Source of the DNA: a virus
IMG/VR virus record: IMGVR_UViG_3300006805_000003
Span: 1 to 44,342 of that record
DNA: 44,342 nt
Reading direction: 5' to 3' (one strand)
In this document: in pieces, positions 1-44,342 of the stretch
Position numbering within the stretch: the first letter of the stretch is position 1
Layout of the letters: each line of letters starts with the position of its first letter
Notes under the pieces: generated by a model
What the model was told of the DNA's origin: nothing
Databases searched by the model: none
Seen by the model: the letters and a program-made list of their open reading frames with translations, nothing else
Position numbers and translations under genes: made by a program

Positions 1-123
1 AGAAGGAAGCCTGAACGTGAATATCACTGCCGCACAGCAAGCCGCCAATGCTATTGATCTTGCCATCCGTGCAGGTGGCGTACAGGCCGCACTTGCTCAC
101 ATCGAATTGCTGTCTGAAATCGC
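1..123. repeat. Direct repeat of the contig end (circular closure)
   Basis: Bases 1-123 are identical to 44220-44342. The repeat starts inside the 3' end of the gene at 43964-44233 and covers the start of the 58-residue gene at 17-193, so it lies within coding sequence of the rightward operon. The simplest reading is a circular or circularly permuted assembly with an overlap left by the assembler, giving a unique length of 44,219 bp. A true T7-type terminal repeat would more usually lie outside the middle of the structural operon, so I do not call it one. Confidence 0.95.
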
Positions 124-193
124 GCAGGCAGCAGCAGAAGCCAAAGCCGCTCAGGACGCGACCCCAGCTAGCCCGGAGACGAAAGATGCTTAA
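17..193 (+). CDS. Small hypothetical protein, 58 aa, GTG start
   Basis: The GTG at 17 is preceded by AAGGAAG seven bases upstream, and the frame stays open to TAA at 191-193. The product is alanine/glutamine-rich and predicted helical, with no transmembrane segment and no family I recognise. It follows the 89-residue gene (43964-44233) across the circle junction by two bases and overlaps the next start (ATG at 186) by eight bases, so it is probably co-translated within the late operon. Its 5' part is repeated at the right end of the window. Confidence 0.7.
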   Translation: MNITAAQQAANAIDLAIRAGGVQAALAHIELLSEIAQAAAEAKAAQDATPASPETKDA

Positions 194-602
194 GTTTATT
201 TTTACCTGCCTCGCGCTACTCTGCGCCCCGGCTGCACACGCGGACCTCTTCATGCCGATGGATCGCGGGGGAAACATTGCGGAATACGAGGCTATTGTCG
301 CGGCCTCGCCTCGCCCAATCAAGATCGACGGCTACTGCATGTCGGCTTGTACGATCAAGCTGGCCAAAGGCTGTGTCACCCGGCGCGCGGTGTTGATGTT
401 CCACAGTGCATTTGATCCGATTACTGCGGGCCGCTCCGGTCCGTGGGCGGGTATGTCGCCGGGCGGGAATGAAATTTTGATGCGCTATTACCCCAAACGT
501 ATCGCCGAACACGTGCGCAAAAACGGTTGGCTCCTCAGTCCCTCTTATTCCGAAATGACTGGCAGCGAAGCCATTGCGCTCGGCGTCCCGGAGTGCAGAT
601 AA
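186..602 (+). CDS. Exported ClpP/SppA-like (COG3904-type) protein
   Basis: This 138-residue protein starts at ATG 186, where GGAGAC lies seven bases upstream. A longer in-frame start at 48 would cover the upstream gene and bury the signal peptide. Residues 1-19 form a classical signal peptide (K3, hydrophobic core, AHA before D20). The mature part has a CMSAC stretch with candidate nucleophile S53 and an MFHSA stretch with H73, the layout of the ClpP/crotonase-fold periplasmic COG3904 family. A matching acidic residue is not obvious. It is shorter than usual ClpP-fold proteins, so it may be a reduced version. It lies 15 bases before the M15 endolysin, suggesting an envelope or lysis role. Family call moderate; function inferred. 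Confidence 0.55.
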   Translation: MLKFIFTCLALLCAPAAHADLFMPMDRGGNIAEYEAIVAASPRPIKIDGYCMSACTIKLAKGCVTRRAVLMFHSAFDPITAGRSGPWAGMSPGGNEILMRYYPKRIAEHVRKNGWLLSPSYSEMTGSEAIALGVPECR

Positions 603-617
603 TTACAGGAGTCTTTT

Positions 618-1139
618 ATGACAAAATGGCCGCGTGAGTCTGAAGTCGATGTTTTCTACGGAAACCCTCGAGGTAAGGGCGGTTCTGGCGCTTCCCTTGC
701 GTGGGAAAAATCCAAACTTGTTTACATCGAGAAGCTCCCTTTCAAGATGCACATGGGTGATACTCCGATCACCAAAATTCGCTGTCATCGTCTGTGTGCA
801 GATCCGTTCCGCTTCTGGCTTGAGCAGGTCTGGAAGAACGCAGGATACGATCCTCGCGTGATCGCTCAGTGGGGAATGGATGTATTCTCTGGCGGGTATA
901 ATTATCGCCCGAAGCGCGGAATGAACTCTTTGTCGATGCACGCCTACGGTATTGCAATGGACTTTGATGCTCCGCGGAACGGACTGCATGATCGTACCCC
1001 AAACTTCGCAAATCTCCGCGAGCAGATCGTCAAGCCGTTCCTCGAACTCGGCGGAGTGTGGGGTGGTGACTGGAACGGGAATGGCAAGTCACTCGACGAG
1101 CGCCGGTGTGACGGTATGCACTTTCAGTTCGCGAAATAA
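618..1139 (+). CDS. Endolysin, M15-type L-Ala-D-Glu/D-Ala peptidase
   Basis: This 173-residue protein has the zinc-peptidase signature of the M15 family: SMHAYGIAMDFD with H108 and D115, and DGMHFQF near the C-terminus with H168. Family members cleave peptide bonds in the peptidoglycan stem. No signal peptide or SAR anchor is visible, so release would need a holin; a candidate lies 13 kb downstream at 14411. The start is supported by AGGAG six bases upstream. The catalytic domain occupies the C-terminal half. The N-terminal ~50 residues are not recognised and may bind the wall. Confidence 0.85.
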   Translation: MTKWPRESEVDVFYGNPRGKGGSGASLAWEKSKLVYIEKLPFKMHMGDTPITKIRCHRLCADPFRFWLEQVWKNAGYDPRVIAQWGMDVFSGGYNYRPKRGMNSLSMHAYGIAMDFDAPRNGLHDRTPNFANLREQIVKPFLELGGVWGGDWNGNGKSLDERRCDGMHFQFAK

Positions 1140-1150
1140 GGATCAGTAAA

Positions 1151-1927
1151 ATGGCCTCGGAAGTTGACATCTGCAATCAGGCACTACAAGCTATCGGCAC
1201 TCGCACTTCGATGACGAGCCTTGATGAGGACTCACCAGAAGCGCGCCAGTGCCAGCTTGTATACTCGTCTTGCCGTGATCAGCTTCTGAGAGCTGCTCAT
1301 TGGGATTTTGCGAAAAAGACTGACATCGCTGGGTTGCTCAAATCAGCGCCGGACACGCCCGAGTTCCAAGGTGAGGTTTCTCAGGGCGGTTGGTCACACA
1401 AATACCCTCCGCCTGGATGGCTTTACGAATACGCTATGCCAGCTGACTGTTTATTCATTCGCCATGTAGTTCCGAACACATTCACGCAGGGTTTTTCTGT
1501 CCCTCTTTTTTCGGGCGGGATCAGTGCTAATTCTTCGCCTATCACTGGCTCTGTGAAATTTGAAAAAGCGACTGATGAAATCAATGGCGTCGATACAACT
1601 GTCATTCTCACCAATCAACCTCAGGCGCTTTTGATCTACACAAAGCGCGTGACAGTTGTAAATCTATTCGATCCTCTGTTCTTCGATGCTCTTGTTTCAG
1701 CTGTCGCGGCCAACATCGCTATCCCGCTAACAGGCGATAAAACACTCGCCTCGATGAAATCAAAAGAGGCAAATGAAGCGATTTTGGCTGCACGAATTGC
1801 TGATGGGAACGAGGGCCCGACAATCTATGATCCTGATCCATCGTGGCTTGCTGCACGTACTGGCTATTCCCAGCGCTTTGCGGCTACTGCCCAACTCCAG
1901 TATGGTCCACTCTTTCCGGTGATTTGA
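1151..1927 (+). CDS. Tail tubular protein A-like head-tail adaptor
   Basis: The 258-residue product begins with MASEVDICNQALQAIG, the typical opening of podovirus adaptor proteins of the T7 gp11 type. These form the ring between portal and nozzle. It continues with a helical region (CRDQLLRAAHW) typical of the family and an internal loop domain. AAGGATC upstream supports the start. It is followed after one base by the tail tubular protein B-like gene, the conserved A-B order of T7-like tails. Confidence 0.8.
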   Translation: MASEVDICNQALQAIGTRTSMTSLDEDSPEARQCQLVYSSCRDQLLRAAHWDFAKKTDIAGLLKSAPDTPEFQGEVSQGGWSHKYPPPGWLYEYAMPADCLFIRHVVPNTFTQGFSVPLFSGGISANSSPITGSVKFEKATDEINGVDTTVILTNQPQALLIYTKRVTVVNLFDPLFFDALVSAVAANIAIPLTGDKTLASMKSKEANEAILAARIADGNEGPTIYDPDPSWLAARTGYSQRFAATAQLQYGPLFPVI

Positions 1928-1928
1928 T

Positions 1929-4727
1929 ATGGCTAACTCTGTTATCAAAACTTCTTTCGCCTCAGGGGAAGTTAGCCCGTCACTCTACGGACGGCCTGAT
2001 CTTGCCAAACATAACACCGGTGCTGCACTTATTCGGAATTTCTTTATTGACTACCGTGGCGGGGCTATTTCCCGCCCAGGCACGAAACTTGTGACGCGGA
2101 CGAAAACCTCTGGGAAGATCCGCCTTATCAACTTCGAGTTTAACATTCTTCAGACCTATGTGCTGGAGTTTGGTAATCGCTATATGCGTGTTCTGCAGAA
2201 CGGTTCTCCTGTTCTCGAACCGGGCTTCACTATTACCGGCATCACGAACGGAGACCTTGTCGTGTCCGCGCCTGGACATAATTTTAGTGTTGGTGACTGG
2301 GTCTACATCAGCGGCGTCAACGGAATGAACGAGGTCAACTATGAGACCTATATTGTTGGCAGTGTTAGTCTTGGCAATGTTACTCTTACTTCACTTGATG
2401 GGGATGTTCAAAATTCTAGCGGTTATGGTGTATATCTTTCTGGAGGTTCTATCTCAAGGGTATTCACTCTTGTAACACCGTATGTCGAAGATGATCTGAT
2501 TATGCTGAAATACATCCAGTCTGCGGATGTCTTGACGCTTACTCACCGAAACTATCCGGTGATGAATTTGACTCGGACGGCTCACCATATCTGGGCTCTT
2601 ACCGAAGTTAACTTTTCAGCAACTGTTGTTCCGCCTACAGGGCTTAATCTTACAACCACTGGCACCGGAACTGTCAGGTTTTCTTACTGCGTCACAGCTG
2701 TTTCAGCAATCGACGGGTCTGAAAGCATCGCCTGTAAACCAGCCATCGTTCAATCAGTCAACATCGGAACAACCTCCGGCACCATTACCATCAAGTGGAA
2801 CGCTGTTCCAAACGCAGCATACTACAACATTTATAAAGCGCAGGTGTCTCCGAGTGTTGATATTCCGGCAGGGTCTACTCATGGATATGTTGGGATGTCC
2901 TACGGACTACAATTCAACGACGGCAACATCCTTGCTGACTTTACCAAGACACCTCCGAAGCATCGCAATCCGTTTGCTAAAGCGTCATTGACTGACATTA
3001 CAATCACCAATGGCGGCAGTGGTTATCTTACCTCATCCTCTGTAACAGTAACTGATGCGACCGGCTCCGGTGCTGTTGTGTTTCCTATTGTCGAGGGCGG
3101 GGTTATCGTCGGCTTTATCATCGAGGATCAAGGTCATGACTACACAGCGCCAGTCGTCTCAGTCAGTGATGGAGCCGGAGCAGTACTCGTTCCCGTTCTT
3201 GGAAAATCCTCTGGGAACTATCCCGGCGTCGCCACATACTTCCAACAGCGAAAAGTGTACGCCTCCAGCATCAATCAACCCGAAACTTTGTGGGGATCCC
3301 ACCCTGGAGCCTTCAACAACTTCGATGTGTCTACCCCCGTTGTTGCAGATGATGCTTACACCCTGACGCTTGCATCGCGCCAGGTAAATGAGATTAAATC
3401 GATGCTTGCGATGCCGGGCGGTCTCGTGATCTTGACTGGTGGTGGAGCGTGGCAGGTTACTGGCGGTGGGCAGAATACCGCTGTCACTCCGATGAGTGCT
3501 CAGGCGCAACCTCAAGCCTACAACGGCTGCAGTGATGTTCCGCCTTTGGCGATTAACTACGAAATCCTTTATGTCCAGAATAAAGGCTCGGCCGTTCGAG
3601 ATCTGTCATACAACTTTTTCTCGAACATTTACACCGGCACTGATCTGTCGATAATCTCCAGCCACTTGTTTGATGGTTATCAGATTACCGAGTGGGCGTG
3701 GGCTGAGGAACCTTACAAGATAGTTTGGGCCGTTCGTGATGACGGAAAGCTCCTCACCCTAACATTCTTGAAGGAACAGGAAGTTGCTGGATGGGCTCGC
3801 CAAGATACTCGAGGGCTTTTCGGCTCGATCACTTCTGTAACCGAGGGTCATGAGAATGCTGTCTATGTCTCAGTTAATCGGTATATTAATGGTCGCTGGG
3901 TTCAGTTCATCGAGCGGTTTGCATCACGACTGATCGAAACTGTCGAGGACGCTTGGTGTGTTGACTGCGGTCTTGAGAATGTTCAGGAGACTCCAAATGC
4001 CACAATCACCGTATCTTCGACTCAAGGAACTGTCACAATCGAGGCTTCTTCGGGAGTGTTTTCTGCGCAGAATGTGGGTGATGTTCTTCGCGTATGCGGC
4101 GGGATTATTGATGTCACTACATTCGTCGGGCCGACGACTCTTGAGGGAGTGGTCCGAAAAGAACTGACAGATATTCTTCTTGATGCAAAAGCCGGAGAGT
4201 TTGTCCCACTTCCTAAAACCTCAGGTGACTGGCAAATTTCTACCCCTACGGCAACTGTGTATGGGCTTTCTCACCTCGAGGGTGAACTTGTTCAGGTTGT
4301 CAGTGATGGGAATGTCTTATCGCCAAGAATTGTTTCGGGAGGCAAAATAACTCTTGACCAACCCGCCACAAAGATTATCGTAGGGTTAGGCTTTCAATGC
4401 CAATTGCAGACGCTTAACCTGGACATCGGCGAACCTACAATACAGGGCAAGCGTAAAAAGGTTGCAGCAGCTACAGTCCGCGTTGATAAAACTCGAGGGA
4501 TGAAGGTCGGACCTACTTTCGCTAAGGCTGTTGAGTATAAACACAGAAACCGCGGCGATCATCTTGGCGATCCGATTGATCTGATGAGTGGTGATATGCG
4601 AGTTGTGCTGGAGCCTCAATATTCTATCGAGGGAAGAATATGTGTGCAGCAGGATTACCCACTACCGATAACGGTACTTGCGATCATCCCGGAGATCATC
4701 CTCGGGGATACAGATCCGCGGAAATGA
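1929..4727 (+). CDS. Tail tubular protein B-like nozzle protein
   Basis: This 932-residue protein opens with MANSVIKTSFASGEVSPSLY and an RPGTKLV stretch, hallmarks of the phage stabilisation/tail tubular B family (T7 gp12 position). Members form the six-bladed tip of the short tail. Beta-rich, glycine/threonine-rich segments fill residues 90-450. Cysteines near residue 680 (WCVDCG) are characteristic of the region before the C-terminal domain. The stop overlaps the next gene's ATG (ATGA at 4724-4727). Confidence 0.8.
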   Translation: MANSVIKTSFASGEVSPSLYGRPDLAKHNTGAALIRNFFIDYRGGAISRPGTKLVTRTKTSGKIRLINFEFNILQTYVLEFGNRYMRVLQNGSPVLEPGFTITGITNGDLVVSAPGHNFSVGDWVYISGVNGMNEVNYETYIVGSVSLGNVTLTSLDGDVQNSSGYGVYLSGGSISRVFTLVTPYVEDDLIMLKYIQSADVLTLTHRNYPVMNLTRTAHHIWALTEVNFSATVVPPTGLNLTTTGTGTVRFSYCVTAVSAIDGSESIACKPAIVQSVNIGTTSGTITIKWNAVPNAAYYNIYKAQVSPSVDIPAGSTHGYVGMSYGLQFNDGNILADFTKTPPKHRNPFAKASLTDITITNGGSGYLTSSSVTVTDATGSGAVVFPIVEGGVIVGFIIEDQGHDYTAPVVSVSDGAGAVLVPVLGKSSGNYPGVATYFQQRKVYASSINQPETLWGSHPGAFNNFDVSTPVVADDAYTLTLASRQVNEIKSMLAMPGGLVILTGGGAWQVTGGGQNTAVTPMSAQAQPQAYNGCSDVPPLAINYEILYVQNKGSAVRDLSYNFFSNIYTGTDLSIISSHLFDGYQITEWAWAEEPYKIVWAVRDDGKLLTLTFLKEQEVAGWARQDTRGLFGSITSVTEGHENAVYVSVNRYINGRWVQFIERFASRLIETVEDAWCVDCGLENVQETPNATITVSSTQGTVTIEASSGVFSAQNVGDVLRVCGGIIDVTTFVGPTTLEGVVRKELTDILLDAKAGEFVPLPKTSGDWQISTPTATVYGLSHLEGELVQVVSDGNVLSPRIVSGGKITLDQPATKIIVGLGFQCQLQTLNLDIGEPTIQGKRKKVAAATVRVDKTRGMKVGPTFAKAVEYKHRNRGDHLGDPIDLMSGDMRVVLEPQYSIEGRICVQQDYPLPITVLAIIPEIILGDTDPRK

Positions 4728-5164
4728 GAGAAGCTGTTGTTGAGGATTGTCTGACTATCATGGATAATCTTCGCGACTCTGACAGAGAGCTTCTTGAGTA
4801 TATGAGTGTGGATTGCTTTCAGGCTTTTGCTTTAGCACTCCACACTTCAACATTTGCGTATACCTGGGTTGTTGATGAAGTCCCGGTTTGTGTCTGGGGT
4901 GTTCAGCAACAGTCGTTGATGTCTGGATCAGCTACGATCTGGATGTTGACAACGAAAGAAATGGAGAAGAATGTTTTTCTCTTCACTCGAAAATCCCAGA
5001 TGATTGTGAAAGAACTTCTCGAGGTTTACACTGAGTTGACCGGGTATGTCCACTCGTCTAACACTCGTTCGATCCGTTGGCTGACATGGCTCGGTTTCAC
5101 CATCGAGCCAAGCCAAGTTCTTGAAAACGGACTTCGTGTTCGTATGTTTTACAAACGAGGCTAA
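4724..5164 (+). CDS. Internal virion protein A-like (T7 gp13, DUF2833 type)
   Basis: I chose ATG 4724, which overlaps the upstream stop as ATGA. The in-frame ATG at 4640 would give an 88-base overlap and add an unrelated N-terminus. The 146-residue product has an N-acetyltransferase-like layout (substrate helices, then LEVYTELTGYVHSSN and RWLTWLGF) seen in T7 gp13 homologues. Its position between the nozzle and the ejection proteins matches T7. Whether it has enzymatic activity is unknown; T7 gp13 acts in morphogenesis. Confidence 0.65.
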   Translation: MREAVVEDCLTIMDNLRDSDRELLEYMSVDCFQAFALALHTSTFAYTWVVDEVPVCVWGVQQQSLMSGSATIWMLTTKEMEKNVFLFTRKSQMIVKELLEVYTELTGYVHSSNTRSIRWLTWLGFTIEPSQVLENGLRVRMFYKRG

Positions 5165-5166
5165 CA

Positions 5167-5718
5167 ATGTTTCTTGCAGCAATTCCAGCACTCGCCTCTT
5201 TAGCGGCAGCCAGTACTGCGATGACAACCGCCGCTACAGTTGTTAGTGCTGGTGCGGCTGTCATGGGTGGTGTGGCTGCAAAACAGTCGGCAGATTATCA
5301 GGCCGCAGTCGCCCGTAACAACGCTTTGACTGCTCGTCAGATGGGTGAGCATGACATCATGCAGGGGCAGGTTGCGGCTCAGGAACAGGATATGAAAACC
5401 AAAGAGCAGACTGGTGTCGCTAAAGCTGGTCTCGGGGCTTCTGGTTTTGATATGGGTAGCGGGTCTGGGATGGACATTCAGTCTAGTCAGGCAGGACTCG
5501 GCCGCCTCGACGCACTGCGCCAGAATGACAAAGGTCTTATGTCTGATTGGCGCTACAAAGCGCAGGCTCAGAATTTTGAAAATGAGGCCGAGGCTCAGAA
5601 GGCTAAGGGGAATAATTCCCTTGTCGCAGGGTTCTTGAACGCAGGTTCTACAATGCTTACTGGCGGAAGTAATTTCGCTGACAAGTGGATGACCTACAGC
5701 CGTCTCGGAGTTGCCTAA
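5167..5718 (+). CDS. Internal virion protein B-like (T7 gp14 position)
   Basis: This 183-residue protein has a hydrophobic, alanine-rich N-terminal segment (residues ~3-40), followed by a long polar helical region with many Q, A and K residues and a glycine-rich stretch (GLGASGFDMGSGSG). T7 gp14 and relatives have this plan and insert into the host outer membrane during DNA ejection. Two bases separate it from the gp13-like gene, and its TAA shares a base with the next ATG (TAATG at 5716-5720). Confidence 0.65.
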   Translation: MFLAAIPALASLAAASTAMTTAATVVSAGAAVMGGVAAKQSADYQAAVARNNALTARQMGEHDIMQGQVAAQEQDMKTKEQTGVAKAGLGASGFDMGSGSGMDIQSSQAGLGRLDALRQNDKGLMSDWRYKAQAQNFENEAEAQKAKGNNSLVAGFLNAGSTMLTGGSNFADKWMTYSRLGVA

Positions 5719-7970
5719 TGGTTACCGTACCCTACTCCGCTACACCATCTGTTCCGTCAGGCGGTGGCTCAGTTTCCCCGGCCTATCAGTCAGGTTCGGC
5801 TGCAACACCTGATGCGTTTGGCGCCCAGGCTTGGAAAGCTGTCGAGAACGTAGGTAAGTCTGTTGAGGACTCTGCTAAGATGCTTGAGAAGCATGTTATT
5901 GCGGAGCAGACTCTTGTCAATCAATCGAGTGCACGAGATCTCGACAATCAATATCTCGTTGATCTCGCAAAGCTCTCGGCAGAGTACAAATCGAAGCAGG
6001 GTAAAGATGCGATCGACAGTGCTCCGGAGTACGAGCAAAAGGTGATGGAGCTCCGCGAGAGATATAAAGGTCTCGCACCAAACGCTATGGTCGGAAAACT
6101 TTTTGACGATGTGGCTACTCGGCGTGGTGCGTTCGCATTAAGTGAGGGTGCGGCGTACCGCGCCAATCAGACCAAGGCCTACAACAATCAAACCCTTGGG
6201 TCGAGCCTTCAGCTTAATACTCGCGCAGCAAGTGCAGTCTCAAACGACAAAGAGTTCGATGCGTACCTTACTCGGATCGAGGGTGACGCAGCGCAGATGG
6301 AACTCGGTAACGGGGCTCCTCCAGAGAAGGCTGAACTTGCAAAGGTTGAGGCTACAAGTAAGGCTGTCGCGCTCCGTGTTCAAACACTTGCTATGACTGA
6401 CCCACTTGCAGCGAAAACATTCTTCGACAAATACTCGCACAAGGTGGATGGGGTACAAGTCCCTCAGATCCAACAGTATATTAAGCAAGGACTTCTCACC
6501 GTTCAGGCGGATCGGTTCGCTAACAACGCTGTTAGTGGGCAGGGTGGTGGCGAGGATGTGCTGAAGATGCGCGAGTCCGGGAATAACCACCGGATTGTGA
6601 ATGATGTAGGCTTTGTCGGAACTTATCAATTCGGCGCTCCACGTCTTGAAACGCTCGGGGTTTTTAAGTCCGATGTTGATCTGAAAGGCTGGAACGGGAA
6701 GGCTGGTAAAGAGGATAAGTGGCAGGGCTCTTTTAATATTCCTGGGATGCCAGAAATCAAGACTGTTCAGGACTTCAAGAACAGCAAAGAAGCTCAGGAC
6801 CGCGTTCGCCAACTTGATCTCCAACAGACTGAGAAAGATATTTCCGCAAAGGGTCTCGATAAATACATCGGGCAGACTGTTGCTGGTGTTCCAATCACTA
6901 AGCAGTCGATCATGAACATGGCTCATCTTGGTGGGATTGGCGGGGCTGAGGCCTTTTTGAAATCTGACGGGCAGAAGAACCCGACTGATAAGTACGGCAC
7001 CTCACTGAGAGATTATGCTGAAATGGGCAGCACGGCGAAGGATCGGCCAAAGCTCACTCCGAATACGACAGGCCCTGAACTCCAGCAGATGATTGATGAA
7101 GGGAAAAAACAGGCTGTTCTTGCGGCGGGCGGCGACAAGGATCTCGCGGCGCAGCTGAGTGAAACTGTCGAGTCCAAGATTAAGAACAAGTTTAACAATG
7201 TAATGGCTACGAAGAATTTGGTTGAGCGGGATAATACTCTCGCCATCAAAAACTTTGTACTGTTTGGTGGGCAGGATAAGAAGCCTCCAGTCTCGATGAG
7301 TGAAGTCACGGACAATCCCCAGTTCCGCGATATTTATTTCGGACTGCAGAAGTCTAATCCTGACCTTGCCAAGGCTCTTGTTAAGCATGTAGAGACAAAT
7401 GCTGAGCCGGATACTGTCGAACAATCCGCCGCTGCATTGACTAGGTTTCAGGAATTGCAAGGCATGGCTGTTACGAGTCCTGATAAATTCATCAAGATGA
7501 ATGTACTGGATGAACAGCTTCCTAAAGCATGGAAGACTCAGCTTGTCGCGGCTCAGATCAGCAGCATTAAAAAGCCGATGACTGACAAGCAGGCTGTTTC
7601 GATCACCAAGGATATTCTCTCAGCTGCGGAGATTGAAAAAGAAACTCCGGCTTACAATCAGTTTGTCGGCGCGCTTCATGTGAAGATCGAGGACTACCGG
7701 ACTACGAATAAGGGGGCAGCCCCATCTGATGATCAGGTTAAGATCATGGCCTCTGATCTTATCCGCGAGAAAATAGTCAGAAGGGCGGACCCTGCACCGC
7801 AGACCTCTTTTGATAAAATTTTCGGATGGAATAAGCCCGAAGAAAAAATGCGCAGTTTCGAGGTCCCGAAAGAAGATAGTGCTACGATTAAAGAGGCGTA
7901 TAAAAAACGCTGGGGTATCGACCCTGACGACGCAACTGTTTTCAAAATCTATCGCCAGAAGGCTAAGTGA
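5718..7970 (+). CDS. Ejection protein with lysozyme-like transglycosylase domain
   Basis: ATG 5718 overlaps the upstream stop and gives 750 residues. The N-terminal third is predicted coiled and helical. Near residue 286 the sequence KMRESGNNHRIVND then FVGTYQFGAPRLETLG matches the soluble lytic transglycosylase/lysozyme fold signature, with E286 as the likely catalytic glutamate and YQFG as the usual partner motif. The remainder is long, charged and helical. In T7 the peptidoglycan hydrolase sits in gp16; here it sits in the gp15-position gene, while the next gene is the giant one. It probably makes a local hole in the wall for the ejected tube. Confidence 0.75.
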   Translation: MVTVPYSATPSVPSGGGSVSPAYQSGSAATPDAFGAQAWKAVENVGKSVEDSAKMLEKHVIAEQTLVNQSSARDLDNQYLVDLAKLSAEYKSKQGKDAIDSAPEYEQKVMELRERYKGLAPNAMVGKLFDDVATRRGAFALSEGAAYRANQTKAYNNQTLGSSLQLNTRAASAVSNDKEFDAYLTRIEGDAAQMELGNGAPPEKAELAKVEATSKAVALRVQTLAMTDPLAAKTFFDKYSHKVDGVQVPQIQQYIKQGLLTVQADRFANNAVSGQGGGEDVLKMRESGNNHRIVNDVGFVGTYQFGAPRLETLGVFKSDVDLKGWNGKAGKEDKWQGSFNIPGMPEIKTVQDFKNSKEAQDRVRQLDLQQTEKDISAKGLDKYIGQTVAGVPITKQSIMNMAHLGGIGGAEAFLKSDGQKNPTDKYGTSLRDYAEMGSTAKDRPKLTPNTTGPELQQMIDEGKKQAVLAAGGDKDLAAQLSETVESKIKNKFNNVMATKNLVERDNTLAIKNFVLFGGQDKKPPVSMSEVTDNPQFRDIYFGLQKSNPDLAKALVKHVETNAEPDTVEQSAAALTRFQELQGMAVTSPDKFIKMNVLDEQLPKAWKTQLVAAQISSIKKPMTDKQAVSITKDILSAAEIEKETPAYNQFVGALHVKIEDYRTTNKGAAPSDDQVKIMASDLIREKIVRRADPAPQTSFDKIFGWNKPEEKMRSFEVPKEDSATIKEAYKKRWGIDPDDATVFKIYRQKAK

Positions 7971-10900
7971 TGAACGATTACAATGACGCTATCGAGCAAT
8001 TCGGTCCGCCGCCTTCTCCTCAACAGGCATTGAAGGCGGCTGAACCTGCTGATCCGGTAAAGGCTGGGAAGGCATTTACTCTCGGCCAAGAGTTCGGTGT
8101 TCCGGCAGGTGCTGTTGAACCGACTTTGCCTGAGTGGGAAGGCTTGAAGCGTCAAAAAGAGTTCGATAAAGCTCTCTCGGATATTCCCGAACTCGGTCAG
8201 TATCTTACCTCAACGTCAGAAGCTGCGGCTGTATCGAAGAATGACGTGACCACTCTTGGCGGCGTCATGAAGAAGGCCGGCGAGTTGCTGATGATGAACC
8301 CGCTTGTCAGGTTCCAGACATACACAGCTACGAAAACTCTTGAGGGCGCTGCGGAGGGTTATTCTTCTCAAGAATACGGACGCTTAGCTGCAAGGTACCA
8401 AGCCGGTGATACCAGTGTTCTTCCTCGTCTGGAGGAATACGAAGCAAAGCCTCAACTCAAGAAAACCGGGGTTGATCGGTTTTTAAATGCGTTTGGCTCG
8501 TTTCTTGGATCGACTGCTTCCAGTCTTAAAGTTGCTGCACCGGCTGCTGGTGCTGGCGCTGTCATTGGTTCTGCCGGTGGTGGTGTTGGCGCCATACCTG
8601 GAGCAATTTTTGGCGGCGTTACAGGTCTGTCTGCTGATATGGGTATTGCGACCTCTGGTCAAGTCTATCGTCAGCTGGATCTCGCTCGAGGAGCAAACGG
8701 CGAAAAAATTGACGAGTCTGTTAAACAAGCAGCCTCGGTTGGTGCGGGTCTCGCTGTTGCTGCTTTGGGACAGTATGGGACTGGTAAAGTCGTTGGTGGG
8801 TTTGTCAGTGAGGTTACTACTAAATTGGTTGCTCAGCCGATTATTCAGCAATCCATTAAAAAGAGTGTTGGCGAAGTTGCTGAAGCGGGATTGACGATGG
8901 GCGCGCTAAATGTCGGTATGACACTCGCTCAGCAAATTTCGATCCAGTCAGCTAAGTTTGTTTCGGCTGGTGAATTCGAAACTGTGATGAATAGCCCGGC
9001 CGAGCGTACTCGTTTTGTCGAGTCGGTTGTTGATGCAGCTGTTGATGGACTTGCTCTTGGTATGATGTTGAAGATCCCTCAAGTCGGACATAACAGGTTT
9101 GTGGATCAGATGCGGGCGAATGAGGCTGATCGCGGGAAGCAGATGCTGAGTGAACTGCTCGCTTCGCGTGAGGCCTCGGAGACTTTCAAGAACGCTCCGG
9201 CACTGTTCAGCGAGGCTCTTGGTCATGTGACTAAAGAGAATGAGATTGGACTAAGTGCTGATTTCGTCGATGCAAATATCGAGCGGTTTGGTTATCTGAG
9301 AGACATTCGGCAGCGGCTGGAGTTCGCTGCAAACACTGGCAGCGATGTGAAAATCCCGCTGAAGGATTTCATCGCGCACACTGATAAGGACGTTGCGTTT
9401 GCAGCGCTCGATCATCTGCGTATTGGCGAAGGGATGACTCCGGCAGAGGCAAAGGCTCTTGGCGAGTCTTATCCCGCCTCAAAAAATATTCAACAAGAAC
9501 CCTCAGTAAAAGAAACTTCTCCGGAGGTGGCTAAGGCCGAAGCTGCGGTCAAGGCTGAGCGCAAGTCACTCTGGCTCGAGCCTCTTTTCACTTCCCCGGA
9601 TGCTGTTGGTATCTCGAAAAGCGACTTCGCTAAGTACAGCAAGCATATTCAAAACGTCCAGGCTAAGATTGGTAAAAGTACGTTTGACGCTGTTCATGCT
9701 GAAATCAAACGTACTGAGACGAAACTGTGGAAGGACTCAGTCAACAAACAGACTGAGATCGCTCGCGAGGAACTTTCCAGCCGCTCAGATTTCTTTGCGG
9801 AAAGAAACCTTCGCGAGGACTCGACGCTTCGACTTGACCGCAACGCGGTTGATACTCTCTACAACACAACTGAGGGCACGGCCTATTGGAAGTATCACGC
9901 TGAAGGCGAGAAGGCTAGCTCAGCCTTTTCTGAAAAGATTTTCGCTGAAGGTGGATTGCACCCGGACGATGTAGCCCCGCTCATGGGGTATGACACCGGG
10001 CGAGCTATGCTTGACGATCTACTTAAACTCGAAAGTGCTCGCAAAAAGGAAGGGCTTACTGAGAAGGCTTTCTTTGAAAAGACTGTTAATGAAGAGGGGC
10101 TGAAAAAAGTCGATGCTCTCGAAGGATCTCTCGATGATCGGGTCCTACGAAAGACTATGGAGCATGTCGTTGACATCGCGCAGCTGGATGTTCTCGCTGA
10201 TGAAGTCAAAATGCTCGGCGCCGGGATCGGCAAGATTGTCTCAAAGGATGATCTTGTCTCAGCGGTTAAGGGAAGTTTTGCTCAGTCTGAGGCTGGAAAA
10301 GTTCGTTCTCTTGACAGCTACAAAGTTCAGATCGCTAAGCATGGGCTGGAGGCTGAACGAGCACTGTTGAGCAATGATCCTGTCGAGGCTTTTAAAGCGA
10401 AGCAGCGCCAATTCCTCAGCTTCTCGCTTGCGAAAGAGGTTAAGGAGTTTATCGCTCTCCGTGAAAAGACCTCGAGAATTGTTGAGCGGTTTCAGGACTC
10501 TCGTGTACTCGAAGCGGTTGACCAAGGATATACTGACCAGATCCATAAGTTTTTCGAGACGCTTGGGTTAAAGCATCCTCGGAATGGGGAGGAACTTGCT
10601 CGGTCTGTCACGACCCCGCTCGACGAGTTCATCAAAGAGAAAGAAGCGGTTGGGGTCTCGATCCCTGAACCGTATAAAGACTTCATCAATATGCACGATA
10701 AGTTCTCTGTTGCAGAGTTCAGATCTTTCGCGAACTTTATGCAGTCGATGAACTATCATGGGCGGCAGGAGAAGATTGTTGAGATCAATAACAAAAGGGA
10801 ACTGTTCGAGCAAGTTGTTGATCGTGGGCTGAAGTCGCTTGAGAAGATCGATGGGACTATTGATAATCGTGATATGACAGTGAAGGGGAAAATTAAATCC

Positions 10901-12883
10901 CTTACGCGATCGGCTGACTCGGCATTGATTAAAATGGAGCAATTGTTCGAGTGGCTCGACAAAGGCGATACGTTCGGGACTTTCTCTGGAGTGTTTCGTA
11001 AACTGAAAGAGGGGCAGAATAAGCAACTCGATCTCGAAACAGGGCTTGCAGCTAAGTTCAAGGAATTTCCTCGAGACAAGGAATGGACTAAGGCACTTAA
11101 AGATACTGTGAAGAATGAAGATCTGATGGATGTTGATGGGAAGCCGATGAAGTTGTCTCGCGAGAACATGCTTGCGATTGCGGCTAACATGGGCACTGTC
11201 AGTAACATGAAAGCGCTGACTCGTGGACACGGCTGGGCCGAGGGGGATGTTCTTACATTCCTCAATCGTCATATGGAGAAGCGCGATTGGGACTACGTGA
11301 AACTTCTGTGGGACACAGCTGAGTCGTTGTGGCCGCATGTGGAAGAGGCTATGAAGAAGCAATGGGGCGTTGCAGTCGATCGCGTGGAAGGGCGTACCTT
11401 CAATACCTCGCACGGGGAAATTGAAGGAAAATACTATCCGCTGATTGAAGATCGGATCAGTGCGCTGAATAAAGGTAAGGTTGAGGTTGAGCCTTTTTAT
11501 AAAGCCGATTACAACCTGAACCCTAACGCTTCTGGCGTTCACGAGCGTACTGGGGCGATTTATCCTGTCTCACTCGATATTCAGAATGGCTATGTAGGCC
11601 GGATGAAGGAGATGGTTCATTTCGCGGCCTTCGCTGATCCGGTGAGAGAGGCGCGTAAAGTACTCGGCGATAAGCTTCTTCGCGAGGCCATTACTGAAAA
11701 AATGGGTAAGGAATACACTGAGCAGTTGAACCCATGGCTGGACTACATCGCCAACAACGGGAGCCCGGATCGAAACTGGGCTAACTCGATGGACTTCTTT
11801 CAGAAGGCTAGCCGCGAACTTCGCCTTAATGCTCAGGTGATGATGATTGGGCTGAAACCGTCAACCGCTGCAATTCACGGCGGGGCGGCTTTGGCTAACT
11901 CCATTCAGGAAGTTGGTCAAGCTGTAGGGAGCTATAAGAAAGGTTCACAGTATTTCGCTGAAGCGATGAAAGAATTTATGTCAAGCGCTGATGTGCGTAA
12001 AGCGATGTTTGAGGAGTCCGGTGAACTTCGCAACCGCAAGCATACACTTGACCGAGACATCAACAATCAGTATAAATTGACACTTGGCGAAACTGACTAC
12101 CGTCGAGCTTTCGCCTCGTTCTCGATGGGGATGGTTGCTGCACTCGATTATGCCTCAGCAGTCCCGACATATATGGCAGTTAAACGCCATATGCTGGAAG
12201 AAGGACACTCCCAGGCCGACGCAGTATTCGCCGCTGAAAAGGCTGTGCGTAATGCACACGGGGCCTCCGGGCTTATTGATCAGGCTTCGATCCTCCGAGG
12301 GAACGAGGCGATGCGTTGGTTTACTATGTTCTACGGGTACTGGAACCATAACTACAATCGTAACCGAGACACTGCCCGAATGGCCTCAGAGGTTGTTAAG
12401 GATGGGCTTACACTTGATCCGAAACTATTCACCATCGCTGCGCGGTCGTTCTATTATATTGCAGTGCCGGCAATGGTCCATGACTACTTCCGTCATCATG
12501 GTGATGAAGATGAGTCCTGGGGTCACATGCTTGCCCGGCAGGTGACTGGGCAGATCGCTGGCGGTATTCCGTTTGTTCGGGATATTTCATTCAGTGCTCA
12601 AAGTGGAAAGTCGGTCAATGCGACTCCGTTAAGCTCGGTTGGGCAATCCGTTGCCGCAACGATCGGTGATGTTAATAAGGCCGCTAAGGGTGAAGATCCG
12701 TCAAATTGGGGGCGCCATGCTCTTGACGCTTTCGGATGGATGACTGGATTGACGACAAAGCAAGCCAACGCCGGTGCTCAATATCTTTGGGATTTGAAGG
12801 CCGGGAAAAAACACAAAGAAGAAAAAGGCTGGATGTTCAACCTTCTTCTCAATGGCCAGACTCCTGAAAGGAAAAAGAAATGA
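7970..12883 (+). CDS. Giant internal virion (ejection) protein, 1637 aa
   Basis: This is the longest gene in the genome. I start it at ATG 7970, which overlaps the upstream TGA as TGATG; a GTG one codon earlier is possible. Residues ~175-225 and ~250-280 are glycine/alanine-rich and hydrophobic (GAGAVIGSAGGGVGAIPGA), plausible membrane-insertion segments. The rest is charged and helical with repeated coiled-coil-like character. The C-terminal ~250 residues hold aromatic segments (MRWFTMFYGYWNHNY) as in T7 gp16-type proteins. Position and size argue for the channel-forming core protein ejected with the DNA. No enzymatic motif recognised. Confidence 0.7.
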   Translation: MNDYNDAIEQFGPPPSPQQALKAAEPADPVKAGKAFTLGQEFGVPAGAVEPTLPEWEGLKRQKEFDKALSDIPELGQYLTSTSEAAAVSKNDVTTLGGVMKKAGELLMMNPLVRFQTYTATKTLEGAAEGYSSQEYGRLAARYQAGDTSVLPRLEEYEAKPQLKKTGVDRFLNAFGSFLGSTASSLKVAAPAAGAGAVIGSAGGGVGAIPGAIFGGVTGLSADMGIATSGQVYRQLDLARGANGEKIDESVKQAASVGAGLAVAALGQYGTGKVVGGFVSEVTTKLVAQPIIQQSIKKSVGEVAEAGLTMGALNVGMTLAQQISIQSAKFVSAGEFETVMNSPAERTRFVESVVDAAVDGLALGMMLKIPQVGHNRFVDQMRANEADRGKQMLSELLASREASETFKNAPALFSEALGHVTKENEIGLSADFVDANIERFGYLRDIRQRLEFAANTGSDVKIPLKDFIAHTDKDVAFAALDHLRIGEGMTPAEAKALGESYPASKNIQQEPSVKETSPEVAKAEAAVKAERKSLWLEPLFTSPDAVGISKSDFAKYSKHIQNVQAKIGKSTFDAVHAEIKRTETKLWKDSVNKQTEIAREELSSRSDFFAERNLREDSTLRLDRNAVDTLYNTTEGTAYWKYHAEGEKASSAFSEKIFAEGGLHPDDVAPLMGYDTGRAMLDDLLKLESARKKEGLTEKAFFEKTVNEEGLKKVDALEGSLDDRVLRKTMEHVVDIAQLDVLADEVKMLGAGIGKIVSKDDLVSAVKGSFAQSEAGKVRSLDSYKVQIAKHGLEAERALLSNDPVEAFKAKQRQFLSFSLAKEVKEFIALREKTSRIVERFQDSRVLEAVDQGYTDQIHKFFETLGLKHPRNGEELARSVTTPLDEFIKEKEAVGVSIPEPYKDFINMHDKFSVAEFRSFANFMQSMNYHGRQEKIVEINNKRELFEQVVDRGLKSLEKIDGTIDNRDMTVKGKIKSLTRSADSALIKMEQLFEWLDKGDTFGTFSGVFRKLKEGQNKQLDLETGLAAKFKEFPRDKEWTKALKDTVKNEDLMDVDGKPMKLSRENMLAIAANMGTVSNMKALTRGHGWAEGDVLTFLNRHMEKRDWDYVKLLWDTAESLWPHVEEAMKKQWGVAVDRVEGRTFNTSHGEIEGKYYPLIEDRISALNKGKVEVEPFYKADYNLNPNASGVHERTGAIYPVSLDIQNGYVGRMKEMVHFAAFADPVREARKVLGDKLLREAITEKMGKEYTEQLNPWLDYIANNGSPDRNWANSMDFFQKASRELRLNAQVMMIGLKPSTAAIHGGAALANSIQEVGQAVGSYKKGSQYFAEAMKEFMSSADVRKAMFEESGELRNRKHTLDRDINNQYKLTLGETDYRRAFASFSMGMVAALDYASAVPTYMAVKRHMLEEGHSQADAVFAAEKAVRNAHGASGLIDQASILRGNEAMRWFTMFYGYWNHNYNRNRDTARMASEVVKDGLTLDPKLFTIAARSFYYIAVPAMVHDYFRHHGDEDESWGHMLARQVTGQIAGGIPFVRDISFSAQSGKSVNATPLSSVGQSVAATIGDVNKAAKGEDPSNWGRHALDAFGWMTGLTTKQANAGAQYLWDLKAGKKHKEEKGWMFNLLLNGQTPERKKK

Positions 12884-14370
12884 CACTACAAACCACCGGC
12901 AACAAGATCACCTACAGCGGGAACGGTGCCTCCACCAACTTTCCGTTTACTTTCAAGATCCCGACTGACTCGCTGATCGTGTATCTTACAGGTCTTGATG
13001 GGTTGACAAATGAAGTCAACCCTCTGCTGTATACCGTAAGCGGATTGGACTCTGACACAGGCGGGTCTGTGACTTACCCGACTACTGGCTCGCCGATGGC
13101 TAACGGGTATCAGCTTACGATTGCCCGTGAAGTTGATTACACTCAGAAGGTTGACCTGAACAACCAGGGCGCGATGTACCCTAAGTCGATTGAGGGTGCT
13201 TTCGATAAGCTCACGATGCAGATCCAGCAGATCTTTGAAAAGACGAAGCGAGCATTGTCACTGTCAATTACCGATGACTCAGCGACAGATCTTCCGAGCG
13301 TTGCTGCCCGCGCGAACAAGTTCATGGCGTTTGACTCGCTCGGGAACCCAACTGTCGCGGCAGGGACTTCGGCTGATTTGACTCCGGTTTCATCCTTCAT
13401 GAACGATTTGCTAGGCGCGGCAAATGATACTGCCGCTCGGGAAATTCTTAACGCAGCTGAAACGCTGTCGAATGCTCCGGCAGACACCATCTTCGGTAAT
13501 CCGACAGGATCAACTGCTGCCGGGGTTTTTGCATCGATCAAGAGCTATATCGCTCGGATCGGGAATACCCGAGGTGATTTGCTTCGTCGAGGTGTAATCG
13601 GCTGGGAAACCTACGCGATTGGTACGAGTGGGTATGGATTGATTTCGGATGGAACTGATCTTGGTTGGGGGCTTCTCCCGATTGGGGAAAATTATCGCAA
13701 CCTGAAAGTGCAGGCTACGACGAACACCGCAGTTACTTGTTCGGCGGATTTCGCAGTACTGACCTATGCGAATAATGTGCAGAAACTTCTGCGCGGGGTT
13801 AATTTGACTTTAGGCACTGGCGTATCTGGGGCTAATGGTCTGGATACTGGGACAGTTGCCAACTCAACCTTCTACTCAGTCTGGATTATTGCGAAGGACG
13901 ATGGTACTGTTGCAGGGCTTTTGTCGCTCTCAGCAACCTCTCCGACAATGCCGACAGGTTATACCTGTAAACTTCGTGTTGGTTATGTAGTGACCAACGC
14001 AAGCGGGGCACTCCTTCGTACGCTGCAATTCGGGCGCAAAGTTCAGTACCAATCACCGCGTCCAATGCTGACAGGTGTTTCAGGGAGCATTGTTACACCG
14101 ACCTGGACTGCTATACCCACTGGTAATTTTGTTCCGCAGACTGCGGCTGTGATTGCTATAACGATTAACTGCATAGCTAATTCGGTCGTAATAGTAAACC
14201 CGAATGCACTTGCTGGGACTTATACTTCCCTCACAAATCCATGTGCGCTCTCTCTAAACGCATACGGTGTCGTGGCTTCTGAATTTATTCTGGAGTCGTC
14301 GAATATCTATTACGCGTCGAATAACTTCAGCTGTGGCGTTTACTGCACTGGCTGGACTGACATTGTCTAA
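12880..14370 (+). CDS. Tail fibre protein with T7 gp17-like N-terminal anchor
   Basis: This 496-residue protein starts inside the stop region of the giant ejection gene (four-base overlap). Residues 1-130 match the widespread phage fibre/spike anchoring domain: YSGNGASTNFPFTFKI, a GGSVTY stretch, then NNQGAMYPKSIEGAFDKL, ending in a helical QIQQIFEKTKRAL linker. The C-terminal part (residues ~230-496) is beta-rich and unrecognised, as expected for a receptor-binding region under diversifying selection. It would attach to the tail and determine host range. Confidence 0.8.
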   Translation: MTLQTTGNKITYSGNGASTNFPFTFKIPTDSLIVYLTGLDGLTNEVNPLLYTVSGLDSDTGGSVTYPTTGSPMANGYQLTIAREVDYTQKVDLNNQGAMYPKSIEGAFDKLTMQIQQIFEKTKRALSLSITDDSATDLPSVAARANKFMAFDSLGNPTVAAGTSADLTPVSSFMNDLLGAANDTAAREILNAAETLSNAPADTIFGNPTGSTAAGVFASIKSYIARIGNTRGDLLRRGVIGWETYAIGTSGYGLISDGTDLGWGLLPIGENYRNLKVQATTNTAVTCSADFAVLTYANNVQKLLRGVNLTLGTGVSGANGLDTGTVANSTFYSVWIIAKDDGTVAGLLSLSATSPTMPTGYTCKLRVGYVVTNASGALLRTLQFGRKVQYQSPRPMLTGVSGSIVTPTWTAIPTGNFVPQTAAVIAITINCIANSVVIVNPNALAGTYTSLTNPCALSLNAYGVVASEFILESSNIYYASNNFSCGVYCTGWTDIV

Positions 14371-14410
14371 TCCCGGCGACAGGGGTTTGTCGTAATCAAG
14401 GAGAATGAAA

Positions 14411-14575
14411 ATGACTCAGGAAGAATTTCAGGGTATTCTGCGTACCGGTCTGGCTGCAGTTGGCGGTATTGTCGCAACGAAAGGTTGGATCTCGGCCGAG
14501 ACTTGGACGATGATTGCTGGCGCGCTGATCCCGATCGGCGTTGCGATCTGGTCCTATTTCGCCAAGAAGAAATGA
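14411..14575 (+). CDS. Putative holin, 54 aa
   Basis: This 54-residue ORF has AAGGAG nine bases before its ATG. It encodes a short polar N-terminus, two hydrophobic stretches (TGLAAVGGIVAT and TMIAGALIPIGVAIWSYF) and a KKK tail, the charge pattern of small phage holins. Its stop overlaps the next start (ATGA), coupling it to the spanin gene. It would permeabilise the inner membrane to release the endolysin encoded at 618-1139. Family assignment rests on topology and context only. Confidence 0.65.
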   Translation: MTQEEFQGILRTGLAAVGGIVATKGWISAETWTMIAGALIPIGVAIWSYFAKKK

Positions 14576-14805
14576 ACTGGCTTGCAGTAGCCTTAGGTTT
14601 AGTGAAGCTGGTCGGCTTATTTGTCGAGCAGCTTCACGATCGCCAATTAATCTCTGCAGGTCAGGCAATGCAGTTGGCTGAGAACCTCAAGGAGCAATCA
14701 GATGCTATTAAAAAGGCTGCAAAGATCCGCCAAGATATTCATGACGAACTCGAGCATGATCCTTCTAAGCGGATGTCTCCTGACAAATTCACACGCCCCG
14801 ACTAG
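14572..14805 (+). CDS. Rz-like i-spanin, 77 aa
   Basis: ATG 14572 overlaps the holin stop. The product has an N-terminal hydrophobic segment (residues 2-17, WLAVALGLVKLVGLFV), then a charged helical region (AENLKEQSDAIKKAAKI) that could form the periplasmic coiled coil of an inner-membrane spanin. The out-of-frame lipoprotein ORF nested in its 3' part is the classical Rz/Rz1 arrangement, which strengthens the call. It is short for an Rz homologue. Confidence 0.65.
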   Translation: MNWLAVALGLVKLVGLFVEQLHDRQLISAGQAMQLAENLKEQSDAIKKAAKIRQDIHDELEHDPSKRMSPDKFTRPD

Positions 14806-14923
14806 CAGCGGGTCTTTCTGTGATGTCGCTAAGCCGATTTCATGGAGTCTGAAAGACACTGAAAAAACAGTCATGCAGATCAAAGAGCATGATGGTGTCG
14901 GCATCAAAACTTGTGGCTGGTGA
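14702..14923 (+). CDS. Rz1-like o-spanin lipoprotein, nested start
   Basis: This 73-residue ORF begins inside the i-spanin gene in another frame and runs 118 bases past it. It has a basic N-terminus (LLKRLQR), a hydrophobic stretch and a lipobox LLSGC with the lipidated cysteine at residue 25. The mature part contains SFCDVAKPISWS and ends in TCGW. Paired cysteines and a C-terminal CGW are recurrent in small lysis proteins of phages of Gram-negative bacteria. It would be anchored in the outer membrane and pair with the protein at 14572. Confidence 0.75.
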   Translation: MLLKRLQRSAKIFMTNSSMILLSGCLLTNSHAPTSSGSFCDVAKPISWSLKDTEKTVMQIKEHDGVGIKTCGW

Positions 14924-14925
14924 CA

Positions 14926-15219
14926 ATGGACGCTTTGCTGAACTCTGAGTGGCTCAAAACAACACTCGCAGGGATTGGCGGTTTTATTTCCGCTTTTGTT
15001 CTGGCTCGCGTAGCATCCGGGCCGGCTCTGCAAACGGCGATCACCAATCAGTTAACCATCCTGCTTTCCGCAGAAGAAAAGCGCTTCAAGGATTTGGAAA
15101 GTGGGATGCAGGCTTTGGCCGCCAAATACAAAAAAGTCCTCGAGCATCTTCGTGTGCTCGAGGACTTGTGTCGAAAGTCTGGTATCGCAGTTCCTGAAAG
15201 ACCGGACATTGATCTTTAA
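14926..15219 (+). CDS. Membrane protein with C-terminal coiled coil, 97 aa
   Basis: ATG 14926 lies three bases after the o-spanin stop; a TTG at 14911 is less likely. Residues ~12-30 (TTLAGIGGFISAFVLARVA) form one membrane span, and the rest is a charged heptad-like helix (EEKRFKDLESGMQ, then YKKVLEHLRVLEDL). It is the last gene of the rightward arm. It could be a second holin/antiholin or lysis accessory; I cannot decide. A 13-bp inverted repeat inside the gene serves as a terminator for the opposing arm. Confidence 0.6.
   Translation: MDALLNSEWLKTTLAGIGGFISAFVLARVASGPALQTAITNQLTILLSAEEKRFKDLESGMQALAAKYKKVLEHLRVLEDLCRKSGIAVPERPDIDL
15130..15167 (-). terminator. Rho-independent terminator of the leftward arm
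   Basis: A perfect 13-bp inverted repeat (15134-15146 with 15155-15167, 8-base loop) is followed on the minus strand by a T6 run (complement of 15130-15135). It lies just beyond the stop of the last leftward gene (15216), inside the coding region of the convergent rightward gene at 14926-15219. Confidence 0.85.
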
Positions 15220-16436
15220 TGATGCTGCTGGCGGGGCGCAGGGGAATAACAATTCCCAAGTGCACCCGCCTCTTTTTTAAGTTGGCCTGAACTTACCATG
15301 ATGTTCAGGACGTTTGCTACGTTGTACGCCGGGACCCTGCCTGAGAGGAAGTTCAGAATACGGGACTCCGCGATAGGTTTTTTCTCCTTAGCGAAGAGTG
15401 AGAAAACATAATACCAGCAATCCTCAATCGCCTTGCTGTCACCGCCTGAGTTCATGGAACGGAAAATATCCGGCATGAAGTGCTCAGCTTCGTAAAGCCA
15501 GTTAAGTGCAAGGTTGTAATCCTCGATTGAAATCACCAGATCATTCCCTCGCGACGCGCAAGCGACCATGCTGAGTTTAAGCAAGTGTGCTGTACGACGA
15601 GTGATGTAGTGGACTAACTTGGGGTGCTCCGGTGCTGGAGGCCCACCCGCCATATGCCAGGCTCCAATCGCTTCGGCTGCCTCAGGGCTGAATGAAATTT
15701 TCCCATAAAGTGATCCGATGATTTTAAGATCATGAACGAGATCCTTTTGTGCCTCTTCCTGAACTTCATACTCACCGAAAAGCGGTTTGATAATTTTCTG
15801 CCCAGCAAAGATGAACAAGGTTCTCGAGGTAAAGCCTTGATCCCATGCACCGTCTGGGAGCATTGATGAAAGATACGAAGGTGTGGTGGAGGCGAGGATG
15901 TTGATCTGAGGCCTGTCCACGTTGAGCTTATGATCTTTTGTTCTCCGGCGTTCCGCATAGCGCTTACCGTCGTAAATGTCGGTGAGGACTGACATGAAGT
16001 CAGACTCGTATGACGGGAGGAACACGCCGAGTTCGTTAGACACGACTAGGAGAGAGTTGAACTCGACGTAGGGTGGAACCTCGCCCGGCCTTACGATGCT
16101 CCGTTTTGCATCGGCTAGGGTATCAACCAAGCTAGCTTTCGTAACCGATGACGGTGCTACGTGGTGGTCAGGGAGAGCGTTCCATAGATCTTCGACGACG
16201 GAGGACACCATCGTTTTACCTACGCCGGGCGGGCCTACGAGAATTATGTAGAGGTTTGGGTAAAGGTTTGACCCTTGAGTTTTAACCCAGACCTTACGCT
16301 CGAGTGCTCCGGCGATTGCTGAGATCGCCGCCCATTTTCTAAAGATGGGCGGTGATGCTAGGTCGTCAGTAAATTCAAGAAACGACTCGATCCAAGAGGG
16401 GAGTCTCCGCGTCTCTTTTGTAGGTACGTTTGTCAT
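15216..16436 (-). CDS. DUF3987-like P-loop ATPase/helicase
   Basis: This 406-residue protein has a Walker A motif GPPGVGKT (residues ~67-74) and a likely Walker B/sensor region (SLLVVSNELGVFL then INILASTTPSYL), in the order of the DUF3987 (YfjI-like) replication ATPases. The N-terminal WIESFLEFTDDLASPP and ALERKVWVKT are also typical. Members often form the helicase part of phage primase-helicases, but no primase domain is fused here. The start overlaps the polymerase gene by 62 bases. It is the last leftward gene, so it probably acts at the fork with the polymerase encoded just upstream. Confidence 0.75.
   Translation of the reverse strand: MTNVPTKETRRLPSWIESFLEFTDDLASPPIFRKWAAISAIAGALERKVWVKTQGSNLYPNLYIILVGPPGVGKTMVSSVVEDLWNALPDHHVAPSSVTKASLVDTLADAKRSIVRPGEVPPYVEFNSLLVVSNELGVFLPSYESDFMSVLTDIYDGKRYAERRRTKDHKLNVDRPQINILASTTPSYLSSMLPDGAWDQGFTSRTLFIFAGQKIIKPLFGEYEVQEEAQKDLVHDLKIIGSLYGKISFSPEAAEAIGAWHMAGGPPAPEHPKLVHYITRRTAHLLKLSMVACASRGNDLVISIEDYNLALNWLYEAEHFMPDIFRSMNSGGDSKAIEDCWYYVFSLFAKEKKPIAESRILNFLSGRVPAYNVANVLNIMVSSGQLKKEAGALGNCYSPAPRQQHH
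15230..15278 (+). terminator. Rho-independent terminator of the rightward arm
   Basis: Nested inverted repeats, outer GGCGGG/CCCGCC (15230-15235, 15265-15270) and inner GGGAAT/ATTCCC (15242-15247, 15252-15257), are followed by a T6 run at 15273-15278. The element is 10 bases past the last rightward stop and lies within the 3' coding end of the convergent gene at 15216-16436. Confidence 0.75.
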
Positions 16437-17901
16437 TTTGTTTGTACTTCTGCAAGCCGCCGGGATTACCTACGATGTTACCATTCTTGTCTGTCTGGGC
16501 CGAACCCCAGTTCCAGCCAGTCTTGGCCTCCGAAGGAACGATCAATACTCGATCGTGTTTAAGTTGGATCGGGATCTGCAACGCTTTGATGACTGACGGT
16601 AGGATTTCATCTTCAAGTTCCTCTGGGTACTGGACGACGATAGCATCATGGATTTGAAGAAGGACCTGACAGGTGTTCATCCGCCAAACCGCAAGCAGCC
16701 CCATGTTCAAAAGTTCGCCAATGACTGACTGAGGTTCAAAGGCGATTGCTTCTCGGATAGTGGTGTCATCATCGCGGCGCCCGAAAAAGTATCTCCGCAT
16801 ACCGAGCATCGTGGTGAGGAAACCTTTGGTGTAAAGTTCGGTAGCAACCCACTGATGCCACTTAGGAAACGCGGGAAACGCTTTGAAGTATTTGATCTGA
16901 AACTCCCCGATCGTAGTGGCCGGGAGGTTTGTGTGCTTGGACATTGTGTAGGGTTTGCCTCGATAGTTCGACCCGTGTCCGAGAACCTTTGCCATGTGGC
17001 GGAAAGAGTGCTGACGGTAGAATGGGCGTTCCGCAACCTCTTTATCACCCTTGGCCGTACCAACCCAGGGAAGTTCCGTCCACGCCATTTTACAGACTGT
17101 GGTATGAAGATCACCGGACTCACAAGCATCGAGGTAGCGTCCGTCATGGAAGAGGTTCCAATGGATGGCGCCGCAAGCGCGTGACTCAGCTTGTTCAAGG
17201 TCGATGTAAGCGAGCTTCATTCCCGGGTCTGCGGTAAAGACTGAGCGAAGGCGCTCCTCAACATTCTGAAGATTGGTGCCTGTACCAAAATCCGACATCG
17301 AGGAAGAGAACCGCCCAGTGGTTGTGCCGACAATGTTGTAACTTGTTCTCATCCGCCCGTCTTTGTCGATTTCAGTTGTGAGAACTGAGATTTTTTTCGC
17401 GAGATCTTTGAGGAAAAGAATACGCGAGATAAACGGGCGGGCGATGAAGTGAGCCGAAAGCTGCTCAAGAGCTTTACGGTCAGTGGTTGGGGTGTACTGA
17501 CCTTTGGAATTTCTCTTACGGATTGGCGGGAGGCCGAGGGTCTCGTAAAAGAACTTGACCAGCTGCGTGGGGGAGTTCCAGTTCAACTCAATCCCAAGAC
17601 CCTCACGAAGAAGGTACTTGAGATCAGCATCGACAGCCTCGAGATCTTTGCGGTAAGATGCTACGACTTTATCTCGAGTGGCTTTGTCAACGAGGATGCC
17701 ACGCATGTTCATCTCAAGAACAGGCGCTTGAAGTGCTCGACGGAAGTCGTAGGTTTTTTGAGAGACTTCGTCGAGCATAGGCTCGATCACTTCAAATACC
17801 TCGAGTGTGACGCAGCAGTCAAGACCGTTGTAGATCCAGCTGCGATGGTCTGGGTTGAGTTCGGTCTCTGGGGTAAGTTCGGACGTGTCGATAATTCTCA
17901 T
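16375..17901 (-). CDS. Family A DNA polymerase, polymerase part carrying exo motif III
   Basis: I start this gene at ATG 17901, whose ATGA overlaps the stop of the DUF7768-like gene; the open frame extends further upstream only as antisense-like sequence. The 508 residues contain motif A (AYIDLEQAESRACG, D234), motif B (RHMAKVLGHGSNYRG, R301/K305) and motif C (LLQIHDAIVVQY, H418-D419). Motif C has alanine where Escherichia coli Pol I has glutamate; phage enzymes vary here. Residues 24-28 (YNGLD) fit exonuclease motif III (YxxxD), whose partners I and II are in the separate gene at 18220. So this is the C-terminal piece of a split polymerase. It has no 5'-nuclease domain. Confidence 0.9.
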   Translation of the reverse strand: MRIIDTSELTPETELNPDHRSWIYNGLDCCVTLEVFEVIEPMLDEVSQKTYDFRRALQAPVLEMNMRGILVDKATRDKVVASYRKDLEAVDADLKYLLREGLGIELNWNSPTQLVKFFYETLGLPPIRKRNSKGQYTPTTDRKALEQLSAHFIARPFISRILFLKDLAKKISVLTTEIDKDGRMRTSYNIVGTTTGRFSSSMSDFGTGTNLQNVEERLRSVFTADPGMKLAYIDLEQAESRACGAIHWNLFHDGRYLDACESGDLHTTVCKMAWTELPWVGTAKGDKEVAERPFYRQHSFRHMAKVLGHGSNYRGKPYTMSKHTNLPATTIGEFQIKYFKAFPAFPKWHQWVATELYTKGFLTTMLGMRRYFFGRRDDDTTIREAIAFEPQSVIGELLNMGLLAVWRMNTCQVLLQIHDAIVVQYPEELEDEILPSVIKALQIPIQLKHDRVLIVPSEAKTGWNWGSAQTDKNGNIVGNPGGLQKYKQNDKRTYKRDAETPLLDRVVS

Positions 17902-18218
17902 GAGAGGATCTTCCGAAATTCGACTGGGATGCCGTAAAGACGAGCGTGGCGGATACCCTCGAGCATTCCTTGAGAGATCCCACGATCCTCGTAGACGACG
18001 CAAAGCTCTGCATGACGATACCAAGAGAGTCCGGCTGAAATTCCAAGATCACGTTCAGTCTCATTGGTGTCGTCAAGCACACCTTCCTGAGTGTAAAGAA
18101 GATGTGAAGCAAGTGGGGCTTCGCCAAGTTTCAGTGAATGATGAACACACTTGCGAGCATAGATGAGGTTTCTCTCCACATCGCCAGCGTAAGGTGACTC
18201 CAGAATAACCCGCTTCAT
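17898..18218 (-). CDS. DUF7768-like protein inserted between polymerase pieces
   Basis: This 106-residue protein matches the small DUF7768-like family: VILESPYAGD at the start, GEAPLASHLLYTQ in the middle, ERDLGISAGLSW, then EDRGISQGMLEGI and GIPVEFR. It resembles nucleoside 2-deoxyribosyltransferase/DUF4406-like folds, so nucleotide binding is plausible but unproven. ATG 18218 is preferred because AAGAGGG lies nine bases before it; the in-frame ATG at 18227 would abut that site. It sits one base after the exonuclease gene stop, and its own stop overlaps the polymerase start, filling exactly the gap between the two. Confidence 0.75.
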   Translation of the reverse strand: MKRVILESPYAGDVERNLIYARKCVHHSLKLGEAPLASHLLYTQEGVLDDTNETERDLGISAGLSWYRHAELCVVYEDRGISQGMLEGIRHARLYGIPVEFRKILS

Positions 18219-18219
18219 A

Positions 18220-19224
18220 TCATTCATCCCTCTTAACTGTTTCATGCTTTCGCATGAGCTTCCACCCGGCCTCGTTGGTGTAGACTGAGCCAAGGAAGTC
18301 AAGTCCCTTTGGCGACTCAGGCTGAAGGCTGTGGTGAAGCAGCATCGTGTCGTCAGAATAATTTTTAGTTGGTATGCCGTAACGTCTCCACAAAAAATGA
18401 ATATCGTAGATACCGTTCTGGCCGACCTTACGACATGGGAGGTTGAGGATATATCGGATCAACCCCCACACTGTCATTTCATCTTCAAGCGTTTTCCAGT
18501 AAGAACCATTCGGAGAAAGCTTCGAGGTAATCGGAATAACGAGCGCGAGATCTTTCGACGGGGCGAACCCGATCTCAGTGATCTGATCTCCAGCCGTTTC
18601 AATATCGAAGCTAAGTATCTTGCATGGAAGAATATAGCGCTCAATGAACTCTCGTATATCTTCGATGGTTGGATCAACCCAGATCAGTCGTTTTGGGCGA
18701 ACGACCTCAGGGAAAGCGGACTCACGCAGCGCCTTCTCAAAATCAAGGATGGTGACTGGACGGAGTGACCAGTCCTTGATGATGGAAAGAGGGTGGTAGG
18801 TCGGAAGAACCTTCAGACCGTGGATGCCGGAGGCACAGGTTCCTCGAACTTTACGGATTGCAGACGAACCCAAAGTGGCCCATGTTGCCGCAGCTCCAAG
18901 AGCGACGACAATATTTGGGGCAATGTCTCTAAGTTCAGCTTCGAAGGCTGTAACTTCTGAAGCGAATTCAGCACGGATATATTTTCCGGATCGGATTTGG
19001 CTCCGGCCAGGGATACCTGAAGTTTTAGGTCCACAGAAATAATCAATGTCATTGGATGGTCCTACTCGTTGTTTGATGACGTCAGTGAAATAACAATCGG
19101 CGCGACGGATGCCGGCCTCTTCGAGCATCTTGTTAAGGACGTAGGAGGTTTTGCCTACAAAGGACATATGGGCTGAGGCTTCAGCGTCCCCGTAATAATC
19201 TCCGACGAAAGCGATGTTTGGCAT
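18220..19224 (-). CDS. UDG-like domain fused to 3'-5' exonuclease (split polymerase N-part)
   Basis: This 334-residue protein has two domains. Residues 1-170 resemble family 4/5 uracil-DNA glycosylases: an opening FVGDYYGD, SFVGKTSYVLNKML, and a C-terminal LPTYHPLSI motif with H144. Residues ~200-320 carry DnaQ-type exonuclease motif I (LSFDIETAG, D207/E209) and motif II (VGQNGIYDIHFL, D274), plus YSDDTMLLHHSL. Motif III is absent and instead begins the polymerase gene at 17901. SPO1-like phages also fuse a UDG-like domain to Pol A, but in one chain. Genuine glycosylase activity is uncertain because the first motif deviates from the usual GEAPG. Confidence 0.85.
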   Translation of the reverse strand: MPNIAFVGDYYGDAEASAHMSFVGKTSYVLNKMLEEAGIRRADCYFTDVIKQRVGPSNDIDYFCGPKTSGIPGRSQIRSGKYIRAEFASEVTAFEAELRDIAPNIVVALGAAATWATLGSSAIRKVRGTCASGIHGLKVLPTYHPLSIIKDWSLRPVTILDFEKALRESAFPEVVRPKRLIWVDPTIEDIREFIERYILPCKILSFDIETAGDQITEIGFAPSKDLALVIPITSKLSPNGSYWKTLEDEMTVWGLIRYILNLPCRKVGQNGIYDIHFLWRRYGIPTKNYSDDTMLLHHSLQPESPKGLDFLGSVYTNEAGWKLMRKHETVKRDE

Positions 19225-19264
19225 AGTGAATGGACCTTATGTTTTCCATCGGAAAAGGTATGGC

Positions 19265-19447
19265 TCAATCACCCGTGTAAGGTGAAAGATCTTCCAGCCT
19301 TTTTATTGTGGGGTTAGGTAACGGATCAGCCTGGGCTTGGATGATGTAGAAAACAACCTCGCGGAAAATGAACTTGCGAACGATCCAGTACGAGACGCCA
19401 TCACACATAACTCTGTCACCTTCGGATGGATAGTATCGCCATTTCAT
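19265..19447 (-). CDS. Hypothetical protein, 60 aa
   Basis: The start ATG overlaps the stop of the ParB-methyltransferase gene as ATGA, which supports a real, translationally coupled gene. The product is aromatic-rich (WRYYPSEGDRV, YWIVRKFIFREVVFYII) and looks like a small beta domain. I do not recognise a family. It lies 40 bases upstream of the UDG-exonuclease gene. Confidence 0.6.
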   Translation of the reverse strand: MKWRYYPSEGDRVMCDGVSYWIVRKFIFREVVFYIIQAQADPLPNPTIKRLEDLSPYTGD

Positions 19448-20724
19448 ATGCGTAGCCTCCGTGCTCGGTTGAGTTCTTCCTGAGCGATCTTGGCGAACTC
19501 AGGGTTGAGTTCAGTGCCGACGACAAACTTGGCGCCAAGGGACTCCGCTGCACGAAGAGCGCTACCACCGCCGCAGGTCGGGTCGAGCATGATGGTGTTG
19601 GTGTCAACCAGCATACGGAAGAAGTGGCGGAGCATTGCCTCAGGTTTCTCGGACATGTGGATGTTGCGCGAGGTGGGTGCGGCATAGGCATTGGCAACGG
19701 CCTGAACAACAGGTCGATCACCCAGGCGCATGAGGAGTGCGGTCTCGTAGATACGACGAGGGCCGCGAGTTGGGTCGGGCAGAATGCCTACGTTGTCGCT
19801 CTTGAGCCAGATCAGCGGGAACGGCTCGATCATAACATCGCTGTTGTCGGCGAAGAAGTCCAACGTCTGCTGATAGTATTTCATCGAGAACCAGAACAGG
19901 ATATGGCAGGACGGGGTAGTGATTTTGGGAATGGCTTCACAAAGTGCTCGGCACAGATCCCAGTACACATCCTCGCTGTCAGCGTAACCGCCGTGGGCTG
20001 CTGCTGAACCTTGATCAGATTTATCCATCCCGACTCCGTATGGGAAGTCGCAGTGAATGAAGTTGAAGCGCGGGCCGGAATAGGTCTTTGACCACTCAGA
20101 GAAGTTGGTGTTGATGATGGACTGAGGGAGCGGTGTCTCGGCGATTTTCTCGATGACAGGGGCGCCGACGAGGGCCTTGATAGCGTCAACTTCCTGAGTG
20201 TCCTTGCGGGCTTTAGCCCGCTCAGTGATGCCGCGAGCGACTGAGAACTTCGGCGCTGCGATGACACGCTCGTTACCATCGAGGATTTCAGCGGCGATGG
20301 CAAGGGTCTGAGAGACGTTGTACTGGGACAGGCCGAGGGCTTCAGCGGTTTTCAGCTGAGTCCACTCAGGATCTTTCGCCTTGCGGAGTTCGTTGTAGCG
20401 CTGAACCGCGAGGCACTGATCCTTCCAAGGGATGTCAAGGCGCTTGATGTTTTCCTCGAGCTCGATAGCTTGAAGAACATCAGACTCAACTTCATCAGTG
20501 TACTGGCAGGTGATGTGGGTCCATCCGAGAGACTTTACGGCGGTGAGGCGGCGCTCACCCGCGACGAGGATGTTGTCGCGAGTAACAACGATAGCGTTGA
20601 TGAGGCCACGCTCGGCGATTGACTGAGCGAGTTCCTCGATCCCGGTAAGTTCACGGCGCTGACGACTGTCGCGCTCGACGATAATACGTTCGACGGAGAT
20701 GTTGTGGTATTGGCCTGAAGTCAT
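19444..20724 (-). CDS. ParB-like nuclease domain fused to DNA methyltransferase
   Basis: Start ATG 20724 has GGTGA five bases upstream; a TTG five codons earlier is less likely. The 426 residues begin with a ParB/Srx domain (ELAQSIAERGLINAIVV, then VAGERRLTAVKSLGW), followed by a helix-turn-helix-like region (AEALGLSQYNVSQTL). The C-terminal half is an amino-methyltransferase with motif IV DFPYG preceding motif I LDPTCGGGSALRAAE, the beta-class order. The first proline of the usual DPPY is replaced by phenylalanine. It probably methylates phage DNA against host restriction; no cognate endonuclease is present. Confidence 0.85.
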   Translation of the reverse strand: MTSGQYHNISVERIIVERDSRQRRELTGIEELAQSIAERGLINAIVVTRDNILVAGERRLTAVKSLGWTHITCQYTDEVESDVLQAIELEENIKRLDIPWKDQCLAVQRYNELRKAKDPEWTQLKTAEALGLSQYNVSQTLAIAAEILDGNERVIAAPKFSVARGITERAKARKDTQEVDAIKALVGAPVIEKIAETPLPQSIINTNFSEWSKTYSGPRFNFIHCDFPYGVGMDKSDQGSAAAHGGYADSEDVYWDLCRALCEAIPKITTPSCHILFWFSMKYYQQTLDFFADNSDVMIEPFPLIWLKSDNVGILPDPTRGPRRIYETALLMRLGDRPVVQAVANAYAAPTSRNIHMSEKPEAMLRHFFRMLVDTNTIMLDPTCGGGSALRAAESLGAKFVVGTELNPEFAKIAQEELNRARRLRI

Positions 20725-20737
20725 CGAAGTCACCAGC

Positions 20738-20766
20738 AAAAATGGGCAGGGGTGTTAGCCCTGCCC
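20738..20766 (-). terminator. Rho-independent terminator, leftward
   Basis: An 8-bp stem (20744-20751 with 20759-20766, 7-base loop) is followed on the minus strand by AT5. It lies in the 60-base gap between the gene at 20788 and the ParB-methyltransferase start, so it could lower expression of the downstream polymerase cluster relative to the recombination genes. Confidence 0.75.
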
Positions 20767-20787
20767 GGTTGAAAGAATGGATGAAGA

Positions 20788-21222
20788 TCAGGCCGGGATC
20801 ATTTCCTTGATCTCGGCATAGATCTCGGTGCCATCCTTCGAGGGGCGATGACCGATAACACCACGGAAAGTCTTGCCGGGGATTTCGGTGAAGAGTTCAC
20901 CCAGCGACTTGCCATCGCCGTCGATGCCGAGGGTTTCAACGAGGAACTTCTTCGAGCGCCAAGCTGCATCTTCGGTCAGGAACAGAGTGACGAACAGGGT
21001 CTTTTCCGAAACACCACCAGCTTCGATGAGTGCTTCGTCGTCAACGTCCTCACCAGCCTGGAGCACCTTGACCTTGATCTTGATTGCGTCGGTCTGATTG
21101 GCGCCGAGCTTGACGTATTCACCTGCACCGTCGATGAGGCAAAGATAGGTGCCGACCGGCAGGGGCTTCGGCTTTTCGATCTGATCAACTTTTTTGGAGA
21201 GGATATCTGCGAAATTGGACAT
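20788..21222 (-). CDS. Hypothetical protein, possible ssDNA-binding protein
   Basis: This 144-residue protein starts MSNFADILSKKVDQIEKPK, then LPVGTYLCLIDG, and has a central beta-rich part with TLFVTLFLTEDAAWRSKKFL and ending GTEIYAEIKEMI. This layout is shared by phage proteins encoded beside Sak4-like ATPases and often suspected of binding single-stranded DNA; I am not certain of the family. It has AGGA eight bases before ATG. It is separated by 54 bases from the Sak4-like gene and followed by a terminator. Confidence 0.55.
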   Translation of the reverse strand: MSNFADILSKKVDQIEKPKPLPVGTYLCLIDGAGEYVKLGANQTDAIKIKVKVLQAGEDVDDEALIEAGGVSEKTLFVTLFLTEDAAWRSKKFLVETLGIDGDGKSLGELFTEIPGKTFRGVIGHRPSKDGTEIYAEIKEMIPA

Positions 21223-21276
21223 GATTGTTTTTTCCTGTTTTGAGGTACTGTGTGTTGTGTGGGCTGATGCCCGGTA

Positions 21277-22065
21277 TTACCCACCGCGAGCGATCTTGAA
21301 GAAGTCTGCAAGACCTGTCTCGGTAGGGAATGAGTTCGGCGTATCGAATGACGCCGCGTTTTTGAGGTCAACCATCGCGGTTGACTGTGTACGGATTTGG
21401 CGCTTGCCGGTGGAGCCTGAGCCAACAGTCTCGCACATGAGAACGGAGTTGAAATACGCAGGGATCTTCGGGGACAAGGCCGCGCCGACTGATGTCGGGT
21501 AGGCTTTGGTTGTGCCGTCTGGACGGTCCATGTATTTCATGTGAGCGATGACGATCACGTTGGTCTTGAAGTTGGACGAGGTGATCTGGCTGATCATAGC
21601 CTCGACAGCTTGCTGAGCGTGACCGAAGATCTGACGCTTGTCCTTGGCGCCTGGGTTGAGGGATGTTGCCCAGTTGAAAGCTGCGTCAGACATGAAGGTG
21701 AGAGTGTCGATGACGACAACATGCTCAGGACCGAGTTCACCGAGCTTGCTACCATCTTCCCATTTGTCGAGGGACTTGATGGCGTCAGAGAACGCAGACG
21801 GGATGCCGTCGAAGATGACACCCTGAGGGGACTGACCTTTGATCTTGTCGCGGAAAGATTTGAAGTCCACGTTGGCGAGTGCCTTCGGGTCACGACGCTT
21901 AATCAACTGGACGAGAGGATCGAGGCCGTTGTCGAAGTCGAGGATGTGGAGCTTGTAGCCGGCGAGGGCGAGGGAGGCGAGGGCTGAGGTTTTGCCTGAG
22001 CCGGAGTCGCCTTGAAGGAGGAGCTTGGTGATTTTGGATGATTGGTGGTCAGCGAGCGATGGCAT
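21277..22065 (-). CDS. Sak4-like RecA-fold ATPase (ssDNA annealing)
   Basis: The 262-residue product has Walker A GDSGSGKTSALASLA (residues ~19-33), HILDFDNGLDPL, Walker B HVVVIDTLTFMSDA, and a VIVIAHMKY segment, all characteristic of the Sak4 group of single-domain RecA-like phage recombinases. These work with an SSB to anneal or pair ssDNA. The neighbouring candidate ssDNA-binding protein and the Cas4/RecB-like nuclease suggest a phage recombination module. AAGGA lies before the ATG at 22065. Confidence 0.85.
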   Translation of the reverse strand: MPSLADHQSSKITKLLLQGDSGSGKTSALASLALAGYKLHILDFDNGLDPLVQLIKRRDPKALANVDFKSFRDKIKGQSPQGVIFDGIPSAFSDAIKSLDKWEDGSKLGELGPEHVVVIDTLTFMSDAAFNWATSLNPGAKDKRQIFGHAQQAVEAMISQITSSNFKTNVIVIAHMKYMDRPDGTTKAYPTSVGAALSPKIPAYFNSVLMCETVGSGSTGKRQIRTQSTAMVDLKNAASFDTPNSFPTETGLADFFKIARGG

Positions 22066-22276
22066 CTGGTATTTCCTTGTAGGTTACTGTTAATTCTTTG
22101 TAAAAGTTAAATGCTTCTCTTTTAACACTCTCCGCAGTGTATGGAGCGGAGAACTTAATTTCAGGCCACCGAGTGGTTATAGCTTTAACCATAGCATTTC
22201 CTGGAGTAATATCCTCCACAATAAACAGATAGATTTCTTCAGCGAAATCGTCGAAAACTGCTACAGCATAGCGCAT
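22049..22276 (-). CDS. Hypothetical protein, 75 aa
   Basis: ATG 22276 overlaps the nuclease gene stop (TGATG), and the 3' end overlaps the Sak4-like gene by 17 bases, so it is tightly coupled to both. The product has an alternating hydrophobic start (MRYAVAVFDDFAEEIYLFIV) and a charged C-terminal helix. No family recognised. Its position inside the nuclease/recombinase pair suggests a role in the same process. Confidence 0.6.
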   Translation of the reverse strand: MRYAVAVFDDFAEEIYLFIVEDITPGNAMVKAITTRWPEIKFSAPYTAESVKREAFNFYKELTVTYKEIPDAIAR

Positions 22277-23220
22277 CAACGTATCTCCAAAGGGTTCCAA
22301 ATCTTCTTCACGAAGTCCGCTTTGAGAAACTCTTGGCGGACCTCTGGGTCTTTGGAGCAGATCCGCCGGAATGGACAGCCTCCGTATTTATGGCATGACT
22401 TGTCGTTCATCGGCCAATGGTTTCGCTCTGCGGAGCGAGCCGCGAGAAGGATGTACTCGCGGGTGTCGTGTAGCCATTCGTTGATCTGGTTTGTGGTGCG
22501 ATAGGTGAACCCACGCTCGAACCGAGAGAACCCAACCGCGATCTGGACTGCGTTGATGATGACGCCTTTGACTGGGGCTTGGTAGATGATCTGCGAAGCG
22601 GCGGTGTAAAGTGTCATCTGGTTGTCAGGGTTGTACTGATCGAAGTAGTACGAACTGACTGTCGATGTGGCAGTCTTATGATCCATGACGTACTGCGAGC
22701 CTTGGAACTCCACGACACGATCAAGGTGCCCGCACAGAAGCATATCGTCAATTTGTAGTTTGAACGAAAGTTCCACTGCCGGCTTCCCGGAGGCAAGGAT
22801 GACTGTTTTGGCTGGATCATTTTGGAATTGCTCGACGTACCAGACAAGCGAGCGAACAAGGTTCTCGCGGGTCTTGAGGTTATGCTCGGAGTCCCAGGGA
22901 GTCCCGGTCCCAGGGACCGGTTTGCCTTCAGCATCTTTGTCATGGACCCAGGTTTCAAGCATGGCTTTGAAAACCATTTTTGAAGTGGCCTCGTCGTGGG
23001 TCAGACCAGCTGCGCGGTCATGCTCGTAATGTTCAAGACATGAATGGTAGATCTGACCGAAGATCAGATGGACTGAAATGCCGCGAGGCGCCCAGTTCTC
23101 GATCATGCGGTAGTAATACATTCGAGGACATTCTTTGAACATACCAAGAGAGGTGGAGTCCCAAGCGTACTGAATGTTGGTGCCCTCGAAGAAAGGCGAT
23201 GGGGCGATGGAGGTGGACAT
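22276..23220 (-). CDS. Cas4/RecB-like PD-(D/E)XK exonuclease
   Basis: This 314-residue protein has an N-terminal cysteine (KECPRMYYYR, C31), a FGQIYHSCLEHY helix, the nuclease core GHLDRVVEF then YVMDHKTAT (D and DxK), a Q helix (NPDNQMTLYTAA), and a C-terminal SCHKYGGCPFRRIC cluster. The four cysteines would hold a 4Fe-4S cluster as in Cas4 and AddB-type nucleases. It probably resects DNA ends for the Sak4-like annealer. AGGA eight bases before the start lies inside the last codons of the upstream gene. Confidence 0.85.
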   Translation of the reverse strand: MSTSIAPSPFFEGTNIQYAWDSTSLGMFKECPRMYYYRMIENWAPRGISVHLIFGQIYHSCLEHYEHDRAAGLTHDEATSKMVFKAMLETWVHDKDAEGKPVPGTGTPWDSEHNLKTRENLVRSLVWYVEQFQNDPAKTVILASGKPAVELSFKLQIDDMLLCGHLDRVVEFQGSQYVMDHKTATSTVSSYYFDQYNPDNQMTLYTAASQIIYQAPVKGVIINAVQIAVGFSRFERGFTYRTTNQINEWLHDTREYILLAARSAERNHWPMNDKSCHKYGGCPFRRICSKDPEVRQEFLKADFVKKIWNPLEIR

Positions 23221-23222
23221 GG

Positions 23223-23432
23223 TTAAAGTCCTAGATCTTCGAGGTTGAGTTGGGCGACTGGCTCGAGTTTCTTGGTGAGGGAAACGGATTTGGACGGCTT
23301 GGTTTTGCCGGCTGTCTTATCGCCCTTCATGTAGTTCTCGCGGTACTCGCGGAGGCGGGTCACAATTTTCTCGAGGTCGAGTTTGCTGAACCCGAGTGGG
23401 TCACGGTCGAAGAGTTCGTCAAGGTCACTCAT
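23223..23432 (-). CDS. Small acidic protein ending LEDLGL, 69 aa
   Basis: ATG 23432 has GGAG six bases upstream and overlaps the previous gene by eight bases. The product starts MSDLDELFDRDPLGFSKLD, has a basic middle (MKGDKTAGKTKPSK) and ends in QLNLEDLGL. The final DLGL codons contain the AGGA used as ribosome binding site by the nuclease gene. Family unknown. Confidence 0.65.
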   Translation of the reverse strand: MSDLDELFDRDPLGFSKLDLEKIVTRLREYRENYMKGDKTAGKTKPSKSVSLTKKLEPVAQLNLEDLGL

Positions 23433-23640
23433 TGATGTCTCCAAGTGAGATTTCGAGGGAGCCGACAGGCTGAACCTGCTCGACTTTGGCATTGACCTTT
23501 GCGAGGTAGGCTGACACAAGAACCCGGATAACTCGGGCGCCTTTTTGATCGCCATGAAGTTCGCGGATTTTGGCCATGTCGCCTTGGAAGAGGTTGAGTG
23601 TAACCTTCTCCAAGGGTTTATCTTCTTTACGCCGAGCCAT
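23425..23640 (-). CDS. Small basic protein, possible ribbon-helix-helix fold
   Basis: ATG 23640 has GGAGG six bases upstream; the in-frame start at 23658 is inside the preceding gene. The 71-residue product has a short strand (KVTLNLFQGD) followed by two helices (MAKIRELHGDQKGARVIRVLVSAYL), a size and pattern compatible with a ribbon-helix-helix DNA-binding protein. Its operon lies between recombination and early genes. The fold call is tentative. Confidence 0.55.
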   Translation of the reverse strand: MARRKEDKPLEKVTLNLFQGDMAKIRELHGDQKGARVIRVLVSAYLAKVNAKVEQVQPVGSLEISLGDINE

Positions 23641-23857
23641 CAATTGCCTCCGGGTCAATTCTTTTATGGACGAGCCATATGTGGTTGGGGTTTGTCGGCG
23701 AGATTACGATGGAGATTTTAGCGAAGTCCTCTTCCATTGCATCACGACGAGCAGCGTAGAGGCGCTGCCTTAGACGTTCAGGGTCGTTAGTCTCAATGAC
23801 AATGCCGACAGGTTGGGCAAGTGCCAAGTACCAAAATTCTACAAAATTAACGACCAT
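23627..23857 (-). CDS. Hypothetical protein, 76 aa
   Basis: ATG 23857 is preceded by GGAGAG seven bases upstream, immediately after a strong terminator hairpin. Residues 1-20 are aromatic/hydrophobic (MVVNFVEFWYLALAQPVGIV), followed by a charged helix with RLRQRLYAARRDAME and a C-terminal strand (ISIVISPTNPNHIWLV). I do not recognise a family. Confidence 0.6.
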   Translation of the reverse strand: MVVNFVEFWYLALAQPVGIVIETNDPERLRQRLYAARRDAMEEDFAKISIVISPTNPNHIWLVHKRIDPEAIDGSA

Positions 23858-23869
23858 GAAAGTCTCTCC

Positions 23870-23909
23870 AAAAAATGACCGGCAGGAGAATGGGGGCTCC
23901 TGCCGGTCA
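23870..23909 (-). terminator. Strong rho-independent terminator, leftward
   Basis: A perfect 13-bp inverted repeat (23876-23888 with 23897-23909, 8-base loop) is followed on the minus strand by T6 (complement of 23870-23875). It follows the gene at 23965-24492, which also has its own promoter, so that gene is likely a separately controlled, abundant product. Confidence 0.88.
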
Positions 23910-23964
23910 CTCAAAAGGTCTCGGGAAAGATCATGCTGAGAAGAAACCCAAGACCTTGAGAGGT

Positions 23965-24492
23965 TTAGGCTGCTTCTTCAGCGGCGGTCGGAGCGTCCGG
24001 GATTTCCGAAACGATATCGCCGAGTTCAGCCGAGGCGACTGCACGAGCTTCCTCGATGCGCTTGGTGGCCAGTGCCCAGAACGGAGCGCCCTTGCCATCC
24101 TTGTCCTTGATGAGGTTCTCGGCGGCAAGCGTAACCTGCTCGGCGGATGCCTTCTTGGACTGAGCCTTGAGCAATTCGCGGATGCGGCTCTTGGCAAGGT
24201 TGATGGCTTCGCGCTCGACGGGATCGGCCACGGTGCGAGTACCGGCAGCACGGACACCGAACTGGTATTCGCCAGCGTAGGCGTCGAGTTCTTCCTGCAG
24301 CTTGACCAGATCAGCATCATCGCCCGCGTCCTTCACCTTTTTGGCGAAGTTGTTGCGGAGGTTTTCGTGATAGGTCTGGTTGAGAGCGGAGGCTTCACCT
24401 TCGGTGAGGACGTTGCCTGCAGCGTAGCGGACCGGAACCTCAAAGGTCTTGCCAGCGATGGTGATTTCGGTCTTTTCAAGTTCCTGCGTCAT
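23965..24492 (-). CDS. Abundant early protein of unknown function, 175 aa
   Basis: ATG 24492 has GGAGA nine bases upstream; the longer frame from 24528 overlaps the untranslated leader. The product opens MTQELEKTEITIAGKTFEVP, then GEASALNQTYHENLRNNFAKK, with an alanine-rich helical C-terminus (EEARAVASAELGDIV). Similar proteins occur in many phages without known function. It is the only gene here bounded by a candidate promoter (24560-24588) and a strong terminator (23870-23909), which suggests high, independent expression, perhaps as a DNA-coating or structural protein. Confidence 0.65.
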   Translation of the reverse strand: MTQELEKTEITIAGKTFEVPVRYAAGNVLTEGEASALNQTYHENLRNNFAKKVKDAGDDADLVKLQEELDAYAGEYQFGVRAAGTRTVADPVEREAINLAKSRIRELLKAQSKKASAEQVTLAAENLIKDKDGKGAPFWALATKRIEEARAVASAELGDIVSEIPDAPTAAEEAA

Positions 24493-24559
24493 TCTGTTTT
24501 TCTCCGTGGCGTCGGGCGATGCCGACAAGATGAAAGGCTATTCCGTTTTGGAATGGTTC

Positions 24560-24588
24560 ATAATGGCATATGGTTGAAACACCGTCAA
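24560..24588 (-). promoter_or_regulatory. Candidate sigma70-like promoter, leftward
   Basis: On the minus strand TTGACG (24588-24583), a 17-base spacer and CATTAT (24565-24560) match the -35/-10 consensus at 5/6 and 4/6 positions. It lies in the 148-base gap upstream of the gene starting at 24492. Its -35 element is embedded in an inverted repeat. Confidence 0.6.
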
Positions 24589-24592
24589 CCAT
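24570..24592. repeat. 8-bp inverted repeat over the -35 box (operator candidate)
   Basis: ATGGTTGA (24570-24577) and TCAACCAT (24585-24592) form perfect 8-bp arms with a 7-base centre. The repeat covers the -35 box of the leftward promoter, a usual position for a repressor site. No dedicated repressor gene is identified. Confidence 0.55.
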
Positions 24593-24640
24593 TATTTTTG
24601 ATCGACGGGGTTTTTATTCAGGGTGAATGGTATGGTTGGG

Positions 24641-24922
24641 TTACTGCTTGGTAGAATTGTGCAGTTCGATGTTACCCGCGATCATCGACTGCATCATGGC
24701 GGAAAAGATGAGACACTGCTGTTCCCATCCCTCGAAGTCCTTGTGCGTCATGAACTGAGAGAAAGTGCCTTGCGCTGCAACTGCGATGAGAGTGACGACA
24801 GCGGTGGTGATCTGAGGCTTCTTATCCGCGAGAAGCTTGTTGATGTCGAGGAAGAGTTGAGGGTCGATGAGAGCCTGAGCTTTTTTAACGGCGGCTTGGA
24901 TGTTGTTGAGTTCTTCGTTCAC
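24641..24922 (-). CDS. Hypothetical protein, 93 aa, GTG start
   Basis: The GTG at 24922 has GGAG seven bases upstream and overlaps the helicase stop (GTGA). The product starts MNEELNNIQAAVKKAQALID, has a moderately hydrophobic middle (TTAVVTLIAVAAQG) that may be one membrane segment or a buried helix, and ends in a cysteine-containing region. No family recognised. It is the last gene before the promoter at 24560. Confidence 0.6.
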   Translation of the reverse strand: MNEELNNIQAAVKKAQALIDPQLFLDINKLLADKKPQITTAVVTLIAVAAQGTFSQFMTHKDFEGWEQQCLIFSAMMQSMIAGNIELHNSTKQ

Positions 24923-26367
24923 TTGATTTCTCCGGATACGAGGTAAAGTTCTTTTTTCGCACGAGTTTCGATGACATAGCGGACGTTGAGTTCTTGGTCA
25001 AGTTCCTCCGCTGAACTGACGTAGGGTGAGGGGATACGCCACGGGTCGAGATGGTAGACTACATCCCACTCGAGGCCTTTGGCTTTGTGGCCGGATAGAA
25101 GCTGGATCGGGCCTTTGGACTGGAAAAGGTGTTCGGCAAAGGCGACGGCGCCTCCGAGAGAACCGCCAGCCTGAGCAAAGACACGGAGACATTCTGCACG
25201 GTCGTGGACAGAACCGACCTTCTTGTTTTTCTTAGCGGTCTCGGTTTCCCAGTTAAGGATCGCCGCCATTGTCTGGTCGAGGTTCATGTCAGAAGGGCCG
25301 AGCTTTTTCAGCACCTTGACAAGACCGGGACCGATGTCTGCACCGACGAGCTGAACACCACGACCCTGTTTGATAAGGTTGAGGGCGCAGCGGAACAGCG
25401 GTGCATTGTTCCGGCAGATGATCGCTGCATGATCCGGGATGAGGCTAGCGTGGAACTCGTCGAGAGTTTCGACGATACCTTCCTCCGCGTTAGGACCCCA
25501 TTGCATAGTTGGTGCGCGGAACCGGGCGCGTTTGACGACTGCGATAGGGCAGCGGAAAGAGATCGAGAGGGTTTTTTCTTCCATCTCGAAGGTGGATTTG
25601 AGTTGGCTCATTCCGTTGTGGACTGCCCCGCGAAATCCGTAGATGGACTGGAAGGGGTCGCCGACTGCGATGAGACGTTTGGTGACGAGCTTGCGCAGCA
25701 TAGCGTGGTTGAGCGGGGAAAGGTCTTGGGCCTCATCGACAAGGACGAGTGGGAACTTTGGGAAGTTTCCTCCGAACAAGGTTGGCATGTAGATCTGATC
25801 GTCGAAGTCGATCTGCCCAGAATAGGAAAGATTGATGGAGGCGGTGAGGACCGAGTCGATGATCTTGATGAAGCTGCGCGGAAGCGGCTCGTCGAGATCG
25901 AGAGAGTCGATGAACTCGGAGAGGGTGACGAGGGGTTTGGAGCCGGGGAATTTCCCCTCCGGGATGTAACCGGATAGCTTGGCTTTGGAGATCAGTTTGA
26001 GAAGGTCTGGGAAGTTGTCGAAGAAGTCAGACTTGTCCGCGCGGGAAAGATCATCGGCCTCGGCTTTCAGAAGCTCGTAGGATTTTTTGGTGTTGATGAT
26101 GAGGCGGCGCCCGGTTGCAGCTGCCCAGACCTGATGGCCGAGGGAATTGAGGGTCTGGCACTTGACATGGCCTGGGAGACGGGTGGTCATTTCCTCGGCG
26201 ATGCGTTTGTTGAAGGCGAGGGAAAGGATCGGGATGCCTGTCACGGCCTTGGTGATGAGTTCAAGGGTGGTGGTTTTCGCGGCACCTGCGAAGGCGTTGA
26301 CGAGAAGGGACTGGGAAGATTTCTTGGCGAACTCGACGATGGCGAGCTGTTCGGCGGTGGGGGTCAT
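24919..26367 (-). CDS. UvrD/Rep-like superfamily 1 DNA helicase
   Basis: ATG 26367 follows AGGAG and overlaps the upstream stop as ATGA; a longer frame to 26490 is inside that gene. The 482 residues contain motif I AFAGAAKTTTLE (residues ~25-36), motif II LVLVDEAQDLSPL, motif III GDPFQSIYGFRGA, motif IV SFRCP, motif V SGHKAKGLEWDVV and motif VI VRYVIETRAKKELYLV. This is a complete UvrD/PcrA-type set, with GAAKTT in place of the common GSGKT. It probably unwinds DNA in replication or recombination alongside the nuclease and Sak4-like protein. Confidence 0.9.
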   Translation of the reverse strand: MTPTAEQLAIVEFAKKSSQSLLVNAFAGAAKTTTLELITKAVTGIPILSLAFNKRIAEEMTTRLPGHVKCQTLNSLGHQVWAAATGRRLIINTKKSYELLKAEADDLSRADKSDFFDNFPDLLKLISKAKLSGYIPEGKFPGSKPLVTLSEFIDSLDLDEPLPRSFIKIIDSVLTASINLSYSGQIDFDDQIYMPTLFGGNFPKFPLVLVDEAQDLSPLNHAMLRKLVTKRLIAVGDPFQSIYGFRGAVHNGMSQLKSTFEMEEKTLSISFRCPIAVVKRARFRAPTMQWGPNAEEGIVETLDEFHASLIPDHAAIICRNNAPLFRCALNLIKQGRGVQLVGADIGPGLVKVLKKLGPSDMNLDQTMAAILNWETETAKKNKKVGSVHDRAECLRVFAQAGGSLGGAVAFAEHLFQSKGPIQLLSGHKAKGLEWDVVYHLDPWRIPSPYVSSAEELDQELNVRYVIETRAKKELYLVSGEIK

Positions 26368-26729
26368 TGTGTGCTCCTGGGAAATACAGTAGCGATCGAG
26401 GAAGTGGCTTTGGTGATGTAGTAGAAGCTGAGGCTGATCTGAAGAAGATCCGAAAGAGCCTGAGCGATAGCGCGAATGTTGACGAAACAAAGACCCTCGG
26501 TGCAGTAGATCACGCCTTTAGCGGTGTGGTTGTGGGGACCGTCTGGAATGATGTTCGTAGCGATGAGGCCCCAAAGAGGCGTCCCCTGAGGATAGTCGTC
26601 CTCGAGTTCAGAAAGCCGGGCAGACATGTAATAGACTGCGTTGGAGTTTTGGTTATCAATCCAGCCATACGGGCGATAGAGGACTGAAGGGAGTGGGTAG
26701 TCTTTTCCGAGAACAGGAAAGATGCTCAT
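26364..26729 (-). CDS. Hypothetical protein, 121 aa
   Basis: The start overlaps the previous stop (ATGA at 26729-26726) and the stop overlaps the helicase start, so it is doubly coupled. It is aromatic-rich (VLYRPYGWIDNQNSNAVYYM) with a C-terminal hydrophobic helix (IAQALSDLLQISLSFYYI). No family recognised. Confidence 0.55.
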   Translation of the reverse strand: MSIFPVLGKDYPLPSVLYRPYGWIDNQNSNAVYYMSARLSELEDDYPQGTPLWGLIATNIIPDGPHNHTAKGVIYCTEGLCFVNIRAIAQALSDLLQISLSFYYITKATSSIATVFPRSTQ

Positions 26730-26926
26730 GATGAGACTCGTGTGCGTAAGAGGGCATAGAGTTTGTTCAACTCAAGGATGATGAGGTCGGCCTGAGTTTT
26801 TGCCTCCTTGGTGGTGGTGTGGGCGTTGATAATGCCGCGCATGTTCGACTCGGCCATAGCGCAATAACCGAAAAAACTGTTGTGGCGCCAGACTAACTGA
26901 CGGTTGTCATGGGTTTTGTTGGTCAT
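26726..26926 (-). CDS. Small protein related to the C-half of its neighbour
   Basis: This 66-residue protein starts three bases after the P-loop gene. Its NRQLVWRHNSFFGYC resembles NRQLIWEHHQFPINC in that neighbour (26930-27229), and both continue with threonine/alanine-rich helices and a basic end. I interpret it as a partial duplicate that lacks the P-loop. The function is unknown; it might heteromerise with the paralogue. Confidence 0.55.
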   Translation of the reverse strand: MTNKTHDNRQLVWRHNSFFGYCAMAESNMRGIINAHTTTKEAKTQADLIILELNKLYALLRTRVSS

Positions 26927-26929
26927 AGA

Positions 26930-27229
26930 TCAAACCTCCCGATAAGCAAGGCAGCGGATAAGACGAAAAGCGTACTGATGCTTTTTTGCTGTTTCCGACA
27001 TAAGCCTAAAAAACACACCAAAAGCGTCAGTAGTTTTTGCGTCCGTCATGTCGATGAAACAGTTGATCGGAAACTGATGATGTTCCCAGATCAACTGTCT
27101 GTTTTGTTCTGGCGATTTTCCTGAGTGATATTCGTAAGAAAATCCACCATACAACTGGCGAAGGTCACGGATGAGGGTGGTTTTACCTGTACCTTTATCG
27201 CCTGATATAAGAAAGATTGTTGGGGTCAT
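26930..27229 (-). CDS. Small P-loop NTPase/kinase-like protein, 99 aa
   Basis: Walker A is clear: FLISGDKGTGKTTLIRDL (residues 6-23). The rest has no visible Walker B and is short for a nucleotide kinase, resembling a truncated AAA/kinase fold. AGGA seven bases before ATG lies in the last codons of the upstream gene. It might act in nucleotide metabolism or as a regulatory ATPase; I cannot tell which. Confidence 0.6.
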   Translation of the reverse strand: MTPTIFLISGDKGTGKTTLIRDLRQLYGGFSYEYHSGKSPEQNRQLIWEHHQFPINCFIDMTDAKTTDAFGVFFRLMSETAKKHQYAFRLIRCLAYREV

Positions 27230-27230
27230 G

Positions 27231-27485
27231 TTAAAGTCCTAGGTCTTTGAGAAGATCGTCCGCAGAGAGTTTCTTTTTTGTCGCGGTCCTGATTGCTTTG
27301 TGTCTGCGGTAATTGGAGGTGTAGCAGATTTTAATAGCATCTGCAAGGTGTTCTGGCTGGACTACGAACTTCTCGCAGCCGTAGGCGAAAACAATGAAAG
27401 TCCCATCAGGCAGCGGAACAACCCGTGCCGCGTCGAACTGAGAATTCCCGATCAAGCCTTGCAGTGATAAAGGTAAGTCTGTCAC
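27231..27485 (-). CDS. Hypothetical protein ending LKDLGL, start uncertain
   Basis: The reading frame ends with a lysine-rich segment and DDLLKDLGL, followed by TAA one base before the P-loop gene start. I give GTG 27485 as start (84 aa); a TTG at 27455 would avoid most overlap with the gene ending at 27406. The first ATG (27584) would add a Ser/Pro-rich segment fully antiphase to that gene, which looks like shadow coding. The core (PDGTFIVFAYGCEKFVVQ) looks like a genuine small beta domain. Confidence 0.5.
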   Translation of the reverse strand: MTDLPLSLQGLIGNSQFDAARVVPLPDGTFIVFAYGCEKFVVQPEHLADAIKICYTSNYRRHKAIRTATKKKLSADDLLKDLGL

Positions 27486-27660
27486 TGATATGAATGAGAC
27501 ACTGATCGAGGGTAAGGTTTGGGGCGAGATATCCTCCGGCAGTGATGGTGAAGGACTCTCCGTAGAAGAACTCTGCGACGACATACCAGTTTCCTTGGAT
27601 GCAGTGAGTGATGGTGGCGCTGCGATAGGCCGGGTGTTTGGTAATGACTTCGAGGATCAT
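27406..27660 (-). CDS. Hypothetical protein, 84 aa
   Basis: ATG 27660 overlaps the preceding TGA (ATGA), fixing the start. The product is beta-rich (ATITHCIQGNWYVVAEFFYG, then SFTITAGGYLAPN) with a basic end. No family recognised. It overlaps the downstream gene's uncertain start region. Confidence 0.55.
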   Translation of the reverse strand: MILEVITKHPAYRSATITHCIQGNWYVVAEFFYGESFTITAGGYLAPNLTLDQCLIHISDRLTFITARLDREFSVRRGTGCSAA

Positions 27661-27947
27661 AGCCCGAGTTCCTTGAGTTCTGCGGCTGCTTCGTCGATGA
27701 ACCGCTGATGGGTGATGTATTCCGGGGAGGTTCTGACGACCTCGGTGATCTTGATTGAGTGCTGGCATGGTGCGCCAGGCTGTCCAAGTTTCGGGTCGTC
27801 TGAAAGGAACTGCCGCTCGCGGAGAAGTTTCAGCAAGGCTGTCATTCCATGAGCATTGTCAGGGAAGATCAGGCGGTGCGTGGTTTCGCCTGGGATGATG
27901 ACGATGATGCCTTCGGAGGCGATCGAAACTTGGACAGGGCTGGCCAT
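27657..27947 (-). CDS. Hypothetical protein ending LKELGL, 96 aa
   Basis: ATG 27947 has GGAAG six to eight bases upstream. The product begins with strands (VQVSIASEGIIVIIPG), has a helix (GMTALLKLLRERQFL) and ends in FIDEAAAELKELGL. The ending resembles those of two other genes in this operon (23223 and 27231). No family recognised. Confidence 0.6.
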   Translation of the reverse strand: MASPVQVSIASEGIIVIIPGETTHRLIFPDNAHGMTALLKLLRERQFLSDDPKLGQPGAPCQHSIKITEVVRTSPEYITHQRFIDEAAAELKELGL

Positions 27948-27948
27948 A

Positions 27949-28200
27949 TTAATCTTCCTTCTGGGACAGGCCGAGGTCACGACGATGGGCCATTTTGGCT
28001 TCGTAGAGGCGGATGATGGTTTCGGAGAGGGTTTCGTCGTCCTCGGCAGCGTCCCAAAGGGATTTAAGAACCTTGGAAGTGACGTGGACGACTCGGAGGA
28101 AACCTTCGGTAGGGGCGTTGACAGGAGTTTTTGCGTAATCTTGAAGGCACTCGAAGGCGCGCTGAGTTATACGGATTTCCTGCATTTCGGTGTCGCTCAT
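27949..28200 (-). CDS. Hypothetical protein, 83 aa
   Basis: GGAG seven bases before ATG 28200 supports the start, and it overlaps the previous gene by four bases. The product is acidic and helical (SKVLKSLWDAAEDDETLSE) and ends RRDLGLSQKED. No family recognised. Confidence 0.6.
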   Translation of the reverse strand: MSDTEMQEIRITQRAFECLQDYAKTPVNAPTEGFLRVVHVTSKVLKSLWDAAEDDETLSETIIRLYEAKMAHRRDLGLSQKED

Positions 28201-28514
28201 TTGGGTACTCCGGGGGTAAAGTCGAGGACGGGGATTTGGCCGATGCGGACGATGACCTTGGTCGGTTCAGCAGGGTCAATGCCGAGAACAAAACTGTCCC
28301 AAGGGGTTGTCCCGGCCTTGATGCGCTGTTCAGGGTCCGAGGACGCTTCAAAGATTGGCTGCATGTGCTCGCGGTAAATCTTGCGAAAGTGGTAAGCGCG
28401 CTGGCGCCAACGAATTGCAGCACCGCGAGTGGCGAGGGTGACTACACCGCCCTCGGTGTGGATGCAGCGGTTTAGCATTTCTTCCATGTCTGAAAACGCT
28501 TCGAGACGGCTCAT
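28197..28514 (-). CDS. Hypothetical protein, 105 aa
   Basis: A strong ribosome binding site (AAGGAG, six bases before ATG 28514) and a consensus promoter just upstream mark this as the head gene of an internal transcription unit. The product has a basic helix (AAIRWRQRAYHFRKIYREHM) and a C-terminal strand region (TKVIVRIGQIPVLDF). The family is unknown; the basic helix could contact nucleic acid. Confidence 0.65.
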   Translation of the reverse strand: MSRLEAFSDMEEMLNRCIHTEGGVVTLATRGAAIRWRQRAYHFRKIYREHMQPIFEASSDPEQRIKAGTTPWDSFVLGIDPAEPTKVIVRIGQIPVLDFTPGVPK

Positions 28515-28536
28515 GTGGTTCTCCTTGTGAGGCTTT

Positions 28537-28564
28537 ATTATATACGGATTTGCCGGGATGTCAA
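28537..28564 (-). promoter_or_regulatory. Perfect-consensus sigma70-type promoter, leftward
   Basis: On the minus strand TTGACA (28564-28559), a 16-base spacer and TATAAT (28542-28537) both match consensus exactly. The -35 element overlaps the stop of the gene at 28561-28788, and the first downstream start is ATG 28514 with a strong ribosome binding site. It would make host RNA polymerase restart in the middle of the early arm. Confidence 0.88.
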
Positions 28565-28788
28565 GCGGTTTTGTCAGTCTTTGTCCAAAAGTATTTCAAA
28601 TGGACTGTGCGTCGGGCAAGACCGAGTGAGTGAAGGCGGTTGAGATACTTGGTCATGTTAGGGACCTCACGTGGGATCGGGTCGGTGAAGGTCTGGTGAT
28701 AGAGGGTAAAGATCTCGGCGGTGGATTGAGGGGCGGTGGTGAGAAGGGACTGGATTGCGGAAAGGCGCTTGGTGAAGGTCATGCTCAT
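28561..28788 (-). CDS. Hypothetical protein, possible winged-helix fold, 75 aa
   Basis: The ATG at 28788 overlaps the dNMP kinase stop; a second ATG at 28782 is possible. The helix pattern TKRLSAIQSLLT, STAEIFTLYHQ, MTKYLNRLHSLGLARR followed by a strand (TVHLKYFWTK) fits a small winged-helix DNA-binding domain. This is a pattern-based guess. It would make this a candidate transcription regulator of the adjacent promoter. Confidence 0.5.
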   Translation of the reverse strand: MSMTFTKRLSAIQSLLTTAPQSTAEIFTLYHQTFTDPIPREVPNMTKYLNRLHSLGLARRTVHLKYFWTKTDKTA

Positions 28789-29321
28789 TTGAGAATTCCC
28801 TTCAGAATATGCTCGAGGTCGCGGGCGAGGTTCTCGAGGGTGTCGTTGATGATGACGTTATCGACTGAGAAGGAGAAGTCCTCAGATGGAAGGGTGAGGG
28901 GGGTGATCTCAGGTCGGCGGATCTCGATTAGGGTTCCGCCGAGGTCTTTGACAGCTGCGGCTTCAAGCGGGCGCCGCACGTCATCGCAGAGGATGATGTC
29001 GTCCTCGGAGCGGGTTACTCGGTCACACCAGCGATCGACGAGGAAGGACTGATTAAGAGAACGACACCAAAGACCGAGGGACTCGAGAGCGTACTTAGGA
29101 GTTCGACCTGAAAGACTGTCATGCGGGGTGTTTTTGAGGTGGGGCTGAGTGAGATCGTTAAGGGTAAGGCCGAGGGTGGCAAGCATCTCTCGGATCGGAT
29201 CAGCGAAGGAGATTTTGCGAAGGCACTGGGGGTTGATGAGTTGGGAGATCAACCGCTGAGTGATTTGAGCAGCGGTTGATTTACCGACACCGGAGGGACC
29301 TGAGAATGCGATGATGATCAT
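28785..29321 (-). CDS. Deoxynucleoside monophosphate kinase
   Basis: This 178-residue protein has Walker A FSGPSGVGKSTAAQ (residues ~6-19), a substrate region (RKISFADPIREML), an internal SGRTPKYALESLG segment, and DDIILCDDVRRPLEA, all typical of T4 gp1-like dNMP kinases. It would raise dNTP precursors for phage DNA synthesis. AAGGA lies about nine bases before the ATG, and the gene overlaps both neighbours by four bases. Confidence 0.85.
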   Translation of the reverse strand: MIIIAFSGPSGVGKSTAAQITQRLISQLINPQCLRKISFADPIREMLATLGLTLNDLTQPHLKNTPHDSLSGRTPKYALESLGLWCRSLNQSFLVDRWCDRVTRSEDDIILCDDVRRPLEAAAVKDLGGTLIEIRRPEITPLTLPSEDFSFSVDNVIINDTLENLARDLEHILKGILK

Positions 29322-29566
29322 GAGGTGGGGTCCTTGAGTTTAGCCCAGTCGAGCGGGTTGATAGGCGAGGCTTCGTCAAAGAACTCAGCCTCTTTCTTAG
29401 CTTTGTATTTGCGGCGGAGCCTGCGGCGAACTGTCGCAGACTGGCGGGAGCGGAAACCGACTGCGCGGAGGATGAGCTCTACGAGGTCGGTTAGGTCTGA
29501 GGCCGGGATGGAGGAATAGGCGGACGCGGCCTGTGCGCCTTTTTCGATGTCAGCGTTAGTTATCAT
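29318..29566 (-). CDS. Hypothetical protein, 82 aa
   Basis: ATG 29566 overlaps the stop of the upstream 16-residue mini-ORF (TGATG). A GTG one codon earlier is possible. The product has a helical N-terminus, a strongly basic centre (SRQSATVRRRLRRKYKAKK) and an acidic end. The basic stretch suggests nucleic-acid contact. No family recognised. Confidence 0.6.
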   Translation of the reverse strand: MITNADIEKGAQAASAYSSIPASDLTDLVELILRAVGFRSRQSATVRRRLRRKYKAKKEAEFFDEASPINPLDWAKLKDPTS

Positions 29567-29616
29567 CACTGCCCCCAGTCTGTGTCATCATTCAAATCCT
29601 TAGCTGGTTGCGTCAT
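29566..29616 (-). CDS. Coupled mini-ORF, 16 aa
   Basis: ATG 29616 overlaps the stop of the gene at 29613 (ATGA), and its TGA overlaps the next ATG (TGATG at 29566). It encodes MTQPAKDLNDDTDWGQ. Exact stop/start coupling at both ends suggests ribosomes pass through it. It may be a translational linker or a real micropeptide. No independent ribosome binding site is well placed. Confidence 0.4.
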   Translation of the reverse strand: MTQPAKDLNDDTDWGQ

Positions 29617-29987
29617 TCCTCTTCTCCCTTGCGGATGGCGGCGGCGATGGCCTCCATAGGATACTGCGACAAATATCCAGCTCCGTGAGCCGAAACGAGG
29701 CATTCCATAGCCGCGAATTTCTGATCTCCGTCCCAATGCCAGTCCTTGCACGCGACGGCTCCATAAACCCATATCGCCAATTCGCTTGTGAGTTTTTCGT
29801 TCCTCTCCCTTTCCGCCTTAGTAGCTGCTTCACGTTCGGAAAGGAGAGCGCGGGTAACGATATCAATAGCTTCGCGATAGCCGATCTGAAAAGTATTGTA
29901 CTCTTCCTCACAGTTTTTGTGTTCTCGGATTATGCCAACGATATCAAGAGCTGTTTTCATCACGTCATCTGGGATTTTGTCGGTCAT
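29613..29987 (-). CDS. Hypothetical phage protein, 124 aa
   Basis: The start overlaps a 14-residue mini-ORF, inside which GGAG lies eight bases upstream. The product begins with a helix (PDDVMKTALDIVGIIREHK), then a REAIDIVTRALLSEREAAT segment and a long charged helix with ERERNEKL, and ends RKGEEE. Similar coiled early proteins are common in phages, with no known function. Confidence 0.6.
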   Translation of the reverse strand: MTDKIPDDVMKTALDIVGIIREHKNCEEEYNTFQIGYREAIDIVTRALLSEREAATKAERERNEKLTSELAIWVYGAVACKDWHWDGDQKFAAMECLVSAHGAGYLSQYPMEAIAAAIRKGEEE

Positions 29988-30028
29988 TTGCGCGGCTCCA
30001 TGATGTCGAGTGGAATATCATTGTTCAT
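29984..30028 (-). CDS. Mini-ORF with very strong ribosome binding site, 14 aa
   Basis: It encodes MNNDIPLDIMEPRK. The start ATG 30028 is one base after the stop of the upstream gene and has AAGGAGG in a G-rich run upstream. Its own stop overlaps the next gene's start (ATGA), and its codons carry that gene's GGAG. It is probably a coupling leader, though a functional peptide is possible. Confidence 0.45.
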   Translation of the reverse strand: MNNDIPLDIMEPRK

Positions 30029-30029
30029 C

Positions 30030-30464
30030 TCACCCCCCCTCCTTAGCCGCAATGGCTTTAAGCGTGGCGCTGAGAAATGCACGGTGAATGTCGTGGTGCT
30101 CAGCTTCGATAAAATTGAACCCTTCGGCTTTAAAACTGACAAACACAGCGCACGGGTTTCGGTTATTTGGGTGCTCATCCTCGATTACTTGAAACCACGG
30201 CTCATCCAATCTCGCCTTTAACAGCGCCCGGACGGCGTCAAGGGATGAGGTGAGTGGTGGTGATAGCCATTTCTCGCGAAAGCTATTTTCACAGTCACGT
30301 TCAAATTCAATTTGCGTCCCAAACCACGCTTTCTCTAATGCTTTTACATTCTTTGCAGTCGGGCAACCGTGAACATATTGGAGCGCTTCACAGATAGCGG
30401 CGTCTAATTCGCCATCTGATCCAGAGCCTTGCTCAACGCGGGTGATTAGTTCTGCGAGGGTCAT
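30030..30464 (-). CDS. Hypothetical protein, ABA-sandwich-like, 144 aa
   Basis: AAGGA lies about nine bases before ATG 30464. Motifs LDAAICEALQY, LTSSLDAVRALLKARL, and a C-terminal HRAFLSATLKAIAA resemble the phage ABA-sandwich domain family, which usually shows LDA...SSLDAA...RALLAA. The central WFQVIEDEH strand also fits. Function unknown in the family. Confidence 0.6.
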   Translation of the reverse strand: MTLAELITRVEQGSGSDGELDAAICEALQYVHGCPTAKNVKALEKAWFGTQIEFERDCENSFREKWLSPPLTSSLDAVRALLKARLDEPWFQVIEDEHPNNRNPCAVFVSFKAEGFNFIEAEHHDIHRAFLSATLKAIAAKEGG

Positions 30465-30724
30465 GACGTGGGTTCCTTTGGCTGTAGGGCGTACTTGGCA
30501 AACTTAATGCGGGCGCTGATTTCGTCGTTAAACACTCTGAAAGGATCACGCGATCCGAGACGCTTTAACGCCGCCTCAAGCTCTTCAATCCGTCTCTGTT
30601 GCGCCTCTATGGTGTCGAGGGCGGAAGGGAGGTCGTCACACGCCATATAAAAAGCTGTGCCTTGATCCAGTAGATCAGCATCAAGTATTGCGCGTATCTC
30701 TGCAATGCGTTCGGTGGTGATCAT
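30461..30724 (-). CDS. Hypothetical coiled-coil protein, 87 aa
   Basis: The product opens with ITTERIAEIRAILD, has a heptad-like region (ALDTIEAQQRRIEELEAALKRLG) typical of a short coiled coil, and a basic C-terminal part. It overlaps both neighbours by four bases (ATGA). Such coiled-coil early proteins are common in phage variable regions. No specific function. Confidence 0.6.
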   Translation of the reverse strand: MITTERIAEIRAILDADLLDQGTAFYMACDDLPSALDTIEAQQRRIEELEAALKRLGSRDPFRVFNDEISARIKFAKYALQPKEPTS

Positions 30725-30894
30725 GGCTTTGTCTTTCGTGCTTCAAGCATTGCGTTTGCAAACCACGAGATCATATCAGATGTGTTCGGGAATTTACCCT
30801 CATGCAGTTGGATAAAAGCCTCGGCCCGTTTAACAGCGTCGTCGCCAAGAACTGTGAGGAGCTCGCTAGCTTTAAGTTTTCTGCAATCAGGCAT
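30721..30894 (-). CDS. Hypothetical protein, 57 aa
   Basis: ATG 30894 has AGGA seven to eight bases upstream, and the stop overlaps the next start (ATGA). The product (MPDCRKLKASELLTVLG, then RAEAFIQLHEGKF and MISWFANAMLEARKTKP) is helical. I recognise no family. It is easily missed because it is below common length cut-offs. Confidence 0.6.
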   Translation of the reverse strand: MPDCRKLKASELLTVLGDDAVKRAEAFIQLHEGKFPNTSDMISWFANAMLEARKTKP

Positions 30895-30895
30895 T

Positions 30896-30967
30896 TCAGC
30901 GTCCTTTCGAGATGAGGTAGAGGATCATGACTGTGATCGTTCCGAGACAAAAGATGAAGAAGGTCAT
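30896..30967 (-). CDS. Single-span membrane micropeptide, 23 aa
   Basis: ATG 30967 overlaps the previous stop (ATGA), and TGA ends one base before the next ATG. The peptide is almost entirely one membrane helix (FFIFCLGTITVMILYLI) with a C-terminal SKGR. Its last codons carry the AGGA used by the next gene. It could be an inhibitor of a host membrane process or only a coupling ORF. Confidence 0.45.
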   Translation of the reverse strand: MTFFIFCLGTITVMILYLISKGR

Positions 30968-31323
30968 GTCGGGACTCGGAGTGATTTGAGGAAATCGAGT
31001 TCGTCCTGAACGGCTTCGCGGAGATCATCGATGAGGTCGGTCTCGAATATGTCATCATTGTCGAAAGCAACCTCGATAATTTTTTCCACATCCTCAAAAG
31101 GAGTGCCGAGGCAGAACTGCTGCTTTGTTTTTTCAAAGACCGGGCAGCCTCGGCAGCGTTCTACAGGAGGCTTGTGGATGTTGAAGAGGACGCAAAGTGG
31201 GCACTGGTAGGGTCCGGTCGAAATATCAGGAATACATTGAAGATTTTGCTCCCAGTGCTCAATCGAACCTTCGAGGGCTTTGGCTGCGTGCTCGTCGAGG
31301 AATTTTATCGTTTTTTCGTCCAT
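30964..31323 (-). CDS. Cysteine-rich, probably zinc-binding protein, 119 aa
   Basis: Residues ~30-75 contain several paired cysteines (QCPLC, RCRGCPV, and FCLGTP), a spacing common in small phage proteins presumed to bind zinc. The C-terminal half is acidic (FDNDDIFETDLIDDL). The gene follows a terminator (31336-31366) and is coupled to the micropeptide gene at its stop. Possible nucleic-acid or protein-binding role; not established. Confidence 0.6.
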   Translation of the reverse strand: MDEKTIKFLDEHAAKALEGSIEHWEQNLQCIPDISTGPYQCPLCVLFNIHKPPVERCRGCPVFEKTKQQFCLGTPFEDVEKIIEVAFDNDDIFETDLIDDLREAVQDELDFLKSLRVPT

Positions 31324-31335
31324 GATTTTTCTCGC

Positions 31336-31366
31336 AAAAACGCCCCAGACGGGTTAGGTCTGGGGC
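31336..31366 (-). terminator. Rho-independent terminator, leftward
   Basis: A perfect 9-bp stem (31342-31350 with 31358-31366, 7-base loop) is followed on the minus strand by GT5G (T run opposite 31336-31340). It separates the gene at 31387-31653 from the next start at 31323. Confidence 0.8.
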
Positions 31367-31386
31367 TGGTGGTAGGAGGGAAAGGG

Positions 31387-31653
31387 TTAGGCTTTTATCT
31401 TAGATGCCTCGTAATCGGAAAGATCTTCAAGGCATTTCTGCGTGAGACTGTCGATCATGTTCTGGCGTTCCTCGAGAGAACGATTAGCTGTGGAGATCGC
31501 TTTGGCGATAAGCAGTGTCATCGCTGCAAATGCCCGGTTGAAATCGATCTGGATGGTTTCCTCTGTCTTGGCGTTTATCACTGCGTCCGGGATTGCGTCC
31601 AGCATTGCCTCGGCGATCGATGCCGAGATTTCGAGGTCAGTTTGCGTGCTCAT
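31387..31653 (-). CDS. Hypothetical protein, 88 aa
   Basis: GGAG lies seven bases before ATG 31653. The product is helical, starting MSTQTDLEISASIAEAMLDA, with a hydrophobic middle (RAFAAMTLLIAKAIST) and a charged end. It overlaps the upstream gene by 17 bases. Unknown family. Confidence 0.55.
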   Translation of the reverse strand: MSTQTDLEISASIAEAMLDAIPDAVINAKTEETIQIDFNRAFAAMTLLIAKAISTANRSLEERQNMIDSLTQKCLEDLSDYEASKIKA

Positions 31654-31873
31654 TTGCGATCTCCGTTTTCAGTAGGGCCATCTTTTCAGCACCTTCCTTG
31701 ACCATGACCTTTATGGTTTTAGCGACTTCATCGATCAAGGCGTTTGCGTCTGCGCCGGGTTTAAGGCTGGTGCTGATGATCGAGGCCATGCAGCTGGTGA
31801 GGGTCTTGACTGCCTCAGGCGACTGTTCTTGCGACAAAACTGCGAGGACTTTGAGGGATGTGATAAGGCTCAT
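31637..31873 (-). CDS. Hypothetical helical protein, 78 aa
   Basis: ATG 31873 is preceded by AGGA about ten bases upstream. The product (MSLITSLKVLAVLSQEQSPE, then MASIISTSLKPG and IDEVAKTIKVMVKEGAEKM) is helical, with no clear membrane span. Its pattern partly resembles the neighbouring 88-residue protein. Unknown family. Confidence 0.55.
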   Translation of the reverse strand: MSLITSLKVLAVLSQEQSPEAVKTLTSCMASIISTSLKPGADANALIDEVAKTIKVMVKEGAEKMALLKTEIANEHAN

Positions 31874-31892
31874 GATCTTTTTTCCTGTGATT

Positions 31893-32468
31893 TTAGGCAG
31901 GGCTATAAGCATCGCCTGGGTTGAATTTTTCACGGAACTTCTCGAAAACGTAAGTTCCGTTAACAGCGAGATAGAACTTTGAAGGATGGTCGATCTCGCC
32001 GCTGTACGAGCATTTCAGGTTCACGGGGAACATCTCGCATAGTGTGTCGATTGAGGCTTCTGCATCAGCTTTCACGCTGCCGAGGCTGTAATCATTGTCA
32101 TCATCGGCAAAGTGAGCGTAGTCGCAGCCCAGTTTGACCACTGCGAGCTTTTTGCCTGTTCTGCGACAGACCATTGACGAGACCATGCCGTAAGTAACCC
32201 CTCCATGCCAGTTAATATCTGGAGTCTCGTCATAAGGAAAGGACTCATAGAAACCCCCGAAAAGTTCTTTCAACTCAGAAGGCAGATTGAACTTAGCGAA
32301 ATCATCTGGGTTCTGAAACATATTTTCTGGAAGGTAGATGTAGTAACACCAAATTCCATGAGGCTTAAACACGCTAATCGCGTGATGAGCAACTCTAAGG
32401 CGGAACCCTTTGTGCTGGAAGTCCCAACCGGTTTTTCCGGCTTTGTAATCCTGAAGCGATGGAGTCAT
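31893..32468 (-). CDS. Hypothetical protein, 191 aa
   Basis: ATG 32468 follows AAGGA and was chosen over the open frame to 32615, whose extra part is Arg/Pro-rich shadow coding. The product is mixed alpha/beta (GFRLRVAHHAISVFKPHG, WCYYIYLPE, then KLAVVKLGCDYAHFADDDND). No catalytic motif is recognised. Confidence 0.6.
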   Translation of the reverse strand: MTPSLQDYKAGKTGWDFQHKGFRLRVAHHAISVFKPHGIWCYYIYLPENMFQNPDDFAKFNLPSELKELFGGFYESFPYDETPDINWHGGVTYGMVSSMVCRRTGKKLAVVKLGCDYAHFADDDNDYSLGSVKADAEASIDTLCEMFPVNLKCSYSGEIDHPSKFYLAVNGTYVFEKFREKFNPGDAYSPA

Positions 32469-32533
32469 CTTTTTTCCTTCTCCGTTAAGTAACGGCTGAA
32501 GAGGGGCTGGGTGAACCCCTCTTGGGTCGTGAC

Positions 32534-32815
32534 TTAATCCTGCTCTTCCATCGGCGGGACTGCGTTGAGGCGAAGTCTGCCGACACGATACCCGTCCTCT
32601 CGAAGAATGTCCCAAGCATCGCAGTGGTAGACTTTGTTAGTCTCTGGATGGCGGAGGAGGTACTTACGACCCCCAAGTTCGTGACCACGAACAAACCAAG
32701 TGTGGATAATTTTCCCCGAGAACTGTTTGACTGAACTGATCCTTCGACGGGTGACGAACTCGCCTACAACGTAGGCTTTCTCGGGGCGGATAAATTCTCC
32801 ATCGATCATTGGCAT
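32534..32815 (-). CDS. Hypothetical protein, 93 aa
   Basis: GGAGGAGG lies nine bases before ATG 32815. The product is beta-rich and basic (AYVVGEFVTRRRISSV, HTWFVRGHELGGRKYLL) with KVYHCDAWDILRED. It may be a small nucleic-acid-binding domain, but I cannot assign it. The 65 bases after it hold an 8-bp inverted repeat without a T run. Confidence 0.55.
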   Translation of the reverse strand: MPMIDGEFIRPEKAYVVGEFVTRRRISSVKQFSGKIIHTWFVRGHELGGRKYLLRHPETNKVYHCDAWDILREDGYRVGRLRLNAVPPMEEQD

Positions 32816-32816
32816 T

Positions 32817-33041
32817 TTAGACTTCCTCCTCCCGCCCGCTGCGGGATTTCACCCATCCATGAAAAGCTGCTCTCGCTGCGGAATTAAATTGACCCTCTGA
32901 CATTGAGGATAAAACAACATCAGCTGAAAGAGTTGATCTGTTCACCGATCTGAGTGTGTTAGAAGCCTTCTGGAGAATGTAAATTACTCCGCCATCATTG
33001 AAGGATCTTACAAGCCAAAGATCTGTCTCTCGCCGTATCAT
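32817..33041 (-). CDS. Hypothetical protein, 74 aa
   Basis: ATG 33041 has GGAGG five bases upstream, better supported than the in-frame start at 33071. The product begins MIRRETDLWLVRSFNDGGV, has a serine-rich middle and an aromatic basic end (RAAFHGWVKSRSGREEE). Unknown family. Confidence 0.5.
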   Translation of the reverse strand: MIRRETDLWLVRSFNDGGVIYILQKASNTLRSVNRSTLSADVVLSSMSEGQFNSAARAAFHGWVKSRSGREEEV

Positions 33042-33189
33042 CCGCCTCCTCCATCCACTTAACCCTCGCAAGGGTGATTTGCTTTCGCTTTGCTGGTGGT
33101 TTTGGGGGCTTAACCTCAGCCCCCAAAGTCCCCAGTATCCCAGCGAAATACGGTGTTCGGGCTGAAAGCCCTCCGCTGCGCCGTTTCAT
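32995..33189 (-). CDS. Small basic hypothetical protein, 64 aa
   Basis: ATG 33189 lies two bases beyond the upstream stop (33191). The product starts MKRRSGGLSARTPYFAGIL and has a lysine/proline-rich middle (KPPKPPAKRKQ). It overlaps the next gene by 47 bases, which lowers confidence, but the interval would otherwise be empty in a densely packed operon. Confidence 0.4.
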   Translation of the reverse strand: MKRRSGGLSARTPYFAGILGTLGAEVKPPKPPAKRKQITLARVKWMEEADDTARDRSLACKILQ

Positions 33190-33190
33190 T

Positions 33191-33481
33191 TCACACCACC
33201 TTGCCGAGGTCAGCAAAATCGCCATCGGTCTGCAGCGGGCCGAGGTCAAACGCCTCGCGGGAATTTTCAGCGCGAAGCATATCGACCTGATAGCACCAGC
33301 GAAAATTGACCATGCGTTCTGGCTTGACGCTGGTCATGTCATCAACCCAGAGTTCGCCCTCGGCGTAATAAGCCGTGAGAATAATCGCATGGGTGTAGGG
33401 TTCCCCCTCGATCTTATCGGTGAGGATCACCAGCAGTGCCCGATCCTCTGCTGGCATTTCGTCAGTGTTTTTCTTCCACAT
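33191..33481 (-). CDS. Hypothetical DUF551-like protein, 96 aa
   Basis: ATG 33481 is the first start after the RNA candidate; the longer frame to 33535 would read into that structure. The product (MWKKNTDEMPAEDRALLVIL, then AIILTAYYAEGELWVDD, VNFRWCYQVD) follows the pattern of DUF551-type phage proteins: W, then VLV, then a W...W strand pair. Function unknown. Confidence 0.5.
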   Translation of the reverse strand: MWKKNTDEMPAEDRALLVILTDKIEGEPYTHAIILTAYYAEGELWVDDMTSVKPERMVNFRWCYQVDMLRAENSREAFDLGPLQTDGDFADLGKVV

Positions 33482-33496
33482 GATCTTGACTTTCTG

Positions 33497-33725
33497 AAAA
33501 AATAGGCGAGGTCTAAGCCCGGATCGAACCGACACACCGAGCCGTTACGACTTACGTCGCAGCGTGATTGTTAAACTCTTCTCCCCCGCACTGGCCTTGT
33601 CAGTGCTTCTGCTAGGGTTGCCGTCGCTAAATTCACCTCGACGGAACATCTGGCCTCGCCTTTCCAGCGGGATGCTGGCGAAAAGGGCTGCGCCCCTTGC
33701 GTAAACATCCCCGACTCACCCTCAC
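33497..33725 (-). ncRNA. Candidate structured RNA with own promoter and terminator
   Basis: About 230 nt transcribed leftward from the promoter at 33732-33759. Visible helices are: GGGATG/CATCCC (33706-33711 with 33669-33674) enclosing AAGGG/CCCTT (33694-33698 with 33683-33687); CCGTCG/CGACGG (33639-33644, 33621-33626); GCACTG/CAGTGC (33601-33606, 33588-33593); CGAC/GTCG (33556-33559, 33548-33551); and GCTCGG/CCGGGC (33537-33542, 33517-33522) enclosing GGTTCGATCC, which resembles a tRNA TPsiC loop. An 8-bp helix (33654-33661 with 33504-33511) closes most of it just before ATTTTTT. I cannot fold it as a standard tRNA. A 71-residue ORF across it is probably spurious. Identity unknown. Confidence 0.55.
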
Positions 33726-33731
33726 CCATCA

Positions 33732-33759
33732 AATATACATCATCCCGCGTATTTGTCAA
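33732..33759 (-). promoter_or_regulatory. Strong sigma70-type promoter for the RNA candidate
   Basis: On the minus strand TTGACA (33759-33754), a 16-base spacer and TATATT (33737-33732) match the consensus at 6/6 and 5/6. Transcription would start near 33725, directly at the structured region, and could continue into the early genes from 33481. Confidence 0.8.
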
Positions 33760-33896
33760 ACGAAAAAACCAGCCATCATCACCCATCCCACAGCCTCTGG
33801 CTTGCCGCCTCGCGCTCGCGTAGTGAATGAACGGGCCAAACGTCCTGAAGATGCCTGATGGTTCGCTGCGTGCCTAATGATGCTTTGGGGTACGTG

Positions 33897-34032
33897 TTCA
33901 TACAGCCATATGTTTTCCAAAATTCCCTTAAAAAAAAAAAAAACTGATAAATAAAGAAAAAACGGGAGTGGATCAACCATACCCAGTTAATCAGCCATAA
34001 GGTTTACAAAGGAAATCATATGGCTGTATGAA
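33897..34032. promoter_or_regulatory. Intergenic control region with 16-bp inverted repeat and A14 tract
   Basis: TTCATACAGCCATATG (33897-33912) is repeated exactly as its reverse complement at 34017-34032. A third partial box, AATCAGCCATA (33989-33999), and an A14 run (33930-33943) in an AT-rich stretch lie between them. The region has no gene. A related box, TATGGCTGATT, recurs at 35282-35292 beside the late promoter. The arrangement fits a protein-binding control site or replication origin; I cannot decide which. Confidence 0.7.
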
Positions 34033-34033
34033 A

Positions 34034-34071
34034 GGGGTTGGCGGTGCCGCATTAGCCACCTAGCCAACCCC
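34034..34071. repeat. Long hairpin beside the control region
   Basis: GGGGTTGGC (34034-34042) pairs with GCCAACCCC (34063-34071), continued by GGTG/CACC (34043-34046, 34057-34060) with a TA bulge. No T run follows on either strand, so it is not a simple terminator. It starts two bases after the 16-bp inverted repeat, which suggests an origin-like or regulatory structure. Confidence 0.7.
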
Positions 34072-34102
34072 TAGCCGTCACTAGGGACTTTCGCCCGTCC
34101 TA

Positions 34103-34318
34103 TCACTCCTCGGGCGGCAGAACCACAACCCCTGCCGCGATTGCGGCATTGATGATTGAATTAACCATCAAGAACGCACGGGATTGGAGATGTGGCTTAA
34201 CTTCCAGGCCTTGGCGCTGCCAATTCAACACCTCGTCAACACTTGTCGGAACCCATCGTTCCTCCCATCGCGGCTGGTCCTTGTCAAGCTGTGCGCAGAT
34301 CTTTTGAAAATCATTCAT
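34103..34318 (-). CDS. Hypothetical early protein, 71 aa
   Basis: ATG 34318 has GAAGGG about nine bases upstream; longer in-frame starts lie in the preceding gene. The product begins MNDFQKICAQLDKDQPRWEE, has WQRQGLEVKPHLQ, and a C-terminal hydrophobic helix (MVNSIINAAIAAGVVVLPP) that may be membrane-associated. It follows a terminator, so it depends on read-through or an unseen promoter. Confidence 0.55.
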   Translation of the reverse strand: MNDFQKICAQLDKDQPRWEERWVPTSVDEVLNWQRQGLEVKPHLQSRAFLMVNSIINAAIAAGVVVLPPEE

Positions 34319-34331
34319 AATCTTACCCTTC

Positions 34332-34358
34332 AAAAAGTAGGGGGCATTTGCGCCCCCT
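34332..34358 (-). terminator. Rho-independent terminator, leftward
   Basis: A 7-bp GC-rich stem (34339-34345 with 34352-34358, 6-base loop) is followed on the minus strand by ACT5. It ends the first early unit, just after the stop of the gene at 34362. Confidence 0.75.
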
Positions 34359-34361
34359 CGA

Positions 34362-34832
34362 TCACAACCCCAGATCATCCATATCGATCTCAAGCCCCTT
34401 GTGTGCCGCGACAGCTTCCTGCGCTTTGGCCATGATCTCCTCCGTCGCGGCCAGCTTTGCGATTGCCGCTGCGAGCGAGTCCTTGGCGTAGTCCGTCCAT
34501 TTCTTCCCTGCGGCCTTGATCTTAGCCCGCAATGCGCCCTCGGCCATTTTCTTAGCCTCAGCCATAACCGGGTCAGTCTCCCTGCTTCCCCCTTCCTTAG
34601 CCGTGCGAACAATCCCGGCCACCATACTGGCCAGTTTCTTATCCGCCATCGCTCTCGCGGTTTCCCTTACCGCCTCGGCGCTTGCGCCTTCCCCTGCCAG
34701 CTTCGCAGCCCCTGCATGTGCATCCATCAGAACATTGCGCAGCCCGATATAAACCACATGATCCTTAACCGCCTGCGGCAGCGCGTCAAAACCGACTTCC
34801 ATTTCCAGCCCGCGTCCGATATTAACCAGCAT
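34362..34832 (-). CDS. Early phage protein ending DDLGL, 156 aa
   Basis: ATG 34832 has GGAG eight bases upstream; the frame to 34913 is discarded for lack of such a site. The product starts MLVNIGRGLEMEVGFDALPQ, has GLRNVLMDAHAG and ADKKLASMVAGIVR, a long Ala/Lys-rich helical part and the end LEIDMDDLGL. I recognise it as a type of abundant small protein in many phages, with no assigned function; the basic helices could bind DNA. It is bounded by an early leader and a terminator, suggesting high expression. Confidence 0.65.
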   Translation of the reverse strand: MLVNIGRGLEMEVGFDALPQAVKDHVVYIGLRNVLMDAHAGAAKLAGEGASAEAVRETARAMADKKLASMVAGIVRTAKEGGSRETDPVMAEAKKMAEGALRAKIKAAGKKWTDYAKDSLAAAIAKLAATEEIMAKAQEAVAAHKGLEIDMDDLGL

Positions 34833-34897
34833 GATCTTAACTCCTATTCGCGGCCCATTGCCACGTCCGAGGGGAAGCGTACCTCCCCTCACACTTA

Positions 34898-34990
34898 TCA
34901 ATGGAAAATCCAAATCGCCACCAATCCCAGACCTGCGCCTTGCGCCAGCATAGCTATCGCCAGTGCCACACCATAAGCTACTTTCACCAT
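34898..34990 (-). CDS. Single-span membrane peptide, 30 aa, first leftward gene
   Basis: ATG 34990 has GGGAG eight bases upstream. The peptide is a single membrane helix (VKVAYGVALAIAMLAQG, then LGLVAIWIF). It is the first ORF after the divergent control region, a position typical for host-takeover peptides. A 7-bp hairpin (34869-34875/34884-34890) lies between it and the next gene. Small size limits certainty. Confidence 0.5.
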   Translation of the reverse strand: MVKVAYGVALAIAMLAQGAGLGLVAIWIFH

Positions 34991-35077
34991 ATCGCGTCTC
35001 CCTTGTCAGCCTTTACGGAAGGAAGCTCACCGCCCCGTCTCCTTCAATACATACACCTTAACCGCACTCCTTCCACA

Positions 35078-35112
35078 TGTCAACAATTATTTTCCACTTT
35101 TCAAAAATAATT
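35078..35112 (-). promoter_or_regulatory. Early leftward control site: palindrome plus -35 box
   Basis: AATTATTTT (35085-35093) and AAAATAATT (35104-35112) form a perfect 9-bp inverted repeat with a 10-base centre. One base further on the minus strand lies TTGACA (35083-35078). The best -10 at spacing 17 is TAAGGT, a weak match. The AT-rich palindrome would sit just upstream of -35 as an activator site or UP element. The gene-free stretch 34991-35411 otherwise shows only the rightward promoter and box described separately. Confidence 0.5.
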
Positions 35113-35243
35113 TTCACCCAGTCCTTTCATCCATCCGCCCATCCCACATCCCACGCCGCCGCCCCACCACCACTGTCAAAAACTTTTTCCCAGTGCCCCA
35201 CCCCACCCCCCCATTTCGCCGAGTGGGGGTACCCCTCGCGACA

Positions 35244-35271
35244 AGGACACCCCTCGCAAAATGTGTATAAT
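35244..35271 (+). promoter_or_regulatory. Candidate late promoter, rightward
   Basis: AGGACA (35244-35249), a 16-base spacer and TATAAT (35266-35271) give 4/6 and 6/6 consensus matches, 140 bases upstream of the terminase gene. A direct repeat of ACCCCTCGC (35231-35239 and 35249-35257) overlaps the -35 region, and the TATGGCTGATT box (35282-35292) lies at the expected start of transcription. Both suggest regulation by a bound protein. Confidence 0.65.
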
Positions 35272-35411
35272 TCTACAGTCATATGGCTGATTCACTCAAC
35301 CCACCGAAGGCGGGCGAAGCCGCGCTGACCCGCTTATCTCAAGGTTTGGGCCCGAGGAGGGCTTGTGCCCGCGCCGTTTTCGTGTATCGTGGGAGGTGAG
35401 GGAGATTCCAG

Positions 35412-36035
35412 ATGGACTTAGGGTTAGACATTACAAGGACTTCAGGCCGGGCGGGAAAGGCTGTTACAGCCGAGCACGTTCGCGATCTGAACCTTGCCGA
35501 TCTAGCTCTCCTCGAGACCGAGAAAGGGGTTAAGCCCCCGACTCTGGTGAGGCTCCGCGAGTCGCATCACACGCTAGCTCGCGCGTTGGCCTCCGGGCAA
35601 AAACCTGCCGAGGCCGCAATGTGCACTGGGTTCTCCCTCAGCCGGATCTCCATCCTCCAGAACGATCCGGCGTTCAAAGAACTCCTCAACGTCTACTCCG
35701 GCCATCAGCTCGAGGTCTACGCGGGGCTGCACCAGAAAATGGCTGCGGTCGCCATCGACGCAGTTGAGGAACTTCACACCCGCCTCGAGGACAAGCCGGA
35801 AGATTTCTCTGTTGGCCAACTCGTCGAGGTGTCTAAGACTTTCGCAGATCGGACTGGTCACGCCCCGAAGGCAGACAAAGGCCCGATGAATGTGTTTAAT
35901 ATTCAGCTCGCTGACCGTTTGGCGATGGCGCGTCAGCGGGCTGGATTGATCGAGGCGGCTCCCCTTCAACCGCCTACGATCGAGGGTGAGGTCGAGTCCC
36001 GCGCTCCCTCACCCGAAGGGCTCGCCGATGGATGA
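35412..36035 (+). CDS. Terminase small subunit
   Basis: GGGAG seven bases before ATG 35412 supports the start. The 207-residue product has an N-terminal tail, a helix-turn-helix-like segment (SGQKPAEAAMCTGFSLSRISI then LQNDPAFKEL) suited to DNA recognition, and a central helical oligomerisation part. It directly precedes the large subunit and overlaps it by eight bases. The small subunit recognises packaging sites and regulates the motor. Family call from order and helix-turn-helix pattern. Confidence 0.75.
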   Translation: MDLGLDITRTSGRAGKAVTAEHVRDLNLADLALLETEKGVKPPTLVRLRESHHTLARALASGQKPAEAAMCTGFSLSRISILQNDPAFKELLNVYSGHQLEVYAGLHQKMAAVAIDAVEELHTRLEDKPEDFSVGQLVEVSKTFADRTGHAPKADKGPMNVFNIQLADRLAMARQRAGLIEAAPLQPPTIEGEVESRAPSPEGLADG

Positions 36036-37527
36036 AGAACTCCTCATCGACCTTGAAAAGCTCAGCAAGAACCCAGTAGGTTTCGTCTACTGGGCTTTTC
36101 CTTGGGGCGAGGCCGACACCGAACTCGCTGACTACGAAGGCCCGGACGAGTGGGCTCTTTGGGTGCTGAACCAACTTGCCGAGGGCCTTCTCACTGTTGA
36201 TGAGGCGATCCAGATCGCAATCGCTTCCGGTCACGGCATCGGCAAATCAGCCCTTGTTGCGTGGATTATCCTCTGGGCATTCTCCACCAAACGAGGCACT
36301 CGCGGAGTCGTAACCGCCAATACCGAGAACCAGCTCAAAACCAAAACCTGGGTTGAGCTTTCCAAATGGTTCCGCCTGTTCATCGCCAAGAGCCTGTTCA
36401 AACTCGAGGCCACCAAACTTTACTCCGCTGATGCGGAAATGGAGAACGAGTGGCGTATCGACATGGTTCCTTGGTCGGAGAGGAATACTGAAGCGTTCGC
36501 CGGTCTCCACAACAAAGGCAAGCGGATCTTAGTCGTGTTCGACGAGGCCTCCTCCATCCCTGACCTGATCTGGGAAACAACCGAAGGCGCTCTTACCGAC
36601 AAAAATACCGAGATCCTCTGGCTCGTTTTCGGGAACCCGACTAAATCCGTTGGCCGGTTTAAGGAGTGTTTCCCTGGAGGTCGCCACGCCGGAACCTGGC
36701 GCTCACGCGCAGTGGACTCCCGTACAGTCAAGATCACTAACAAAAAACAGATCGCTAAGTGGATCGCAGCTTATGGCGAGGACTCCGACTTCGTCCGCGT
36801 CCGCGTCAAGGGCGAGTTCCCTCGTGTCGGCGCTATGGAGTTCATTCCGATCTCCATCGTCGAAGAAGCTCAAACCCGCGAAGTCACAGCGGCTATAACT
36901 GACCCGCTCGTCATGAGCGTTGACGTTGCCCGCTTCGGTGATGACGCCTCCTGCATCTTCTTCCGTAAAGGGCGAGACGCTCGATCCATCCCGCCAATCA
37001 TCCTCCGAGGCGTAGACACTATGACCCTTGCCGCCCGTGCGGCTGAGGAGTATATGAAATACAACGCGGATGCACTCTTCGTCGATGGTGGCGGTGTAGG
37101 TGGCGGCGTGGTTGATCGGCTTCGTCAGCTCCAAATCCCATGCTTCGACGTGCAGTTCGGTTCATCCGCAGACCGTGGTAGCTCAGGCGCATCCGGCACT
37201 GATGATGGAACTCGCTATTTCAACAAACGTGCTGAGATGTGGGGGTTCATGAGGGACTGGCTGAAAACCGGAGCCATCCCAAACGACAAGGATCTGCAGG
37301 AAGAACTCGTCGGCCCGATGTACTCTTTCTCAGCTAAGGACGAGATCCAGCTTGAGCGCAAGGTTGATATGAAACGCCGAGGGCTTTCCTCGCCAGACCG
37401 AGCCGACGCTCTCGCTCTTACCTTTGCCTATCCAGTGTTTCCTAACCGGAACGCCGGAGGTCTTGGAAGTAAACCCACCAACCAGTGTCAAACCGAATAC
37501 GACCCTTATGGAGCAGAACATGTTTAG
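36028..37527 (+). CDS. terL: Terminase large subunit (packaging ATPase-nuclease)
   Basis: ATG 36028 has GAAGGG eight bases upstream; the 499-residue product shows Walker A SGHGIGKSALVAWI (residues 67-80), Walker B ILVVFDEAS (D172, E173), and a C-terminal RNase H-fold nuclease with acidic residues D299 (SVDVARFGDD), D353 (FVDGGGVGGG) and D460 (DRADALALT). It powers DNA packaging into the procapsid through the portal and cuts genome units. The stop overlaps the next gene. Confidence 0.93.
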   Translation: MDEELLIDLEKLSKNPVGFVYWAFPWGEADTELADYEGPDEWALWVLNQLAEGLLTVDEAIQIAIASGHGIGKSALVAWIILWAFSTKRGTRGVVTANTENQLKTKTWVELSKWFRLFIAKSLFKLEATKLYSADAEMENEWRIDMVPWSERNTEAFAGLHNKGKRILVVFDEASSIPDLIWETTEGALTDKNTEILWLVFGNPTKSVGRFKECFPGGRHAGTWRSRAVDSRTVKITNKKQIAKWIAAYGEDSDFVRVRVKGEFPRVGAMEFIPISIVEEAQTREVTAAITDPLVMSVDVARFGDDASCIFFRKGRDARSIPPIILRGVDTMTLAARAAEEYMKYNADALFVDGGGVGGGVVDRLRQLQIPCFDVQFGSSADRGSSGASGTDDGTRYFNKRAEMWGFMRDWLKTGAIPNDKDLQEELVGPMYSFSAKDEIQLERKVDMKRRGLSSPDRADALALTFAYPVFPNRNAGGLGSKPTNQCQTEYDPYGAEHV

Positions 37528-37711
37528 TTCGCCTGAACCGCAACCAACTCCGCCGCCTCCGAACCCTTCGAGCACAGCTAACGCTTCGGTCAACAAAGCT
37601 GCAGCTGGCGCAAAGGCTGGGCAAACCGGCATGGCCTCCACAATGATGACCGGGGGTATGGGCTTGCAAACCCCTGCCACGACTGGCCAGAAGCAACTCA
37701 CGGGGCAGTAA
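37520..37711 (+). CDS. Small proline-rich hypothetical protein, 63 aa
   Basis: ATG 37520 with GGAG seven bases upstream is preferred to the in-frame ATG 37508. The product starts MFSSPEPQPTPPPPNPSS and ends in GLQTPATTGQKQLTGQ with an alanine/glycine-rich middle. Short proline-rich proteins of this kind are common between terminase and portal genes in podoviruses. Role unknown. Confidence 0.65.
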   Translation: MFSSPEPQPTPPPPNPSSTANASVNKAAAGAKAGQTGMASTMMTGGMGLQTPATTGQKQLTGQ

Positions 37712-37712
37712 C

Positions 37713-39368
37713 ATGAAAGAACTTCGCAAGCACGTCGATGGCCGACTCGCAGGTCTACGCAATGACAGACTCTCGTGGTGGGTCCATTGGCAGGAGCTTG
37801 CGAACTATATTCTTCCCCGGCGTTATCGCTGGCTCGTCACCCCGAACCAGGCTGGCCGAGGCTCCCCTATCAATACCAACATCATCGACTCAACCGGGAC
37901 TGAGGCCGCAAAGATCTGCTCCTCAGGTATGATGGCGGGGATCACTTCCCCTACCCGTCCTTGGTTTAAACTCGAGATCGAGAACTTCACCGGGCTCGAT
38001 GAGACCCATCCGGTTTCAGTCTGGATCGAGCAGGTCCAGCGGCTCATGTCGAAGGTGTTCTCGGAGTCCAACTTCTACAACGCTATGGCGATTGTATATG
38101 GGGACCTCGCGGTATTCGGCACATCCGCCCTCATTATCTACGAGGACTTCGATGATGTCATTCGTTGTTACAACCCATGTCTTGGCGAGTACTACCTCGC
38201 CAATTCCCCTCGCGGTGATGTCGATACGTTCTATCGTGAGTTCTCCCTCTCTGTCAGTCAGATCGTGAAAGAGTTCGGGATTGATAACTGCTCCGAGAGC
38301 GTCAAAGCTCTCCACCGTGCTGGCGGCGCTAACCTTTCAAAAGAACTCGTCATCGCTCACGGTATCGAGCCGATGACTTCATTCCGCCCTCCAGGCCTTA
38401 ACCCTGACTTCACCTTCTTCGAGGTATACTGGGAGAAGGGCTCATCCGACGACTGCATCCTCCGCAAGAAAGGTTTCTTCGAGATGCCGGGGCTGTTCCC
38501 TCGTTGGGATGTAGTTTCCAACGATGCTTATGGGCGCAGTCCTGGGATGGACGCTCTTGGCGACATCAAACAGCTCCAGCACGAGCAACGCCGCAAAGCT
38601 CAGGCCATTGACAAAACAGTCAACCCTCCGATGGTTGCTGATGTTCAGCTGAAGAACCAACCGGCCTCGCTTCTCCCAGGTGGGATCACTTATGTCTCCG
38701 GAATGAACTCCGCCGGGTTCAAACCTGCATTCCAGTTCAATCCGCCGATCCAGGAACTCATGATGGACATTCAACAGGTCCAGCTTCGGATCAAATCAAC
38801 CTTCTTCAACGATCTGTTCATGATGATTTCCAATCTGACCACTGTCCGGTCGGCTGCGGAAATCGACGCTCGTCGTGAAGAAAAGATGATTTCTCTAGGG
38901 CCGGTTCTTGAGCGCATCCACGGTGAGGCCCTCTCAAAAGCCATCACCCGAGTCTATAACATTCTTTCTCGGGGGAAACTTCTCCCACCACCTCCAGCTG
39001 AGATCCAGGGCCAGGCCGTCAAGATCAATTTCGTCTCGATGCTTGCTGAAGCCCAACGTGTCGCAGCTACCTCTGGTGTTGAGCGCGTTCTCGGCCTCGC
39101 CGGTAATCTTGCGGCTGCGGCCCCTGATGTCATGGATAACATCGACGTTGATCAGGCCATCAACGAATACGGCTCGATGATGTCTGTCACCATGAAGATG
39201 TTCCGAGACAAAAAGGTTGTTGATAAAATTCGTGCTGACCGTGCGAAACAGAACCAGCAAGCCCAACTTCTCGAACAAACAGTCGCTGGCGCGAAGGGTG
39301 CTAAAACCCTGTCTGAAACCGATGTCGGTGGTGGGCAGAACGCACTACAACAAATGATCGGAGGGTAA
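37713..39368 (+). CDS. Portal (head-tail connector) protein
   Basis: This 551-residue protein has the podovirus portal character: WWVHWQELANYILPRR near the N-terminus, GMMAGITSPTRPWFKLE, GKIYR-like strand regions replaced here by CILRKKGFFEMPGLFPRWD, and a C-terminal helical region ending LQQMIGG. Order between terminase and scaffold/capsid supports the call. Portals form a dodecameric ring through which DNA passes. Confidence 0.88.
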   Translation: MKELRKHVDGRLAGLRNDRLSWWVHWQELANYILPRRYRWLVTPNQAGRGSPINTNIIDSTGTEAAKICSSGMMAGITSPTRPWFKLEIENFTGLDETHPVSVWIEQVQRLMSKVFSESNFYNAMAIVYGDLAVFGTSALIIYEDFDDVIRCYNPCLGEYYLANSPRGDVDTFYREFSLSVSQIVKEFGIDNCSESVKALHRAGGANLSKELVIAHGIEPMTSFRPPGLNPDFTFFEVYWEKGSSDDCILRKKGFFEMPGLFPRWDVVSNDAYGRSPGMDALGDIKQLQHEQRRKAQAIDKTVNPPMVADVQLKNQPASLLPGGITYVSGMNSAGFKPAFQFNPPIQELMMDIQQVQLRIKSTFFNDLFMMISNLTTVRSAAEIDARREEKMISLGPVLERIHGEALSKAITRVYNILSRGKLLPPPPAEIQGQAVKINFVSMLAEAQRVAATSGVERVLGLAGNLAAAAPDVMDNIDVDQAINEYGSMMSVTMKMFRDKKVVDKIRADRAKQNQQAQLLEQTVAGAKGAKTLSETDVGGGQNALQQMIGG

Positions 39369-39968
39369 ATGAAAATCGCCATTTGCGTCCCCTCAGGGGA
39401 CATGATCCATGCTGACTTTGCACGATGTCTGGTCGGGCTGCTCTTACACTCAGCCCGCTCACACGAACTTTTTTACATCAATGGAAAATCGTCGATCGTT
39501 GCTACAGCACGGAATAACTGCGTCAAGCAAGCGTTAGCGTTTGATGTTGATTATATTCTGTTTCTCGATGCCGATATGGTTTTTCCGCCGAATATCCTTG
39601 ACAGGCTCCTCGAGTCAGGCAAAGATATAATTGGGTGTGCGTACAGGCGCCGGTCACCTCCTTATGACATAATGGCTCTTTCAGTTCAAGGTCCAGGAAG
39701 TCAAAAGGTAGAGGGAATTGCGGAAATGCTCGCACTCCCGACCGGCGTCCTGCTTATCGCAGCTAAGGTTTTTGAGAGTATCCCGAAGCCTTGGTTCAAG
39801 TTTGAGATCGACGCTGAGCGCGAGAAGATCACTGGCGAGGACGTACTCTTCTGCCGCGAGGCAGTTCTTGCTGGTTACAAAATCTGGATGGATGTTGAGG
39901 CATCCTACCACATCGGGCATTTAACCCAAAGCACTCTTGTTATCTCGAAGGAGGATAGTGATGAGTGA
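39369..39968 (+). CDS. GT-A-fold glycosyltransferase-like protein
   Basis: This 199-residue protein starts directly after the portal stop. It has ATARNNCVKQALAFDVD and a FLDADMVFPP motif with the DxD-like metal site used by GT-A glycosyltransferases, then GCAYRRR and ITGEDVLFC, which fits the later acidic motif of family 2. No signal peptide is seen, so it acts in the cytoplasm. Inside the capsid operon it may modify a virion protein or DNA, but no target is known. Confidence 0.75.
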   Translation: MKIAICVPSGDMIHADFARCLVGLLLHSARSHELFYINGKSSIVATARNNCVKQALAFDVDYILFLDADMVFPPNILDRLLESGKDIIGCAYRRRSPPYDIMALSVQGPGSQKVEGIAEMLALPTGVLLIAAKVFESIPKPWFKFEIDAEREKITGEDVLFCREAVLAGYKIWMDVEASYHIGHLTQSTLVISKEDSDE

Positions 39969-40254
39969 TTATAACGCGGGCGAGAAAGACGAAGTCTCGC
40001 TCCGCCAAAAGAAACTAGCCGCAGCACTTCGTGAAGAAGATGAAGCGCTTGGAGCCTTTCTCAAAACAGTCGCCGGTCGTCGCTGGTTTAAAAAAATTCT
40101 GGAAGATTGTCATATCTTCCAGAACCCATTCTCCGACGATGCTCTTAAAACAGCATTCTCGTGCGGGGAAATGAATGTAGGCCAGAAACTTCTGGTTAAT
40201 TTTATGCGAGTCGCCCCGAACCTATACATTCAGATGATGAAGGAAGTTGACTGA
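39961..40254 (+). CDS. Bbp19-like structural protein, 97 aa
   Basis: ATG 39961 follows AAGGAGG and overlaps the previous stop by eight bases. The pattern AGRRWFKKILEDCHIFQNPF, then TAFSCGEMNVGQKLL and NLYIQMMKE, is the signature of the Bordetella phage BPP-1 Bbp19-like domain. It is predicted to be a helical capsid-associated protein. Confidence 0.75.
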   Translation: MSDYNAGEKDEVSLRQKKLAAALREEDEALGAFLKTVAGRRWFKKILEDCHIFQNPFSDDALKTAFSCGEMNVGQKLLVNFMRVAPNLYIQMMKEVD

Positions 40255-40904
40255 TGCTTAAACTATTCCGCATTGCTTTTGCGCCGGAGAATGAAGGTGG
40301 AGGCGAGCCGCCAGCACCCGCTCCCGAACTCAAGCCAGTTGTCGAGACTTCGCTGATTGCCCCGAAGGAGGAACCTCCAAAGGAAGGCGAACCGCCGAAG
40401 GAACCGCCGAAGGAAGAGAAGAAGGAAGAGGCTACTCCATTCGATCCAGCTACCCTTACCTTACCTGAAGGCATGAAGGCTGAAGGGCCGATCATGGATA
40501 AGTTCAGTGAGATCGCCAAAGCTCGCGGACTGTCTCAGGAAACCGCTAACGAGTTGCTTGCTGTGTCGAGCGACTTGATCAAGGAATTTCAGACCGAGGC
40601 TGGAAAGCCTATCGAGCTCTGGAATAAAACTCAGACTGAATGGGTTGATGCCATTAAGACTGAGTTTCCCGCCGAAAAACTGATCGAGGCCCAAGCCTTC
40701 ATGGCAAAGGCTTTCAACCAGTTTGGCACACCGGCTGCGCAAGCGGCTTTCAATCTGACTGGCGCGGGTAACAACCCCGACATCTTTCGGATGTTTGCCT
40801 CGATGGCGAAAGCCTTATCGGAGGGGACTTCTGTCGAAGGAAAACCACAGACCACCGGCGCGCGGCCTTCGTTGGCTGACTCGCTTTATCCTCAAAAAGG
40901 TTAA
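40254..40904 (+). CDS. Scaffolding protein
   Basis: This 216-residue protein has a Pro/Glu/Lys-rich disordered N-terminal region (residues ~18-60, PPKEGEPPKEPPKEEKKEE), then a helical part (IAKARGLSQETANELLAVS) and the C-terminal SLADSLYPQ motif frequent in phage scaffolds. Position immediately before the capsid gene fits a protein that drives procapsid assembly and is later removed. Confidence 0.78.
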   Translation: MLKLFRIAFAPENEGGGEPPAPAPELKPVVETSLIAPKEEPPKEGEPPKEPPKEEKKEEATPFDPATLTLPEGMKAEGPIMDKFSEIAKARGLSQETANELLAVSSDLIKEFQTEAGKPIELWNKTQTEWVDAIKTEFPAEKLIEAQAFMAKAFNQFGTPAAQAAFNLTGAGNNPDIFRMFASMAKALSEGTSVEGKPQTTGARPSLADSLYPQKG

Positions 40905-40910
40905 AATCCT

Positions 40911-41954
40911 ATGGCAACACTTGGCACCACTGCCCTTACCTACGTCGATTGGGCGAAGCGTATGGACGATAATTTCAAGACTGCGAACATTGTCGAGCTT
41001 CTCTCGGTCGTGAACGAAATCCTCGAGGATCTGCTTGTCATTGAAGGCAACCTTGCCACTGGTCACAAAACGACCGTGCGCACCGGCCTGCCCTCCGGCA
41101 CGTGGCGTCTTTTGAATTACGGCGTTCCGAAGGCGAAATCGACCACTGCACAGATCACCGACACTTGTGGCAACCTCGAAGTCTACGCAGAAGTCGATAA
41201 GGATCTCGCAGATCTCAACGGCAATACGGCCTCGTTCCGTCTGTCGGAAACCATCGCCTTCATTCAGGGTCTCGGCATCAATGTCGCAGACACTTTGATG
41301 TACGGCAACACTGCAGTGAACCCGGAACGGTTCATGGGCGTGACTCCGCGTTTCAACACTGTCTCGACCGCAACTGCCCAGAACGCAGTCAACGTCGTCG
41401 ATGGTCTTGGAACCGGCTCTGACAACACCTCGATCTGGGTTATTACCTGGGGTGCAGACACTGCCCACGGCATTTTCCCGAAGGGGAAGATCACCGGCCT
41501 GCAGCACAAGGACCTCGGGGAATGGACCCTGCAGGACTCGAGCGGCAATCAGTACCAAGGTTATCGTGACCACTTCAAGTGGGAAATCGGCCTGACGGTT
41601 CGTGATTGGCGCTATATTGTCCGCATTGCAAACATTGACGTTTCGGATCTTTCCGGCGCCAGTGCTGCGAACATCATGAACCTTCTGGTCCGCGCTATCA
41701 ACCGTCTGCCCACGACTGCAGGTCGTGTTGGTCCGGTTCAGCAGTCGAACACTCCGTCCATCCGTGACTCGATGGGCCGGACTGTCATCTACTGCAACCG
41801 CACGATTCGCACGTATCTTGATCTGCAGGCCATGAACAAGACCAATGTGTTGCTGAAGCTGATCGAAGTTGATGGTATGGTCATCTCGACCTTCCGCGGC
41901 ATCCCGATCCGCACTTGCGACTCGATCCTCAACACCGAGGCCCGTGTGGTCTAA
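40911..41954 (+). CDS. Major capsid protein (BPP-1 Bbp17-like)
   Basis: The 347-residue product begins MATLGTTALTYVDWAKRMD and includes RTGLPSGTWRLLNYGVP, LADTLMYGNT-like text (here VADTLMYGNTAVNPERF), and LYWGENTVHGIFPKG-like text (here TAHGIFPKGK). These are typical of HK97-fold podovirus capsids of this group. It is flanked by the scaffold and Bbp16-like genes, so identification is firm at the family level. It forms the icosahedral shell. Confidence 0.88.
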   Translation: MATLGTTALTYVDWAKRMDDNFKTANIVELLSVVNEILEDLLVIEGNLATGHKTTVRTGLPSGTWRLLNYGVPKAKSTTAQITDTCGNLEVYAEVDKDLADLNGNTASFRLSETIAFIQGLGINVADTLMYGNTAVNPERFMGVTPRFNTVSTATAQNAVNVVDGLGTGSDNTSIWVITWGADTAHGIFPKGKITGLQHKDLGEWTLQDSSGNQYQGYRDHFKWEIGLTVRDWRYIVRIANIDVSDLSGASAANIMNLLVRAINRLPTTAGRVGPVQQSNTPSIRDSMGRTVIYCNRTIRTYLDLQAMNKTNVLLKLIEVDGMVISTFRGIPIRTCDSILNTEARVV

Positions 41955-41965
41955 GGAGAACTCAA

Positions 41966-42412
41966 ATGATCATTGATGGTGCACTTCTCTTCTCGACGGC
42001 GCAAGCAGTTACAGCGACTGCCCCCTCGACCAACATTGTCGATCTCGGCGTCAAGCGTGACATCGGCATCGGCGATAATCCGTCACTCAAGGTGATGGTG
42101 ATGGTGACGACAGCGTTCACCACGACCAACTCCGGTACGTTGCAGGTGGCCTTCCAGGGCTCCACTGATAACTCGACGTGGGACACCTACACCCTGTCGT
42201 CTGCATACGCAGCAGCAGCTTTGACCGCTGGTGCCCGTCTGCACGACATTGACGTTCCTCGTCCTGGCGCTGGTCAGGCTGCTCCGCGTTATATTCGTCT
42301 GAATTATGTTGTCGGGACTGGTGTGTTCAGTGCAGGCGCATTGACTGCGGCTGTTCTTGGCGATCGTCAGGAAAATATCACTTACGCCCCCGGCACCACT
42401 GTCACCAACTAA
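41966..42412 (+). CDS. Bbp16-like capsid cement protein
   Basis: ATG 41966 has GGAG seven bases upstream. The 148-residue product (MIIDGALLFSTAQAVTATA, then APRYIRLNYVVG) matches the BPP-1 Bbp16-like family, thought to stabilise the capsid. The beta-rich composition and placement immediately after the major capsid gene agree. Confidence 0.78.
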   Translation: MIIDGALLFSTAQAVTATAPSTNIVDLGVKRDIGIGDNPSLKVMVMVTTAFTTTNSGTLQVAFQGSTDNSTWDTYTLSSAYAAAALTAGARLHDIDVPRPGAGQAAPRYIRLNYVVGTGVFSAGALTAAVLGDRQENITYAPGTTVTN

Positions 42413-42424
42413 TAGGAGACTCCT

Positions 42425-42631
42425 ATGCAATTTCGACTTACCGCTACACATTATATCTGTGAGACAATACTCCCAGTAGGAACACTTGTCGGTAGTGGTA
42501 CCGATTATCCTGTCACTATCCCCTCGATCGAAATGGTAGGAGAGGATGATGCCGGGAAAAAGGCAGTCGATCTTCGCAAAAAGTCTTTTGTAGGTCTTGA
42601 CAAAGTCCTCGATAAGAAACTGGAGGCTTAA
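42425..42631 (+). CDS. Hypothetical virion-cluster protein, 68 aa
   Basis: GGAG seven bases before ATG and close packing between capsid-cement and 42632 genes support it. The product starts MQFRLTATHYICETILPVGT and ends in a basic helical part (KSFVGLDKVLDKKLEA). Such short proteins follow Bbp16-like genes in related phages. Function unknown. Confidence 0.6.
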   Translation: MQFRLTATHYICETILPVGTLVGSGTDYPVTIPSIEMVGEDDAGKKAVDLRKKSFVGLDKVLDKKLEA

Positions 42632-43000
42632 ATGGATACTTACTCCTCCAGTGGCGGACTTCGTGATGTAGCTACCATTACCATTCTATCGGGGCAGTCT
42701 CTTTCTGCCCCGATAGATCTTGGTTCTGGGAGACTTGGGGCAATCCAAGTTTCATCAGGATGGGATGCGGCCAATCTAACTTTCCAGGTATCTTCTGACG
42801 GAATTGTCTACAGCGATTTGTATGACGATACAGGAACTGAGGTTAAATGGATAGCTGCCGCTTCTCGTTTGATTGTTCCAGCAAATTTTGTGCAATGGTG
42901 TGCTATTCGTTATATCAAAGTGCGTTCAGGGACTTTTGTCGCACCGGTCACTCAAACAGCTGATCGGTCTTTGCTGGTATCTTCTTTTGTACTGATTTAA
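42632..43000 (+). CDS. Hypothetical structural protein, 122 aa
   Basis: It starts right after the upstream stop with GGAGG five bases before ATG. The product has a beta-sandwich-like pattern (ATITILSGQSLSAPIDLGS, LGAIQVSSGWDAANLTFQVS, then YIKVRSGT) seen in capsid decoration and head-fibre proteins that follow the capsid cluster. A 13-bp inverted repeat lies inside the gene (42685-42717). Confidence 0.6.
   Translation: MDTYSSSGGLRDVATITILSGQSLSAPIDLGSGRLGAIQVSSGWDAANLTFQVSSDGIVYSDLYDDTGTEVKWIAAASRLIVPANFVQWCAIRYIKVRSGTFVAPVTQTADRSLLVSSFVLI
42685..42717. repeat. 13-bp perfect inverted repeat within a coding region
   Basis: Arms 42685-42697 and 42705-42717 with a 7-base loop encode part of the 122-residue protein. 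No T run follows, so it is not an intrinsic terminator. The mRNA hairpin could stabilise the capsid transcript or limit downstream expression. Confidence 0.6.
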
Positions 43001-43012
43001 AGGAGGTTAGTT

Positions 43013-43141
43013 ATGCGTCGCTTTTTTATCTACTTTATTCAAAAAAAGTTTGAGGCTACAACCACTTCCCCAAACAACGCCCTCATGTGGCGCGGCGAGC
43101 CTTTGATGTGGCGCGGCGCGTATCTGGTTTGGAGAAGCTAA
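43013..43141 (+). CDS. Small protein with duplicated LMWRG motif, 42 aa
   Basis: ATG 43013 has AAAGGAGG upstream, the best ribosome binding site in this area. The product is MRRFFIYFIQKKFEATTTS followed by two copies of LMWRG within ALMWRGEPLMWRG and a VWRS end. The repeat is also seen at DNA level. The stop is adjacent to the next ATG (TAAATG). The family is unknown; a basic amphipathic peptide is conceivable. Confidence 0.6.
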   Translation: MRRFFIYFIQKKFEATTTSPNNALMWRGEPLMWRGAYLVWRS

Positions 43142-43951
43142 ATGTCACAGATTGATTTGGACCTTCTCACGCCGGACGCGACAATTCCCGCCACGTGCAT
43201 TTTGTTTGGCGCGGACGATCAAGCGGCGGGGCCGACAAGCGTCTACCCGCTGTCGTCGCTCTGGCAGAAACTCGTCGGATCAACGGCTTTTAGTGGCGAT
43301 ACCGTCACGGCGTCCAAGCCTTTGCTTGATTTGGTGCAGACGTGGAATAATGCGGCGGTCGGCTTTACGCTCCTGAAAATTAATGCGGTAAATACTGCAT
43401 CGGCAACGCTCTCATATGTCTTCGACGCGCAGGTAGGTGGGTCGTCTGTTTTCAGCGTCCGCAAAGATGGGCTGGTTACCTCGTCTATTGGCGGTGGTCT
43501 CACCTTCAATTCCTCAGGTGGCTATACCAGCATCGGTGTTGGGAATAGCGGGCTTGTCGTCCCATCGGTACTTGGTATCGGCGCGAGTGACACGCTGCTA
43601 AACCGCGATGCTGCTAACACGCTCGCCCAACGTAACGGGACCGCCGCGCAGGCTTTCAACGTCTACAACACCTACACGGATGCCTCGAACTATGAGCGGC
43701 TTGGTGTGCGGTGGTCATCTAATGTCGCCTATCTTGGACCCCAGAAAGCCGGGACCGGTTCGGATCGCTTGCTTGTCGTACAAACCGGGATCGTCACGGT
43801 TGTGGGATTGCCTAGCGCCTCTGCGTCAGGGGCAGGTGCTCGCGCGATGGTATCTGACGCCACAGCCACGACATTCGCTTCAACAGTATCGGGCGGCGGC
43901 GCAAACAAGGTCCCCGTCGTTTCGGACGGTACAAACTGGCTCATCGGCTAA
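43142..43951 (+). CDS. Tail fibre/appendage-like protein, 269 aa
   Basis: Residues ~170-205 contain AQAFNVYNTYTDASNYERLG and VRWSSNVAYLGPQKAGTG, a motif recurring in phage tail fibres and appendages. The end NKVPVVSDGTNWLIG is frequent in the same proteins. The N-terminal part is beta-rich. It is probably a virion surface fibre distinct from the tail fibre at 12880. No chaperone domain is seen. Confidence 0.65.
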   Translation: MSQIDLDLLTPDATIPATCILFGADDQAAGPTSVYPLSSLWQKLVGSTAFSGDTVTASKPLLDLVQTWNNAAVGFTLLKINAVNTASATLSYVFDAQVGGSSVFSVRKDGLVTSSIGGGLTFNSSGGYTSIGVGNSGLVVPSVLGIGASDTLLNRDAANTLAQRNGTAAQAFNVYNTYTDASNYERLGVRWSSNVAYLGPQKAGTGSDRLLVVQTGIVTVVGLPSASASGAGARAMVSDATATTFASTVSGGGANKVPVVSDGTNWLIG

Positions 43952-43963
43952 AGGATCAACCAA

Positions 43964-44233
43964 ATGTCTGTAATTTTCCCTGAAACGGTTATCGAAGACG
44001 CTGGCAAGGTGGCGGGCGTCGAACATGCGCGCGACCTCTACAACGCGGCAAACGCCACGCAGCGCCCCCTCACGGCTTCCGAATACCTACAATTCATCGC
44101 GATATCTGCCGTGACCTCCTACGCCACCGCGAAAGAGCGCTACGACCGACTTGTTAGCATTGGCGAGGCCAATCCCGTGCAGTCCATCGAAGCCCGCCTG
44201 GCCGAATATGAAGCAGCCCAGAAGGAAGCCTGA
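43964..44233 (+). CDS. Hypothetical helical protein, 89 aa
   Basis: This 89-residue helical protein (DAGKVAGVEHARDLYNAANAT, then SYATAKERYDRL, ending in RLAEYEAAQKEA) follows the fibre-like gene by 12 bases. It resembles short virion-cluster proteins but has no recognised family. Its last 14 bases form the start of the 123-base overlap with the left end. Confidence 0.6.
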   Translation: MSVIFPETVIEDAGKVAGVEHARDLYNAANATQRPLTASEYLQFIAISAVTSYATAKERYDRLVSIGEANPVQSIEARLAEYEAAQKEA

Positions 44234-44235
44234 AC

Positions 44236-44342
44236 GTGAATATCACTGCCGCACAGCAAGCCGCCAATGCTATTGATCTTGCCATCCGTGCAGGTGGCGT
44301 ACAGGCCGCACTTGCTCACATCGAATTGCTGTCTGAAATCGC
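44236..44342 (+). CDS. 5' part of the 58-aa gene, continued at 17-193
   Basis: Same GTG start and sequence as the gene at 17-193; the window ends inside it. It is not a second gene but the overlap of the circular contig. Confidence 0.85.
   Translation, partial: MNITAAQQAANAIDLAIRAGGVQAALAHIELLSEI

Follow-up and report, generated by a model that had tools for sequence, protein, structure and literature searches.

Is a DNA polymerase whose exonuclease domain is interrupted by a complete, unrelated gene still one enzyme, and was it that gene which broke it? The question is raised by IMG/VR record IMGVR_UViG_3300006805_000003, a podovirus-like genome of 44.3 kb with genes for major head, large terminase, head-tail adaptor, tail, and tail-fibre proteins. 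The window is the whole stretch of DNA analyzed, 44,342 nt, and the features given with coordinates below lie on its minus strand. A UDG-exo gene (19224–18220, 334 aa) is followed by a DUF7768 gene (18227–17898, 109 aa), a polymerase gene (pol; 17901–16375, 508 aa), and, 3′ of pol in the same gene cluster, a DUF3987 primase/helicase-like gene (15216–16436; PHROG_14296 DNA primase, 5.6e-54). Genes for a ParB/methyltransferase-like protein, an SSB-like protein, a Sak4-like annealing protein, and an exonuclease lie 5′ of UDG-exo.

UDG-exo encodes a uracil-DNA-glycosylase-family domain (Pfam UDG, 5e-13) and exonuclease motifs I (DIET, residues 207–210, with D207 and E209; 18595–18606) and II (QNGIYD, residues 269–274, with N270 and D274; 18403–18420). 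Motif III (YNGLD, residues 24–28, with Y24 and D28; 17818–17832) is encoded by pol and precedes a polymerase domain (Pfam DNA_pol_A, 5e-31). The protein belongs to family A (Pol I/Klenow type), having a PolA catalytic domain with the aspartates of motif A (D234; 17200–17202) and motif C (H418-D419; 16645–16650). Compared with family 4/UdgX-like enzymes, the N-terminal UDG domain matches UDG_fam4 at 5.7e-16, under the curated cut-off; its residues 9 and 48 are both D, and the usual residues in relatives are E and N, respectively.

The UDG-exo stop and the pol start are 318 bases apart (17902–18219). As originally predicted, the DUF7768 gene (Pfam 1.2e-30; PHROG_355 nucleoside 2-deoxyribosyltransferase, an NDT-like family) fills this interval exactly, and it overlaps UDG-exo by 8 nt and pol by 4 nt. 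A stop, a gene, and a start thus stand between motifs I/II and motif III. Profile coverage breaks at the same place. UDG-exo covers positions 18–129 of the 173-position exonuclease model DNA_pol_A_exo1 (PF01612), against 10–171 for a single-chain relative. PRK05755, a DNA Pol I model, ends at 428 on UDG-exo and restarts at 458 on pol, at Y24; PHROG_17 is covered from 480 to 800 by UDG-exo and from 807 to 1242 by pol. The partial match in UDG-exo is the sole PF01612 match in the window, and no other RNase_T/DnaQ exonuclease was found there. Translations and profile coverage agree with the coordinates, motifs, stop/start overlaps, and break within the exonuclease that had been proposed. The DNA_pol_A exonuclease domain is cut in two between UDG-exo and pol. 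The polymerase differs in this from a DnaQ-like exonuclease with motifs I, II, and III in one chain, and it is not the single polypeptide of UDG, exonuclease, and polymerase found in Microcystis phage Mel-JY34; its sequence homology to PHROG_17 is clear.

Related loci were sought in IMG/VR, a phage collection, and one genome collection, and were made non-redundant at 95% polymerase identity; one search for relatives used the best 80 of at least 586 matches. Among the matches listed, both genes were present in 227 loci (146 non-redundant). No fused UDG-exo-pol was seen in the split clade among these 227 listed loci, which were sought by similarity to split members, so that fused relatives could be under-sampled. 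With the divergent L083 polymerase as query, only two loci were recovered, each 100% identical to L083.

The original prediction assumed a once-continuous UDG-exo-pol, and the polymerase-region tree bears this out. All 55 exo-split members in the tree fall in one clade (support 1.0), and single-chain UDG-exo-pol proteins lie outside it; the sister group of the split clade is weakly placed (support 0.67). Continuous homologs were found outside the split clade, such as that of Mel-JY34 (810 aa) and IMG/VR relatives, which share the domain order and operon context. A continuous UDG-exo-pol ancestor is supported by the sequences, because the split clade nests among these single-chain proteins. The simplest reading of the tree would be one old fission, of which a reversal is never seen. 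UDG domains are also fused to PolA in SPO1-type polymerases; SPO1 itself is missing from the nine phage records that matched UDG-exo at E<1e-5 and is no close relative.

The cut did not remove residues, since split members carry a 13-residue tail on UDG-exo and a 23-residue head on pol (medians), where single-chain homologs have 17–18 residues between WK and YN (7 in one). The Mel-JY34 type therefore spans in one chain of 17–18 residues what the split family spans with about 36 and a gene boundary. The alignment of the single-chain relatives' profile to the Klenow fragment spans the break. Both new ends are conserved in sequence. In the window, the UDG-exo end comprises W321-K322 and the tail (18220–18264), for which the consensus is approximately T-I-K-R-D-E followed by the stop. 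The pol extension (M-K/R-I-I-x-T...; 17833–17901) precedes YNG and is predicted to include a short strand.

The original proposal was that insertion of the DUF7768 gene interrupted a once-continuous UDG-exo-pol in this lineage. In the window, this gene takes up the whole gap and overlaps the gene on either side, and a single-chain ancestor has support. However, the identical break occurs in relatives without it. The two polymerase genes abut within 5 bases in 39 of the 146 non-redundant loci, 20 of these having a 4-nt overlap, and other loci have unrelated genes in the gap, such as the two that differ from each other in Caulobacter phage Kuura. One locus with the DUF7768 gene in the gap (L022) has tree neighbors without it (L024 and L025). 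Relatives of DUF7768 are spread over 382 phage records, among them phages whose genomes differ greatly in size. DUF7768 as the splitter is highly improbable on this evidence, and that part of the original prediction is set aside. A gene found inside a split enzyme need not have caused the split.

The gap is instead a variable gene slot on an old, fixed fission, in which small NDT-like genes are favored and none is obligatory. In 93 non-redundant loci surveyed, it holds 0 to 5 small ORFs, and about 30% of these loci have DUF7768. Pfam searches of 106 slot ORFs, in which an ORF can have multiple matches, gave the NDT-like families DUF7768 (26), DUF1937 (8), DUF4406 (4), and Nuc_deoxyrib_tr (2), along with HNH_3 (5), KTSC (5), and DUF7220 (4). 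The slot is not tied to one gene, because its contents range over many families and include none. DUF7768 is one of many optional passengers and is dispensable to the split. The enrichment of NDT-like genes could also mean that the polymerase has a functioning third component in the DUF7768 protein, which might, for instance, clean up the nucleotide pool near the fork. DUF7768 is lacking in the majority of members whose polymerase pair is intact, is common in phages outside the split clade, and may be linked to the polymerase only in the genome; a third component is quite unlikely. A homing-endonuclease gene is not what stands at the split in the window, where DUF7768 is found instead, and the few slots with HNH genes are merely a hint as to the cause of the fission. 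Either a gene insertion followed by loss of that gene or a simple stop/restart mutation would account for it.

Removal of an intron, protein splicing, or frameshifting/read-through might join the pieces into one chain in the cell, and such joining had been named as a way in which the original prediction could fail. Self-splicing introns are known in phage polymerase genes (cited in PMC10580990), and the pol gene of one relative (L087) has an intein-like insert (Intein_splicing, 9e-5, under its cut-off). The insert in the window is a self-contained ORF, from start to stop, rather than an intron core or intein blocks, and an Rfam intron search of the window gave no match. Across the 146 non-redundant loci, the distance from UDG-exo to pol ranges from −4 to +1702 nt, the interval follows no pattern in its contents or stops, and the frame offsets 0, 1, and 2 occur in 40, 43, and 63 loci. 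Gaps of this length and such mixed frames speak against recoding or read-through. A common frame is expected by chance in about one-quarter to one-third of loci given these offsets; the common frame first noted for the two polymerase pieces is real in the window and carries no weight as evidence. Each chain has its own start, conserved ends, and a Shine-Dalgarno-like signal, present for pol in 74 of 146 loci and for UDG-exo in 62 of 144, with a background of about 0.20. Joining into one chain is extremely improbable.

Two separate chains could still lack a working exonuclease. In that case, subunit 1 would be a UDG-like protein on its own, and subunit 2 would be a polymerase devoid of exonuclease. 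Phage PolA variants with inactivated or missing exonucleases are known (divPolA1 and divPolA2; PMC11348598). The residues of the split family argue against this. D207, E209, N270, D292, W321, and K322 of UDG-exo and Y24 and D28 of pol are present in all 146 non-redundant pairs, as are the polymerase aspartates D234 and D419. D274 is present in 145, the single exception being E in L088. The UDG-domain sites, in contrast, vary, with D or E at position 9 and D, N, or S at position 48. Catalytic residues are retained on both chains, and retention of motif III on the pol chain would be unexpected if the exonuclease were dead or unused, which is very unlikely. Such conservation is also compatible with an exonuclease that is active in certain states of the complex and inactive in others.

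Whether the two chains could form one fold was addressed with AlphaFold2. UDG-exo and pol share a frame in the window, so a read-through chain could be modeled, with 107 meaningless codons as a linker between them. The joined chain was predicted with a mean pLDDT of 87.5 and a pTM of 0.85; pLDDT was below 50 only in the linker and the extreme C-terminus, and the N-terminal head of pol was placed at pLDDT of about 90. A control used an alignment without any single-chain homolog, consisting of 25 read-through rows of split loci (24 besides the query) with same-genome pairing retained, and gave a pLDDT of 86.7 and a pTM of 0.83. Both models align to the complete Klenow fragment 1kln with TM scores of 0.77 and 0.76 (by target length). 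The models support one Klenow-like fold formed by UDG-exo and pol. The joint model is not independent proof, because AlphaFold learned the Klenow fold in training, and it could dock the pieces whatever occurs in the cell. The expectation in the original prediction that the halves reassemble as subunits is most likely right, judging by the invariant catalytic residues and the confident joint model.

The locus very probably encodes a two-subunit, proofreading family A polymerase that arose by one ancestral cut, with docked chains, an exonuclease site drawn from both, and a passenger slot between the genes. In this enzyme, a single cut would have divided an ancestral one-chain UDG-exo-pol at the loop that links exonuclease motifs II and III. 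Subunit 1 would comprise the UDG-type domain and motifs I and II (D207, E209, and D274), and subunit 2 would comprise motif III (Y24 and D28) and the entire polymerase. Each would be translated on its own from a common gene cluster, and the two would dock with high specificity into one Klenow-like enzyme, for which the joint fold is the modeled part. The 3′–5′ exonuclease active site would be common to the two chains and completed in trans, and the UDG-type domain would be carried along on the exonuclease subunit. Physical association, common catalysis, and obligate mutual dependence of UDG-exo and pol are all presumed, and error correction almost certainly needs the joining of both pieces. 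The gene boundary would have turned into a slot which small genes, here DUF7768, enter and leave.

Split phage polymerases are already known. In the T4-like Aeromonas phages 25 and 44RR, gp43 is split as 43A and 43B, which co-purify and are polymerase-active, and the split NrdA of phage Aeh1 is active (PMC2988022). As at the present locus, an enzyme of replication or nucleotide metabolism is encoded in two pieces, which other sequence separates. However, gp43 belongs to family B, and the gp43 and NrdA splits are isolated cases linked to homing endonucleases or to a spacer that is not translated, whereas here the split is fixed in a large clade, its slot is often endonuclease-free or empty, and the cut passes through the exonuclease active site. 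In the OM43 phages MEP401 and MEP402, a family A polymerase is split by a small ORF in the polymerase domain; this split is kept in most group I metagenomic genomes, and its authors suspected an intron (PMC10580990). A two-ORF family A polymerase with a small intervening ORF is likewise present in Vibrio phage VS-ABTNL-3. In all of these phages, the cut lies in the polymerase domain and the first chain retains a complete exonuclease, whereas here it lies between exonuclease motifs II and III.

Kuura is a cultured member of the split clade with the same break. Its genes 29 and 26 (OQ067476) encode proteins 38% and 41% identical to UDG-exo and pol of the window, and its slot holds two small genes in place of DUF7768. 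Gene 29 is annotated as hypothetical, and the words "split" and "uracil" are absent from the main text of the Kuura paper (PMC9959647). Annotation is prone to overlook the exonuclease, the partial exonuclease domain lying at or around the Pfam cut-off. No description of a cut through the exonuclease was found in the literature searched, an absence that is weak as most subscription journals lie outside it. A cut through the exonuclease site that is fixed across a clade would be new among split phage polymerases.

The split clade, a large branch of environmental bacterial viruses that includes a cultured phage, is a natural example of a replicative polymerase with a single catalytic site distributed over two gene products and maintained in that state. 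It is a system for asking how a fission gets fixed, how split enzymes meet, and whether proofreading can be dissociable. Because the exonuclease would be complete only with UDG-exo bound, proofreading and uracil sensing could be tuned by subunit exchange or dosage. If so, the split would be adaptive and not merely tolerated, and the polymerase would have dissociable proofreading with both subunits contributing to one active site; this is conceivable but doubtful.

Among the loci surveyed in the wider UDG-exo-PolA family, three other cut sites occur: in the palm, at the UDG/exonuclease border, and at the exonuclease/polymerase border. Palm-split relatives are placed elsewhere on the polymerase tree. 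Three IMG/VR loci (L125, L128, and L147) were considered as recoded loci and rejected, as their in-frame stops cluster around the palm split.

The UDG-exo-PolA family is broken at four or more points, counting the exonuclease cut of the window and its split-clade relatives and a cut in the palm region. The palm-region break lies at residues ~544–563 of the single-chain Microcystis phage Mel-JY34 polymerase and is found in related loci L138–L145, L149, L151–L155, L159, L160, L163, and L008. These palm-split lineages belong to the same family and are other than the exo-split lineage; small genes often lie between their polymerase pieces. L125, L128, and L147 contain clustered in-frame stops, and look like the same palm split in one frame. 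L137 and L167 are broken at the UDG/exonuclease boundary (residue ~213–218), and L166 and L004 after motif III, the exonuclease/polymerase border.

The slot between the polymerase subunits holds HNH-family genes in a few members (L026, L030, and L186), a possible trace of homing-endonuclease traffic. The polymerase gene of split-clade member L087 (L087:3536–5497) contains an intein-like insert that starts with CVLPTAEALTPNGW and ends at VTGN|T. This insert aligns to the Intein_splicing model at 9e-5, under the cut-off of the model, and a frame break is located upstream of it. L134 encodes a single-chain UDG-exo-pol (L134:3977–7252) with an in-frame insert of ~280 aa (CLTAGHEVLTPDGW...VTGN|TNY). 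The L134 insert had no match to any Pfam intein model and looks like a mini-intein.

The UDG domain of the window UDG-exo protein (18220–19224, reverse strand) has D at residue 9 and D at residue 48, positions occupied by E and N, respectively, in most relatives. With these two residues, the domain may have changed or lost its activity as a glycosylase. At 19444–20739 (reverse strand), close upstream of the polymerase pair, the window encodes a fusion that combines a ParB-like nuclease domain with one resembling DNA methyltransferases. Genes annotated as methylase or ParB-like also adjoin the polymerase in several relatives.
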